In this document: positions 1 through 64,000 of the stretch, piece by piece
Position numbering within the stretch: the stretch's first letter is position 1
How the letters are laid out: each line of letters opens with the position of its first letter
Translations under genes and position numbers: made by a program
Notes under the pieces: generated by a model
Seen by the model: the letters and a program-made list of their open reading frames with translations, nothing else
Told to the model about the DNA's origin: nothing
Database searches by the model: none
Origin: Gammaproteobacteria bacterium
GTDB lineage: Bacteria > Pseudomonadota > Gammaproteobacteria > Steroidobacterales > XN24
Assembly (NCBI GenBank): GCA_024640085.1
Contig: JAHEFR010000011.1
Coordinates: forward strand, 1-64,000
Length of the DNA: 64,000 bases
Direction of reading: 5' to 3'

Positions 1-36
1 CCGGATCCGACCCGTTACCGATCGCGCTGACTGGCT

Positions 37-852
37 TCAGATCGGACTGAAACCCCCTATATCCACTCCGCCGCGGCCCGCTCGGATGATGGTGCCGGCC
101 GGGACCTCCTCCCAATGGACAGTCTCACCCAGGGGCTCCGAGACCACGACGATACTTCCCGCGGGGATCGCGCCGAGGGCCGGGTCGAGTTCCTTCAGGA
201 TCTCCAGATCCGTGGCGTAGAAGAGGCTGCGTGGCGTGCCGTGGTTGGCGTAGCGCACCGCGTATATGGACTCGCCGTTTGCGGCGGCCGCGGAGAACTG
301 GAATTCTTCGTCGATGCCGTGCCGTCTCATGCGTTCCTCGATCAGCGCCACGGTCCTGGCCAGTGCGGCCGGGGGATCGTCCTCGAGCCCCAGGGTGAGC
401 GCCAGGTGGAAGATCACTTCCGAATCGGTGGTGCCCCTGATGCTGTCGAAATGCTCCGGCGCTACCTCGAATGTGAGCTCCCGGCGCAGCACATGGAATT
501 CCGGGATCAGTCCGTTGTGCTGGAACAGCCAGCGGCCGTGCCTGAACGGATGGCAGTTGCTCCTCTGCACCGCGGTCCCCGTGGTGGCACGGATGTGCGC
601 CATGAACATGCCCGACCGGATATGGGCTGCCAGGTCGCGGAAGTTCTCGTCATTCCACGCGGGCCGGATGTCGTGGAACACCCCCGGCGTCTCCAGGTGG
701 TTCGAGTACCAGCCGATGCCGAAGCCGTCGCCGTTCATGGGCTCGGCGCCCATGGTGGACCGCTCGCTCTGGACCAGCAGGGAGTGTTTCGCATCGATCA
801 GGGCGATGCTCATGGGGATGGTCGGGCCCGTGTAGGCTATCCAGCGGCACAT
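37..852 (-). CDS. Class II glutamine amidotransferase (YafJ-like)
   Basis: The 271-residue product begins MCRWIAYTG, so Cys2 becomes the N-terminal nucleophile after Met removal. This is the hallmark of Ntn-type class II glutamine amidotransferases. Further family features are the RSNCHPF segment near residue 98 and the WLFQHNG strand-turn near residue 109, which build the glutaminase pocket. There is no synthetase domain, so this is a stand-alone glutaminase domain of the YafJ/GAT type 4 family, whose physiological acceptor is generally unknown. No signal peptide, therefore cytoplasmic. It is transcribed away from the tRNA-Lys gene and has no same-strand neighbour in view. The reading frame is intact. 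The family call is secure; the substrate is not inferable. Confidence 0.88.
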   Translation of the reverse strand: MCRWIAYTGPTIPMSIALIDAKHSLLVQSERSTMGAEPMNGDGFGIGWYSNHLETPGVFHDIRPAWNDENFRDLAAHIRSGMFMAHIRATTGTAVQRSNCHPFRHGRWLFQHNGLIPEFHVLRRELTFEVAPEHFDSIRGTTDSEVIFHLALTLGLEDDPPAALARTVALIEERMRRHGIDEEFQFSAAAANGESIYAVRYANHGTPRSLFYATDLEILKELDPALGAIPAGSIVVVSEPLGETVHWEEVPAGTIIRAGRGGVDIGGFSPI

Positions 853-955
853 CAGAGGATCCTCGGTGGGGTGGGTGCGATACCGGATCCAAATATACCA
901 GCGACGTGACGATCAGCCGCCGATATCCAGGGTTTCTGCGGCTCCACGGTTCAGT

Positions 956-961
956 TAAAAT
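956..961 (+). promoter_or_regulatory. -10 element of tRNA-Lys promoter (candidate)
   Basis: TAAAAT lies 17 bases before the first base of the tRNA and matches TATAAT at five of six positions. The -35 region is not convincing (TTTCTG at 933-938, spacing 17). Confidence 0.35.
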
Positions 962-977
962 GCCCGACCCCTGCGGC

Positions 978-1052
978 GGGCCGTTAGCTCAATGGTAGAG
1001 CACCGGGCTTTTAACCCGTTGGTTGAAGGTTCGAGTCCTTCACGGCCCACCA
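978..1052 (+). tRNA. tRNA-Lys (anticodon TTT)
   Basis: A 75-base cloverleaf can be folded by hand. The acceptor stem is GGGCCGT/ACGGCCC with discriminator A at 1049 and an encoded CCA at 1050-1052. The D arm is GCTC/GAGC. The anticodon loop is CTTTTAA, giving anticodon TTT (Lys). The T arm is GAAGG-TTCGAGT-CCTTC. The outermost anticodon-stem pair (27-43) is a C-T mismatch; the other four pairs are G-C. Loop sequence and discriminator A73 fit lysine identity. Confidence 0.9.
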
Positions 1053-1201
1053 TTCCCGCCCCCCGTTTCAATGCCCCGGTGAGACGAACATCACCACGAG
1101 CCGCTCGGCCCGGTCACGCGGACCCTGTTCGGTCCGGCGCGATCGCCACGGCGGCGGTCCTCCGCAGCGACTGGTCGGCGGCCCCCATGCGGCTCGCCGG
1201 T

Positions 1202-3271
1202 TCAGCGCGTGGGCGCGGTAGCTTCCAGTTCTGTCACGATGCGGTCCGCGCCATAGACCTTCTCCAGGGCCTCCATCATCACCGCGGGATGGACGGCGAC
1301 GCCGCGATTGTCGTCGATGTCGTACCAGTAGCTGCCGGCGATGGCCTGGCGGTTGCCGTCAAAGGCGAGACCGACGATGTTCCCGCGGGCATCGACGACC
1401 GGGCTGCCGGAATTTCCGCCGGTGAGGTCCAGGGTGGCGACATAATTGACCGGGGTGTCCATATCCAGCAGGGGGCGCGTCTTCAGCCAGGTCTCGGACA
1501 GGGCGTAGGGCTCCTCGCCGGTGGCGCGCTCGTAGACGCCTTCCAGACGGGTCATGGCCGGGATGTCCCTGCCGGCCTCGCTCCAGCCCCGGACGCTGCC
1601 GTAGGTGATGCGATAGGTGAACGTGGCGTCGGGGTAGACGCTGGTGCCCATGATCTGGAAGCGGGCGTCGGCGATCGTCTCCTCGGCCTGGAGGAGGGGC
1701 GCCTCGTACTCGTCCTGGTACCGTTCCAGGAGCGCCCTGGCATCGCTATCCAGGGCTCTCATGAGCCGGATGATCGGATCCTTCGATTTCTCCACGGCAT
1801 CGATACCGCCGTCCCAGAGCTTCTTGCGCTGGGCCACGTCGTCGAGGGTGGTGTCGCGCACCAGCCGGGCGGCCATGGACTCGGGCGATTCGTTACCCAG
1901 GGTCTTGCGGACCAGGGGACTGTCGTGGCCGAGGATCTCCCGGAGTTTCTCCAGCCCAAATGTGATCCTGAGCTGTTCCAGCCGCTTGTGGATAGGCGCG
2001 GGCGAGAGCACACCCTGTTCCACCCTGGGGAGAGCGGTATCCGTGTAGCCTCTCAGGCGTTCGTCGTTGGGCTTTTCCCGTTCCACTGCCGCCCGCACCA
2101 GCTCGCGGGCATCGGTCATCAGCTTGCCCTGCAAGCCGCCCATGCGCTCCACCATAATGTAGGGTTCGTAGAAGGTCCGGTAGGAATCCAGCGCTCGCTG
2201 GATCTGGTGCCAGGCGTAGATGCCCGGGGCCAACGCTTCGTTCGCCGCGACCGCCTCCTTCAATTCCAGTTCGCCGGAGACCTTGTCCGCGATCAGTCGC
2301 GGGTCGAGCAGGGCAGCGAGTTCGTTGCGCCTGAACTTGATGCTGTTTTCGAGCCGCTTCAGATCTTCCTGGACGATCCTCCGGGCCTCCTCGTCCTGCA
2401 GGGCAAATTGCCGGTACCGGCCCCTCAGCTCGACGTAACGCATCAGCCAGCCGGGCAGAGTGACGGCGCGGAGGAATTCGTACTGGGCGACCGTGAGTTG
2501 TCGCTGGGTGCTTCCGGGATGCCCGGTGGCGAACACGGCTTCGCCCACGTTCGGGCCCTCGGAACGCCAGCCGAGGAACGACGGCGGCTGCGCAGGCTGC
2601 CCGTCCTGGTAGGCGCGGAGGAAGGCCATGTCCAGGGTCCACCTGGGGAAGCTGAAGTTGTCGGGGTCGCCGCCGAACACCCCGATGTAGACGTCCGGTG
2701 CGAACACCAGGCGTACGTCGTCGTAACGCCGGGTCTTGTAGAGAAAATACTGACCGCCGTTGTAGAGGGAGACGATCTCGCACTTCAGCATGCCTGCCGA
2801 AGCGGTCTCGCAGGCTTGCTCGAGACGGGTCCAGGTCTGCCTGCGGGCGTCGTTGGCCGCCACCTCACCGAGATTCGCGGTCGCCTCGTTCACCGCCTCC
2901 GTTACGTCCTCGATGCCCTCGAGGAAGTCGACCTGCATATTGGAGCAGGCAGCCTCCGCCCCCGGATGGGCAGCGTACAGGCCGTTTCGCCAGACGTCGT
3001 TTTCTTCGGTGGTGTGTTCGGCGAGACAGGATTCGACGCAGTGACGATTGGTCAGGATCAGCCCCTGGGGCGACACGAATGAGCCCGTGCAGCCGCCGGT
3101 GCCCGTCAGGCGCACGGTGGCCAGGCGGGTCCGGTCGAGCCAGGCCTGGTCGATTTCGATGCCGTAGGCTGCCTCGACCTTGTCGGCGGGAAAGTTGTCA
3201 GGGGTCCACATGCCTTCGTCGGCATGGACGCAGATCGGAATCAGGAACAAAAACAGCAGGATCGGTCGCAT
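1202..3271 (-). CDS. Secreted S46 family dipeptidyl-peptidase (DPP7-like)
   Basis: The 689-residue product has an N-terminal signal peptide (hydrophobic stretch ending near VHA, residues 1-17). It carries the chymotrypsin-fold triad of the S46 family: His77 in LTNRHCV, Asp214 in the segment after GDPDNFSFPRW, and Ser621 in GGNSGSP. These enzymes remove dipeptides from peptide N-termini in the periplasm. The S1 determinant after the catalytic Ser reads FDGN, with Gly at about residue 639. From family knowledge, Gly here marks DPP7-type (aliphatic/aromatic P1) specificity and Arg marks the acidic-specific DPP11. The specificity call is inference. The gene lies in the same direction as, and downstream of, the exported MBL hydrolase at 3536-5038, 264 bases away, so it may have its own promoter. 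Confidence 0.9.
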   Translation of the reverse strand: MRPILLFLFLIPICVHADEGMWTPDNFPADKVEAAYGIEIDQAWLDRTRLATVRLTGTGGCTGSFVSPQGLILTNRHCVESCLAEHTTEENDVWRNGLYAAHPGAEAACSNMQVDFLEGIEDVTEAVNEATANLGEVAANDARRQTWTRLEQACETASAGMLKCEIVSLYNGGQYFLYKTRRYDDVRLVFAPDVYIGVFGGDPDNFSFPRWTLDMAFLRAYQDGQPAQPPSFLGWRSEGPNVGEAVFATGHPGSTQRQLTVAQYEFLRAVTLPGWLMRYVELRGRYRQFALQDEEARRIVQEDLKRLENSIKFRRNELAALLDPRLIADKVSGELELKEAVAANEALAPGIYAWHQIQRALDSYRTFYEPYIMVERMGGLQGKLMTDARELVRAAVEREKPNDERLRGYTDTALPRVEQGVLSPAPIHKRLEQLRITFGLEKLREILGHDSPLVRKTLGNESPESMAARLVRDTTLDDVAQRKKLWDGGIDAVEKSKDPIIRLMRALDSDARALLERYQDEYEAPLLQAEETIADARFQIMGTSVYPDATFTYRITYGSVRGWSEAGRDIPAMTRLEGVYERATGEEPYALSETWLKTRPLLDMDTPVNYVATLDLTGGNSGSPVVDARGNIVGLAFDGNRQAIAGSYWYDIDDNRGVAVHPAVMMEALEKVYGADRIVTELEATAPTR

Positions 3272-3487
3272 GGAGGGGTCTCCGACGTCGGGGCGGGCAC
3301 CCGATTATCCGTTGCTGTGGGGTCGGAGCCAAACTGTCCCGGTCATCGGCGGGTTCAGATTCGTTCCGGGCGACCTTTTCCAATGGCGCGGGGCGCCGAT
3401 CGGGTGAATCCGTGAATGGAGCCCGGCCCTGCCGGCGTGGTCGCGATGCGCTCGACCCCGGTCAGGAGCGACCGCCGCGAAGCGGCG

Positions 3488-3518
3488 CTGCACGACCCTC
3501 GATGTGAGGGCCGTGCAG
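3488..3518 (-). terminator. Hairpin after MBL hydrolase gene (possible terminator)
   Basis: A 13-base inverted repeat (one G-T type mismatch) with loop GATGT begins 18 bases past the stop of the MBL gene on its strand. There is no T-run after it, so it may be a 3'-end stabilising hairpin or a Rho-linked element rather than a classic intrinsic terminator. Confidence 0.4.
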
Positions 3519-3535
3519 CCGCGTTGCCGGTCCGC

Positions 3536-5038
3536 TCAGTTGGCGGCGACTTGTGTCCGGGCGCGTGCTTCCAGCTCGTCCCAGGTCCCCAGCCGCCCGT
3601 GGGCATTGGCGACCGTCTCCACCTGCAGGCCGAGAGGTACGAAGTTCTGCCAGAATGTCACGAAGTTCTCATTAGCTGGGGGTATCGGGCCGGTGGGCGG
3701 AAAATTGAAGACGTCCGCGCCGTATAGGATCTTTTCGGCTGGCAGGTAGACCACGTAGTAGTCCTCCGCATGCGCATTCGGGACGCGATAAATCTCGATC
3801 CGCCGATCCCCGTCTTCGATAACCTGCTTCTCCTTCAGGGCGGTCAGCCGGGGTTCCGCCGGCGCCGCGTGAGTTGTGTTGGCGCCCGCGAAATGGCGGT
3901 CACGGACGATGCCTGCGAGATAGTTGTGGATGCTCGCGTCGGCGAGCAAGGTCGATCCCGTAGCCGCGAGGGCGTCCACGCCGTTGGTGTGGTCGCTGTG
4001 ATGGTGCGTGATCACGGAGTACTTCAGGGGCTTGCCACCGGTGAGTTCATCCAGTTGCCCGAGCTCGCCCTCGATCGCCGCCGTGCCGCCGCCTGCGTCC
4101 ACCGAGACCAGGTACTCTCCCATATCCACGTACAGATTCTGGTAGGGTCCGTTGCCGATCCAGACGCCTTCGGCCAGCTCACGGAGCTTCTGTTCCGGCG
4201 GGGGCGCCGGATCGATGGCCGGGACATCGGCGGGCAGTTCGAACATGCCGGACACGTCACCGTTGTAGCTGATCTCGACGAGCTTCGCGTCGAAGGTCTT
4301 CTGGCCTGCCATGCGCTGCCAGCGGCGCTGGGGTGTCGGGATGCCCTCGATGTCCTTGTAGTCCTCGAAGTAGCTTTCGGCCAGGGCGTCGCCGACGACG
4401 AAATCGGGAAACAGGATGTCGTAGCGGCGGATCAGGCCGGTCTCGCTATCCACGTGCACCATGTAGACCTGGCCGTTATCCCAGGCGACCGATAGCACGT
4501 CGTGGGTTCGGTCGTTGATCCGCGACTGCCCCGCCCAGGTCACGTTCTGGGCGCGCTGGTAGATTCTCGCGGCCAGCAGGGCCGGCACGACGCGGTGGAT
4601 GAAGTGGGTGTTTGGATCGATGGGCGCCGGCGGCGGAAACGAGACCATGCGGGTCAGGTCAATCTGTATGCTCTCCTCACCGTTGACGATCTGTCGCACC
4701 GGGAACTGGCCGCCGAAGGCGGCATAGAAATTTCCGGTGGCCTTGTCGTAGGCGAGCTCAGTCGTTGTCGGAACCGTATCGAAAGGCGGTCCGAGACGAC
4801 GGCTCTGGTAACGCTGGAAGATCGTGTTGTTCTCCTTGAAGTGGACCGTGTTGATCGCGGTAATCGTGTCCGCTCCTCCGTAGGCTTCGACCATGTTCGT
4901 GATCACCGGCTGGGCCCGCGCGTAGACGTCGAGGAAGACCTGGGCATTGGCCGAGGGCGCCGAGATGACACCGGCGACGGTGGCCAGCGCGATCGCTGCG
5001 AGACCACTTCGGGGCGGACGGGGGGAAGGACTCTCCAT
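3536..5038 (-). CDS. Exported metallo-beta-lactamase-fold hydrolase
   Basis: The start was set at 5038 rather than at the upstream in-frame ATG at 5239. An AGGAGAG Shine-Dalgarno sits just before it, and the protein then opens with a signal peptide (MESPSPRPPRSGLAAIALA, cleavage near SANA-Q). The mature protein of about 500 residues has an N-terminal half without recognised catalytic motifs, looking like a beta-rich lipoprotein-binding-type region. The C-terminal MBL domain contains the HxHxDH metal motif as HHHSDH, a second metal-ligand region at NAHAEDYY, and a terminal NAHGR. The substrate is unknown. It is divergent from the TonB-dependent receptor, with about 320 bases between the starts, and upstream of the S46 peptidase on the same strand. 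All three are predicted envelope proteins. Confidence 0.82.
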   Translation of the reverse strand: MESPSPRPPRSGLAAIALATVAGVISAPSANAQVFLDVYARAQPVITNMVEAYGGADTITAINTVHFKENNTIFQRYQSRRLGPPFDTVPTTTELAYDKATGNFYAAFGGQFPVRQIVNGEESIQIDLTRMVSFPPPAPIDPNTHFIHRVVPALLAARIYQRAQNVTWAGQSRINDRTHDVLSVAWDNGQVYMVHVDSETGLIRRYDILFPDFVVGDALAESYFEDYKDIEGIPTPQRRWQRMAGQKTFDAKLVEISYNGDVSGMFELPADVPAIDPAPPPEQKLRELAEGVWIGNGPYQNLYVDMGEYLVSVDAGGGTAAIEGELGQLDELTGGKPLKYSVITHHHSDHTNGVDALAATGSTLLADASIHNYLAGIVRDRHFAGANTTHAAPAEPRLTALKEKQVIEDGDRRIEIYRVPNAHAEDYYVVYLPAEKILYGADVFNFPPTGPIPPANENFVTFWQNFVPLGLQVETVANAHGRLGTWDELEARARTQVAAN

Positions 5039-5358
5039 GGGCACTCTCCTGGGGATGCGGTGTCTGTTCCCGACCGGCTCGACGGCCAGGGTGTTTCGAG
5101 CTTGACTGACGTGTCGGCGTTTTTCTCCCCGGAACCAGGACAGACGCGGTGACCCGTGCCAGCGCCGCGACGAGCGGTGGCGGAAGGAGCAGACGGGCAA
5201 GCCTACTATCGCCGGCCTGGTGCAACGCAGCATAGTCAATCGTGAATGACTGAGGTAAGTTCTACATCCAGCGGTGTAGCGGGCTGCCGGTCACTGGATG
5301 GAGTCCGGCGACACCGTATCAATGGCCGGCGCCGTGGCAAGCGGCAGGGGAGGTCGGT

Positions 5359-8160
5359 ATGGATAGCAAGGCACGTGTGCGTGCTGCGGTGAGGACGGCG
5401 CTGACGACCGTTGCGGGGATCGGCATCGGCGTCAGCGGAAGCGTGGCTCACGCCCAGGACGACGTGGCCGTGCAGCAGAAGATCACGGTCACCGGCAGCC
5501 GCATCAAGCGCGTCGACTTCGAGGGGCCCCAGCCGGTCACCGTCATCGATCGCGAGGACATCGAGCGCTCCGGCGATCTCAACGTGGCGGACGTCATCCG
5601 GCGCACTACCTACAACACCTTCGGATCACAGCGCCAGAGCGGCGGGAACAGCTCCCAGAGCGTGAACGCGGCCGACCTCCGGGGCCTCGGCGCCGACAAG
5701 ACCCTGGTGCTGGTGAACGGTCGGCGACTGGCCGGGGCGCCCACCGAGCAAGGCACGGTACAGAACCTGACCCTGATCCCGCTGGCGGCGGTAGAGCGGA
5801 TCGAGGTGCTGAGAGACGGTGCGTCGGCCATCTACGGCTCCGACGCCATTGCCGGCGTCATCAATATCATCACGCGCAAGGACTACGAGGGTATCCATCT
5901 GTCGGCCTACCAAGGGCGGCCGACCCAGAACGGGGGTGACGAAGACACCTACAGCATCACCGGCGGCGTCAGCGGCGCGAGGGGCAATATCACGTTTGCG
6001 CTCGACGCCCAGCAGCGAGATCTGGTGTACAACGCCGACCGCAGCTTTTCGGCTGAGGGCACCAGTTCTGCCGGCTATCCCGGTTCCTATTTTGCGTACC
6101 TGTCCACCGACGATCCGAGGAATCCCTTTGGCGAGTTCGTATCTCTCGGTATATTCCCGGATCCCCGCTGCCCGGCCGCATTGAACACGGATCCAACCTA
6201 TCCGGATTCTGTCAAGCAGTCCTTCGGCGGTGACCAGGGGATCTGCCGTTACAACTACACCTCCGTATCGGCCACGGAGGCGAGCAACGACACCAAGAGT
6301 TTCTTCGTCAACGCCAACTACGAGATCACCGAGCGGACCAGCTTCTACGCCCAGGGGCTGTTCAGCCACAACGACTCGTTCGGCCGTTACGCGCCGTCAC
6401 CGATCTTCGGCCTGGAGTGGTCCAAGGACGACCTGAACAATCCGACCAATCCCGCCAACCCCACCAACGCAGACGGAACCCCGTATCCCGGGCAGTCCTT
6501 CGCCTTCGATTTCGACGACGACGGGGTCAATGATTTCGAGGTGGACGGCCCCTTCGATCTTTCGGTGCTGTACCGCAATGTCCCGACAGGCCCCCGGGAC
6601 AGCACCTTCGAGGATGACCTGCTGGACTACGTCGCCGGCCTGGAGGGCTCGGTGGACTGGCTGGGCGGCACGGACTGGCAGCTCGGCGCCTACTGGAGCA
6701 AGCAGTACACCAACGATGCGAGCGTCGGTGTCGTCCTCCAGCCGGCCCTGGAAAGCGCCATACAGGAAGGCGACCTGGATATCTTCGGCGTCCAGGACAC
6801 GTCTTTCGCCAGCATCCAGGCCCAGGGCGAGGGCATCAGCTTTACGGCGACCTCGGATACGCAGTTCCGGATCACCGGCGGCAACGGCCAGGTCAATTTC
6901 GACGCGTTTCAGATCAGGAACGGGCCGGTACCCGTGGCCCTGGGATTCGAGTACCGGGACGAGGATTTCGAGGAGCAGATCGACGAACAGACCGCCGCCG
7001 GCAACAACCGGGGCGCGGCCGGGCAGGTGGTACCCGTCTCCGCGGCCCGCACCGTCAGTTCGCTGTTCGCGGAGACGGCGATCCCGGTGCTGGGCAGCGT
7101 CGAGCTGAATCTGGCGGGCCGCTACGATCGCTACAATGATTTTGGCACCACCATCAACCCCAAGGCGAGCGTGGCCTTCCGGCCCCTGGACGTGCTGCTG
7201 ATGCGGGCCAGCTACGGGCGGGGTTACCAGGCGCCGGATCTCAAGGACCTCTACGGGGCGCCGGCGGCCCGGGAGAGTTTCGGCGTCATCGATACCTGGC
7301 GCTGCGCTATGACGCCCGAGGATACCGATGGCGACGGCCGTGCGAATGTCCCACAGGACGAACTCCCCCAGGGCCATCCCTGCAATGACGAAGGGTTCAC
7401 CAACGTTTTCTCGGGAATATCGGGCGGCAACCGGAATCTTGACCCGACGAAGTCGGAACAGTGGAATCTCGGATTCGTCTGGAATCCCGTCGAGGACCTG
7501 TCGGTGGGTCTGGATTACTACAAGATCGACATCGACGACGAAATCGGGCAGCTCACCTACCAGCAGAAGCTGGACCAGGAGTATGCCCTGCGCCAGGGTG
7601 GCGAAACCGGCAACGCCGTCGGCGACGTCACCCGCACCAGCGGCGGCCGGCTGGTCACCGTCACCAGCCTGAACACGAACATTGCCACGAAAAAGACCGA
7701 GGGCCTGGATTTCGACCTCAGCTACGGGTTCTCCATGGGCCGGTTCGGGGATCTCAATACCACCCTGTACTGGACCCACGTGCTGGAGTTCGAGGAATCC
7801 GATTCTAACGATCCGCTGCAGACCGCCCACCTGGACGGCACTCTTTTTCATCCGAAGGACCGGGGTCAGCTGACCCTGTCCTGGGACATGGGGGACTACA
7901 CGGCCACCATCGTCGGCAACTATATCGGCCACCAGTCCGGCGATCCGACCTGTGCTGCAGACGATGACGAGTGCTATTTTTCGTCGTGGACGACCTGGGA
8001 CGTGCAGGTCGCCTACGCCACCCCCTGGAACGGCCAGATTACCGTTGGCGCCCGCAACGTCTTCGACCGGGATCCCTCTCACCAGAGCGACTTCTACGAC
8101 AACTATCAGCACGACGTGTTCGGGCGCGTGCCCTACGTGCGCTGGGAGCAGGATCTGTAG
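5359..8160 (+). CDS. TonB-dependent outer-membrane receptor
   Basis: 933 residues. A signal peptide ends at SVAHA-QDD. The plug domain is recognisable from ITVTGSRIKR, ADLRGLGADKTLVLVNGRR, and VERIEVLRDGASAIYGSDAIAGVINIIT. The rest is a long beta-barrel ending in RVPYVRWEQDL. A GGGGAGG Shine-Dalgarno precedes the ATG at 5359. Two acidic, calcium-loop-like inserts are visible near residues 385 (FDDDGVNDFEVDG) and 655 (DTDGDGRANV), probably in external loops. Size and plug signature match the large receptors that import peptides, oligosaccharides or siderophores. The neighbouring secreted dipeptidyl-peptidase makes peptide uptake a reasonable but unproven guess. Confidence 0.9.
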   Translation: MDSKARVRAAVRTALTTVAGIGIGVSGSVAHAQDDVAVQQKITVTGSRIKRVDFEGPQPVTVIDREDIERSGDLNVADVIRRTTYNTFGSQRQSGGNSSQSVNAADLRGLGADKTLVLVNGRRLAGAPTEQGTVQNLTLIPLAAVERIEVLRDGASAIYGSDAIAGVINIITRKDYEGIHLSAYQGRPTQNGGDEDTYSITGGVSGARGNITFALDAQQRDLVYNADRSFSAEGTSSAGYPGSYFAYLSTDDPRNPFGEFVSLGIFPDPRCPAALNTDPTYPDSVKQSFGGDQGICRYNYTSVSATEASNDTKSFFVNANYEITERTSFYAQGLFSHNDSFGRYAPSPIFGLEWSKDDLNNPTNPANPTNADGTPYPGQSFAFDFDDDGVNDFEVDGPFDLSVLYRNVPTGPRDSTFEDDLLDYVAGLEGSVDWLGGTDWQLGAYWSKQYTNDASVGVVLQPALESAIQEGDLDIFGVQDTSFASIQAQGEGISFTATSDTQFRITGGNGQVNFDAFQIRNGPVPVALGFEYRDEDFEEQIDEQTAAGNNRGAAGQVVPVSAARTVSSLFAETAIPVLGSVELNLAGRYDRYNDFGTTINPKASVAFRPLDVLLMRASYGRGYQAPDLKDLYGAPAARESFGVIDTWRCAMTPEDTDGDGRANVPQDELPQGHPCNDEGFTNVFSGISGGNRNLDPTKSEQWNLGFVWNPVEDLSVGLDYYKIDIDDEIGQLTYQQKLDQEYALRQGGETGNAVGDVTRTSGGRLVTVTSLNTNIATKKTEGLDFDLSYGFSMGRFGDLNTTLYWTHVLEFEESDSNDPLQTAHLDGTLFHPKDRGQLTLSWDMGDYTATIVGNYIGHQSGDPTCAADDDECYFSSWTTWDVQVAYATPWNGQITVGARNVFDRDPSHQSDFYDNYQHDVFGRVPYVRWEQDL

Positions 8161-8214
8161 GCGCTTGTGGACTGCAGTGCCGTCGCGCCAACCACGGTGG
8201 CAAGGACTCGGCCC

Positions 8215-8237
8215 TGCCGGGCGCCGTAGGCCCGGCA
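8215..8237. terminator. Hairpin between convergent genes
   Basis: TGCCGGGC and GCCCGGCA form a perfect 8-bp inverted repeat with a 7-base loop, in the 126-base gap between the convergent receptor and crotonase genes. No T-run is present on either side, so termination is only possible, not demonstrated. Confidence 0.35.
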
Positions 8238-8286
8238 CCGCTCCAGCGATGGTATCTGGTCACAGGGCGCCCCGCGGTAGAGAAAG

Positions 8287-9078
8287 TCAGATCTCTCCGA
8301 AGTCCCCGTGACGCCCGAGGCCCTTGGCGAAACGGTCGGCGCCGGTGACACCCTCGGCGCTTAAGGCGGCAATCCCCTCGCAGAATTCCGACCGCAAGGC
8401 CTCGTCCAGCGGTTCACCATGCAGGTCCAGGGCCGAGCGGCGGTCCGCGGCCATGCACTCGGGCGGAAATCTGGCGATATCAGCGGCGAGGCTCTCCGCG
8501 AAATCCCGTCCCCTGCCGCTGCCGACCACGTGCTCACACAAGCCGATCCGCAGGCATTCGTCCGCATCCACGCGCCGGCCGGTCAGGATCAGTTCCAGCG
8601 CCCGGCCCTGGCCGACCATCCGCGGCAGGCGCACCGTTCCTCCGTCTACCAGGGGAACACCCCAGCGGCGGCAGTAGACGCCCATGAAGGCCTGTTCTTC
8701 CATGACCCGGAAGTCGCACCACAGGGCGAGCTCCATGCCGCCTGCCACCGCTGCCCCGTTGACCGCGGCGATGACAGGCTTGGACAGGTGCAGCCGCGTG
8801 GGACCCATCGGGCCGAGAGGCGGTCCGGCGTCCCCGCCGAAGTGCAGATCGTGGAGCCAGTCCCTGGGTCCCTCTGCGAGGACCTTCAGATCGAAACCGG
8901 CGCAGAACGCCTCGCCGGCTCCCGTGAGGACCGCGACCCGGGCCTCACGGTCCCGATCGAACTCGACGAAGGCCCGGTGCAGCGCCCTAGCGGTTTCGGG
9001 GTCGACGGCGTTGCGGCCCTCGGGACGGTCCAGCACCACGGTGGTCACCGGCCCGGATCGACATATCTGGATGTTCAT
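8287..9078 (-). CDS. Enoyl-CoA hydratase/isomerase family protein (crotonase)
   Basis: The start at 9078 is chosen over the upstream ATG at 9150 because GGAGAGGTG lies directly before it and the crotonase fold then begins immediately (MNIQICRSGPVTTVVLDRP). The 263-residue protein shows the family order: RPEGRNAVD, an AFCAGFDLK oxyanion-hole segment near residue 65, and PVIAAVNGAAVAGGMELALWCDFRV near 105-130 with the second oxyanion-hole glycines. Members act on acyl-CoA thioesters as hydratases, isomerases or hydrolases. Which reaction applies cannot be told here. It is divergent from nqrA across a 397-base region containing an FNR-type palindrome, and no other beta-oxidation gene is adjacent. 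Confidence 0.85.
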   Translation of the reverse strand: MNIQICRSGPVTTVVLDRPEGRNAVDPETARALHRAFVEFDRDREARVAVLTGAGEAFCAGFDLKVLAEGPRDWLHDLHFGGDAGPPLGPMGPTRLHLSKPVIAAVNGAAVAGGMELALWCDFRVMEEQAFMGVYCRRWGVPLVDGGTVRLPRMVGQGRALELILTGRRVDADECLRIGLCEHVVGSGRGRDFAESLAADIARFPPECMAADRRSALDLHGEPLDEALRSEFCEGIAALSAEGVTGADRFAKGLGRHGDFGEI

Positions 9079-9227
9079 CTTCACCTCTCCGGTAATGCAC
9101 GGCCCCTTCCGGAATCTTAGCACCGGCCACGGCACTCCCTCTGGCCGCATCCAGGGTGGGCTTCGTCGCGCCCTGTTGTTGTTCTCCGGTAGACAGTCAC
9201 GGGAGTCACAGGCTTTTTCACCGGTAC

Positions 9228-9241
9228 TTGATCGAGATCAA
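9228..9241. promoter_or_regulatory. Perfect FNR/ANR-type binding site
   Basis: TTGAT-CGAG-ATCAA matches the FNR/ANR consensus TTGAT-N4-ATCAA at all ten specified positions. It sits 150 bases upstream of the crotonase start and 235 bases upstream of the nqrA start. The rest of this 397-base gap (9079-9475) shows no gene; a weak -10-like TAGAAT lies at about 9348-9353. An oxygen-responsive regulator could act on either divergent gene. Confidence 0.5.
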
Positions 9242-9475
9242 CTCGATAACCGGGTCCTGACGCGAGAATGTGCCGCCAGGGGATGCTCCGCAGGATCACC
9301 GGTTTTGCTGCGGTTTCTGGATCGAGCATTTTTGCTTCCGGTCCGTTAGAATCCTCGGGAAATTCCGTCACGCAAGCCAAGGCCCGTGGGGCGGACCCGG
9401 CACATCGACCGGCAGTGAGCCAGGTCGGTTGGGCGGATCCGGGGTCTCGCGCGAATCTCGAGGACAACGGGAGCG

Positions 9476-10825
9476 ATGAGAATAAAGATCAAGAGGGGAC
9501 TCGATCTGCCCATCGCCGGCGCGCCGGCCCAGCGGATCGAGGACGGTCCGCCAATCCATCGCGTCGCCGTTCTCGGCAGAGACTTCGTCGGTCTGAAACC
9601 GACGATGCTGGTAGAGGAAGGCCAGCGGGTGAAGCTCGGCCAGCCGGTGTTCACCGACAAGGGAAACCCCGCCGTGGCCATCGTGGCCCCCGGGGGCGGC
9701 ACTGTCCGGAAGATCCGCCGCGGAGCGCGCCGCGTGCTGCAGTCCGTCACCATCGATCTGGACGACCGGGAGGAGGAGGAGACCTTCCGTCACTGGCCTG
9801 CGGACCGGTTGTACAGCCTGAGCCGGGGGGATGTCGTCACCAACCTGCTGGCTTCCGGGCTCTGGACTTCGTTCAGGACCCGGCCCTACAGCAAGGTGCC
9901 CGCGCCCGACAGCGACCCGGACGCCATCTTCGTCACCGCCATCGATACCAATCCCCTGGCGGCCGATCCCCAGGTCATCGTGGCCCAGGCGGCGGAGGAC
10001 TTCGGTTACGGCATGACGGTGATATCCGAGCTGACCGAGGGCCCCCTGTATTTATGCAAGGCGCCCGGCGCCGAGATCCCGACCCCGGATATTCAGCGTC
10101 TCCAGGTCGAGGAGTTCGAGGGGCCGCATCCGTCCGGTCTGGCGGGGACCCACATCCATTTCCTCCATCCGGTCAGCGCAAACCGGACCGTGTGGACAAT
10201 CGGCGTCCAGGATGTCATCGCCATCGGTCGCTTGTTCACCACCGGGCGGTTGAACCCGGAGCGGATCATATCCATCGGCGGTCCGCCGGTGCTCGATCCG
10301 CACCTTGTCAGGACGCGCATGGGTGCCGCGGTGGCGCCCTTGATCGACGTGCAGCTGCGGCCCGGCAAGATTCGCGTGCTCTCCGGCCCCATCCTCTCCG
10401 GATTCCGGGCGGCCGGCTGGGCGGCATACCTGGGCCGCTATCATAATCAGGTGTCCGCACTCTACGAACCCACCGAGCGGGAGTTCCTGGGCTGGATCCG
10501 GCCCGGACACAAGAAGTTCTCGGTTACCCGGGTCTTCATCTCGAGTCTCCTGAAGCCCGGTGAGTTCAACATCAATACCTCCCAGAACGGCAGCCCCAGG
10601 GCCATGGTTCCGATCGGGTCCTACGAGCGGGTCATGCCGATGGACATCCTGGCGACGCCCCTGCTAAAGGCCATCCTCGTTCGTGACACGGACATGGCGC
10701 AGAAACTCGGTTGCCTGGAACTCGACGAAGAGGACCTGGCGCTGTGCACCTACGTCTGCCCGGGGAAATACGACTACGGTCCGATCCTCCGTGACAACCT
10801 GGACATGATCGAGAAGGAAGGCTGA
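9476..10825 (+). CDS. nqrA: Na+-translocating NADH:quinone oxidoreductase subunit A
   Basis: The 449-residue peripheral subunit NqrA is recognised from its opening ([17 protein letters not shown]) and the family-typical [17 protein letters not shown] and [11 protein letters not shown] segments. NqrA sits on the cytoplasmic face of the six-subunit Na+-NQR and contributes to quinone binding. There are no membrane segments. It is the first gene of the operon: the stop overlaps the nqrB start in TGATG (one base shared), so translation is coupled. The length is normal for the family. Confidence 0.97.
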
Positions 10826-12036
10826 TGTCGCGCCTCAGAAAGTTCCTCGACAGCATCGAGCCCATCTTCTCCAAGGGCGGTCGATTGCACCGGTTCGAGG
10901 CCATCTACGAGATGGTCGACACGCTTTTCTACTCTCCGGCCGACGTCACCCGGAGCGCGCCGCACGTGCGCGACGGCATCGATCTGAAGCGGATCATGAT
11001 CTACGTGTTCCTGGCGGCGCTGCCGGTGGCACTGGTCGGGATGTACAACGTCGGCCTGCAGGCGAATACGGCCCTCGCCGAGATGGGCCTGAACGGCATC
11101 GGCGGTTGGCGCGGCGACGTGCTGGAGCGCTTCGGCATCGGCTACGATCCGGCCAGCGTCGCAGCCTGTTTCTGGCAGGGATTCCTGTATTTCCTCCCCG
11201 TCTACGTGGTGACGCTGGCGGCGGGCGGTTTCTGGGAGGTCCTGTTCGCGCTGGTCCGCAACCACGAGGTCAACGAGGGATTCTTCGTCACCTCCCTCCT
11301 GTACGCGCTCATCCTGCCTCCCACCATCCCCCTGTGGCAGGTGGCTCTCGGCATCAGTTTCGCGGTGGTGATCGGCAAGGAAGTCTTCGGCGGCACCGGC
11401 AAGAACTTCCTGAATCCAGCCCTGGTCGGACGGGCGTTCCTGTTCTTCGCCTATCCGGCCCAGAACTCGGGTAATGCGGTCTGGACCGCTGTCGATGGAT
11501 TCACCGGCGCCACGCCCCTGGCGGTGGCGGCGGAAGGGGGGACCCAGGCGGTGGTCGCGGACGGCGTGACCTGGATGGACGCCTTCCTCGGTACCATCCA
11601 GGGCACGATCGGGGCGGAATCGACCCTGATGTGCCTGGTCGGCGCGGTGTTCCTCATCTACACCCGGGTGGCGTCCTGGCGGATCATGCTGGGGGTATTC
11701 CTCGGCATGTTCCTGCTGTCGTCCCTGTTCAACGCCATCGGCAGCGATACCAACCCCATGTTCGCCATGCCCTGGCACTGGCACCTGGTGCTCGGTGGCT
11801 TTGCATTCGGCATGGTGTACATGGCTACCGACCCCGTCTCTGCCTCGATGACCTCTAGCGGCAAGCTCTGGTATGGGGCGCTGATCGGCGTCATGTGCGT
11901 GTTGGTCCGGGTGGTCAATCCGGCATACCCGGAAGGGATGATGCTGGCCATCCTGTTCGCCAACGTGTTCGCTCCGGTCATCGACTACTTCGTCATCCAG
12001 GCCAACGTGCGCAGAAGGATGAAACGCAATGCCTGA
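10825..12036 (+). CDS. nqrB: Na+-NQR subunit B (covalent FMN, Na+ channel)
   Basis: 403 residues with about ten hydrophobic helices. NqrB carries one covalently bound FMN on a threonine. The attachment motif appears as DGFTGATPL, making Thr230 the modified residue. This motif is known to be filled by the flavin transferase ApbE. NqrB also holds riboflavin and contributes most of the sodium path and the quinone site. Its start overlaps nqrA by one base, and its end overlaps nqrC by eight bases. Confidence 0.97.
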
Positions 12037-12844
12037 GGAAAGCGGTCGCAAAGGCTGGCTCGCGTCACTGCCCAACGACAGCGTCGCCAAGACCCTGGTG
12101 GTAGCAATCGGGCTCTGCCTGGTCTGTTCCGTGATCGTCTCGGCCACCGCCGTGGCCCTGAAGCCCCTGCAGGAACGCAACGCGGCGCTGGCCCGCAAGA
12201 TTCAGATCCTCAAGGTGGCCGATCTGATGGAGGAGGGCGGGGACGTGGATGCCCTGTTCTCCCAGGTCGAGACCCGGATCGTGGATTTTGACACCGGCCA
12301 GTTCACCGACGCAGTGGATCCGGAGACCTACAACCAGCACAAGGCCTCCGAGGACCCGGCCACCAGCATCCGCGTGCCGCCCGAGCAGGACATCGCCAAC
12401 ATCCAGCGTCGCGCCCGGTATGCGCCGATCTACCTGGTGCGGGAAGGGGACGAGATCGAGACCATCATCCTGCCCATCCACGGTTACGGTCTCTGGTCCA
12501 CGATGTATGGCTTTCTCGCCCTGGCGGGTGACGGCCGCACCGTCAAGGGCATCACCTTCTATGAGGACGGCGAGACGCCGGGTCTCGGCGGCGAGATCAA
12601 CAATCCGCGCTGGCAGGCACGCTGGGAGGGCAAGCAGGTCTACGACGAGACCGGCGAGGCCCGCCTCCGGGTCATCAAGGGATCGCCAACTGCCGGGTCG
12701 CCCGAGGCGGTCTACCAGGTGGATGGGCTCTCAGGCGCGACGCTGACAGCCAACGGCGTGAGTTTCACCATCCGCTACTGGATGGGAGACGAGGCTTTCG
12801 GGCCGTTCCTCGCCTGGCTGCGGGAAGAGGGGGGACTATCGTGA
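12029..12844 (+). CDS. nqrC: Na+-NQR subunit C (covalent FMN)
   Basis: 271 residues with one N-terminal transmembrane helix (about residues 22-46) and a periplasmic FMN-binding domain. The flavinylation motif is SGATLT near the C-terminus, with Thr238 the predicted FMN carrier. [10 protein letters not shown] at residues 181-190 is typical of NqrC/RnfG. In the complex it passes electrons from the NqrD/E iron centre to NqrB. It overlaps nqrB by eight bases and nqrD by four (GTGA). Confidence 0.97.
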
Positions 12845-13503
12845 GTAGCAGTCAACGCAAGATCCTGTTATCGCCGGTGGTCGATAACAACCCGATCACC
12901 CTGCAGGTGCTGGGCATCTGTTCGGCGCTCGCGGTGACGACCCAGCTCTCGACTTCGGTGGTGATGTGCCTGGCAGTGACGGCAGTGCTGGCCGCGTCGA
13001 ACGTGTCGGTCAGCCTGATCCGCAACCATATGCCGACCAACATCCGCATGATCGTGCAGATGGTCATCATCGCTTCACTGGTCATCGTCGTCGACCAGTT
13101 GCTGAAGGCATATGCCTACGACATCAGCAAGAAGCTCTCCGTCTTCGTCGGCCTGATCATCACCAACTGCATCGTCATGGGCCGGACCGAGGCCTTCGCG
13201 TCCTCGAACAAGCCATGGCCGAGCCTGCTGGACGGGATCGGGCACGGGCTCGGCTACAGCGCCATCCTGCTGGCGGTCGCCGTCGTCCGTGAATTGTTCG
13301 GGTCGGGCAAGCTGTTCGGTCACGAGATCTTTCCGCTGGTCACCGACGGCGGCTGGTACAACCCGAACGGGCTGATGCTGCTTGCCCCCAGCGCCTTCTT
13401 CCTGATCGGCCTGATCATCTGGGGCGTCCGGGCCTGGAAACCGGCCCAGGTAGAGAAACGTGAATACCAGATCAAGGTCGTCCACCGGACGGAGGCGATC
13501 TGA
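12841..13503 (+). CDS. nqrD: Na+-NQR subunit D
   Basis: 220 residues, nearly all membrane-embedded with about six helices. It starts with GTG inside the end of nqrC (GTGA overlap) and ends in a TGATG overlap with nqrE. The NqrD/RnfE signature is visible in [18 protein letters not shown] and [16 protein letters not shown]; the Cys in NCIVMGR is one ligand of the intramembrane iron centre shared with NqrE. The C-terminal tail is charged and cytoplasmic. Confidence 0.97.
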
Positions 13504-14111
13504 TGGAAGCCTATCTCAGCCTGTTTATCCGCTCGATATTCATCGAGAATCTTGCCCTGTCGTTCTTCCTCGGCATGTGCACCTTCCTGGCCGTGTCCAA
13601 GAAGGTGGAGACAGCCATAGGGCTGGGCCTTGCGGTCGTAGTGGTCCAGGTCATCACCGTGCCGGCAAACAATCTGATCTACCACTTCCTCCTTAGAGAA
13701 GGCGCCCTGGCCTGGGCCGGCCTGCCCGAGGTGGACCTGAGTTTCCTCGGTCTGCTGACCTACATCGGTGTCATCGCGGCCATGGTGCAGATTCTCGAGA
13801 TGACCCTGGACAAGTACTTCCCCGCTCTTTATCACGCGCTGGGGATATTCCTGCCGCTGATCACGGTCAACTGCGCGATCCTCGGCGGATCCCTGTTCAT
13901 GGTGGAGAGAAGTTATACCTTCGGGCAGAGCGTGGTGTTCGGTGTCGGCAGCGGTATCGGCTGGGCCCTGGCTATCGTCGCACTTGCCGGCATCAGGGAG
14001 AAGCTGAAGTACAGCGACGTCCCGGACGGTCTGCAGGGGCTGGGGATCACCTTTATTACCGTAGGGCTGATGTCCATGGCGTTCATGGCGTTTTCGGGAA
14101 TCCAGCTCTAG
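13503..14111 (+). CDS. nqrE: Na+-NQR subunit E
   Basis: 202 residues with about six transmembrane helices, paralogous to NqrD with inverted topology. The segments [20 protein letters not shown] (near residue 23) and [15 protein letters not shown] (near residue 120) each contribute a Cys to the shared iron centre. The start overlaps nqrD by one base. A 32-base gap to nqrF follows, the largest in the operon. Confidence 0.97.
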
Positions 14112-14143
14112 GACACGGGCACGCAGGAACAGGACAGGGATCC

Positions 14144-15364
14144 ATGCTGACAATCATTCTCGGCGTCGTCATGTTCACCGGTATCGTGCTGGCGCTGGTA
14201 TTCATCATTCTGGCCGCGCGCTCGCGGTTGGTGGCCACCGGCAGCGTCGATATCCTGGTCAACGCCGAGCGCACCATCAATGCCAAGGTGGGCAGCAAAC
14301 TCCTCGGTGCCCTGGCGGACGCCAAGCTTTTCGTCGCCTCAGCATGCGGTGGCGGTGGCACCTGCGGTCAGTGCAGGGTCCGCGTGCTCGAGGGCGGCGG
14401 CGGTATCCTGCCCACCGAAACCTCGATTATCAATAAGCGTGAGGCCACCCGGGGCGACAGGCTATCCTGCCAGGTCGTGGTCAAGAACGACATGCGGATC
14501 GAGGTGCCCCGGGAGGTCTTCGGCGTCAAGCGCATGGAATGCTCCGTGCGTTCCAACAAGAGCGTGGCCACCTTCATCAAGGAACTGGTGCTGGAACTCC
14601 CGGCCGGCGAAGACCTGAATTTCAGAGCCGGGGGCTATATCCAGATCGAGTGTCCGCCCCACACGGTAAAGTATTCGGACTTCGAGATACCGGACAGATT
14701 CCGCGACGACTGGGATCGCTACGACCTCTTCCGCTATGTGTCGAAATGCGAAGAGTCGGTGATGCGAGCCTATTCCATGGCCAACTACCCCGAGGAGAAG
14801 GGTATCGTGATGCTGAACGTCCGCATCGCGACGCCGCCGCCGCAGATGCCGGAGGCCCCGCCGGGCATCATGTCCAGCTTCATCTTCGGCCTCAAGCCGG
14901 GCGACAAGGTGTGGGTCTCGGGGCCCTTCGGCGAGTTCTTCGCCAAGGACACCGATGCCGAGATGGTATTCATCGGCGGCGGAGCGGGCATGGCCCCGAT
15001 GCGGGCCCATATCTTCGATCAGCTCAAGCGGCTCCATAGCAAGCGCAAGATGAGCTACTGGTATGGCGCCCGCAGCAAGCGTGAAATGTTCTATACCGAA
15101 GACTTCGACATGCTGGCGAAGGAGAACGACAATTTCCAGTGGCACGTGGCCCTGTCGGATCCGTTGCCGGAGGATAATTGGGACGGTTACACCGGATTTA
15201 TCCACGAAGTCCTGTTCGAGAACTACCTCAAGGATCATCCGGCGCCCGAGGATTGCGAGTACTACATGTGCGGGCCGCCGATGATGACCAAGGCGGTCCT
15301 GCAGATGCTCCACGACCTCGGCGTCGAGAAGGAAAATATCCTGCTGGATGATTTCGGTGGCTGA
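14144..15364 (+). CDS. nqrF: Na+-NQR subunit F (NADH dehydrogenase, 2Fe-2S and FAD)
   Basis: 406 residues. An N-terminal membrane helix (1-25) is followed by a plant-type [2Fe-2S] ferredoxin domain with ligands Cys68, Cys74, Cys77 and Cys109. A ferredoxin-reductase module follows with the FAD motif RAYSMANYP (near residue 208) and an NADH-binding region with [12 protein letters not shown] (near 280). The C-terminus DDFGG is family-typical. This is the electron-entry subunit that oxidises NADH. An AGGGA Shine-Dalgarno precedes the ATG. Confidence 0.97.
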
Positions 15365-15398
15365 CCGGTCGTTACCGATCTACGCTCAATAGAGGACC

Positions 15399-15611
15399 AT
15401 GTTGATCACGTACCTGCTTGCATTCGCGATCTTTCTCGCCGCCGTCGCAGGATTGGCTGCCGGGTTGGTGTTGAGCGGACGCCGGATCCAGGGCAGTTGC
15501 GGCGGGCTGAACAATGTCCCGGGCGTCGAGTCCGACTGTGGCGGCGCGTGCCGGCAGCCGTGCGAGCGGCGCAGACTGGCCAGGAAAAAAGCCGCCGGCG
15601 AAGCGGCGTAA
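15399..15611 (+). CDS. nqrM: Na+-NQR maturation protein NqrM
   Basis: 70 residues: one N-terminal transmembrane helix (about 3-26) and a short cytoplasmic tail with Cys34, Cys47, Cys51 and Cys55 in the DUF539 pattern (SCGGL ... DCGGACRQPC). NqrM is required to insert the iron centre between NqrD and NqrE. The gene lies 34 bases after nqrF, as in other gammaproteobacterial nqr operons. The usual partner gene apbE (FMN transfer to NqrB/NqrC) is not here. Confidence 0.93.
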   Translation: MLITYLLAFAIFLAAVAGLAAGLVLSGRRIQGSCGGLNNVPGVESDCGGACRQPCERRRLARKKAAGEAA

Positions 15612-15626
15612 GCGGGAGGAGACCCG

Positions 15627-16037
15627 ATGGCGTACACAGCGCGCGACTACATGTCGCGAAAATTCGTGACATTCACACCGGACATGGACGTGCTGGAGGC
15701 CACCGACCTGATGGTGCGTCACGGTATCTCCGGGGGCCCGGTGGTGGACAGGACGGGGAACCTGGTTGGCGTCATTTCGGAGATCGACTGCCTGCGAACA
15801 GCGAAACAGGGCGCCTATCATGGGTCGGGCGGCGGCCGGGTCAAGGAAGTCATGCGCACCGAATTCATCAGCGTCGATGTGGACGACAGCATCATGCACG
15901 TGGCCAAGCTCCTGCTCGACACGAAAGGTTACTGGCGTGCTTTTCCGGTGATGAAGCAGAACAGGGTGGTCGGACGCATCATGCTGCGCGATGTCCTGAA
16001 AGCCTTCGAGGAGATGAGCCGGGAGGACGCGGACTGA
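15627..16037 (+). CDS. CBS-domain pair protein
   Basis: 136 residues consisting of two tandem CBS motifs and nothing else. The first includes MSRKFVTFTPDMDVLEATDLM and GGPVVDRTGNLVGVISEIDCL; the second includes VMRTEFISVDVDDSIMHVAKLLL and FPVMKQNRVVGRIMLRDVLKA. Such Bateman modules bind adenine nucleotides (AMP, ATP, SAM, NAD) and signal energy state. It begins 15 bases after nqrM with a GGGAGGAG Shine-Dalgarno, so it is probably the last gene of the nqr transcript. A role in sensing adenylate or NADH state for the complex is inference. Confidence 0.85.
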   Translation: MAYTARDYMSRKFVTFTPDMDVLEATDLMVRHGISGGPVVDRTGNLVGVISEIDCLRTAKQGAYHGSGGGRVKEVMRTEFISVDVDDSIMHVAKLLLDTKGYWRAFPVMKQNRVVGRIMLRDVLKAFEEMSREDAD

Positions 16038-16134
16038 AGATCGTCCGGGCGCCGTCGTCATCCCGGAGGAAATCGCTCAGATGCGCCGCAAGTGATCTCG
16101 ACTGACTCCCTGGCATCCGCAATCCGGAGGTCTT

Positions 16135-18321
16135 TCAGCCTGCAGCGCCCGCCCGTTTCTTGGTCTTCTTGCCTAGCCGACTGGCCGCCTTCAAACGCTT
16201 CTCCGCCATGGCGATGAGCTTGTCCTGCGAGCTCCGCTTGTCGCGGCGCCGACCCGGGGTCCGCTGCACGTAGCTCCCATCGGCCTGCATCTCCCACGCT
16301 GACCGATGGTCGTCCAGCTGGACGTCGAGTATTTGCCGCAGGCTCTTGCGGAGAGGCGCCTGCTCGACTGGTACCACCGTTTCGACCCGTGATTCCAGAT
16401 TGCGACGCATGCAGTCGGCGGAACCGATGAAGTACTCCTCGTCGCCGCCGTTTCGGAAATAGAAGATACGGGCATGCTCGAGGAAGCGACCGACGATGCT
16501 CAGGACGCGGACGTTGTCCGACAGTCCCGAGATCCCGGGACGCAGCCGGCAGGTGTCCCTCACGATGAGGTCCACTTTTACACCCGCCATGGAGGCCTCG
16601 TAGAGGGCCCGGGTGACGTCCTTGTCCTCCAGGGCGTTCATCTTGAACTGGATGAGGCCCGGGCTCTGTTCCGAGTGGCCGTCGATCTCCCGCCTGATGC
16701 GTTCGAGCAGGCCTTTCTTGAGATGTTTCGGGGCGGGCAGGAGCTTCTTGTAGTCCCGGTTGGGCACGAAACCCGTGGTCAGGAAGTTGAAAAGCTCCGT
16801 GAGATCCTCACCCAGGTCCGCGTCGCAGGTCAGCACGCCCATGTCGGCATAGATGCGTGCCGTGCCGGAATGATAGTTGCCTGTGCCGAAATGAGCATAG
16901 CGGCGCAGTCCGTTGTAGTCCTGCCTCAGTACGAACACCACCTTGCTGTGGGTTTTCAGCCCCACGACCCCGTAAGAGACGTGGATGCCTTGCTCTTCCA
17001 TCTGGTTGGCCCAGCGGATGTTGGCCGACTCGTCAAACCGGGCCTTGAGCTCTACCGCCACCATCACCTGCTTGCCGTTGTGTGCCGCTTCCATCAGGTA
17101 GTCCACGATCCGCGACTTCTCGGCGGTCCGGTACAGGGTCATCTTGATGGCGAGGACCTTGGGATCGCGTGCCGCCTCCCTGACGAAACGTTCGACCGTG
17201 GTGGCGAAGGACTCGTAGGGGTGCTGAAGCAGGATGGGACCCTGGCGGCGGATCAGGTGAAACAAGTTGGGGACGCCGACGATCTTGGCGTTGTCCACCG
17301 GATGGTGCGGCGTATCATGCAGATCCTGTCGGTCTATGGACGCGATCTGGAAGAGATCGCGCTTTTGCATCAGGCCATCGACTTCGAATACATCGATCTG
17401 TTCGTCCAGCCCCATTTCCGCGGCGAGCATGCCGCGGTGGACCGGCGGCATGCCGCGGGAGACCTCCAGCCGCACGATGGGGGCGAACTTCCTCTCCCGG
17501 AGTTCGGACTCGATTAGCTCCAGCAGATCGTTGGCCTGTTCCTCCGATCGCTCGGTAATGGCGTTACGCGTGACCCTGAATAGGTCCCAGCGCTCGATCT
17601 GGATGCCAGGAAAGAGTCGCTGCAGGTTGTGGGCGATCACGTCCTCCAGGGGCACGTACAGGGTATCGTCCCCGACCTGGAGGAAACGGGGGACCCCGGC
17701 GCCGGTCGGCACCTTGATCCGCACCAGGGCGTTTCCCTTGCCGTCGGGGCGCTGGATGGTAACCAGCAGATTGAGGGACAGATTCGAAATGAACGGAAAG
17801 GGGTGGGCCGGGTCCATGACCATGGGCGTCACCAACGGATAGATATTCCGCATGTAGTGCTGCTGCACCATCGCCTGCTGGTCAGGGGTGAGCGCGTCGT
17901 ATCCGGCGATACGGATCCCCTCTCGCCAGAGCAACCCCTTCAGTTCGGCCCCGAGACGACGCTGGTCCCGCTTGATGTCCTTTACCATGGCGTGACAGGC
18001 GTCTATCTGTTCCGCCGGTGTGCGGCCGTCGACAGAGAGTTCGTGGACGCCGGCCCCTACCTGTTGTTTCAGGCCGCCGATACGCTTCATGAAGAATTCG
18101 TCGAGGTTCGAGCTCAGAATGGCCAGGAACTTGACCCGCTCCAGCAACGGGTTGCGCCGGTCCGATGCCTCGTGCAGTACCCGCCTGTTGAATTCCAGCC
18201 AGGTCAGCTCGCGGTTGAGGTACCACTCCGGCGAATCCAGGTCGAAACGCGGTCCTGCTTCCGCCATGGACTCGGCGATCTCTGCGGACATGATGCGATG
18301 GTCGTTGCTGGTGTTTGTCAT
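16135..18321 (-). CDS. ppk1: Polyphosphate kinase 1
   Basis: About 728 residues from the ATG at 18321; an in-frame ATG at 18432 is possible but gives a non-conserved leader. The N domain begins WYLNRELTWLEFNRRVLHEA, followed by LSSNLDEFFMKRI. The phospholipase D-like catalytic half carries the autophosphorylated His in YAHFGTGNYHSGTARIY and the second conserved region at SADCMRRNLESRVE. It reversibly polymerises ATP gamma-phosphate into polyphosphate. The C-terminus is a basic tail (GRRRDKRSSQ...GKKTKKRAGAAG). No ppx exopolyphosphatase is adjacent. It is divergent from thrB. Confidence 0.95.
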   Translation of the reverse strand: MTNTSNDHRIMSAEIAESMAEAGPRFDLDSPEWYLNRELTWLEFNRRVLHEASDRRNPLLERVKFLAILSSNLDEFFMKRIGGLKQQVGAGVHELSVDGRTPAEQIDACHAMVKDIKRDQRRLGAELKGLLWREGIRIAGYDALTPDQQAMVQQHYMRNIYPLVTPMVMDPAHPFPFISNLSLNLLVTIQRPDGKGNALVRIKVPTGAGVPRFLQVGDDTLYVPLEDVIAHNLQRLFPGIQIERWDLFRVTRNAITERSEEQANDLLELIESELRERKFAPIVRLEVSRGMPPVHRGMLAAEMGLDEQIDVFEVDGLMQKRDLFQIASIDRQDLHDTPHHPVDNAKIVGVPNLFHLIRRQGPILLQHPYESFATTVERFVREAARDPKVLAIKMTLYRTAEKSRIVDYLMEAAHNGKQVMVAVELKARFDESANIRWANQMEEQGIHVSYGVVGLKTHSKVVFVLRQDYNGLRRYAHFGTGNYHSGTARIYADMGVLTCDADLGEDLTELFNFLTTGFVPNRDYKKLLPAPKHLKKGLLERIRREIDGHSEQSPGLIQFKMNALEDKDVTRALYEASMAGVKVDLIVRDTCRLRPGISGLSDNVRVLSIVGRFLEHARIFYFRNGGDEEYFIGSADCMRRNLESRVETVVPVEQAPLRKSLRQILDVQLDDHRSAWEMQADGSYVQRTPGRRRDKRSSQDKLIAMAEKRLKAASRLGKKTKKRAGAAG

Positions 18322-18416
18322 CGGGGCGCCCGCGGGAGGTGACGGACCATTAACGCTAGCACAATGTGGGCTGTCAGGTCTTGTCGGCCGACCGATTTTC
18401 CGGATGCTGTATGTGC

Positions 18417-18445
18417 TTGCGTGTAAACACAATAATCGCTATCGT
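18417..18445 (+). promoter_or_regulatory. Candidate sigma-70 promoter of the thrB leader
   Basis: TTGCGT (18417-18422), a 17-base spacer, and TATCGT (18440-18445). The predicted start is near 18452, giving a leader of about 135 bases before thrB that includes the terminator hairpin. Assigned by eye only. Confidence 0.3.
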
Positions 18446-18548
18446 GGGTGCAACGTATGGATCGACTCGCCCCTCGGCGGATGATCCAGAAGGCATTGAG
18501 CGATCCTGAGCAGAAGAAAAATGCAAGAACAGGGATCGCTTCGTTGAT

Positions 18549-18574
18549 CCCGCCCTCTGGGCGGGTCTTTTTTT
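18549..18574 (+). terminator. Intrinsic terminator / possible attenuator before thrB
   Basis: CCCGCCC-TCT-GGGCGGG is a perfect 7-bp GC stem with a 3-base loop, followed by TC and seven T residues. It ends only 12 bases before the thrB ATG. An 8-codon reading frame (18521-18547) stops at the base of the stem, and a 40-codon frame from 18457 runs through it, so a leader/attenuation arrangement is possible. Neither frame is rich in Thr or Ile codons. Confidence 0.75.
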
Positions 18575-18586
18575 GGTAAACACGGA

Positions 18587-19531
18587 ATGAGTTCCCAGGA
18601 CAGAACAGTCACAGCGTTCGCGCCAGCCTCCGTGGGTAACGTCGGGGTCGGGTTCGACGTATTGGGTCACGCGATCGATGGAGTCGGGGACCGGGTGACG
18701 CTGACCGGGATCGACGGCGCGGAGGTCTGCCTCCGGTCAGTGGCGGGCGTGGTGAGCGAGTTACCCCGCGTGCCCGAGGAAAACACGGCTCTGCGTGCGC
18801 TGCTCGCCATGCAACGGCGATTCGACCTCAAGACCGGCGCCGCAGTCGGCATCGAGAAAGGGATCCCGATGGGATCCGGTATGGGTGGCTCGGCGGCTTC
18901 CGCCGTGGCGGCGGTGACCGCCGCTGCTGAATTCTGGGGACTGGATCTGACGCCGGCACAGCGGCTCAGGTTCGCGCTACAAGGGGAGGAGGCGGCCAGC
19001 GGCGCGCTCCACGCGGACAACGTTGCGCCGAGTCTGCTCGGGGGGCTGGTCCTTTGCGGACCGGGCGACCCGCCCACGGCTACCCGGCTGCCGGTACCCG
19101 CGGGCATCGCCTGCGTGCTCGTCCACCCGCAGATCGAGATCAAGACCCGGGACGCCCGCAGGATGCTCCTGCCCAAGGTGGATCTCGGGGATCATGTCCG
19201 TCAGACCATGGCCATCAGCGGCTTCGTCGCCGGCTGTTACCGCGGTGATCTGGAGATGATCGGCCGATGCCTGAGGGATTTCGTCATCGAGCCCCAACGC
19301 CAGGGGCTGGTGCCGGGGTTCCGCGGCGTCCAGACGGCCGCCATGGATGCCGGGGCCTTGGGATGCTCCCTGTCCGGCAGCGGCCCCAGCATCTTCGCCT
19401 GGTGCGCTGAACCGGATGCCGCAGCGGTGCGCACCGGCATGCTCGGAGGATTCTCGAAGGAGGGCGTGGAATGCGACGCCTGGGTCTCGGCGGTTGACGC
19501 GCCGGGCGCCCGAATCGAGACCGTCGGCTGA
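18587..19531 (+). CDS. thrB: Homoserine kinase (GHMP family)
   Basis: 314 residues. ThrB phosphorylates L-homoserine in the threonine pathway. GHMP signatures are present: APASVGNVGVGFDVLGHA at the N-terminus, the ATP-binding glycine loop PMGSGMGGSAASAVAAV near residue 93, and the C-terminal GCSLSGSGPSIFAW motif. No thrA or thrC is adjacent; the next gene downstream is rarD, 12 bases on, so the two are probably co-transcribed. The Shine-Dalgarno is weak, and the start is preceded immediately by the terminator hairpin. Confidence 0.95.
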   Translation: MSSQDRTVTAFAPASVGNVGVGFDVLGHAIDGVGDRVTLTGIDGAEVCLRSVAGVVSELPRVPEENTALRALLAMQRRFDLKTGAAVGIEKGIPMGSGMGGSAASAVAAVTAAAEFWGLDLTPAQRLRFALQGEEAASGALHADNVAPSLLGGLVLCGPGDPPTATRLPVPAGIACVLVHPQIEIKTRDARRMLLPKVDLGDHVRQTMAISGFVAGCYRGDLEMIGRCLRDFVIEPQRQGLVPGFRGVQTAAMDAGALGCSLSGSGPSIFAWCAEPDAAAVRTGMLGGFSKEGVECDAWVSAVDAPGARIETVG

Positions 19532-19543
19532 GTCGAACAAGGC

Positions 19544-20479
19544 ATGTTCGACAGGGACACTCGTCGCGGGGCAGTCTTCGCGACAGCCGCCTTCACCTTC
19601 TGGGGCGTAACCCCTCTCTACTACAAACTACTCGGAAGCGTGGGTCCGGTGGAGGTGCTGGCCCACAGGATCTTCTGGACCGTCGTCATGGGATGCGTCG
19701 TGCTCCATGTTCGTCGCGACTGGCGGCGCATGCTGCCCGTAGTCAGGTCCCGCCGCACCATGATGACGCTGCTGGCCAGCTCATTGCTTGTCTCGACCAA
19801 CTGGCTGGTCTACATCTACGCCATACAGACTGGCCGGGTACTCGATGCCAGCCTCGGTTATTACATCAATCCGCTGGTGAACGTGCTGCTAGGAATGGTG
19901 TTTTTGGGCGAGCGCATGAGCGCAGCACGTACCGTTGCGGTGGCGCTTGCTGCCATCGGCACCGCGATCCTGGCCTTGAGCCACCAGGGCAGCCCCTGGA
20001 TCGCCCTGTGCCTGGGCTTCAGTTTCGGGTTTTATGGCCTGCTGAGGAAACAGTTGCAGGTGCCCGTCGTCGGTGCGCTCGTGATCGAAACGGGATATCT
20101 GCTGCCCGCTGCCATGGCGTTGCTCGCATGGCTGACGGCGACCGGTGTTGCAGCCGTGCCCTACCAGGGCGTGACCACAAGCCTGCTGCTGGTCGCGGCG
20201 GGCCCGGTCACCATGTTGCCGTTGTTGTGGTTCACCAAGGCGGCGCGAAGACTGCCGCTCAGCGTCGTGGGACTCTTTCAATATATCGGCCCGAGCGTCA
20301 GCTTCCTGTTGGCCGTGTTCCTGTTCGGAGAAGCGTTCACCCGGACCCACGCCATCACGTTCGGATGTATCTGGGCAGGTCTCGCCATTTCTACTGCCGA
20401 CGGGTTACTGCGGGCGCGGCGGACGGAGCGGCTCTTGCGACCGGTCCAGCAGGCAGACGGGGCCGCCGGACCAGAGTAA
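19544..20479 (+). CDS. rarD: RarD-type EamA/DMT family permease
   Basis: 311 residues with about ten transmembrane helices in two EamA repeats. The start resembles RarD (GAVFATAAFTFWGVTPLYYK, then VEVLAHRIFWT), and it continues with STNWLVYIYAI and ASLGYYINPLVNVLLG, typical RarD segments. RarD proteins belong to the drug/metabolite transporter superfamily; the substrate is not established. It lies 12 bases downstream of thrB and probably shares its transcript. Confidence 0.9.
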   Translation: MFDRDTRRGAVFATAAFTFWGVTPLYYKLLGSVGPVEVLAHRIFWTVVMGCVVLHVRRDWRRMLPVVRSRRTMMTLLASSLLVSTNWLVYIYAIQTGRVLDASLGYYINPLVNVLLGMVFLGERMSAARTVAVALAAIGTAILALSHQGSPWIALCLGFSFGFYGLLRKQLQVPVVGALVIETGYLLPAAMALLAWLTATGVAAVPYQGVTTSLLLVAAGPVTMLPLLWFTKAARRLPLSVVGLFQYIGPSVSFLLAVFLFGEAFTRTHAITFGCIWAGLAISTADGLLRARRTERLLRPVQQADGAAGPE

Positions 20480-20520
20480 AATCTGGTCTGGTTCGCCCGG
20501 AAGCCCCAACCCTCACCGTC

Positions 20521-21093
20521 ATGTCAAACCTGACGACGCCAAACCTGATCGTCATCGCCCTGATTGTCATCGCCGGCGGCCTGCTCTTTTTTGGGGTGCT
20601 TCTGGTCTGGCGCAAGCTCAACCGGTCACCGCGCATGGTTTTCCGCCGGATCGGTCATCGCCGGTTGGCTAATTTGGTGCTGCCCGACGGCATGGACGGC
20701 GAAATCCATGTGGACCATCTTTTCCTGACGGACCGGGGGTTGCTGGTGCTGGAGTTGCGCAACGCCTCCGGGGCGTTGTTCGGCGCCGAGTCCATGGATG
20801 AATGGCGGGTCATCGACGGGGTCAGGCGATTCACGTTCCGGAATCCGCTGCCTGGCCTGGAGGCGAGGATTCACTCGGTCCAGCTCATTGCCGGAGACAT
20901 CCCGGTAGAGGGGCGCGTGGCTGTCATCGGGACTGTCGTCTTCGCGGCCGGCCGGCCTCCAGGGGTTGCCACCCTCGCAGAGGTGGCGGAGGAGTTTCAG
21001 CGCGCCCCTAAAGACGAGGGCGCAGCGGCCGTGTCGGAGGACTGGTTGGGCGCATGGCAGCGTATCGCCGAAGTCGCCAGAGTCCCGGCCTGA
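20521..21093 (+). CDS. Membrane-anchored NERD-like protein
   Basis: 190 residues. A single N-terminal transmembrane helix (about 10-30) is followed by a basic segment and a soluble domain resembling the nuclease-related NERD fold: VDHLFLTDRGLLVLELRNASG (near 63) recalls the IDHLVVGPxGVFVIEVK core of NERD. The catalytic-type Lys of that core is replaced by Arg in LELRN. VIGTVVFAAG near residue 138 fits a later NERD strand. The role is unknown. It follows rarD after 41 bases, with an ATG at 20521, and converges on the M20 peptidase 10 bases away. The fold call is moderate. Confidence 0.6.
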   Translation: MSNLTTPNLIVIALIVIAGGLLFFGVLLVWRKLNRSPRMVFRRIGHRRLANLVLPDGMDGEIHVDHLFLTDRGLLVLELRNASGALFGAESMDEWRVIDGVRRFTFRNPLPGLEARIHSVQLIAGDIPVEGRVAVIGTVVFAAGRPPGVATLAEVAEEFQRAPKDEGAAAVSEDWLGAWQRIAEVARVPA

Positions 21094-21103
21094 TCAATCC
21101 CGG

Positions 21104-22531
21104 TCAGGCAGCCGCCCGACGCTCATCCCGGACGCAATGGTCCGCCAGGATCCGGGCGACGCATGCCGTCAGTTTCTTGGCGGTGGCGATATGTAGAAAC
21201 TCGTCTGGGCCATGGGCGTTCGATTTCGGTCCGAGCACGCCGGTGACGAGGAACTGTACCTCGGGAAAGCGCTCCCCCAGCATGCCGATGAACGGGATGG
21301 TGCCACCGGTTCCGAGATACATGGCGCCGGCTCCGAAGGCTTCCCGGGAAGCTCGCTGCATGGATGACTCCAGCCACGGGGCCAGCGCCGGCGCATCCCA
21401 GCCGCCCAGGCTCTGTTCGACTTCGAACTCGACCTGTGCGCCATGGGGCGGGTCGTCCTCCAGCACCGCCCGGACCAGGGCTGCGGCGGCAGCCGGATCG
21501 GTAGTCGGAGCCAGGCGCAACGACAGCTTGAGTTCGGTTCGGGGGCGCAGGGTGTTGCCGGCATCGACCAGAGCCGGGATGCCGCTGGCGCCGGTGACGC
21601 AAAGGGTCGGACGCCAGGTGTTGTTCAACAACAATTCAGTCGGATCGGAAGCCACCGGACACGTCCCGCCGGCCCATCCGAACCGGCCGTGGACCATTGC
21701 CCCCAAAGTCTCTGCCGCCGCCCCCGCCTGGCTCACGCGAGCCTCGGGAATCTCCACATGGAGCCCAGGTGGGACGATCTTCCCGCTGAGTTCGTCCTCG
21801 AGACGGCTCAGCAGGGCCCTGGCGACGCGGAAACTGGACGGCACGATGCCGCTGGCCCCTCCGGAATGCACTCCCTGCTCCAGCACCTTCACGCGCAGCG
21901 TTCCGGTGAGATTGCCCCGCAGGGACGTGGTACACCATAGCTGGTCGTAATTGCCGCATTCCGCATCGAGGCAGATCACCAGGCTCGGTTGACCGATGCG
22001 GTCCGCGAGACTGTCCATGTAACAGGGAAGATCGAAGCTGCCCGATTCCTCACAGCCCTCGATGAGGATGACGCACCGGGCGTGTGGGATCCCCTGTTCC
22101 TGGAGCGCCCGGATGGCGGTCAACGAACCGAAGATGGCGTAGCCGTCGTCAGCGCCGCCGCGGCCGTAGAGCTTGCCGTCCCGTATCACGGGTTCCCAGG
22201 GAGAGAGACCATCGGACCAGCCCGAAAACTCGGGTTGCTTGTCCATGTGGCCGTACAGGAGGACCGTGTCCTGGCGCTGACCCTCTACCTGCACCAGTAG
22301 CACGGGCGTGCGGCCTTCCAGCCGGATGACTTCGACCGTCATCCCCGTGACCGGTTGCTCCCGGCACCATCGTTCCATCAGAGCGACCGCGGCGTCCATA
22401 TGCCCCTTCGCGGCCCAGTCCGGTTCGAACTGCGGTGACTTGTTGGGGATGCGGATGTAGTCGCACAGGCGTGGCACGATACTCTCGTCCCAGGTCGCCT
22501 CTATCAGATTACCAGCGCGTTCGTGATCCAT
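21104..22531 (-). CDS. M20 family dipeptidase/carboxypeptidase
   Basis: 475 residues of the carnosinase/DapE-like M20 family. Metal and catalytic motifs are in order: LLYGHMDKQPEFSGW (His-Asp near 93-95), GRGGADDGYA (bridging Asp), ILIEGCEESGSFDLP (Glu pair near 167), CLDAECGNYD, and a final GGTIPFIGML. The lid domain lies between about 205 and 320, with VHSGGASGIVPSSFRV. It would hydrolyse a dipeptide or N-acyl amino acid in the cytoplasm (no signal peptide). It is divergent from the HAD gene across 75 bases. Confidence 0.88.
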   Translation of the reverse strand: MDHERAGNLIEATWDESIVPRLCDYIRIPNKSPQFEPDWAAKGHMDAAVALMERWCREQPVTGMTVEVIRLEGRTPVLLVQVEGQRQDTVLLYGHMDKQPEFSGWSDGLSPWEPVIRDGKLYGRGGADDGYAIFGSLTAIRALQEQGIPHARCVILIEGCEESGSFDLPCYMDSLADRIGQPSLVICLDAECGNYDQLWCTTSLRGNLTGTLRVKVLEQGVHSGGASGIVPSSFRVARALLSRLEDELSGKIVPPGLHVEIPEARVSQAGAAAETLGAMVHGRFGWAGGTCPVASDPTELLLNNTWRPTLCVTGASGIPALVDAGNTLRPRTELKLSLRLAPTTDPAAAAALVRAVLEDDPPHGAQVEFEVEQSLGGWDAPALAPWLESSMQRASREAFGAGAMYLGTGGTIPFIGMLGERFPEVQFLVTGVLGPKSNAHGPDEFLHIATAKKLTACVARILADHCVRDERRAAA

Positions 22532-22606
22532 GCCGGGTCCTCGAAACGGTGACTCGTTCCGCTATTCTAGCGTTACTGCAGGCGTGTCTGTGTAGGGGGG
22601 CTGGAT

Positions 22607-23371
22607 TTGCTGCGTGGGCTGCTGATCGATATCGCCGGGGTGGTGCACGTGGCAGACACGCCCGTCCATGGAGTCCGAGAGGCGATCCGCCGCCTACGCG
22701 AGGCCGGGCTGGCATTGCGCTTCGTCACCAATACCAGCCGGCGGTGCCGTGCGGCGCTCCTGGACCGGCTCCGGCAGATGGAGATCCCGGTCGAGGAGCA
22801 CGAACTCCTGACCGCGCCGCTGGCCGGCCGGCATTGGCTCGAGAGCCGCGGGCTGCGGCCGCACCTGCTGATCCATCCCGGACTGGCGCCGGATTTCGAG
22901 GGAATGGAGTGCCGTGAGCCTAATGCCGTTTTCCTGGGGGATGCCGGGGAGTACTTCGACTACCGCCGGCTGAACCGGGCGTTCCGCGTCCTGCTGGAGG
23001 GCGCGCCATTGGTAGCAGTGGCTCGGAACCGATTTTTCCGGGAGGCGGACGGGCTCAGCCTGGATATGGGTGCCTTCGTGGCGGCGCTGGAGTATGCCGC
23101 CGACACGGACGCTGTGATCGTCGGCAAACCGTCGCCCGCGTTCTACGAATCGGCGCTCGCGGACATGGGCTTGACGGCATCCGAAGTGCTGATGGTGGGC
23201 GACGATGTCGAAGCGGATGTGCTCGGCGCGCTCGACGCTGGGCTCGACGCGGCCCTGGTCATGACGGGGAAGTACCGGCAAGGCGACGAAAAGCGATTGC
23301 AGGAGACGCAGGCCCGAGTCTGGGTGGATCTTACGGAATTAACATCAAATATATTAAAAACAATTGGATAA
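22607..23371 (+). CDS. HAD-IIA phosphatase (HDHD2/LHPP-like)
   Basis: 254 residues from a TTG start preceded by AGGGGGG at seven-base spacing. HAD motif I reads LLIDIAGVV: Asp8 is the nucleophile, but the usual acid at +2 is Ala10. HDHD2/LHPP relatives have Ser there, so a variant acid is normal for the subfamily. Motif II is VTNTSR, motif III centres on the Lys in VGKPSPAFYESAL, and motif IV is MVGDDVEADVLGALDAG. The cap inserted after motif II is the C2 type. Substrate unknown. The last ten codons are strikingly AT-rich compared with the rest of the gene. Confidence 0.82.
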   Translation: MLRGLLIDIAGVVHVADTPVHGVREAIRRLREAGLALRFVTNTSRRCRAALLDRLRQMEIPVEEHELLTAPLAGRHWLESRGLRPHLLIHPGLAPDFEGMECREPNAVFLGDAGEYFDYRRLNRAFRVLLEGAPLVAVARNRFFREADGLSLDMGAFVAALEYAADTDAVIVGKPSPAFYESALADMGLTASEVLMVGDDVEADVLGALDAGLDAALVMTGKYRQGDEKRLQETQARVWVDLTELTSNILKTIG

Positions 23372-23388
23372 CATATATATTAAATGTT
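23341..23388. terminator. AT-rich inverted repeat at convergent 3' ends
   Basis: Arms AACAT-CA-AATATAT (23341-23354) and ATATATT-AA-ATGTT (23375-23388) pair with one 2x2 internal loop around a 20-base AT-rich centre. The repeat overlaps the last codons of both the HAD gene and tatD and could act as a bidirectional terminator, though there is no GC stem. It stands out from the roughly 64% GC surroundings. Confidence 0.45.
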
Positions 23389-24222
23389 GATTCGAGAAGT
23401 TGAATTCAGCCCGAAAAACTGCCTGGCGTTGGCTGTGGTCTCGCGCGCCAGTTGTTGCAGCGACTTGCCGGCGCAGGCCGCCACGGTTTCCGCCACATGG
23501 CGCAGATACATGGGCTCGTTCCGCCGGCCGGCCGGTCGCGGTTCCAGATTTCGGGGCAGAAGATAGGGGGCGTCGGTTTCGAGTAACAGCCTGTCCTCCG
23601 GGATGGTCGGGACGAGTTCACGCAGGTGCAAGCCACGGCGTTCGTCACAGATCCACCCGGTCACGCCGATGTACAGCCCCATGTCCAGGTAATCCTCCAG
23701 TTCTTCGCGGCCGCCGGTAAAGCAGTGAGCCACTGCCCTGGAAAGTCGCGGCAGGTACTCGGCGAGTATAGGCTTGAAACGCGCGTGGGCGTCACGCTGG
23801 TGGAGGAACATGGGTAGCCCGGTCTCGACCCCGATCTCGAGCTGGGACCGGAACGCTGTCTCCTGGTCCTCGTGGCTTGAAAAATTCCGGAAGAAGTCGA
23901 GCCCGCATTCACCCATCGCGACGACTTCGGAGTGGCGCGCCAGGTCCGTCATCCATTCCGGGTCGTCCCCCGTCCAGTCCTTGGCGTGATGGGGGTGGAC
24001 GCCGGCCGTCGCCAGGAGCCGGCCAGGGAAGCGGCGGCACAGGGCCAGGGCATCATGACTCGATCGCCTGCAGCTGCCAGTCACGACGATCGTGTCCACG
24101 CCGACGTCGGCGGCGCGTTCGAGGACTGCCTCGTGGTCATCGTTGAAACTGTCGTGGGCCAGGTTGGCCCCGATGTCGATAAGGCTGACACGGTCTTCGC
24201 CGTTCCGGGGGGAGTCGTTCAT
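23380..24222 (-). CDS. tatD: TatD-type metal-dependent deoxyribonuclease
   Basis: 280 residues. The opening SLIDIGANLAHDSF, rather than DSHCHL, marks the TatD proper subfamily, which lacks the first HxH pair. Further motifs: ATAGVHPHHAKDW (near 77), AMGECGLDFFR (near 107, metal-bridging Glu), PMFLHQRDAH, AHCFTGG and LLLETDAPYL (the conserved Asp). Members are 3'-5' exonucleases/DNases used in DNA repair and oxidative damage. It lies 40 bases after the WS/DGAT gene on the same strand and is likely co-transcribed with it. The C-terminal codons are AT-rich. Confidence 0.92.
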   Translation of the reverse strand: MNDSPRNGEDRVSLIDIGANLAHDSFNDDHEAVLERAADVGVDTIVVTGSCRRSSHDALALCRRFPGRLLATAGVHPHHAKDWTGDDPEWMTDLARHSEVVAMGECGLDFFRNFSSHEDQETAFRSQLEIGVETGLPMFLHQRDAHARFKPILAEYLPRLSRAVAHCFTGGREELEDYLDMGLYIGVTGWICDERRGLHLRELVPTIPEDRLLLETDAPYLLPRNLEPRPAGRRNEPMYLRHVAETVAACAGKSLQQLARETTANARQFFGLNSTSRINI

Positions 24223-24262
24223 CGGATCCAGGCCAGTGCCGCGGGCAAGGCTCGACCGCCGT

Positions 24263-25867
24263 TCACCGGCCGGTCGGCTTCGGGTCGGCTCCGGACTTTA
24301 CGCGCTTGCGTGGGGTCTTCTTCCTTTTGGCCGCAGTGGCCGCGGGCGCAGGCGTCTTCGCGGCAGCCGTCGGTGACTTGGCCGGCGCGACTGTGGCGGC
24401 GCCATTCGATCGCCCCCTCGACTTGGACTTTGACTGTCCGGCAGCCCGTCGCTTCCGGGTCGCCTTGCGGATCCTGGCGGCCCGTGCCGCGTAACGTTCA
24501 GCTGCCGTCTCGAGGGCGTGGAAGGCCTCGGTCAGGTATTTGGGAACGACGTCGATATCTGGCACGGCGTCATAACCGGCGACGATGCCGATGTCGAACT
24601 TGCCGTCGTAGCTGAAGACCGTGATGTTCATCGACAATCCCGGCGGGATAGCCGAGATCGGATAGGCGCTCAGCATCCTCGCGCCCCAGAGATAGAGTGG
24701 CTCTCGGGGCCCCGGCACATTGGAGATCAGGATGTTGCCCAGGGGAGGGAGGCTCTCCGCGATCCCCATCAGTTCGCTCGCCTGGGCTACGCTCTGCATG
24801 GCCAGCGTGTATGCGGACACCGCTGCGGGCGTCATCGCCGCCGCGTCCTTCTTCACTTCGGCGCAGGACCGGCTGACGGCCTTCAGCCGCCGCAACGGAT
24901 CCTGGCCTGCGCGGCCCAGCGTGACAGGAAGGATGGCGAGTTGATTGCCCATCTCGTCGTTGCCGTCCCGGCGGAGGGAGACCGGCATCTGGGCTACCAG
25001 TGGCGCCGTCGGGGACTGGCGGTGATGGCGCAGATACCTGCCCAGTGCGATGTCGCAGAGGGTCACGATGACGTCGTTCAGTGTCGTGTCGGTGGACTTG
25101 GAGATCGTTTTCAGCGGTGCCAGGGGGAGCTCGCCAGTCGCGACCCTGCGGGCCCGTGTCACCACGGTATTGAGGCGAGTTCGCGGAGCGGTGAAGGGGA
25201 TCGGCAGGTTTCCGGGCTGCAGGCCCAGTCGTTGCATGGTCATGCGGCCGGCCATACCGCCGATATCCCGGGCCGTGCCGAGTGCCGACTTGAATAGTCC
25301 CAGACCCTGGCCGATACGGGTCGCGAGACCCCCGCCGGCGCACTCCCGGAAGCTGGTGATGCTGGTCGCCTCCCAGTTCGCGCGCAGGCGTTGATCCTCG
25401 GCGGATTGGTTAAGGGTTTCGATCAGGAGCTGCGTGAGGGTGGCTCCGTCGCAATAGGAATGATGGATCTTCACATAGACGGCGAAACAGCCGTCTTCTA
25501 ACCCGTCTATCACGTGCAGCTCCCATAGCGGGCGCTTCCTGTCCAGCAGCACGGGGTGCATCCGGCTGACCAGTTCCATCAACTGGTCCCTGGTGCCCGG
25601 TCTGGGTAGCCGGGACCTCCGCAGGTGATATTCGAGATCGAAATTCTCGTCTTCTACCCATTCGGGCTTGCCGAGCAGAGACCCCTTGAGCTTGAAGCTG
25701 AACGGCGGTCCTGCCGGGCGCTCGCTCATGGCGGCGACCAGGTCGGAAACGAAATCTCCCTTGTAATCCGGCGGAGGCTTGAACAGCTGCAGACCCGCCA
25801 CGTGTTTGGGACTGTCGGCGGTCTCCGTCAACAGGAAGGCATAATCGTATATGGAGAGACTTGGCAT
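24263..25867 (-). CDS. WS/DGAT family O-acyltransferase with basic C-terminal tail
   Basis: 534 residues. The acyl-CoA-dependent acyltransferase motif HHxxxDG is present as HHSYCDG (His135, His136, Asp140). The family-typical NDVIVTLCDIALGRYL and ISNVPGPREPLYLWGA segments follow near 265 and 375. Such enzymes make wax esters or triacylglycerols. Unusually, the last ~74 residues (about 461-534) are low-complexity Lys/Arg/Ala/Pro sequence (KRKKTPRKRVK and similar) resembling a histone H1-type tail. It is divergent from the fadH-like gene and upstream of tatD. Confidence 0.88.
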   Translation of the reverse strand: MPSLSIYDYAFLLTETADSPKHVAGLQLFKPPPDYKGDFVSDLVAAMSERPAGPPFSFKLKGSLLGKPEWVEDENFDLEYHLRRSRLPRPGTRDQLMELVSRMHPVLLDRKRPLWELHVIDGLEDGCFAVYVKIHHSYCDGATLTQLLIETLNQSAEDQRLRANWEATSITSFRECAGGGLATRIGQGLGLFKSALGTARDIGGMAGRMTMQRLGLQPGNLPIPFTAPRTRLNTVVTRARRVATGELPLAPLKTISKSTDTTLNDVIVTLCDIALGRYLRHHRQSPTAPLVAQMPVSLRRDGNDEMGNQLAILPVTLGRAGQDPLRRLKAVSRSCAEVKKDAAAMTPAAVSAYTLAMQSVAQASELMGIAESLPPLGNILISNVPGPREPLYLWGARMLSAYPISAIPPGLSMNITVFSYDGKFDIGIVAGYDAVPDIDVVPKYLTEAFHALETAAERYAARAARIRKATRKRRAAGQSKSKSRGRSNGAATVAPAKSPTAAAKTPAPAATAAKRKKTPRKRVKSGADPKPTGR

Positions 25868-25974
25868 GGAATCAGTGCGCTCTGCCGGCGTGTTTCGGGC
25901 GGGAGATTTTCTTTCGTGAGCCCGAAATTATAGGGTACCGTCGACACAATCGCCCCCGGAACGGCAAATCGTAT

Positions 25975-28061
<2,087 letters not shown>

Positions 28062-28147
28062 TCCCCGCCGGTATGCAGAATCCATGACCGGTGTTCCGAC
28101 CCGGCTCCGGGGAACAGGCGACGACCGGCGGGCACTTGTCGCCACCG

Positions 28148-28936
28148 ATGCGCCTGGTTCCATCAATCGGTACGAGTGACCTGGCTGCCCCCCCGTCACA
28201 GCTGGATATCTTCTCCGTCGAGCCCGCGGCGGGCTCGCTTTCTGTCCGGCGCAGTTCGCGGGCGAAGCGACTATCGGTCAGGGTGCTCCCCCACGGACAT
28301 GCGGAGGTTGTGGTACCGCCCCGGACCCGGGCGGCGGATGTCAGCGCTTTCATCGCGGCCAGCCAGGAATGGATCGAGCGGACGCGTCGGCGCGCGATCC
28401 ACGGGGCTCCATCGGCCGACGTCTCCTTGCCAGCTCGGATCGACCTGGCGGCGGTGGGGGAGCGGTGGCGAGTGGACTATTCTCCGCCGCGGCCGAAAGC
28501 CGCCCTGCGGGTCGAGCCGGCCGATGACGGTGGCCGCCTGCTGGTATCCGCCAACGATGTCGAGGCGCGTCACCTGCTGCGTCGCTGGCTGGCAGCATCA
28601 GCACGAAGGATACTGACGCCCCAGGTAGAGCGCATCGCCGGGGAGACCGGATTGCGGCCCGCCGCCGTCAGCATCAGACGTCAGAGGACCCGGTGGGGGA
28701 GTTGCACAACCAGGCGCCAGGTGAACCTGAATTGTGCCGCTCTCTTCCTGACGGAGGCACTCGTCGAATATCTCATCGTGCACGAACTCTGCCACCTGCG
28801 GCACATGAACCATTCCCGCAAGTTCTGGTCACTGGTCGGGACGATCGTACCCGACGTTCGCGCCAGGGAGGCCGCCCTCGCGGCGTCGTGGAATGCCGTG
28901 CCAGGCTGGGTGTTCTACGGAGGCTCGGCCTCCTGA
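28148..28936 (+). CDS. YgjP-like (DUF45) zinc metallopeptidase
   Basis: The start is uncertain: ATG 28148 is given, but GTG 28091 in the same frame is possible and neither has a strong Shine-Dalgarno. The zinc motif is HELCHLRHMNHSRKFW near the C-terminus, i.e. HExxH with a downstream His, as in the YgjP/DUF45 group. Upstream of it the family-typical IRRQRTRWGSCTTRRQVNLN is present. The N-terminal beta-rich part (RRSSRAKRLSVRVLPHG) also fits. The cellular role of these proteins is poorly defined. It follows the fadH-like gene by about 30-90 bases. Confidence 0.83.
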   Translation: MRLVPSIGTSDLAAPPSQLDIFSVEPAAGSLSVRRSSRAKRLSVRVLPHGHAEVVVPPRTRAADVSAFIAASQEWIERTRRRAIHGAPSADVSLPARIDLAAVGERWRVDYSPPRPKAALRVEPADDGGRLLVSANDVEARHLLRRWLAASARRILTPQVERIAGETGLRPAAVSIRRQRTRWGSCTTRRQVNLNCAALFLTEALVEYLIVHELCHLRHMNHSRKFWSLVGTIVPDVRAREAALAASWNAVPGWVFYGGSAS

Positions 28937-28996
28937 CCCGGCGCGATCCCCGTCCTGGCCTGCCGGAAAGGTGGGGTGGTCTTCAGGCCATGGGCC

Positions 28997-29821
28997 CTAG
29001 TCGACGAACAGATCGGACATCAGGGGTCGGGACGGATTCACCGCGTAGGATTTGAAATCGGTCACGCCGGCTTCCCTCAATACGTGCTCGTCGATCAGGA
29101 GCCGGCCCGTGTATTCCCGGCTGTCGCGGGTCAGAATCCACTGGGCCGCGTCGGCCATGATGTCCGGCGTTCTCGCGCAGGACGGGTCCACCGCATCGCC
29201 CAGGATCCGTAGCGCCGCCGTATCGATGATCGTCCTCGGCCAGAGCCCGTTGACCGCCACGCCGTCCTCGGCAAATTCCGCCGCCATGCCCAGCACACAC
29301 ATGCTCATGCCGTACTTGGACATGGTGTAGGCGGTGTGATCCTTGAACCATCTCGGAGCCATGTTCAGGGGTGGCGACAGATTCAGGATATGCGGGTTGT
29401 CGGCGGCCAGCAGGGCCGGCAGGCATGCCTGGGAGGTCGCGAACGTGCCGCGCACATTGACCGAGAACATGAGGTCGAATCGCCGCATGGGCGTTTCAAG
29501 GGTGCCGGTGAGGCTGATTGCGCTGGCATTGTTGACAAGGATGTCGATGCCGCCGAAGTGGTTGACCGCCGTATCGACGGCTATCCTGATCTGGTCCTCG
29601 TCGCGGATGTCGAGCTGGATCGGCAGAGCCTGCCCGCCGGCGGCCTCAACCTCGTCGGCCACCGTGTGGATCGTGCCCTGGAGGAGATGGTGTGGCTGCG
29701 CGGTCTTGGCTGCGACCACCACGGACGCGCCGTCGCGAGCGGCGCGCAAGGCGATGGCGCGGCCGATGCCGCGACTCGCTCCGGTGATGAAGACGGTCTT
29801 GCCGGCAAGATTGTCGGTCAC
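28997..29821 (-). CDS. Short-chain dehydrogenase (HSDL2-like)
   Basis: 274 residues. The cofactor motif is FITGASRGIGRAIA (TGxxxGxG, near 11-24), NNASA is near residue 95, and the catalytic Tyr-Lys pair is in AYTMSKYGMSM. The early segment VVVAAKTAQPHHLLQGTIHT is diagnostic of the HSDL2-like subgroup, whose members associate with fatty-acid metabolism (peroxisomal in eukaryotes). No sterol-carrier (SCP2) domain is fused here, unlike eukaryotic HSDL2. Its start overlaps the end of the sirtuin gene by four bases, so acnA, sirtuin and this gene probably form one transcript. Confidence 0.88.
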   Translation of the reverse strand: MTDNLAGKTVFITGASRGIGRAIALRAARDGASVVVAAKTAQPHHLLQGTIHTVADEVEAAGGQALPIQLDIRDEDQIRIAVDTAVNHFGGIDILVNNASAISLTGTLETPMRRFDLMFSVNVRGTFATSQACLPALLAADNPHILNLSPPLNMAPRWFKDHTAYTMSKYGMSMCVLGMAAEFAEDGVAVNGLWPRTIIDTAALRILGDAVDPSCARTPDIMADAAQWILTRDSREYTGRLLIDEHVLREAGVTDFKSYAVNPSRPLMSDLFVD

Positions 29822-30615
29822 TGGGATACTCCTGTGCGTAATCTGCTCAGGGCTTCGGCGATGGAAGGCAGGGCTGAAGCGCTGGGTTCACTGATGACGA
29901 AATCGGCGTGTGGTGTAAGTGGTGTGGGCTCGGGATTGATTTCGACGATAAGGGCGCCGGAACGCTGCGCGATCAGCGCGAGCTCCGCTGCCGGGTACAC
30001 CATGGCGGAAGTGCCGATGGAGAAGAAGATCTGGCACTGTGTCGCTGCGGACCGGGCCTTTCGCAGGGCATCTTCCGGCAGCATCTCGCCGAACCAGACC
30101 ACGGCCGGACGGACCGGCGCTCCGCACCGTGGGCAGCCCGGCGGATCTCCTGGGCGCCAGGCCGCGGGATCCACGTCCTGGCCATCCCCGGAGCAGACGT
30201 TTCGGAACAGATTGCCATGCAGTTCAATCACCGAAGGGCTGCCCGCCCTCTGATGCAGTCCATCCACGTTCTGTGTCACCACTGTCGTATCGCCGCGTCC
30301 ACTCTGCATGGCCGTGATGGCCGCATGGCCGGCATTGGGTTCGGCTTCCTCCACCAGCTGGCGCCGCCACTGGTACCAGCCCCACACCAGCGCCGGATCT
30401 CGGGCAAATCCCTCCGGGCTCGCCAGCGTCTCCGGGCGGAATCGCGACCAGAGGCCGGTCATGGCGTCGCGGAACGTGGGGATGCCGCTCTCCGCTGAAG
30501 CGCCGGCTCCGGTCAGGAAGACGATGCCGCGCGCGCTGGACAGGCGCTCGGCCAGGGCACTGACCACTCCGGCCCCCGCGCCGGGACGGAGACGGCCGGC
30601 CGTCTCCGGGGGCAC
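29818..30615 (-). CDS. NAD-dependent sirtuin deacylase, class III-like
   Basis: 265 residues. Sirtuin motifs are in order: FLTGAGASAESGIPTFRD (31-50), TQNVDGLHQRAG (114-125), catalytic His133 in IELHGN, and CPRC at 161-164. Tyr81 and Arg84 (WYQWRR) form the YxxR pair known from SIRT5/CobB to bind succinyl/malonyl-lysine, suggesting acidic-acyl removal. Of the four zinc Cys, three are present (141, 161, 164); the position expected to hold the fourth is Asp144. Downstream, SxGTSxxVYPA-like (SIGTSAMVYPAAEL) and EINPE elements close the NAD site. The gene follows acnA by three bases. Confidence 0.9.
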   Translation of the reverse strand: MPPETAGRLRPGAGAGVVSALAERLSSARGIVFLTGAGASAESGIPTFRDAMTGLWSRFRPETLASPEGFARDPALVWGWYQWRRQLVEEAEPNAGHAAITAMQSGRGDTTVVTQNVDGLHQRAGSPSVIELHGNLFRNVCSGDGQDVDPAAWRPGDPPGCPRCGAPVRPAVVWFGEMLPEDALRKARSAATQCQIFFSIGTSAMVYPAAELALIAQRSGALIVEINPEPTPLTPHADFVISEPSASALPSIAEALSRLRTGVSQ

Positions 30616-30618
30616 GAC

Positions 30619-33288
30619 TCAGGCGGCCGCGCCGGCGAGTTGCCGAAGCACGTAATGCAGGATTCCGCCGTTACGGAAGTATTCCTGCTCCTTGGGCGTG
30701 TCGATGCGGAGCCGGGCGCCGAAACGGACCGGGGCGCCTGAATCCGGCGTCGCAGTGACCTGAACCTCTCGTGCCCTGGCATTCTCCAGGCCCTGGATGT
30801 CGAAGACTTCCTCTCCGGTGAGACCGAGGGACTCCGCGTTCTCTCCCTCCATGAACTGGAGCGGCAGGACTCCCATGCCGACCAGATTGGAGCGGTGGAT
30901 CCGCTCGTAGCTCTCAGCGATCACGGCCTTGACCCCGAGCAGGTTTGTGCCCTTGGCGGCCCAGTCTCGCGAGGATCCGGAGCCGTATTCCTTGCCGGCG
31001 ATGATGATCAGCGGCGTGCCTTCCTCCCGGTACTTTACGGCGGCGTCGTAGATGGACATCTGTTCGCCGTCCGGCAGATGACGCGTCCAGCCGCCCTCGG
31101 TACCCGGAGCCAGCCGGTTGCGGAGGCGAATATTTGCGAATGTGCCACGCATCATCACTTCGTGGTTGCCCCGCCGCGAGCCGTAGGAGTTGAAATCCGC
31201 CTGGGCCACGCCCTGGTCCATGAGGTAGCGACCGGCGGGGCTGTCCTTCGCGATGCTCCCGGCCGGGGAGATGTGATCGGTGGTGACCGAGTCTCCGAGG
31301 ACGGCCAGTACCCGCGCGCTGGCGACATCGTCGACCGAGCCCAGTTCCAGGGTCATGCCCTCGAAGTAGGGCGGATTGCGGACATAGGTGGAGCCAGGGT
31401 TCCATTCGTAGATATCGCCTTCCGGAACGGGCAGGGAACGCCAGTTGTCGTCGCCGAGAAATACGCTGTCGTAGCTGGTCCGGAACATGTTGGAGTCGAT
31501 GTTGTCCATGACCGCGTCCTGGACCTCGTGGGCGCTTGGCCATATGTCCGCGAGATACACCTGCGCGCCACTGTCGTCCTTGCCCAGTGATGCGCTGGTG
31601 ATGTCGATGTCCATGGTTCCCGCGAGGGCATAGGCCACGACCAGGGGTGGCGAGGCGAGGTAGTTCATGCGTACCAGCGGGTGGATGCGGCCCTCGAAAT
31701 TCCGGTTTCCGGAGAGCACGGCGCAGCCGACGATGTCATTGTCGGCGACAGCGTCCCCGATCTCCTGTTTCAGCGGGCCGGAATTTCCGATACAGGTCGT
31801 ACATCCGTAGCCGACTACGTTGAACCCCAGCTGCTCCAGGTCCTTGAGCAGACCCGAGCGGTTGAGGTATTCGGTGACCACCTTCGATCCGGGGGCCAGG
31901 CTGGTCTTTACCCAGGGCTTGGTACGCAGTCCTCGCTTGCGTGCGTTACGCGCCAGCAGCCCGGCGCCGAGCATGACCGCCGGGTTGGAGGTATTGGTGC
32001 AGCTGGTGATGGCGGCGATCAGCACCGCGCCGTCGTGGATCTCGAAGTTGCGGCCGTCGCTTGATACAGACGCGGTGGCATCGGCGGTGGTGCGTTTTGC
32101 CTTGATGGGCTCCATCTGCGCCTCGAACGCACCCTGGGCCTTGCTCAGCGGGATCCGGTCCTGGGGACGGCGAGGACCGGCCAGGCTGGGCTCCACATCG
32201 CCCATGTCCAGTTCGAGCACGTCGGTGTACTCGGCATCGGTCTGGCCACCTGTCCGCCAGAGCCCCTGGGCCTTGGCATAGGCCTCGACGAGCTCGATGT
32301 GAGCCGGGTCACGGCCGGACAGGGCCAGGTAGCGGATGGTCTCGTCGTCGATAGGGAAGATGGCGCAGGTGCTGCCGAACTCTGGCGACATATTGCCCAG
32401 GGTGGCCCTGTCGGCCAACGGCAGGTTGTCCAGGCCGTCACCAAAGAACTCGACGAACTTCCCGACCACGCCCTTCTTGCGGAGGATCTCGGTGACTGTG
32501 AGGACCAGGTCCGTGGCTGTGGCGCCTTCGCGCAGGTCCCCCTTGATCCTGAATCCGATGACCTGCGGGATGAGCATGGTGATCGGCTGGCCGAGCATGG
32601 CCGCTTCTGCCTCGATCCCGCCCACGCCCCAGCCCAGGACCCCGAGACCATTGATCATGGTGGTATGGGAGTCCGTGCCCACGAGCGTGTCCGGGTAGGC
32701 TCGCCTGGCGCCGTCTGACTCGGCATCGAACACCACGCGACCCAGATGCTCCAGGTTCACCTGGTGGACGATACCGGTATTCGGCGGGACCACGCGGAAG
32801 TTGTCGAACGCGTTCTGCCCCCAGCGCAGGAACTCATACCGCTCGCGGTTGCGCTGAAACTCGATCTCGTTGTTCTCTGCCAGGGAGTTGATCGTCCCGA
32901 ACCGGTCAACCTGGACCGAGTGATCGATCACGAGTTCCGCCGGTGACAGGGGGTTGATGGACTCGGCGCTTCCGCCCAGCTTGACCACAGCGTCTCTCAT
33001 GGCGGCCAGATCGACCACGGCGGGCACGCCGGTGAAGTCCTGCAGGATGACCCTGGCCGGCGTGAAGGCGATCTCCTTGCTGGGCTCCGCGTGAGGGTCC
33101 CACTCGAGAAGCGCGGTGATGTCCTCCCGCGTCACGTTGATGCCGTCCTCGTGCCTGAGCAGATTCTCCAGAAGGATCTTCAGGGAATACGGCAGCCGGT
33201 GTGTGCCCTTCAGCGACTTCAGGCTGAAGATCTCGTATTCGCGGTCACCGACCGTGAGGACGGTGCTGGAGTTGTTGTTCTCGGACAT
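30619..33288 (-). CDS. acnA: Aconitate hydratase A
   Basis: 889 residues from ATG 33288 (GCGGAGGAAT just upstream; the ATG at 33339 is rejected). It is the IRP1/AcnA-type aconitase: HLPYSLKIL-type N-terminus, [33 protein letters not shown], the 4Fe-4S ligands at TSCTNTSNP and [14 protein letters not shown], and the swivel-domain [14 protein letters not shown]. It interconverts citrate and isocitrate and so feeds both the TCA cycle and the aceBA glyoxylate bypass found 25 kb away. It is followed closely by the sirtuin gene. Confidence 0.96.
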
Positions 33289-33384
33289 GATTCCTCCGCG
33301 GGGCAGTGAGCGAGTGAGCGCAGGCCTGGCTCGAAACAACCATTATATGCCAACGGAGTTCCGGTCTCAGGCGTCGCTTGCGTC

Positions 33385-34497
33385 TCATGCCCTGGTCGGG
33401 ACGCCGCCGGCGGCCTCGATCATCGCGTTGTCGATGATCCCGCCGCCGAGGCAGACCTTCCCGACGTAGAACACGACGAATTGCCCGGGGGCGACCGCCC
33501 ACTGGGCGTGGTCGAATACCACCCTGAGACTGTCGTCCGAGGCATGAACCGTGCAGTTCTGCAATGGCTGTCGATGACGGATTCGTGCCCGGCACGCCAG
33601 CGGCAGCGCCGGCGCCGAACCGGAGATCCAGTGGACGTCGGTTGCCCGCAATTCGCGGCACATCAGCATCGGGTGGTCGCGACCCTGGACCATGATCAGG
33701 ACATTCCTGGACAGGTCCTTGGCGGCGACATACCAGGGCGCTTCGGGTCGGCCGCTGGCCCCGCCGATGCCGATCCCCTTGCGCTGCCCGATGGTGTAAT
33801 ACATCAATCCCGCATGGTCGCCAATCGTCGTGCCGCGTTCGTCCTCCACGAGTCCCGGGCGGGCGGGGAGGTAGCGCTCCAGGAATTCCCGGAACGGACG
33901 CTCGCCGATAAAGCAGATCCCCGTGCTGTCCGGTTTGTTGTGAATGGGCAGGCCATTGTCGCCCGCCATTTTTCTCACATCCTCCTTGACGAGATCGCCG
34001 ATGGGAAACAGAGCATTGCGCAGACGCCCGGCGTCCACCGAGTGGAGGAAATAGGTCTGGTCCTTGTCCCGGTCATGAGGGATGAGAAGGCGTCCGTCTC
34101 CCGGAGAGCGGGCGTAGTGACCCGTGGCCACCCGGCTCGCGCCGAGCCGGCGGGCATAGTCGAAGCAGACGCCGAACTTGATTTCCCGGTTGCACAGCAC
34201 ATCCGGGTTGGGAGTGCGGCCGGCCTCGTATTCAGCGAGGAAATAGCGGAAAACCCGGTCGCGGTACTCCCCGGCAAAGCTCACTCGATGCAGTGGAAAG
34301 TCGAGCAACTCCGCGACCCGGAGCGCATCCTGATAGTCCCCGGCACTACTGCAATAGCCGTCTTCGTCCTCGTCCCAGTTGAACATGTACAGGCCATGGA
34401 CGTCATAGCCATGACGCTTCAGCAGCAGGGCGGCCACCGATGAGTCGACGCCGCCGGACATGCCGACGACGATCCGGTTGTCCGGTCTTTCCGTCAT
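33385..34497 (-). CDS. mnmA: tRNA-specific 2-thiouridylase MnmA
   Basis: 370 residues. The PP-loop is VGMSGGVDSSVAALLL (10-25). The two redox-active Cys lie in TPNPDVLCNREIKFG (near 102) and DSTGICFIGERPF (near 200). The C-terminal beta-barrel with GLMYYTIGQRKGIGIGG is present. MnmA installs the 2-thio group of mnm5s2U34 in tRNA-Lys, -Glu and -Gln. The neighbour upstream is a NudJ-like gene (45 bases), the same pairing as in E. coli; hflD, which separates mnmA from purB in other Gammaproteobacteria, is missing from this interval. Confidence 0.96.
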   Translation of the reverse strand: MTERPDNRIVVGMSGGVDSSVAALLLKRHGYDVHGLYMFNWDEDEDGYCSSAGDYQDALRVAELLDFPLHRVSFAGEYRDRVFRYFLAEYEAGRTPNPDVLCNREIKFGVCFDYARRLGASRVATGHYARSPGDGRLLIPHDRDKDQTYFLHSVDAGRLRNALFPIGDLVKEDVRKMAGDNGLPIHNKPDSTGICFIGERPFREFLERYLPARPGLVEDERGTTIGDHAGLMYYTIGQRKGIGIGGASGRPEAPWYVAAKDLSRNVLIMVQGRDHPMLMCRELRATDVHWISGSAPALPLACRARIRHRQPLQNCTVHASDDSLRVVFDHAQWAVAPGQFVVFYVGKVCLGGGIIDNAMIEAAGGVPTRA

Positions 34498-34542
34498 GGG
34501 GGTGATTTTATTTGCCCCGGCCTCGGGCGGGCCAGTCGGGTA

Positions 34543-35025
34543 TCAGGCCGAGACGTGGCGCCCCAGTGCTTGGGCGTTCGGCGCCAGGTGGGTCAGGAGG
34601 TCAATCGGGTACCGTGCTCCGGCAACAAAATCGTCGAGGCACCGCATGACCAGCGGGCTTCGCAGCCGGTCCTCCCTGAGGAGGATTTCTTCCCGCGTCA
34701 TCCAGACGGCCCGGCAAATCCCATCGTCCAGGCCCCGCCACGGCTCGTGATCGCGGCATCGGCCATCGAAGGCCACTCGCAGGAAGGTCTGCCGATTCAA
34801 AGGACTTTCCCAGAGATAGACACCGACGACGGCTTCCACGGAGATTCGCCAGGCGGTCTCTTCCAGGGTCTCGCGGACCGCCGCCTGCACCAGGGATTCA
34901 TCGGGCTCCAGGTGTCCTGCCGGCTGATTGAAGACCCGGCGCCCTGAAACTTGTTCCTCCACCATCAGAAACCGTCCGTCCCTTTCGACGACGGCTGCCA
35001 CGGTCACGTCAGGTGCGAAGGTCAA
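34543..35025 (-). CDS. nudJ: Nudix hydrolase (NudJ-like)
   Basis: 160 residues. The Nudix box runs GHLEPDESLVQAAVRETLEE and continues TAW; the canonical G in REUxEExGU is Ala here, while all catalytic Glu residues are intact. NudJ hydrolyses nucleoside tri- and diphosphates and HMP-pyrophosphate. The position next to mnmA matches the conserved nudJ-mnmA order and supports this paralogue assignment. The start has no obvious Shine-Dalgarno; the upstream gap (35026-35083) is AT-rich. Confidence 0.85.
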   Translation of the reverse strand: MTFAPDVTVAAVVERDGRFLMVEEQVSGRRVFNQPAGHLEPDESLVQAAVRETLEETAWRISVEAVVGVYLWESPLNRQTFLRVAFDGRCRDHEPWRGLDDGICRAVWMTREEILLREDRLRSPLVMRCLDDFVAGARYPIDLLTHLAPNAQALGRHVSA

Positions 35026-35083
35026 CGTTCAGGTCCTAAAAACAATTCTAGAAAGTATTCTTAACTTTATGAAAATATTATAT

Positions 35084-35602
35084 TTATGAGATATTCAATT
35101 GACGGAATTCGTTGGCCGGGATGCTGTGCGCCCAGATTTCGTCGAAGGTGTTCAGGTATCGGCGGGCGACGCCGGGCTCGTTGGTATCGGCGATGCCTTC
35201 CCAGCGGTCCGCGTCGGACCGGAATACGACAGCATGTTCATCGGCGATCATGAAGACTTCGTTATGGTCGCGGTAAGTTTCATGGACATGCCGGAACTCG
35301 ATAAAGCTGCTGAGTCGCCGTCCGAGATAGACGAAGCGGTTGCCATCCCTGAGAGTCCGGTGGGGATTGGTTACCAGTACCCGGATCCGCGCGTAGCTAC
35401 GGGACAGGCAGAGGTGCTTGACGGCCTCGATGAAATGCTTGTCGTCGTATATGCCGGTCTCCAGGTCCCGGGTCATGATCGCAAGGCTGCGCCCGGCCTG
35501 ACCTGCCACCGAGATCATGGCTTCCCGGAATTCCTCCCGGTCGGAGAAAACCTGTCGGGTACTTGCCAATTCCTGCCCGATTGTTGATGTCCTGGTGATC
35601 AT
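35084..35602 (-). CDS. Uncharacterised protein co-translated with GNAT enzyme
   Basis: 172 residues from ATG 35602, which overlaps the stop of the GNAT gene as TGATG; the longer frame to 35806 is only a shadow of that gene. No signal peptide or membrane helix. The sequence (FREAMISVAGQAGRSLAIMTRDLETGIYDD..., then RVLVTNPHRTLRDGNRFVYLGRRLSSFIEFRHV) resembles a conserved proteobacterial domain found fused or next to GNAT acetyltransferases, possibly with a phospholipase D-like strand order. I cannot identify catalytic residues. The final codons are AT-rich. Function unknown; the tight coupling suggests it works with the acetyltransferase. Confidence 0.7.
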   Translation of the reverse strand: MITRTSTIGQELASTRQVFSDREEFREAMISVAGQAGRSLAIMTRDLETGIYDDKHFIEAVKHLCLSRSYARIRVLVTNPHRTLRDGNRFVYLGRRLSSFIEFRHVHETYRDHNEVFMIADEHAVVFRSDADRWEGIADTNEPGVARRYLNTFDEIWAHSIPANEFRQLNIS

Positions 35603-36038
35603 CAGTCTAGTCGCATTGTCCGCGTCATTAAACGATGGGCAATCCCCGCCTCCATGAATTCCTCGCCCTCCGCGACGAACCCTGCCATCTCGTAGAAGCC
35701 AACGACCTGGCTCTGGGCGTGGAGGTAAACCTTGTCGATCCCCCGGCATGACGCCGCTTCCACGAGGCGAGCGAGAAGCGCGGAACCGATCCCTGAGCCC
35801 CTCCATGGGCGCAATACCGCCATGCGACCTATCTTCCCGGATAACTGGAGTCTGCCGGTGCCGACTACGTCACGGTTTACGGTTTCGGCGATGACGTGCA
35901 CACAGGCCTTGTCGCGACCGTCCCACTCGATCTCGGGCGGAACCGATTGCTCGGCCACGAACACCTCCTGGCGGATGCCTCGAATCAGGTCCCGGTCCTG
36001 CTCCCATTCGGCGACCCTGATCCTGAATCCGGTGGTCA

Positions 36039-36039
<1 letters not shown>
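35602..36039 (-). CDS. GNAT family N-acetyltransferase
   Basis: 145 residues. The acetyl-CoA loop appears as RMAVLRPWRGSGIGSALLARLVEAA (Q/RxxGxG/A as RGSGIG, near 80-85). It is followed by KVYLHAQSQVVGFYEMAGF, typical of ElaA-like/GNAT proteins that lie beside purB in Gammaproteobacteria. The acceptor is unknown. It overlaps roxA upstream and the unknown gene downstream, each by TGATG, making three tightly coupled cistrons after purB. Confidence 0.86.
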
Positions 36040-38596
<2,557 letters not shown>

Positions 38597-38744
38597 TTAG
38601 GATGCCGAATCATACATCAGATGCGCCGAGCGGGGCTTCGCAGCGACCCGGAAGCCCTGTCCAGAGGCTGCCATCCGCGATTTGAAACTTACCGGAACCG
38701 GGCCGCGCCGTCAGCGCGTGCCCGGACCACATCGGGAGCTGAAA

Positions 38745-40133
<1,389 letters not shown>

Positions 40134-40136
40134 GCC

Positions 40137-40787
40137 GTGCACGAGTCCCTCCCCGGTAACCTCGGAACGCTGATCCGGGAACGACTGTCACATACCGGTC
40201 CGCCGGGTCCCGAGCGTATCTCCATGCCGGGAATACCGGGGGACCTGCCCCGGTTGCTGAGGCGGATCCGCCTCGGGCGTATCGTCCCCGCGGCTGTCCT
40301 GGTCCCGCTACTGGATCGCCCCGATGGCCTGTCCGTCCTGTTGACGCGTAGAGCCGATCACCTGACCCACCACGCGGGCCAGATCAGTTTCCCGGGTGGG
40401 CGGCTGGAGCCCACAGACGAGAGTGCTGCCCATGGCGCATTGCGGGAGTCGGAAGAAGAGATCGGACTGCCGGCGAGCCACGTGGAGATCGTCGGTTACC
40501 TAGATAATTACATCACCATCACCGGCTACAGCGTGACGCCAGTGGTGGGCATCGTCCGCCCGGATTTCGACATGCGTATCGACCAGACCGAGGTGGCGGA
40601 AGCATTCGAGGTGCCGCTGGCATACCTGCTCGATCCCGCGAAAGTCCGCCGACGCGACAAGAAGCTGTTCGGCATCCACGTGGCTTACTACGAGATCCCG
40701 TACCGGGATTACAACATCTGGGGGGCGACGGCGGGCATGCTGGTCAGTCTTCGGATGGCGCTGACAGGGGAGGGGCCGAATGCCTGA
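40137..40787 (+). CDS. nudL: CoA pyrophosphatase-type Nudix hydrolase (NudL-like)
   Basis: 216 residues from a GTG three bases after fumC. The CoA-Nudix (UPF0035) motif LTRRADHLTHHAGQISFPGG directly precedes the Nudix box GGRLEPTDESAAHGALREsEEEIG, with all catalytic Glu present. Such enzymes cleave CoA and derivatives to 4'-phosphopantetheine and 3',5'-ADP. The end overlaps mazG by eight bases, so the two housecleaning hydrolases are translationally coupled. Confidence 0.92.
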   Translation: MHESLPGNLGTLIRERLSHTGPPGPERISMPGIPGDLPRLLRRIRLGRIVPAAVLVPLLDRPDGLSVLLTRRADHLTHHAGQISFPGGRLEPTDESAAHGALRESEEEIGLPASHVEIVGYLDNYITITGYSVTPVVGIVRPDFDMRIDQTEVAEAFEVPLAYLLDPAKVRRRDKKLFGIHVAYYEIPYRDYNIWGATAGMLVSLRMALTGEGPNA

Positions 40788-41565
40788 CATGGATCGACTG
40801 CTCGAGATCATGGCGCGACTTCGGGATCCCGAATCGGGTTGCCCGTGGGACGTGGAGCAGGATTTCGACAGCATCGCCCCCTACACCGTCGAGGAAGCCT
40901 TCGAGGTGGCGGACGCCATCGCCCGCAAGAACATGGAGGATCTGCGGGATGAACTTGGTGACCTGCTCTTCCAGGTGGTCTACCACGCCCGCATGGCGGA
41001 GGAAGCGGGTATGTTCCGGTTCGGGGACGTGCTGGAGGCCATTTGCGAGAAGATGGTGCGCAGGCATCCCCATGTCTTCGCCGATGCCGAGGTCGCCGAC
41101 GCCCGTGAACAGACCCGCGCCTGGGAAGCACACAAGGCCGCGGAGCGGCTCGAGCGTGACGATCAACCCGCAAGCATCCTCGACGGCATACCACGCGGCA
41201 TGCCGGCCCTGGCCCGGGCCCAGAAATTCGGGCGCAGGGCTTCCCGGGAAGGGTTCGACTGGGAAGACGGTGCCGGCGTAATGGACAAGGTGGATGAGGA
41301 ACTGGCTGAACTCAGGGAGGCCCGCCAGGGCCGCGGCGACGTGGGAGAAGAGGTCGGCGACCTGTTGTTCACCATCGTTAACCTCTGCCGGCACGACGGC
41401 GTGGATGCGGAGGGTGCGTTGCGACAGGCGAACGCGAAATTCGAGGAGCGTTTCCGCCTCCTGGAGGCCAGGGTCGCGGACTCCGGGCGGGCCCTGAGCG
41501 ACCTGGACTCCGAGTCGCTGGAAACGCTTTGGCAGGCGGTCAAAGACGCCGGCCACGGCGTTTGA
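40780..41565 (+). CDS. mazG: Nucleoside triphosphate pyrophosphohydrolase MazG
   Basis: 261 residues with two MazG helical repeats. The catalytic ExxE..ExxD motifs appear as EEAFEVADAI and LRDELGDLLFQVVYHARM in the first half, and VDEELAELREA with VGEEVGDLLFTIVNLCRH in the second. LRDPESGCPWD at the N-terminus is the family hallmark. MazG hydrolyses NTPs/dNTPs to NMPs and PPi, sanitising pools and modulating stringent response. It overlaps nudL by eight bases and is followed by hrpA after 12 bases. Confidence 0.94.
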   Translation: MPDMDRLLEIMARLRDPESGCPWDVEQDFDSIAPYTVEEAFEVADAIARKNMEDLRDELGDLLFQVVYHARMAEEAGMFRFGDVLEAICEKMVRRHPHVFADAEVADAREQTRAWEAHKAAERLERDDQPASILDGIPRGMPALARAQKFGRRASREGFDWEDGAGVMDKVDEELAELREARQGRGDVGEEVGDLLFTIVNLCRHDGVDAEGALRQANAKFEERFRLLEARVADSGRALSDLDSESLETLWQAVKDAGHGV

Positions 41566-41577
41566 TACATCCCCGGA

Positions 41578-44500
41578 ATGCAGCCAGCCACGCCGTTGTC
41601 CGCCGACGTTCTGGCCTCGCGACTCGATGACGTTCGCCTTGCGGACGTGGCAATGCTGTCGCGACAAATCCGGGCCCTGGGGAACCTCTCCGGGAAGCCC
41701 GCCAGCGAGGAACTGAGACGCCTGGCCGGCGCCGTTGACGAGTCCGTCTCCTGGGTCGAGCGGCGTCGTGACGCCGGTCGGGACGTGACTTTCCCTCCGG
41801 ACCTCCCGATCACCGATCGAGCTGAGGAGATCGCAGCGGCCATCAGGGACCATCCGGTCGTTGTGGTCTGCGGAGAGACGGGCTCCGGCAAAAGCACACA
41901 GTTGCCGAAGATATGCCTGCAGGCCGGCCTCGGCTCGAGAGGGATCGTCGGCCACACTCAGCCTCGCCGTCTGGCAGCCCGATCCATCGCGGCCAGGATC
42001 GCCGAGGAACTCGGTGAATCGCCGGGCATGTCGGTGGGCTTCAAGGTCCGGTTCACGGATCGGACCGGCCCTGATTGCCGGATCAAGCTCATGACCGACG
42101 GCATCCTGTTAGCCGAGACCCAGGGCGATCGCTGGCTCAGGCAATACGATGCACTGATCGTAGACGAGGCTCACGAGCGAAGCCTGAATATCGATTTCCT
42201 GCTCGGGTACCTGAAACGGGTCCGTGCCCGTCGACCGGACCTTCGCGTCGTAGTGACCTCGGCGACCATCGACCCCGGGCGATTCTCCGACCACTTCGAT
42301 GGCGCGCCGGTGATCGAAGTTTCGGGGCGGACCTATCCTGTCGAAGATCGCTACCGGCCGCTGAAGGATCAGGGTGAAGACGCCACCCAGGTGGACGGTA
42401 TCCTGGCCGCCGTCGAGGAACTCACAGCCGAGGACGATGGCCAGGGGGACGTCCTGGTGTTCCTCGCCGGCGAGCGCGAGATCCGTGAGGCTGCCGAGGC
42501 GTTGAGGAAGCGGCACCCCGAGAGAGTCGAAATCCTGCCGTTGTTCGCGAGACTCTCGGCGATGGACCAGGATCGGGTCTTCCGGCCAGGGCGACGCAGG
42601 CGGATCGTGCTGGCCACGAACATCGCCGAGACCTCCCTGACCGTGCCCGGCATCCGCTATGTTGTGGACCCGGGATTCGCACGCATCAGCCGTTACGGTT
42701 ACCGCAGCAAGATACAGCGGCTGGAGATAGAACCCGTTTCCCGGGCCAGCGCCAACCAGCGGCGAGGCCGATGCGGCCGGCAGCGGGACGGAGTCTGTAT
42801 CCGGCTCTACAGCGAGGATGATTTCCTCGGCAGGCCGGAGTTCACCGACCCGGAAATCCGCAGGACAAACCTGGCCAGCGTCATCCTGCAGATGGAATGC
42901 AACGGCCTGGGCCGGATCGAGGACTTCCCGTTTATCGATCTGCCCGACGGTCGGTACATCAGTGACGGATACCGGTTGCTGCGGGAGCTTGGAGCCGTGG
43001 ACGCGGAAGGCGGGGTGACGCGGCTCGGGCTCACCATGGCTCGCTTCCCCCTGGATCCGCGGCTCGGGCGGATATTGCTGGCCGCGGCGGAATCCAGGTG
43101 CCTGCGGGAGATCCTGCCTGTCGTCGCCATCCTCAGTATTCACGATCCCCGGGAACGCCCCATGGAGGCTCGGGAGCAAGCCGACGAACGGCACCGGCAG
43201 TGGCTGGTCCCGGGCTCCGATCTGCTGGGTATCGTACGGCTGTGGGAGACCTATCTGGAGCAGCGACGGCACCAGTCGGTATCCAAGCAACGGCGATGGT
43301 GCCGGGAAAACTTCCTGTCATTCGTGAGGATGCGGGAGTGGCACGAGGTCCATCAGCAACTCCTCGCCCAGGCCAAGGATATGGGTCTGAAGGTCAACGC
43401 CGGCGACGCAGAGCAGGACCAGGTCCACCAGGCATTCCTTACGGGCATGCTCGGACATATCGGTGTGCGGGACGAGAAAGAGTATGCGGGCGCCAGGGGC
43501 GGAAGGTTTACGATCTCGCCGGGGTCCGCACTCTACAATTCTGGCGCCCGGTGGGTGGTCGCCGGCAGCCTTGTGCAGACGAGCCGGGTGTTCGCCCACA
43601 CGGTGGCGGAGGTCAGGACGGGCTGGATCGAGCGGGCCGCGGCTCACCTGGTGACCAGGAGTTATGAAGACCCCCGCTGGGACCCCGGGCGGGGTCATGT
43701 CACCGCCCGAGAGCGGGTCGGCCTGTACGGGCTCGTACTGGCGGCGGGCCGACCGATTGATTTCGGTCGCGTCGATCCCCGGGCGGCGCGGGATCTCTTC
43801 ATCCGGGAGGCCCTGGTGGAGGATCGATTGGGCGTCGAGGCCCGGTTCATCGATCACAATCGGAGCCTGTTGGCCCGGGTCCACGACCTGGAGGCCCGGC
43901 TGCGGCGCCGTGACCTGGTGGCTGACCGGCAGACCCAGAGGCTGTTCTACGAGACCCGCTTGCCGGAGCGGGTGCGGGATCGTCGCCGTTTCGAAAAATG
44001 GCGACGCAAGGCCGAGAAGGCCGATCCATCCCTGCTCTGCATGACTCTGGACGATGTGCTCGCGGGCTCGGCGCCCGCAGTGCTCGAAACTGACTATCCA
44101 GCCACCATCGACGTGGAGGGCAACACCCTCAGACTCGAATATCGTTTTGAGCCGGGGGACGAGGCCGACGGGGTCACGATCGTCGTTCCGAGGTCGCTGT
44201 TGATGATGCTCGACTCCGCCAGGCTCGACTGGCTGGTGCCCGGTTACCTTGAAGAAAAGGTGACCGCCATGATCCGGGCGCTTCCCAAACCCCTGAGGCG
44301 GAGGCTGGTCCCCGCACCGGACGTGGCTCGCCGATGCCTGTGCCATCTGGAAGGGGACGACGGCGATCTGCGGTCGCTATTGGCCGGGATACTCACCCGG
44401 GAGGCGGGGCTGCCCATCGAACGGGGAGCGTGGTCGGGGGCGGTGCTGTCGCCTCATCTGACATTCAATATCCGTCTGGTCGATGCGGAAGGCGAGACAC

Positions 44501-45468
44501 TGGCTCAGGGCCGGGACCTGGAGTCACTGCGCCGGCGTTTCGGACTCAGTGGCCCGGTGGAGGAGCCGGAGGTCGGCCGCCGGTTCGCGGGGATGACCCG
44601 CTGGGAGGTGGGGGAGTTGCCCCGGACGGTCGCCGTCGGGGACGGGGAGACCCTCCGTCATCTATTCCCCGGGCTCCAGGACGATGGCGATTCAGTCTCT
44701 CTGGCGTATTTCGCAGCCAGGGAGGAGGCGCTGAAGGCGCATCGGGAGGGTACCCTGAGGCTGCTGCGCCTGGCTTGCCGCCAGCCTGGCATATATATGG
44801 CCAAGGAGTTCGGGAAATCCCGCCTGGGCCCGCTCCTGGCGGGGCTCGGCCATGGGGGAGGGGACCCGATCGAGGATCTCGTCAGACTGGCGTTCCTTGA
44901 AACGTTTCTGCCCGATGGTTCGAGCCCCATCTGGGATGCGAGGGAATTCGAGGCCCGGCTTGAAGAGGGTCGCACCAGGCTCGTCGGCACCGGAGTCGAA
45001 CTCGGAGCCCTGGTGGAGGATGTGATGACCGGGTGGCGGGAACATCGTGCCGTTGTCCAGGGCGGGCTGACCGGGCCCGGCGCGGCAGAGATTGCCCGGG
45101 ATCTCGAGCGGCAGCTGGATGGCCTGGTCTTCCCCGGGTGGCTCACGTTGACGCCAGCCCGGTGGCTGAAGGAGTTCCCGCGGTATCTGAAGGCCGTCGC
45201 GACCCGGCTCGGGAAGTTGCGCCAGGGCGACGGACGATCAGCCGTAAAGTCCGTCCTCCTGGCGCCGCAAATGGAACGTTTCCAGCGCTGGGAGGCCAGC
45301 GGGCGGTCCCTGTCGGACCCGAGAGTTGCGGATTATCGCTGGATGGTGGAGGAATACCGTGTCTCCCTGTTCGACCAGCGCCTTGGCACGGCAGTCACGG
45401 TATCACCCGAAAGGCTGGACAAGCAGTGGGAGCGGACCGTAAAGGAGACTGGTGTCTCTCCGGGATAA
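41578..45468 (+). CDS. hrpA: ATP-dependent RNA helicase HrpA
   Basis: 1296 residues, the expected full length for HrpA. DEAH-box helicase motifs: Walker A CGETGSGKSTQLP (Thr101-Thr107), TQPRRLAARS, DEAH at 196-199, SATID, RRIVLATNIAETSLTVPGI and QRRGRCGR. HA2 and OB-fold regions follow, then the long DUF3418 C-terminus (VRLAFLETFLPDGS..., PRYLKAVATRLGKL). HrpA acts in mRNA processing and rescue of stalled ribosomes. Last gene of the fumC-nudL-mazG-hrpA run. Confidence 0.95.
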   Translation: MQPATPLSADVLASRLDDVRLADVAMLSRQIRALGNLSGKPASEELRRLAGAVDESVSWVERRRDAGRDVTFPPDLPITDRAEEIAAAIRDHPVVVVCGETGSGKSTQLPKICLQAGLGSRGIVGHTQPRRLAARSIAARIAEELGESPGMSVGFKVRFTDRTGPDCRIKLMTDGILLAETQGDRWLRQYDALIVDEAHERSLNIDFLLGYLKRVRARRPDLRVVVTSATIDPGRFSDHFDGAPVIEVSGRTYPVEDRYRPLKDQGEDATQVDGILAAVEELTAEDDGQGDVLVFLAGEREIREAAEALRKRHPERVEILPLFARLSAMDQDRVFRPGRRRRIVLATNIAETSLTVPGIRYVVDPGFARISRYGYRSKIQRLEIEPVSRASANQRRGRCGRQRDGVCIRLYSEDDFLGRPEFTDPEIRRTNLASVILQMECNGLGRIEDFPFIDLPDGRYISDGYRLLRELGAVDAEGGVTRLGLTMARFPLDPRLGRILLAAAESRCLREILPVVAILSIHDPRERPMEAREQADERHRQWLVPGSDLLGIVRLWETYLEQRRHQSVSKQRRWCRENFLSFVRMREWHEVHQQLLAQAKDMGLKVNAGDAEQDQVHQAFLTGMLGHIGVRDEKEYAGARGGRFTISPGSALYNSGARWVVAGSLVQTSRVFAHTVAEVRTGWIERAAAHLVTRSYEDPRWDPGRGHVTARERVGLYGLVLAAGRPIDFGRVDPRAARDLFIREALVEDRLGVEARFIDHNRSLLARVHDLEARLRRRDLVADRQTQRLFYETRLPERVRDRRRFEKWRRKAEKADPSLLCMTLDDVLAGSAPAVLETDYPATIDVEGNTLRLEYRFEPGDEADGVTIVVPRSLLMMLDSARLDWLVPGYLEEKVTAMIRALPKPLRRRLVPAPDVARRCLCHLEGDDGDLRSLLAGILTREAGLPIERGAWSGAVLSPHLTFNIRLVDAEGETLAQGRDLESLRRRFGLSGPVEEPEVGRRFAGMTRWEVGELPRTVAVGDGETLRHLFPGLQDDGDSVSLAYFAAREEALKAHREGTLRLLRLACRQPGIYMAKEFGKSRLGPLLAGLGHGGGDPIEDLVRLAFLETFLPDGSSPIWDAREFEARLEEGRTRLVGTGVELGALVEDVMTGWREHRAVVQGGLTGPGAAEIARDLERQLDGLVFPGWLTLTPARWLKEFPRYLKAVATRLGKLRQGDGRSAVKSVLLAPQMERFQRWEASGRSLSDPRVADYRWMVEEYRVSLFDQRLGTAVTVSPERLDKQWERTVKETGVSPG

Positions 45469-45570
45469 ACCGGGTCGATTGACCGGTCGCGGGCAGTTGA
45501 CCACAATCCGAGGCTCTGCCAGCAAAGCCGGATGGCCCATCCGGGAACACGGAACCCGCGGGGAGATTGG

Positions 45571-46500
45571 ATGAAAATAGGCGTGGTCATCGACGCCAGT
45601 TGCGATCTGCCCCGGTCCTACATCGACAAGCACGATCTCGTCGTTCTGCCCGGACTGCTCGAATTCGGGGACAAGGAGATCGTCGACGCGCGGGACGCCG
45701 CCGGCACATTGTCCGTCTATCGTCGATTTATCGCCGACAAGTCCCTGGAGTCCCGCAGCCGGGCCCTGGATGTCGAGAAGATCCGCGACCTGTTCCTGGA
45801 TGACCTGGTCCTCCGCTACGACCGCGTGCTGGTGATTTGCGTCAGCGCCAACCGGGGGCGGGTGTTCGAACACGCTACCGAGGCCTCCTATGGAGTCGTG
45901 CAAGGCTACCGTGAGCGACGTGAGGCCGCCGGTCTGGCGGGGCAGTTCGCGCTGCGGGTGCTGGACAGCGGTAACGTCGGCCCGGGCGAGGGCGTGCTCG
46001 CCCACGAGGCTGTACGCATGATCGAGGAAGACGCGCCACCGTTCGAGAAACTCCGCCGCGCGGTGAAAGACATGGTGCGTGGCTCGGTGTGCCTGACGGT
46101 GCCGAACGACCTGTGGTATCTGCACCATCGGGCACGGACCAAGGGCGAGAACAGCATGAGTATCGGCGCTTACCGGCTGGGACGGATGTTCGACATCAAG
46201 CCGGTCCTGGAGATGCGTCAGGGAGAGTCCCGCGTGGCGGCACGAGTGCGCGGCTTCGATCGCGCCGTCAGCCTGGTGCTGCAGGAGGCCAGGGATCGCC
46301 TCGCCCGCGGCCACATGCGGCCGGTGGTGGCCATGAGCTTTGGCGGAGATCCACGACTGATCCGCGAGATGCATGCGTACCAGGAGTTCGAAGCCTTCGC
46401 CGCCATGCACCGATGCCAGGTGCACCTGTCGGTGATGAGTGCCACCATGGCGGTCAACATCGGGCCCGGCGCCTTCGCCCTGGGCTATATAGAAGACTGA
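45571..46500 (+). CDS. DegV family fatty-acid-binding-like protein
   Basis: 309 residues from ATG 45571 (GGGGAGAT before it). The N-terminal MKIGVVIDASCDLPRSYID and C-terminal MSATMAVNIGPGAFALGYIED match the DegV pattern, with Ser/Cys in the first lobe replaced by ASCDLP. Gram-positive FakB members bind fatty acids for phosphorylation by FakA; no FakA gene is visible here. The middle (RTKGENSMSIGAYRLGRMFDIKPVLEMRQG) fits the second-lobe entry. Function in Gammaproteobacteria is unclear. Confidence 0.8.
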   Translation: MKIGVVIDASCDLPRSYIDKHDLVVLPGLLEFGDKEIVDARDAAGTLSVYRRFIADKSLESRSRALDVEKIRDLFLDDLVLRYDRVLVICVSANRGRVFEHATEASYGVVQGYRERREAAGLAGQFALRVLDSGNVGPGEGVLAHEAVRMIEEDAPPFEKLRRAVKDMVRGSVCLTVPNDLWYLHHRARTKGENSMSIGAYRLGRMFDIKPVLEMRQGESRVAARVRGFDRAVSLVLQEARDRLARGHMRPVVAMSFGGDPRLIREMHAYQEFEAFAAMHRCQVHLSVMSATMAVNIGPGAFALGYIED

Positions 46501-46520
46501 ACCCCAAAAATCAGCAGGCC

Positions 46521-47285
46521 CTAGTCTCCGCGCTCGCCCCTGGCCTTGCCCAGGAGAGGGGCGAGGAGATCGATCGGCAGGGGAAAGATGACCGTGTTGG
46601 TCTTGTCGGTGCTGATTTCCGTGAGCGTCTGCAGGTAGCGCAACTGCATTGCCTGAGGCTGGGCCGAAAGGGTGGCAGCCGCCTGTAGCAGATGCTGCGA
46701 GGCCTGGAGCTCGCCCTCGGCGTGGATCACCTTCGCCCGCCGGGAGCGCTCGGCCTCCGCCTGCCGGGCGATCGCCCGGATCATGCTCTCGTCGAGATCC
46801 ACGTGCTTGATTTCCACGTTGGAGACCTTGATGCCCCAGATGTCCGTATGCCGGTCAAGGATGACCTGGATATCCGCGTTGAGCTTGTCGCGCTCCGACA
46901 GCATCTCGTCCAGTTCGTGCTGTCCCAGGACCGAACGCAAGGTTGTCTGGGCGAGCTGGCTGGTCGCCTCGATCACGTTCTCGACCTGGATGACGGCCTT
47001 CTCCGGGTCAACGATGCGGAAATAGACGACGGCGTTGACTTTGACAGAGACGTTGTCCTTGGAGATGACGTCCTGTGTCGGGACGTCCATGACGATCACG
47101 CGCAGGTCCCGTTTCACCATCTGCTGGATGCCCGGGATGACGATGATGATTCCCGGTCCCTTGACCTTCTGAAAGCGGCCAAGGAGGAAGATCACGCCGC
47201 GCTCGTATTCCTTCAGGATCTTGATAGAGCTGAACAGGAAAAGGACGATAAATCCGATGACGAAAGTCGTTAGCTGTTCGAACAT
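46521..47285 (-). CDS. Slipin/stomatin-like SPFH protein
   Basis: 254 residues from ATG 47285 (GTAGGAGAT upstream; the frame continues upstream only as a shadow of nfeD). An N-terminal hairpin membrane segment (about 5-20) is followed by [26 protein letters not shown], the slipin SPFH opening. A coiled region ([27 protein letters not shown]) mediates oligomerisation. Slipins form membrane rings with NfeD proteases, and the partner gene is 11 bases upstream on the same strand. Confidence 0.93.
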
Positions 47286-47296
47286 GTCGGGATCTC

Positions 47297-48703
47297 CTAC
47301 TGATCCAGGGGTTCGACGGTCAACAGGAGGCCGTCGATCTTTTTCACCCGCAACTTCTGACCCTTGCGCACAGGCCCGGTGGTGGCCGCCTTCCAGAGCT
47401 CTCCGTGCACCAGGATGTGGCCGCTGTCCGAGAAATCTGATGCGGCCTCTCCCACGGCTCCCAGCATCTCCTCGATACCGCTGACGACGGGCCGGCGGCG
47501 GGCGCGCACGGCGAGCCACACGATGGCCATGACCATCCCGCCTCCCAGCAGTCCAATGCCAGTGATCAGGGCGACAGGCACGCCGAACCCGGGGACGTCG
47601 GTGTCCATCAGGATAATGGAGCCGGCGACGAAGGCGATGATGCCCCCGATCCCCAGGGCGCCGAAACTCGGGACGAATATCTCGGAGATCATCAATATGA
47701 TGCCGAGGGCGATCAATGCCAGGCCGGCATAGTTGACCGGCAGGATCTGGAACGCATAGGCGGCCACCAGCAGGCAGATACCGCCGGCCACGCCCGGCAG
47801 GATCGCGCCGGGGTTGTAGCCCTCGAACAGCAGGCCGTAGATGCCGATCAGCAGCAGCAGATAGGCCACCGTCGGGTTGGTGATAGTGGCCAGGAACCGG
47901 GTGCGCCAGTCCGGTTCGATACGTTCGAGAGTCAGGCCTTGTGTGCTGAGCGTCGCCTGCTCGCCCGCCAGTTCGACAGTGCGCCCGTCGATCTTGCGCA
48001 ACAGGTCATCGACGTCGTTGGCGACGAGGTCGACGACGCCTGTCTCAGCGGCCTTTTCGGCGCTCAGGCTGGCGGCTTCGCGGACTGCTTTCTCAGCCCA
48101 CTCCGCGTTCCTGCCGCGGCGTTCGGCGAGGCTCCGGATATACGCGACCGCGTCGTTGATGGCCTTGGCGCTGGCCGCATCCGGACCTGCGGCGGCGGGG
48201 GACTTCTTCGCCGGCTGATCTCCGTCCGAATCGGTGTCTCCATCCTCGTCGCCCGCCGGTTCCTTCTTTCCACCGCCCGGCAGGGGCGAGGTTCCGCCCA
48301 CCGGGATCGGGGTCGCCGCGCCCAGATTGGTAGCCGGCGCCATGGCCGCCACGTGGCTTGCATAGAGGATATAGGTACCGGCGCTGGCCGCGCGCGAGCC
48401 CTGCGGTGACACATAGGTCACCACCGGAACCGGCGAGGCGAGGATGGCCTTGATGATGTCCCGCATGGAACTGTCAAGACCGCCGGGGGTGTCCATCTCC
48501 AGGATTACGACACTGGCGCCGCGCTCTGCGGCCTGCTCCAGGCCCCCGCGGATGTAGTCACGGGTGGCGGGCCCGATCGGTCCGGATATCTGCAGCATCA
48601 CGGCGACGCGATCCTGTCCGCCGGCCTGCCATGCTGGCGCAAGGAAGATCGCCGCCGCCAGGGCGCCGATGAAAAATTTGAGACTTTTCGAAGTCATGGA
48701 CAT
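47297..48703 (-). CDS. NfeD-type membrane ClpP-class serine protease
   Basis: 468 residues (or two fewer if the second ATG is used). Signal peptide/anchor at 1-28, then a ClpP-like protease domain: [20 protein letters not shown] and the catalytic Ser in [16 protein letters not shown] (near 105), with the Lys of the Ser-Lys dyad likely in [14 protein letters not shown] Gly/Asp/Lys-rich low-complexity linker interrupts the domain near 135-170. Four to five transmembrane helices (about 275-410) and a C-terminal NfeD OB-fold ([13 protein letters not shown]...[13 protein letters not shown]) follow. It is known to cleave stomatin-like partners; the slipin gene is directly downstream. Confidence 0.93.
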
Positions 48704-48811
48704 CTATGACCTGATGTTAGTCCCCGTCGCCATCGGGTGCCACCGCGTCGCGGTCCTGGCACCCGTCTCTCCGCTATACTCGCAGGCTTTGTTGTCGAAG
48801 GGGCCCCGCGA

Positions 48812-49303
48812 ATGCGGATCACGTTCATCACTACCGGTGGCACCATCGACAAGGTCTACTTCGATGCAAAGAGCGCCTTCGAGGTGGGCGAATCGGTCCT
48901 CGAGCACGTGCTGCGGCAGGGCGAGGTCGGATTCGAATACGAGATCCGCCAGCTCATGAGGAAGGACAGCCTGGACCTCACCGTAGACGATCGCCGGCGG
49001 ATCCGCGACGAAGTGTTGGCAATCGAGGGCCGTCACGTGGTCATCACGCACGGGACTGACACGATGGCGGATACGGCCAGGATGCTTTCCGGTATCACGG
49101 GGAAGACCGTCGTCCTGACCGGGTCGCTCAGCCCGGCGCGGTTCCAGGCCAGCGACGCGGACTTCAACATCGGCCTCGCGGTGGCCGCCGTCCAGTGCCT
49201 GGCGCCGGGTTGCTATATCGCGATGAACGGGCAGATCTTCGAGGCTCATCGTGTCAGGAAAAACCGGACAGCCAATCGCTTCGAAATCATTGATCCGGAA
49301 TGA
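48812..49303 (+). CDS. Single-domain asparaginase-like protein
   Basis: 163 residues from ATG 48812. It corresponds only to the N-terminal domain of type I/II L-asparaginases (about 330 residues). TTGGTIDK (Thr11 equals the first catalytic Thr) and VVITHGTDTMADTA (residues 76-88, Thr82-Asp83 pair) are intact, as is the GKTVVLTGSLSPA segment with the active Lys region shifted. The C-terminal domain that completes the dimer interface is absent, and the downstream gene starts 20 bases later, so the short form looks genuine. Similar stand-alone domains exist in Gammaproteobacteria; activity is unproven. Confidence 0.8.
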   Translation: MRITFITTGGTIDKVYFDAKSAFEVGESVLEHVLRQGEVGFEYEIRQLMRKDSLDLTVDDRRRIRDEVLAIEGRHVVITHGTDTMADTARMLSGITGKTVVLTGSLSPARFQASDADFNIGLAVAAVQCLAPGCYIAMNGQIFEAHRVRKNRTANRFEIIDPE

Positions 49304-49322
49304 ATCGCCCCAGGAGGGTTGC

Positions 49323-50270
49323 ATGCGTATTTCTTCCTTTATCTATCTTCTCTTCCTCTGTGTCTGCGTCCCAAGCTGGGCGAGTTCCTCTGAGGCCGGG
49401 GCTGTGCAGACTGCTTCGGAGACCGCACAGGTAGGGGACAAGGAGATCACGGTTCGGGCCGACCGGGTGGCTCCCGGGATCTACTTTGTCTCCGGCGCGG
49501 GCGGGAACATGGGTCTGTGCATCGGTGACGATGGGGTGTTCCTCATTGACGACCAGTACGCGCCGCTGACCGAGGGTATCCGGCAGGTTATCGTCCAGCT
49601 GACCGACAAACCGGTGAAATTCGTGCTGAATACCCACTGGCACGGCGATCACACGGGAGGTAACGAGAACCTCGGCGAACTCGGGGCGGTGGTCATCGCG
49701 CACGACAATGTGCGTACCAGGATGTCGTCGGAACAGTTTTCGACCTTCTGGGACCGTTCGACGCCCGCTTCGTCGACGGGCGCGTTGCCTGTCGTCACGT
49801 TCAGCGATGCCGTGACCTTCCATATGAATGGCCACAGCATACGTGCCTTCCACGTAGCCAGCGCCCACACCGACGGCGATACCATCGTTCACTTTCCCGA
49901 CGCAAACGTCATCCACCTCGGTGACGTGTTTTTCTATGAGTGGTACCCGTATATCGATATTAGCGCCGGAGGTTCTGTGCTCGGGACCATCGCCGCGGTA
50001 AACCTGGTGCTCCCTCTGATCGACGAGGATACCGTCGTCATCCCGGGGCACGGGGCGAGTCCCACGGACCGCAAGAACCTGATCGCGTATCGGGACATGC
50101 TGCAAACCGTCACCGACCGGATCCAGGCGCTGATCGACCAGGGCAAGACGCTGGAGGAGGTCCAGTCTGCCCGGCCGAGTGCGGATTGGGACGAGGTCTG
50201 GGGCCAGAAATTCATGACACCGGAGCGATTCGTCCGGCAGGTCTACGGGGACCTGACAGGGACTCTGTAA
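49323..50270 (+). CDS. Exported MBL-fold metallohydrolase
   Basis: 315 residues from ATG 49323 with CAGGAGGG at -8. The signal peptide is 1-20 (VPSWA-SS). The dinuclear zinc motif is THWHGDHTGG (His105, His107, Asp109, His110). Further ligand segments are SAHTDGDTIVHFP (near 180) and VIPGHGASP (near 240). The layout resembles periplasmic MBL hydrolases of the cyclase/SoxH type. Substrate unknown. It is not closely related to the exported MBL at 3536-5038, which has an extra N-terminal half. The asparaginase-like gene 20 bases upstream may be co-transcribed. Confidence 0.85.
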   Translation: MRISSFIYLLFLCVCVPSWASSSEAGAVQTASETAQVGDKEITVRADRVAPGIYFVSGAGGNMGLCIGDDGVFLIDDQYAPLTEGIRQVIVQLTDKPVKFVLNTHWHGDHTGGNENLGELGAVVIAHDNVRTRMSSEQFSTFWDRSTPASSTGALPVVTFSDAVTFHMNGHSIRAFHVASAHTDGDTIVHFPDANVIHLGDVFFYEWYPYIDISAGGSVLGTIAAVNLVLPLIDEDTVVIPGHGASPTDRKNLIAYRDMLQTVTDRIQALIDQGKTLEEVQSARPSADWDEVWGQKFMTPERFVRQVYGDLTGTL

Positions 50271-50317
50271 CGACTACCGGAGCCCCGCCGGCCCTGATCC
50301 TCCGCCCCGGCGGCCGG

Positions 50318-51841
50318 TTAGCCGCCGACGTCGAAGCTGATGCCCTGGGCCAGGGGCAGGGCGGCGGAGTAGTTGATGGTGTTGGTCTGCCGCCGCATGT
50401 AGGCCTTCCAGCTGTCCGACCCTGCTTCACGTCCGCCGCCGGTCTCCTTCTCTCCACCGAAGGCGCCGCCGATCTCGGCGCCCGAGGTGCCGATGTTGAC
50501 GTTGGCGATGCCGCAGTCGCTACCGGCCGCCGACAGGAATCTTTCCGCGTTCTGCAGGTTGTCGGTGAAGATGGCCGAGGACAGGCCCTGGCTTACCGCG
50601 TTCTGCATGGCGATCGCCTCGTCCAGGTTGTGGAACGGGATCAGGTACAGGATCGGGGCGAAGGTCTCGTCCTGGACGATCTGCCAATCATTCATCGCCT
50701 TGACGATAGTGGGTTGGACAAAATTGCCGGGCCTGTCGACCACATGCCCGCCGTATAGGATCCGCCCACCGCTGGCCAGAGCCTTCTCCAGCGCTGCCTC
50801 GAAACGGATCACGGAGGAGGGGTCAATTAGCGGGCCCATCAAGGTGCCGGGGTCCATCGGGTCGCCGATGCCGACCTGCTCGTACGCTCGAATCAGGCGA
50901 TGGGCCAGGGTGTCGAACAGCGTCTCGTGGACGAGGACGCGGCGAGTGGTCGTGCAACGCTGGCCGGCGGTGCCCACGGCGCCGAACACGATGGCCGGGA
51001 TCACCAGGTCCAGGTTGGCATGCTCGTCAACGATGATCGCGTTGTTGCCGCCGAGCTCCAGCAGGCTGCGTCCCATCCGGGCTGCGACCCGGTGTCCGAC
51101 CTGGCGGCCGATCGCGCAGGAGCCCGTAAACGAGACCAGGTCGACGCGGCTGTCGTCGACAAAGCGCTCCGCCAGTTTCACGTCGTTTTCGACGAAAAGG
51201 TTGAAGATCGGCGGAAAGTCATGTCCGGCTAGCGCTTCCTGGCAGATCTTGTGGACGGCGATGGCTGTGAGCGGCGTTTTCGGCGACGGCTTCCAGACGC
51301 AGACGTCTCCGCAGGCGGCGGCGATGAACGCGTTCCACGACCATACGGCCACCGGGAAGTTGAATGCACTGATGATGCCGACCAGTCCCAGCGGGTGCCA
51401 TTGTTCGTACATCCGGTGACCCGGGCGCTCCGAGTGCATGGTGTTGCCGTACAGCATCCTGGACTGGCCCACGGCGAAATCGGCGATATCGATCATCTCC
51501 TGAACCTCGCCGTCACCTTCGGCCTTGATCTTGCCCATCTCGAGCGTGACCAGGCTGCCCAGGTCGTCTTTGTGGCGCCGGAGGGCCTCTCCCGCCAGCC
51601 GGACGGCCTCGCCGCGCCTCGGAGCCGGAGTCATCCGCCATGCGTAGAAGGCCTCGCGAGCAGCGCCGATGACGGCCTCGTAATCGTCTCGGGCCGCCGT
51701 GCGCACCCGGGCAATCAGATCGCCGGTGGCTGGGTTCACCGAATCCAGGAGATCGCCGTCTGTGCACGGCAGGGCCCGGCCGCCGATCCATGCGCCGGGG
51801 TTCTCTGCCTCAAGTCCGAGTCGGGTCAGTATTTCATTCAT
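50318..51841 (-). CDS. L-aminoadipate-semialdehyde dehydrogenase (ALDH7 family)
   Basis: 507 residues from ATG 51841, which overlaps the upstream gene's stop as ATGA. The ALDH7 (antiquitin) type is shown by [11 protein letters not shown] at the N-terminus, [16 protein letters not shown], catalytic Glu262 in LLELGGNNA, nucleophile Cys296 in [12 protein letters not shown] and [21 protein letters not shown] near the end. ALDH7 oxidises alpha-aminoadipate semialdehyde (and P6C in equilibrium) to 2-aminoadipate with NAD. Its partner gene upstream encodes the enzyme likely to produce that semialdehyde from lysine or saccharopine. Confidence 0.92.
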
Positions 51842-53007
51842 GCATGGTCTCCGGAGACGTGTTGGTGACCGGTTTCGCCGGTCGCCACGAGACGGGCCGA
51901 CACCTCGCTGGTGCCGCCGTGGCCGTAGTACCGGCCGAAGCGATTGTCCAGGATCTCCCGCAGCCGGAAATCCTCCTGGGCGACGAAACCGCAGTGATCC
52001 TCGGGATTCATGAGGACGATATCGAGAACGGCGCAAACGCCGGCGGCGGTCGTCACCTGGATGGCCGACCAGAGTCGGTGGGCGATCACCTGCGGGTAGA
52101 CCTTATTGACGTAGTTCTCCTCGCGGAACTCCCTGTCCTGCAGGCCCGTTACCGAGACGTAGATCACGACCACGTCCTGGAGCGTCCTGGGGACGGCGTT
52201 TTCGAGTATGCGCTTGAGCGTGCCCCGGTCCTCGTTGAGTTTCAGGCCGTTCATCAACAGACGCATCTGACGACAGTGGCCCGGATAGCGCATGGTCTTG
52301 TAATCCATGTCCTGCACGCGGCCTGCGTGGGTATCCCCGAGTGAGCCGAGACCACCCGAGGTATTGAAGGCCTCGTACTGGGTGCCGTCGATCTCTATCT
52401 CCTCGAGACCCTCCAGCGGCAGCAATTCCACCTTGCGCCCGCCGGCCACGCCCTCGCACACGTTGCCGTACTCGTTGATCAGACCGTCTGTCGACCAGGT
52501 CAGCGAATACTTGAGCACGTTGTTCGGATGTTGCGGCAGCGCGCCCACGCGCATCTTGACGGACCGGACCTCATCGAAATGACTCATCAGTTCGCTGGCG
52601 GCAATACTCACAAATCCCGGCGCTAGCCCGCATTGGGGCGCGAAGGCTCTGCCGGCTCCGTCCGCCAGGGCGCGGACAGACCCGGTGACGGCCACGTCCT
52701 CGGTCAGGTCGAAGTAGTGGAGATCCTGCTCTGCCGCGATGGCAGCGACGCCCTCGTTGAGGAAGTAGGGTAGCCCCGAGATGACCGCATCGGCCGGGTG
52801 CGTGGCGACGTGGGCCCTCAACGCCGAGGTATCCGAGGCGTCCAGCGCGAAGGCCTCGATGGCATCGAAACCGTGGGCGTCGGCGACGGAATTCGCCAGG
52901 TCGCCGTCCACATCGGCCAGTTGTATTCGGTAATCCCCGGACTCTCCGAGCAGACCGCAGATCAGCGCCCCGATCTTGCCGGCGCCAAGCACAAGTACTC
53001 GATGCAT
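51838..53007 (-). CDS. Saccharopine reductase-like / lysine 6-dehydrogenase
   Basis: 389 residues from ATG 53007 (AAAAGGCGA ahead). The Rossmann motif is [17 protein letters not shown] (4-20). [15 protein letters not shown] and [16 protein letters not shown] are typical of the LYS9/saccharopine dehydrogenase superfamily. The length equals that of L-lysine 6-dehydrogenases (about 385 residues), which convert lysine directly to aminoadipate semialdehyde; saccharopine dehydrogenase (glutamate-forming) is the alternative. No lysine-ketoglutarate reductase is nearby, which favours the first option. The stop overlaps the ALDH7 start by four bases. Confidence 0.85.
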
Positions 53008-53162
53008 AGATTCGCCTTTTTGAGTAGTGTACGGACCCCGTACCAGGCAGCAGGGGGAGGGGGTTTCGGGCCCGATGTGGCGGGCATTTTGCCAATTCGC
53101 GGCGGCCGCTTCCACAGCTTGCTCTTTTGCGGTGCGGCAAAGCGGGTTAGGATTGGGTGGTC

Positions 53163-54521
53163 ATGACCCGCGCGCACGAACAGATTGAGTGGCACCCGGC
53201 CAGCTGGCGGACTCGTAAGGCCGTCCAGCAGCCCAATTACCCGGACGCCGACGCCGTCGAGGGCGTACTCGCCAGGCTGAGCGAATTGCCGCCCCTGGTC
53301 GTATCCGGAGAGGTCGAGGGGCTGAAGCAGCAGCTTGCGGAAGCCCAGCAGGGGCGACGCTTCGTCCTGCAGGGTGGAGATTGCGCAGAAAGCTTCGACG
53401 AGTGTACGTCCCCGCGTATCGCGGCCAAGCTCAAGATTCTATTGCAGATGAGCGTGATCCTGCTGCACGGGATGAAGCAGCCGGTCATCCGCGTGGGCCG
53501 CATGGCTGGCCAATACGCCAAACCCAGGTCGGCGGACACCGAAACCCGTGAGGGCGTCACTCTCCCGAGCTATCGCGGTGATCTCGTCAACCGCAGCCCC
53601 TTCAATGCGGTAGACCGGGTGCCGGATCCCATGCTGATGCTGAGGGGCTACGAACGCGCAGCACTGACCCTCAATTTCGTCCGCGCCCTGGTGGATGGCG
53701 GTTTCGCCGATCTTCATCACCCGGAGTATTGGGACCTGGCCTTCGTCAGCCACTCGCCCATGGAGAAGGAATATCGCCGTATCGTCGAGTCGATCGTCAA
53801 TTCACTCGACTTCTTCGAATCGATTTCCGGAGGACCGGTTCACCATACGCGGAGGATCGATTTTTATACCAGCCACGAGGGCCTCCACCTGCTGTATGAG
53901 CAGGCCCAGACCCGTTATATTGAACGCCGCCGGCGTTGGTACAACCTTTCCACTCACTACCCCTGGATCGGTATGCGCACGGCGGATGTGGATGGGGCCC
54001 ATGTGGAGTTCTTCCGTGGTGTATCCAATCCCATCGGCATCAAGGTCGGGTCTGCCATGAGCGCAGAGTGGCTGCAGGAGCTTATCGACCGGCTGAACCC
54101 GCACAACGAGCCGGGGCGGTTGACGCTGATCCACCGATTCGGGGTCAACGACATCGAGCAGCGACTGCCGCCGCTGATCGATGCGGTTCGCGCCACGGGC
54201 AGCACGGTCCTGTGGATCTGCGATGCCATGCACGGCAACACCGAGTCGACGGCCAGCGGCCTGAAGACCCGGCGTTTTGACCGGATTCTCCGCGAACTGG
54301 AACTCGCCTTCGATATCCACCGGGACATGGGAAGCCACCTCGGAGGGGTTCACGTGGAGTTGACCGGCGACGATGTCACCGAGTGTACCGGTGGCGCAAG
54401 GGGGCTGACCGATGGCGATCTCGCCCGGGCCTACCGGTCCCAGGTAGACCCGAGGCTCAACTACGAACAATCCCTCGAGTTGGCGATGCACGTCGCCGGG
54501 ATGCGCAGACGCCGAGTCTGA
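53163..54521 (+). CDS. Class II DAHP synthase
   Basis: 452 residues from ATG 53163 (an in-frame GTG six bases earlier is equally possible). The plant/type II DAHPS fold is recognised from HPASWRTRKAVQQPNYPD at the N-terminus, FVLQGGDCAESFDEC (metal-binding Cys), RVGRMAGQYAKPRSADTE, and the C-terminal DAMHGNTESTASGLKTRRFD and LGGVHVELTGDDVTEC (Glu ligand). It condenses PEP and erythrose-4-phosphate as the first step of the shikimate pathway. Isolated single gene, converging on rluE six bases away. The first step may be supplied by an additional paralogue elsewhere. Confidence 0.94.
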   Translation: MTRAHEQIEWHPASWRTRKAVQQPNYPDADAVEGVLARLSELPPLVVSGEVEGLKQQLAEAQQGRRFVLQGGDCAESFDECTSPRIAAKLKILLQMSVILLHGMKQPVIRVGRMAGQYAKPRSADTETREGVTLPSYRGDLVNRSPFNAVDRVPDPMLMLRGYERAALTLNFVRALVDGGFADLHHPEYWDLAFVSHSPMEKEYRRIVESIVNSLDFFESISGGPVHHTRRIDFYTSHEGLHLLYEQAQTRYIERRRRWYNLSTHYPWIGMRTADVDGAHVEFFRGVSNPIGIKVGSAMSAEWLQELIDRLNPHNEPGRLTLIHRFGVNDIEQRLPPLIDAVRATGSTVLWICDAMHGNTESTASGLKTRRFDRILRELELAFDIHRDMGSHLGGVHVELTGDDVTECTGGARGLTDGDLARAYRSQVDPRLNYEQSLELAMHVAGMRRRRV

Positions 54522-54527
54522 GACGGA

Positions 54528-55088
54528 TCAACGCGATCCGGCCGGAATGGAAGGCGATGGAACCTCGCGCCATTGGCCCGGGGCCAGATCGCCGAGATCC
54601 CAGGGGCCCACGCGCGAACGGATCAGTCGCAGGGCCGGATGTCCCACCGCCGCCGTCATGCGCCGGACCTGCCGGTTACGCCCCTCCTTCAGCCTGATCT
54701 CGACCCATGAATCCGGCACCGTTTTTCGATAACGGATCGGCGGGTCCCGTGGCCACAGTCTCGTGGGTGGTTCGATAAGGGCAGCCGATGCCGGGCGGGT
54801 GCGACGGCCGTCCAGGGGCACGCCGGTTCCGAGGCGGCGCAGGGCCGTTTCGTCAGGGATGCCCTCGACCTGCACCCAGTATGTTTTCTCCAGGCCGAAG
54901 CGAGGATTGGCGATGCGGGCCTGGAGCGCGCCATCGTCCGTCAGCACCAGGAGGCCCTCGCTGTCAAAGTCGAGCCTCCCGGCGGGGTAGATTCCGGGCA
55001 CGGGGATCCAGTCGGCCAGGGTAGGGCGGCCTTCCGGATCGGTGAACTGACACAGGACCCTGTATGGCTTGTTGAAGAGGATCACCAT
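54528..55088 (-). CDS. rluE: 23S rRNA pseudouridine synthase, RluE-like
   Basis: 186 residues from ATG 55088 ([15 protein letters not shown] is the conserved start; an ATG at 55133 extends it by 15 unconserved residues). The catalytic motif is [19 protein letters not shown] with the nucleophilic Asp in [31 protein letters not shown] is the RsuA/RluE C-terminal signature. There is no S4 domain, which fits RluE (U2457 of 23S rRNA) rather than RluB/RluF. Converges on the DAHP synthase gene. Confidence 0.9.
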
Positions 55089-55256
55089 CGAGCACTCCGG
55101 CGCGGACCTTCCGAAACCGCTGGCCGCCGCCATAAGTAATTCTACCTACGAGCGTCGCTGTTACTGATTTTGGGCGTTGCTGATGCTATTGTCTGTGCGC
55201 TGCGCTCGCACGCGGGCGTAAAAACAATGATGATCGATTGGATTTGGGAGGTTCTG

Positions 55257-55820
55257 ATGAAGAAGATCGTAGCATCGCTGGTGTGCATGATCGGCGTGCT
55301 GGGTATCTCCAGCACGGTCGTTGCACAGGAAGTGACCTGTGGGGACCTGAAGTGGGGCGACTGGGTCACCGAGCGACCGTACATGGCGACGTCCTGCGCG
55401 GGAGTGGTGGAACGCAACGGCGTGCTCTACGCGAAGTTCAACGCCAAGATGGAGCGGTATTTCAACAACGGCGACGTCAAGCTGCGCATCCTTGCGCCTG
55501 ACGGCTCATTCGATGTCGCCACTTTCCGTCCGCCGTCGGATTTCCTCGCCGACGTGGGCGGTGAGCCGACTCCGTTCTCGAAGATCCCAACCGGCAAGGA
55601 CATCCGCGTCTATATCCCGGAAGGCCGGTTCACGCTGGTCAGTTTCGAGAAAGAAGTGGTTGTCGAAGCTGTGGCAGTGGAAGAGCCCATGGAAGAGGCC
55701 GTGGTAGTGGAGGAAGTCGTCATGCCCACCACCGCCAGCCCGCTGCCACTGATCGGACTGGCAGGCGGCTTGTTCGTCATGCTCGGTGGCCTGGCGGGAT
55801 ACCTGCGCCGCCGCGGCTGA
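55257..55820 (+). CDS. Small exported protein with LPxTG-like C-terminal anchor signal
   Basis: 187 residues from ATG 55257 (TTTGGGAGG ahead). The signal peptide is 1-23 (ISSTVVAQ). A compact domain with Cys28 and Cys47 follows and has no family I recognise. Then come an acidic Val/Glu-rich stalk (about 134-155), the motif MPTTASPLPL (156-165), a hydrophobic helix with Gly-rich face (about 164-182) and a final GYLRRRG. This tripartite end (short motif, helix, Arg cluster) is the layout of sortase-type sorting signals, with MPTTA in place of LPxTG. The gene stands alone, with a strong terminator behind it. Confidence 0.8.
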   Translation: MKKIVASLVCMIGVLGISSTVVAQEVTCGDLKWGDWVTERPYMATSCAGVVERNGVLYAKFNAKMERYFNNGDVKLRILAPDGSFDVATFRPPSDFLADVGGEPTPFSKIPTGKDIRVYIPEGRFTLVSFEKEVVVEAVAVEEPMEEAVVVEEVVMPTTASPLPLIGLAGGLFVMLGGLAGYLRRRG

Positions 55821-55847
55821 TCCGGGATTCGATGTCCCTCTAACGGA

Positions 55848-55875
55848 AACGGGGCCCCTGGGGGCCCCGTTTTTT
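55848..55875 (+). terminator. Strong intrinsic terminator
   Basis: ACGGGGCCCC-TG-GGGGCCCCGT is a perfect 10-bp stem followed by a run of T residues (55870-55875). It ends the transcript of the small exported protein, 28 bases after its stop codon. Confidence 0.92.
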
Positions 55876-55936
55876 ATTGGCGCCGACGGTTCCGGCGAAT
55901 GTCTTATGGCGGGTTGTCGACGGTGGCGATAGGATT

Positions 55937-55965
55937 TTGCATTGCCTGCAAGAAACCACTATATT
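55937..55965 (+). promoter_or_regulatory. Candidate sigma-70 promoter of aceBA
   Basis: TTGCAT (55937-55942), a 17-base spacer and TATATT (55960-55965, five of six consensus bases). The predicted start near 55972 gives an unusually AT-rich leader of about 87 bases with TTGGAGG just before the aceB ATG. The gap 55876-56058 holds no gene. Confidence 0.5.
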
Positions 55966-56058
55966 GTGCAGCGCAGAAAACATCACTCCCTCAACCTCGA
56001 GTGGAACCTAAATAACGTTGATCAACTTATTGTTTTATATTAAGTTGGAGGTCTATAG

Positions 56059-57666
56059 ATGAGTCGAAGCTCGGCGGCTCAAACCGGTCCCGCAGCAGAG
56101 GTTATTGGCCCGATCCATGCGGGCTTTGAGGAAATCCTGACCCCGGAGGCGCTGGGTTTCGTTGCCGATCTGGCGCGGAGGTTCGCCCCCCGGGTGCAGG
56201 AACTGCTGGAGCGACGGAGGGACCGGCAGCAGGCCATCAAGGCCGGCGCGCGGCCGGATTTCCTGGCCGAGACCCGCCAGGTCCGCGAATCGGACTGGAG
56301 CATCGCGGGGATTCCCGCGGACCTCACCGATCGTAGGGTGGAGATTACCGGTCCCACGGACCGGAAGATGGTCATCAACGCGCTCAATTCCGGTGCCAAT
56401 GTTTTCATGGCCGACTGCGAGGATTCGCTGACGCCGACCTGGTACAACGTGATCCAGGGACAGATCAACCTCCGGGACGCCGTGGACCGCAGCATCAGCT
56501 TCCACAGCCCCGAGGGCAAGGAATACCGGCTCGCGGAGAAGACCGCTGTGCTGCTCGTCAGGCCCAGGGGATGGCATCTTTACGAGAAGCACATCCATGT
56601 CGACGACCAACGGGTGCCCGGCGCCTTCGTCGACTTTGGTCTCTATCTGTTCCATAACGCCGACCGGCTCCATGAATCCGGCACCGGGCCCTACTTCTAT
56701 CTGCCCAAGCTCGAGAATCATCTCGAGGCAAGGCTGTGGACCGAGGTGTTCGAGTATTCGGAGAACCGGCTGGGGCTGCGCCACGGTACGATCAAGTGCA
56801 CGGTCCTTATCGAGACGATCCTCGCCGCCTTCGAGATGGATGAAATCCTGTACGTCCTGCGCGACTACATCGTCGGGCTGAACTGTGGGCGCTGGGATTA
56901 CATCTTCAGTTTCATCAAGAAATTCCAGGACGATCCCGGCTGCGTCCTCCCGGATCGCGGCCAGGTCACCATGGCGACCCACTTCCTGCGTTCGTATTCC
57001 CAGTTGTCGATCAAGACCTGCCACCGGCGCGGCGCACTGGCCATCGGCGGCATGGCCGCCCAGATCCCGATCAAAGGCGACGAGGCGGCCAACGACATCG
57101 CCATCGGCAAGGTTGTCCAGGACAAGGAGCGGGAAGCGGGGGACGGCCATGACGGGACCTGGGTCGCACACCCGGGTCTGGTCAAGCTGGCGCGGGACGT
57201 CTTTGACCGCCACATGCCCGGACCCAATCAGCTGCAAAGGATGCGGCGCGACGTAGAGGTAACGGCGGACGATCTGCTGGCTATCCCCGACGGCACGATT
57301 ACGGAGGACGGACTGAGGCAGAACATCAACGTCGGCATCCGCTACCTTGCCGCCTGGCTGTCCGGAAATGGCTGCGTACCGATCTTCAACCTGATGGAAG
57401 ATGCGGCCACGGCGGAGATCTCGAGGGCCCAGATCTGGCAGTGGATCCGCCATCCCGCAGGCGTCCTCGCCGATGGGCGCCGCGTGACCCGGGAACTGTA
57501 TGGCCAGGTCCGTGACGAGGAACTCGAGAAAATCCGGGACGATGTGGGCGATGCCCAGTTCGACACGGGCAACTTCGCCGCGGCAGCGGGCCTGCTGGAC
57601 AAGATTACTCTCGACGACGAGTTCGTCGAATTCCTGACCCTGGTGGCCTACGAGGCCATCGATTGA
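56059..57666 (+). CDS. aceB: Malate synthase A
   Basis: 535 residues, the length of the A isoform. Motifs: NVFMADCEDSLTPTWYNVIQGQ (near 114-135), the acetyl-CoA/glyoxylate site RPRGWHLYEKHIHVDDQRVP, LPKLENHLEARLW, and GTIKCTVLIETILAAFEMDEI. The C-terminal PIFNLMEDAATAEISRAQIWQWI carries the catalytic Asp. It condenses glyoxylate with acetyl-CoA to malate. The ATG has a TTGGAGG Shine-Dalgarno. aceA begins 34 bases after the stop, forming the glyoxylate-bypass operon. Confidence 0.96.
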   Translation: MSRSSAAQTGPAAEVIGPIHAGFEEILTPEALGFVADLARRFAPRVQELLERRRDRQQAIKAGARPDFLAETRQVRESDWSIAGIPADLTDRRVEITGPTDRKMVINALNSGANVFMADCEDSLTPTWYNVIQGQINLRDAVDRSISFHSPEGKEYRLAEKTAVLLVRPRGWHLYEKHIHVDDQRVPGAFVDFGLYLFHNADRLHESGTGPYFYLPKLENHLEARLWTEVFEYSENRLGLRHGTIKCTVLIETILAAFEMDEILYVLRDYIVGLNCGRWDYIFSFIKKFQDDPGCVLPDRGQVTMATHFLRSYSQLSIKTCHRRGALAIGGMAAQIPIKGDEAANDIAIGKVVQDKEREAGDGHDGTWVAHPGLVKLARDVFDRHMPGPNQLQRMRRDVEVTADDLLAIPDGTITEDGLRQNINVGIRYLAAWLSGNGCVPIFNLMEDAATAEISRAQIWQWIRHPAGVLADGRRVTRELYGQVRDEELEKIRDDVGDAQFDTGNFAAAAGLLDKITLDDEFVEFLTLVAYEAID

Positions 57667-57700
57667 CGATATCCACGAAACCCTGCAGAGGTAAGAAGCG

Positions 57701-58984
<1,284 letters not shown>

Positions 58985-59015
58985 TACCGCCCGCGCGGTC
59001 CCGCAGGCAATCGAC

Positions 59016-59048
59016 AACCCCGGCGGCCCGAGGCCGCCGGGGTTTTTT
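59016..59048 (+). terminator. Strong intrinsic terminator of aceBA
   Basis: AACCCCGGCGGCC-CGA-GGCCGCCGGGGTT is a perfect 13-bp hairpin followed by TTTT, starting 32 bases after the aceA stop. Confidence 0.93.
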
Positions 59049-59146
59049 AATCGGCGTGGCCAGCCGTACGTGTTGAGGCCACCTCCGACCATCCGGATAA
59101 TGCGCCGCGCGGAGTCGTAGAATCCGGAAGCAACAGGGACAGGCTC

Positions 59147-59377
59147 ATGCGTTACGACAGTTTCGAGATACCTGATACTGGCGAATCGATAAGGGTCAAC
59201 ACCGAGTTCACTATCGACGTTCCGGATCGACCGGTTATCCCGTTCGTAGAGGATGATGGGATCGGCGTGGACGTGACGCCCGTTATGCACCGGGTAGTGG
59301 ACGAAACGGTGCCTAGGGCCAGACTCGTCGGGACCTCGGGCTTCGGGGAGGCCGTCATCGGCCATATGGAGGATTGA
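59147..59377 (+). pseudogene. icd: Internally deleted NADP-isocitrate dehydrogenase mini-gene (icd remnant)
   Basis: 76 codons, open from ATG to TGA. Residues 1-53 align by eye with the N-terminus of NADP-dependent Icd: GESIRVNTEFTIDVPDRPV and IPFVEDDGIGVDVTPVMHRV correspond to the Icd segment ...NVPxNPIIPxIEGDGIGVDVTPxMxKVVD. The last ~20 residues (ARLVGTSGFGEAVIGHMED) match the Icd C-terminus (E. coli ends ...LLKCSEFGDAIIENM). About 340 central residues, including all substrate- and most cofactor-binding residues, are missing, yet the frame is kept. The conserved GDGIG is DDGIG here. It cannot be an active dehydrogenase. Its 3' end supplies the GGAGG for udg, whose TTG is two bases past the stop. 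Confidence 0.85.
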
Positions 59378-59378
59378 A

Positions 59379-60053
59379 TTGGACCGGTCGCTTCCCGCTG
59401 CTTGCGCCGGATTCGATCCCGGGTGTCGCCGTTGCCCCCGCTTGGCGGGTTTCCTCGATCAGGTCCGGTCGGACCATCCCGATTACCACGCTCGCCCCGT
59501 AGCGCCCTTCGGCGACCGCGATGCCCGGCTTCTCATCGTCGGCCTGGCGCCGGGTATGCACGGCGCCAACCGGACCGGCCGGCCATTCACCGGTGACTAC
59601 GCCGGTATCCTGCTCTATGCCACCCTGCATCGGCTGGGGCTGGCGACCCGACCCGTCTCCGAAACGGCAGACGACGGGCTTGGTCTCCTGGGTTGTCGCA
59701 TCACCAACGCCGTCAAATGCCTGCCGCCGGCCAACAAGCCGGTGACATCGGAGATCGTCAGCTGCAATACCTACCTGGCGGCGGAACTGGCCGCATTCGG
59801 CCCAGGCGTCGTGCTGGCCCTGGGGCGGATCGCCCATGAGGCCGTGCTGCGGGCCCGCGGCGAGAAGCTGAGTTCCCGACGATTTGGTCATGGAGCGGTG
59901 CACGGGCTGCCGGACGGGATCACGCTCGTCGATTCATACCACTGCAGCCGGTACAACACCCAGACCCGGCGCCTGACCGCAGCCATGTTCGAGGCTGTCG
60001 TCCGCACCGCCGCCGACCTGGCTGGTTTGTTGCGCTCGTCCGATGACCGATAA
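59379..60053 (+). CDS. Family 5 uracil-DNA glycosylase (UDGb)
   Basis: 224 residues from a TTG preceded by GGAGG at six bases. Type 5 UDG motifs: VGLAPGMHGANRTGRPFTGDYAG (motif A, which lacks the polar catalytic residue of family 1) and VDSYHCSRYNTQTRRLT (motif B). Four Cys for the 4Fe-4S cluster are present: CRRC near residue 16, Cys in NAVKCLPPANKP and Cys in SCNTYLAAEL. It removes uracil and other deaminated bases. Its end overlaps uvrC by 11 bases, coupling base-excision and nucleotide-excision repair genes. Confidence 0.93.
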   Translation: MDRSLPAACAGFDPGCRRCPRLAGFLDQVRSDHPDYHARPVAPFGDRDARLLIVGLAPGMHGANRTGRPFTGDYAGILLYATLHRLGLATRPVSETADDGLGLLGCRITNAVKCLPPANKPVTSEIVSCNTYLAAELAAFGPGVVLALGRIAHEAVLRARGEKLSSRRFGHGAVHGLPDGITLVDSYHCSRYNTQTRRLTAAMFEAVVRTAADLAGLLRSSDDR

Positions 60054-61890
60054 GCCCCAAACCGACCGCCGGGTTGATTTCGATCCCCGGCGCGCGCTGA
60101 AGCGACTGCCGCACCGGCCAGGCGTCTACCGGTTCCTGGATGGTCGCGGCAGGCTCCTCTACGTGGGCAAGGCGCGGGATCTCCGCAAGCGTGTGACGAC
60201 CTACTTCCGCGCCGGTGTCCCCGGGGGCAAGACCGGGCAGTTGGTACAGCGCGTGGCGGACATCGAGGTCACCGTCACCGGTAGCGAGGGCGAGGCCCTG
60301 ATCCTGGAGAACGAACTCATCAAGGCGCACCGGCCGCGGTTCAATGTCTTGTTGCGGGATGACAAGAGCTATCCGTTCATCCATCTGTCGTCCCGTCACC
60401 CATTCCCGAGGTTGTCGTTCTATCGCGGATCCCGGAAGATCGAGGGTCGTCTATTCGGGCCTTACCCCTCGGCCGGTGCGGTGCGCGAGACCCTGAATCT
60501 GCTCCAGAAGCTGTTCCGGATACGGTCCTGCGAGGACGGCTTCTTCGCTCATCGGAGCCGACCCTGCCTGCAGTACCAGATACAGCGCTGTTCGGGGCCG
60601 TGCGTGGGGCTGGTCGATCGGGAGACCTACCGGGCCGATCTGGACCGTGCCGTCCGATTCCTGGAAGGTCGCAGCGACGAGGTCGTGGACGAGTTGGTGA
60701 CGGAGATGGAACATGCCTCAAGACACCTGGCCTTCGAAGACGCTGCCCGACTGAGGGACCAGGTGGCCCGGCTGCGGCACGTGCAGCAGCATTTCGCCAC
60801 GGCCCATCGGGACCGCGGCGATGTGGACGTCGTTGCGGTGACCGAGAAAGCCGGAGTCTTCTGCGTCTCGGTGCTGTTCGTCCGGGGAGGGAGGAATCTG
60901 GGAGGGCGCACCTGGATACCACGGGCCCATCCGGCCACGCCCCTGGATGAGGTATTGGGGGCCTTCGTGGCCCAGTTTTATGCCGGTCGGCCGATCCCCC
61001 ACGAAATCCTGGTGGACAGGGATTTCGATGACGCCGAGCTTCTGGAGACAGCGCTGGCCGAGAAAGCGGAGCGACGCGTGCGGATCCGGTCCAGGGTCCG
61101 AGGGGAGCGATCACGATGGCTGGACCTGGCGGCGCAGAACGCGACCCACGGCCTCGATCTGCATGTCGCGGGCAAGGCCGGGATGACAGCCCAGCTCGCT
61201 TCGCTGGGCGCCGTTCTGGACATGTCGGAGGCGCCAGGGCGGATCGAGTGCTTCGACATCAGCCATACGGCTGGCGAATCCACGGTCGCCTCCTGCGTGG
61301 TGTTCTCGGGAGACGGGGCGGTCAAATCCGATTACCGCCGTTTCAACATCAGCGACGTGACGGCGGGTGATGACTACGGCGCCCTTCGGCAAGCCCTGCT
61401 GCGACGCTACACCCGGATCAAGCGAGGTGAGGCGGCGCTGCCGGATCTGCTAATGGTCGACGGCGGCAAGGGCCAGCTTGCCGAGGCGGTCCGGGTCTTG
61501 GGGGAACTGCAGATCGAGGGCGTGGAGATCGCGGCCGTGGCGAAGGGGCGCAGCCGGCGCCCGGGCCAGGAGCAGGTGTTCTTGGCAGGCCGTGGGCGCC
61601 CCTTTATACTGCCCTCCGACTCGCCGGCCCTGCGCCTCATCCAGCAGATTCGTGACGAGGCGCACCGATTTGCAATCGCCGGCCACCGGGCTCGCCGGGG
61701 CAAAACTCGCCGACGCTCGGTACTGGAAGACGTCCCCGGCCTGGGACCCAAACGCCGGGGGCTGTTGCTGAGGGAGTTCGGCGGTCTCCAGGGCGTCGAC
61801 AAGGCCAGCGTCGAGGACCTGAGCAGGGTCAAGGGCATTGGCCGCGGACTGGCTGAGAAAATCTACAACACGCTGCATCCTGCGGAATAG
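60043..61890 (+). CDS. uvrC: UvrABC excinuclease subunit C
   Basis: 615 residues, full length. Order of domains: GIY-YIG nuclease (GVYRFLDGRGRLLYVGKARDLRKR, near 26-50), the Cys cluster in SRPCLQYQIQRCSGPC, a UVR motif (MEHASRHLAFEDAARLRDQ near 215), the RNase H-like endonuclease half (ECFDISHTAGESTVASCVVF) and tandem helix-hairpin-helix at the C-terminus (LEDVPGLGPKRRGLLL, LSRVKGIGRGLAEKI). It makes both incisions in nucleotide-excision repair. The start lies inside udg; pgsA follows after two bases, an order (uvrC-pgsA) common in Gammaproteobacteria. Confidence 0.97.
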   Translation: MTDKPQTDRRVDFDPRRALKRLPHRPGVYRFLDGRGRLLYVGKARDLRKRVTTYFRAGVPGGKTGQLVQRVADIEVTVTGSEGEALILENELIKAHRPRFNVLLRDDKSYPFIHLSSRHPFPRLSFYRGSRKIEGRLFGPYPSAGAVRETLNLLQKLFRIRSCEDGFFAHRSRPCLQYQIQRCSGPCVGLVDRETYRADLDRAVRFLEGRSDEVVDELVTEMEHASRHLAFEDAARLRDQVARLRHVQQHFATAHRDRGDVDVVAVTEKAGVFCVSVLFVRGGRNLGGRTWIPRAHPATPLDEVLGAFVAQFYAGRPIPHEILVDRDFDDAELLETALAEKAERRVRIRSRVRGERSRWLDLAAQNATHGLDLHVAGKAGMTAQLASLGAVLDMSEAPGRIECFDISHTAGESTVASCVVFSGDGAVKSDYRRFNISDVTAGDDYGALRQALLRRYTRIKRGEAALPDLLMVDGGKGQLAEAVRVLGELQIEGVEIAAVAKGRSRRPGQEQVFLAGRGRPFILPSDSPALRLIQQIRDEAHRFAIAGHRARRGKTRRRSVLEDVPGLGPKRRGLLLREFGGLQGVDKASVEDLSRVKGIGRGLAEKIYNTLHPAE

Positions 61891-61892
61891 CG

Positions 61893-62504
61893 TTGAAACC
61901 AGAGCTAAATCTTCCCACCATTCTGACCCTCATCAGGATCGGTCTGATCCCACTTTTCGTTGTGGTGTTCTTCATGCCGTTCTGGTGGGCGCGCCCGGCC
62001 GCAGCCATAATCTTTTCGCTGGCCGGTATTACCGACTGGCTGGATGGCTACTATGCTCGCAAGCTCGGCCTGACTTCATCGTTCGGGGCCTTCCTCGATC
62101 CTGTCGCAGACAAGCTGATGGTTGCTGTGGCCCTCGTGCTCATCGTCCAGACCGACCACCGCCTGATTATCAGCCTCTCGGCCGCGGTCATCATCGGCCG
62201 GGAGATCGCCATATCAGCACTGCGGGAGTGGATGGCGGAACTTGGCCGGCGCAGCCACGTGGCGGTCACCGGCGTCGCCAAGCTCAAGACCATATTCCAG
62301 ATCACCGCGCTGATTATGATGATCTTCAAGCTGGACCTCTGGATACTGCCCATGTATCCCCTCGGGTCCATCCTGCTCATGGCAGCTGCTGCCCTGACTC
62401 TGTGGACCATGTTCATCTATCTGAAAGCGGCGTGGCGGAGCCTGGAGGACATGGAGCGGGAGGCCAGGGAGGCGGGCGGAGAGCCGCTTGACAGGTCCGG
62501 GTGA
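61893..62504 (+). CDS. pgsA: CDP-diacylglycerol-glycerol-3-phosphate 3-phosphatidyltransferase
   Basis: 203 residues from TTG 61893; the opening (KPELNLPTILTLIRIGLIP) is the usual PgsA start. The CDP-alcohol phosphotransferase motif DGxxARx8GxxxDxxxD is present as DWLDGYYARKLGLTSSFGAF followed by LDPVADK. About four to six membrane helices. It makes phosphatidylglycerophosphate. Two bases after uvrC, and the 3' end contains the -35 box of the tRNA-Gly promoter. Confidence 0.95.
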   Translation: MKPELNLPTILTLIRIGLIPLFVVVFFMPFWWARPAAAIIFSLAGITDWLDGYYARKLGLTSSFGAFLDPVADKLMVAVALVLIVQTDHRLIISLSAAVIIGREIAISALREWMAELGRRSHVAVTGVAKLKTIFQITALIMMIFKLDLWILPMYPLGSILLMAAAALTLWTMFIYLKAAWRSLEDMEREAREAGGEPLDRSG

Positions 62505-62515
62505 CCGCTTAGAAT
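62488..62515 (+). promoter_or_regulatory. Sigma-70 promoter of tRNA-Gly
   Basis: TTGACA (62488-62493, perfect -35) and TAGAAT (62510-62515, five of six) with a 16-base spacer, 13 bases before the tRNA. The -35 box lies inside the last codons of pgsA. Confidence 0.7.
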
Positions 62516-62528
62516 AACCGCCCTCCCA

Positions 62529-62604
<76 letters not shown>

Positions 62605-62619
62605 GATGACGAACGTTGA

Positions 62620-62650
62620 CGCCCCGCCGGTCCCGCCGGCGGGGCGTTTT
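62620..62650 (+). terminator. Intrinsic terminator after tRNA-Gly
   Basis: CGCCCCGCCGG-TCCCG-CCGGCGGGGCG is a perfect 11-bp stem followed by TTTT, 15 bases after the tRNA. Confidence 0.85.
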
Positions 62651-63079
62651 CGGATGTGCCGCAGGTCCGGGAACGAGGCAGTGACCCCTTCTATCGGGCC
62701 AATGTCCAGTCCGCCGGCTGACCCCGGCACGTGGCATGTCCGGGTCAGTTTCCTTGTCCGTGGCCGACGAAATCGGGCCACACCCGTCCCCGGCCTTGCG
62801 CAGATCCGGCGGCCCGGTCCGCCGTCGCGGCCCTCGCTTTCCCTAATCCCTGCACGGATTCAGTGATTCGGCTCCCTGGCAATAGCTGGCGGAGGCTGTG
62901 TCATTTTGGTGTCATATGGGTATTTGATTCCGTCCATTGTGAATCCTTTCCCTGCCTGACAGGGGCGTCCCCCATTTTGGCGCTTCCGGCCCCTATCGGC
63001 GTGTTGGAATTGGCCCTTTTATTACCCCTTAATTCACGGCAAGCTTGCCTGCGCTGTCAGGAACCAGTAGGGGTCAAGG
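62651..63079 (+). other. Gene-free region before the TonB-dependent receptor
   Basis: No convincing reading frame with codon bias or Shine-Dalgarno. The 3' part (from about 62880) is locally AT-richer and probably holds the promoter and long leader of the receptor gene at 63080. I looked for a cobalamin riboswitch and could not find its conserved core. An AAGG precedes the ATG. Confidence 0.5.
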
Positions 63080-64000
63080 ATGAGAAGCGTTGTCGTGCCG
63101 AGGATTGCCGTTTCGTGTGCGCTGGCGTTGGGCTGGGGTATGGCAGGAGCCGAAGAGACCCCCGCGTACGCGCTCGGCGAGATCGTCGTCACCGGTGAGA
63201 AGCCCAGGGTCGTGGACCAGGTGACGACGGTGGACGAGATCACGGCCGACGAGATCCGGCGGCGGGGCGCCCGGAACCTGGAAGAGGCTATCAACCTGTT
63301 GCCCGGGCTTTATGTGAGAAACGGGGCCGATGGGGTGCCCCGCATCGACGTCCGCGGCATGCGGACCCGCAATGTGCTGCTGTTCCTCGATGGCGTGCCC
63401 TTGAATAGCGCCTACGACGGTCAGTTCGACCCGGCGGCGATTCCGGTCGAAAACATCGCCCGGATCAAGATGACGCGCGGCTCGTCTTCGGTGCTGTACG
63501 GCCCGGGAGGCAACGCGGGGGTCATCAATATCATCACGCGGGGCGCAAGCGATACCCTGGATGGCTCAGTCCTCGGCGAGCACAGCTTCGAGGGCTCCGA
63601 TGACGTCAGGGGTTACGTATCCGGGAGCGCCGACAACGTCGGCATGGTCTTTGCCGGATCCTGGTACGACCAGGACCACTGGGAACTGTCGGATGACTAT
63701 GACGACACCAGCCTGCAGGACGACGGCGACCGCATCAACAGCGACAACAAGGAGACCACCGGGTTCGGCAGCGTTACCTTCGATCCGACGGAAGCCATCC
63801 AGGTCGGTTTCAATATCAATTACGCCGACGGGAAGTACGGCAAGCCGCCCATCACCGTCAGCAACCAGGATTCCGACTACGCCAATCGCGTCCGGTACGA
63901 GCGTGTGGAATTCGACGACCTCGCGCTTCACAGCGCCATGTCCTGGGAGCTTTCTCATGCCCTGACGCTTCGTCCCAGCCTGTTCTACAACAAGCTCGAC
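63080..64000 (+). CDS. TonB-dependent receptor, 5' part (runs off window)
   Basis: Open from ATG 63080 to the window end (307 codons visible). Signal peptide about 1-24 (GWGMAGAE). The TonB box region is LGEIVVTGEKPRVVDQVTTV. The plug domain shows LEEAINLLPGLYVRNG, PRIDVRGMRTRNVLLFLDGV, and IARIKMTRGSSSVLYGPGGN followed by AGVINIIT. The barrel begins near residue 160. The short plug and GMRTRNVLLFLDGVP are closer to siderophore/vitamin B12-type receptors than the receptor at 5359-8160. The substrate cannot be named from this part. Confidence 0.88.
   Translation, partial: MRSVVVPRIAVSCALALGWGMAGAEETPAYALGEIVVTGEKPRVVDQVTTVDEITADEIRRRGARNLEEAINLLPGLYVRNGADGVPRIDVRGMRTRNVLLFLDGVPLNSAYDGQFDPAAIPVENIARIKMTRGSSSVLYGPGGNAGVINIITRGASDTLDGSVLGEHSFEGSDDVRGYVSGSADNVGMVFAGSWYDQDHWELSDDYDDTSLQDDGDRINSDNKETTGFGSVTFDPTEAIQVGFNINYADGKYGKPPITVSNQDSDYANRVRYERVEFDDLALHSAMSWELSHALTLRPSLFYNKLD

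Follow-up and report, generated by a model that had tools for sequence, protein, structure and literature searches.

The attachment of proteins to the cell wall by sortases is well known in Gram-positive bacteria and has hardly been studied in Gram-negative bacteria. The gene described here (55257..55820, + strand), which lies in a stretch of 64,000 nucleotides of a gammaproteobacterial contig (the whole of which we call the window), encodes a protein whose C-terminus looks like a sortase signal, and the question arises whether the cell has an enzyme for this signal and to what the protein might then be joined. The genome (3.19 Mb in 73 contigs, at 95.8% completeness) encodes LptD, so that the host is a diderm, in agreement with a first-pass annotation of the sequence that had taken it to be Gram-negative. 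From our point of view, the protein is likely to be a second substrate, unlinked to the enzyme gene, of a class-D-like sortase whose gene lies at another place in the genome, and this sortase would attach a small OB-like domain to peptidoglycan; both cleavage and linkage are what we infer from the comparisons given below.

The window gene and its surroundings

The open reading frame encodes a predicted sortase substrate of 187 amino acids, starts with ATG and is preceded by a Shine-Dalgarno-like GGGAGG (55246..55251, +) that ends five bases 5' of the start codon. Relative to an ortholog in the same genus, pN is well below pS (0.21 vs 0.62), and the 33 C-terminal residues are the most conserved part of the protein (pN 0.09 in the same comparison), which argues for a real gene under purifying selection that is strongest in the tail. 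The other genome of the genus has the same gene order (DAHP synthase, pseudouridine synthase, the gene itself, malate synthase), which was not seen in the 3.6 kb surrounding a relative in genome G004. When 369 genomes of the class were searched with a full-length alignment (A4), matches at E≤1e-6 were found in at least two, the own one and one other, a lower bound as at most nine candidates were scored per genome. No relative at E≤1e-3 was found among plasmid records.

The gene had been described as solitary, with a locally AT-rich region before it and a strong terminator behind it. It does stand alone, and a terminator-like hairpin followed by a T-tract lies at 55845..55874 (+; -23.9 kcal/mol, z -3.67), the stability of which was equalled by 0 of 200 shuffles; a consensus scan did not have this hairpin among its listed sites. 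The AT-richness upstream is real but mild, with a GC content of 0.49–0.50 in two 120-base segments (55160–55339) against mostly 0.58–0.73 farther upstream, and a deeper dip (GC 0.39) is located downstream of the gene, at 55936–56059, before the genes for malate synthase and isocitrate lyase. This downstream segment contains one promoter-like site, with 0.4 being expected by chance.

Domains and predicted structure of the protein

On inspection, the protein starts with a signal peptide (residues 1–23; 55257..55325, +) with expected cleavage between TVVA and QE. The N-terminal domain that follows (residues ~24–128; 55326..55640, +) consists, according to alignment and model, of a two-Cys segment and a small OB-like beta barrel. 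Its cysteines, Cys28 (55338..55340, +) and Cys47 (55395..55397, +), are invariant in all 31 aligned rows, the window protein included, and are probable disulfide partners. No Pfam or NCBIfam family was assigned to the domain in a protein scan, no NCBIfam model matched the protein at E≤10, and the sole Pfam trace was the Gram-positive anchor PF00746, under its cut-off (E 0.77). In the AlphaFold2 model, the mean pLDDT per ten residues is 84–97 for residues 31–130 and about 50 in the stalk, an acidic Val/Glu segment of residues ~130–154 (55644..55718, +). Foldseek found no match for the domain below E 0.001, and a second look with VIA-align gave only Z scores below 5, the best being a weak match to CusF (Z 4.9, rmsd 3.4, 63 aligned), with chains of IF5A, EF-P and IF1 likewise weak (Z 3.4–4.7); many of the weak structural matches are OB folds.

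The stalk leads into a tail with the sequence MPTTASPLPLIGLAGGLFVMLGGLAGYLRRRG, in which an LPxTG-like motif, a hydrophobic helix and a basic end follow each other at the C-terminus, as in a sorting signal. The motif, as defined by the aligned tails, is MPTTA (residues 156–160; 55722..55736, +) within MPTTASPLPL (156–165), with a cut between Thr159 and Ala160 being predicted by analogy with a class D sortase (PMC3297441); the hydrophobic helix spans 55743..55802 (+) and corresponds to a helix of residues 163–186 in the model, and the Arg cluster occupies residues 184–186 (55806..55814, +), the protein ending in RRRG. The first-pass annotation had thus read the architecture correctly with respect to the exported two-Cys domain outside the recognised families, the acidic stalk and the tripartite C-terminus alike.

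In an alignment of 14 tails from 11 genomes (profile A1), of which the window tail is one row and all rows of which were retrieved by their relation to the window protein and not via a sortase, the motif shows no variation at P, T, A and the second P (14/14). A profile made from 33 tails of other families, all from sortase loci of named genomes (see below) and all on proteins without the N-terminal domain, detects the tail of the window protein with E 6.7e-10 among the 1111 reading frames of the window, with the next best match at E 0.64; this test is only partly independent, because the 33 tails were picked with A1, which includes the window tail. On this evidence, the tail is more than a chance match.

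The sortase of the genome

Exactly one sortase over the Pfam cut-off is encoded in the genome (C43:9138-9932, -; PF04203 91–93 bits vs 26.6). Directly downstream and on the same strand lies the gene for a protein of 180 amino acids that ends in LPDTAGPVPLIGLLGILLLGLGTAISRLRRRTSA and whose similarity to the window protein is confined to the latter's second half; the window gene itself lies apart from the sortase. When the genome was searched with profile A1, the window protein (E 8.5e-17) and this sortase neighbour (E 3.0e-15), both rows of A1, were retrieved and no further protein, the third match being noise (E 0.47). The sortase neighbour is hence the only other protein with the tail found in the genome. 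The idea of a dedicated sorting system, which would have been refuted had the genome shown neither a sortase-like enzyme nor a second protein with the same terminal motif, is supported by these two results.

Residues H204, C261 and R273 (first-row numbering) of the sortase are invariant in nine of nine aligned rows, and we take them, from the motifs, to be the catalytic residues. By sequence, the nearest solved chains are 2ln7 (E 9.5e-19), presumably SrtC of Bacillus anthracis, and then 4d70, both of which we take to be class D enzymes.

For comparison we used 196 genomes, the own one included, 65 of which contain a total of 74 sortase genes according to PF04203. Two profiles, one of 14 clear class GN rows and one from alignment A3, split these into 56 sortases of class GN and 18 of the group of the C43 sortase, referred to as type B. 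In a quick tree of 64 rows, type B falls on one side of a branch with support 89, its nearest group being three class D rows from Bacillota, two of which are near-identical, and class GN is on a separate branch (support 99); of 67 rows given, the Streptomyces and Acetoanaerobium references and one class GN row had been removed by a length or motif filter. The C43 sortase stays below the curated class GN cut-off (TIGR03784, 85 bits vs 158.25), while both of the two class GN sortases scanned, out of 56, pass this model. It also stays below the curated class D cut-offs (NF033746, 119.4 vs 165; NF058671, 127.7 vs 140), as do most of the nine type B sortases scanned, with 117–138 bits for NF033746 (0/9 pass) and 123–154 bits for NF058671 (2/9 pass). 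We therefore do not file the enzyme as class D, the chemistry of which may for the same reason not carry over, and call it class-D-like on the basis of sequence resemblance. A dedicated sorting enzyme, as had been suggested, is thus present, but it resembles class D rather than class E. Relatives of the sortase occur on 31 plasmid records, and the 15 listed all belong, by genus name, to Bacillota or Actinomycetota.

A rhombosortase, another candidate that had been named, is also encoded (C43:26138-26587, L228; TIGR03902, 141.7 bits vs a cut-off of 84). The one GlyGly-CTERM match of the genome that exceeds the cut-off, barely so, belongs however to another protein (C44:115610-115675, L231), and the window protein has no match to TIGR03501, either among the genome matches at E≤10 or in the protein scan. 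No exosortase was found in the genome at its 95.8% completeness, and the window protein has no PEP-CTERM match. Two separate tail-sorting systems seem to coexist in this organism.

Co-occurrence of tail, sortase and N-terminal domain

At E<1e-6, the tail is present in 14 of the 196 genomes, 11 of which came from the search for relatives of the window protein and three (G034, G103 and G136) from the tail profile. A type B sortase occurs in 13 of these 14 genomes and in two of the 182 others (Fisher 2e-17, with kinship ignored), whereas the tail has no link to class GN sortases (6/14 vs 49/182 genomes, p 0.22). Left out of this count were ten genomes with matches at E 4e-6 to 0.01 (G081, the strongest with 4.3e-6, G033, G071, G006, G104, G120, G129, G053, G158 and G193), which by eye fall into membrane helices belonging to other proteins, frames that seem to be non-coding, one probable class GN target (G006) and one tail of the PEP type (G158). 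A further weak match on contig C40 of G136 (5.1e-5) truly lies beside a sortase, and this genome is one of the 14.

Three genomes depart from the pattern. G177 has the tail and no type B sortase was found in it, an enzyme that may be cut off because the contig starts inside the tail gene. G009 and G072 have a type B sortase and no tail protein was found in either; the contig of G009 breaks off 139 bases after the sortase frame, and of the two type B sortases of G072 (L033, L086) the copy on C125 lies ~0.6 kb from the contig end and the copy on C38 well inside its contig, which makes the latter a real exception. The substrates of the G072 sortases may use another motif.

The N-terminal domain can be followed independently of the tail. 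A domain profile identifies a clear N-domain protein in 15 of the 196 genomes (E 2.5e-15 or better), and these proteins carry the tail in all eight genomes with a type B sortase and in none of the seven without, where the whole tail is missing and not the motif alone. G034, which has sortase and tail and matches with the OB half only (E 4.0e-6), was omitted from this count; with it the figures would be 9/9 vs 0/7. Both states, the domain with and without tail, are found within a single family (f15). The comparison across genomes shows the pairing of signal and sortase as genes, their joint occurrence and the lack of the signal where this type of sortase is lacking.

Two of the seven genomes without type B have a class GN sortase only (G140, L017/L223; G171, L021), and there the domain is followed by ~180 more residues without a sorting signal; the protein of G140 has a CusF-like Pfam match just below the cut-off. 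Genome G060 yielded no sortase, and there the domain is followed in one protein (L222:640-1974, -) by an OmpA domain (PF00691, 75.6 bits), a single case. This fusion protein also has a Cys-rich repeat (PF00839). OmpA domains bind the diaminopimelate of peptidoglycan non-covalently, and tail and OmpA domain therefore look like two ways of holding the same N-terminal domain at the wall. As a C-terminal module of this domain the OmpA-like part resembles the sorting tail, and unlike the window protein the fusion has no sorting signal.

Type B sortase neighbourhoods in named genomes

When named genomes were scanned with A3, the sortase alignment, at least 568 relatives were obtained; the analysis below covers the best 80. 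In 68 of these 80 loci, one open reading frame has the tail at E≤0.01, and among the 3395 reading frames of the best 80 of at least 568 loci no tail match at this threshold was found beyond those 68. The tail gene is on the strand of the sortase in 65 of the 68 (58 downstream, 7 upstream; 64 within 1.1 kb) and on the opposite strand in three; 12 of the best 80 loci are without a tail gene, three of them ending within 0.6 kb downstream. The two-Cys N-terminal domain of the window protein recurs in 32 of the 65 same-strand tail proteins of these best 80, and the window protein belongs to a usual partner family of the type B sortase.

The consensus motif of the tails in the best 80 of at least 568 loci is [LM]-P-x-T-A/G-S-x-L-P-L. 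In this wide set the motif is looser than in the 14 aligned tails, with Met at position 1 in 17/62, Gly at position 5 in 18/62 and the second Pro kept in 44/62, the 62 being the same-strand tails in agreement with an [LM]P pattern that had been set beforehand (3/65 deviated from it). The records among these best 80 come from Acidobacteriota, Pseudomonadota and Myxococcota, which are unseparated on the tree, where many forks are weak, and include cultured strains of Parahaliea (P. maris), Seongchinamella, Halioglobus and Granulicella.

With a loose pattern, lipobox-like N-termini were seen in 7 of the 65 same-strand tail proteins of the best 80 of at least 568 loci, by eye convincing only in L199. 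There, a very short sortase neighbour (L199:2874-3284, +) combines a lipobox-like start with a Pro/Glu/Val stalk and a sorting signal, and may be a lipoprotein that the sortase links to the wall.

Proposed route and alternative explanations

The class D precedent, together with the fact that Gram-negative peptidoglycan carries the same meso-diaminopimelate (m-Dpm), leads us to propose the following route, in which cleavage, nucleophile and the role of the domain are what we infer. The window protein would be exported by Sec and cut by signal peptidase I, whereupon the C-terminal helix and the Arg cluster would arrest it in the inner membrane. The sortase, anchored by its N-terminal hydrophobic segment, would then cut between MPTT and AS and hold Thr159 on its active-site Cys, and the acyl-enzyme would be resolved by the side-chain amine of m-Dpm in lipid II or peptidoglycan. 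The result would be a two-Cys OB-like domain covalently tethered via a flexible stalk to the thin periplasmic wall.

That the C43 sortase recognises the window protein is very probable. A helix with an Arg cluster would by itself retain the protein in the membrane, so that the tail could be a plain inner-membrane anchor with an incidental motif; this we regard as improbable, since such an anchor would explain neither the invariance of P, T, A and the second P in the 14 aligned tails, even if they are looser in the wider set, nor why the tail tracks the type B sortase (13/14 vs 2/182 genomes) and is lost in its entirety from the N-domain proteins of the seven genomes without type B. Still further down the scale, and very improbable indeed, is processing by the rhombosortase of the same genome, an enzyme that is present and belongs to a system that likewise uses tails of motif, helix and basic end, but whose GlyGly-CTERM signal is missing from the window protein and matches over the cut-off in another protein only.

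With regard to the acceptor we are more reserved, and peptidoglycan is favoured by a small margin only. The sortase might cut the tail and pass the protein to water, i.e. release it into the periplasm, to another protein, forming a sortase polymer, or to an outer-membrane lipid or glycan, which we consider rather unlikely taken together. In favour of such an acceptor, the role of Gram-negative sortases is stated to be unknown in a 2023 paper (PMC10581121), and for rhombosortases and exosortases it has been suggested that other groups remain on the products (PMC11980579). Against it stand the class D precedent, which uses m-Dpm (PMC3297441), and the fusion of the same N-terminal domain to OmpA in G060, where no sortase was found. 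This swap of sorting signal for OmpA domain, albeit a single case, amounts to a direct prediction of the acceptor.

In going from the window protein to the whole group, one could speculate, and we do so tentatively, that Gram-negative bacteria possess a widespread sortase system, present in Acidobacteriota, Pseudomonadota and Myxococcota, by which small proteins with an OB-like domain become covalently attached to diaminopimelate in the periplasmic peptidoglycan. The comparisons connect one Gram-negative sortase subtype with a defined signal, with a group of substrates and with relatives in culture. Braun's lipoprotein is linked to the wall by an L,D-transpeptidase, and if our reading is true, diderms would have a protein-to-wall route separate from that linkage, some members of which, such as the lipoprotein-like substrate of L199, could tie the outer membrane to the wall.

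Comparison with known systems

Surveys of sortases were reportedly carried out by Comfort and Clubb (2004) and Boekhorst (2005). One earlier survey, as cited in PMC1586193, recorded one sortase-related enzyme and a few motif proteins in a small proteobacterial group. Among the literature matches listed, with subscription journals mostly outside the scope, we found no paper on an LPxTASxLPL signal or on a class-D-like sortase in Gram-negative bacteria.

Several Gram-negative systems follow the same three-part logic of the tail, namely rhombosortase/GlyGly-CTERM, exosortase/PEP-CTERM and myxosortase/MYXO-CTERM (PMC3237569, PMC1569441 and PMC11980579), with enzymes and motifs that are unrelated to those of the type B system. 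The class GN ('marine') sortase (TIGR03784, FPATAT-type target) is likewise a Gram-negative sortase with a dedicated neighbouring target, which, where found, is a large protein encoded upstream, unlike in type B.

Closest to the type B system are the class D sortases of Bacillota, with which it shares an LPxTA-type motif. SrtC of B. anthracis cuts LPNTA between Thr and Ala with m-Dpm as acceptor (PMC3297441), and one of its substrate genes lies in the operon (basI) and one elsewhere (basH; PMC3297441, PMC3208642), an arrangement that is mirrored in our genome by one substrate gene beside the sortase and a second one at a distance. The class is, however, not uniform, as a Clostridium perfringens enzyme prefers LPQTGS (PMC4498605). 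In Priestia megaterium, a class D sortase lies beside an LPXTG-anchor protein that ends in LPETASNNPL, a helix and a basic tail; there the substrate gene is upstream, whereas it is downstream in 58 of the 65 same-strand type B loci (best 80 of at least 568). What further sets type B apart from the class D systems of Bacillota is its diderm host and its extended motif, LPxTA/G-S-x-L-P-L.
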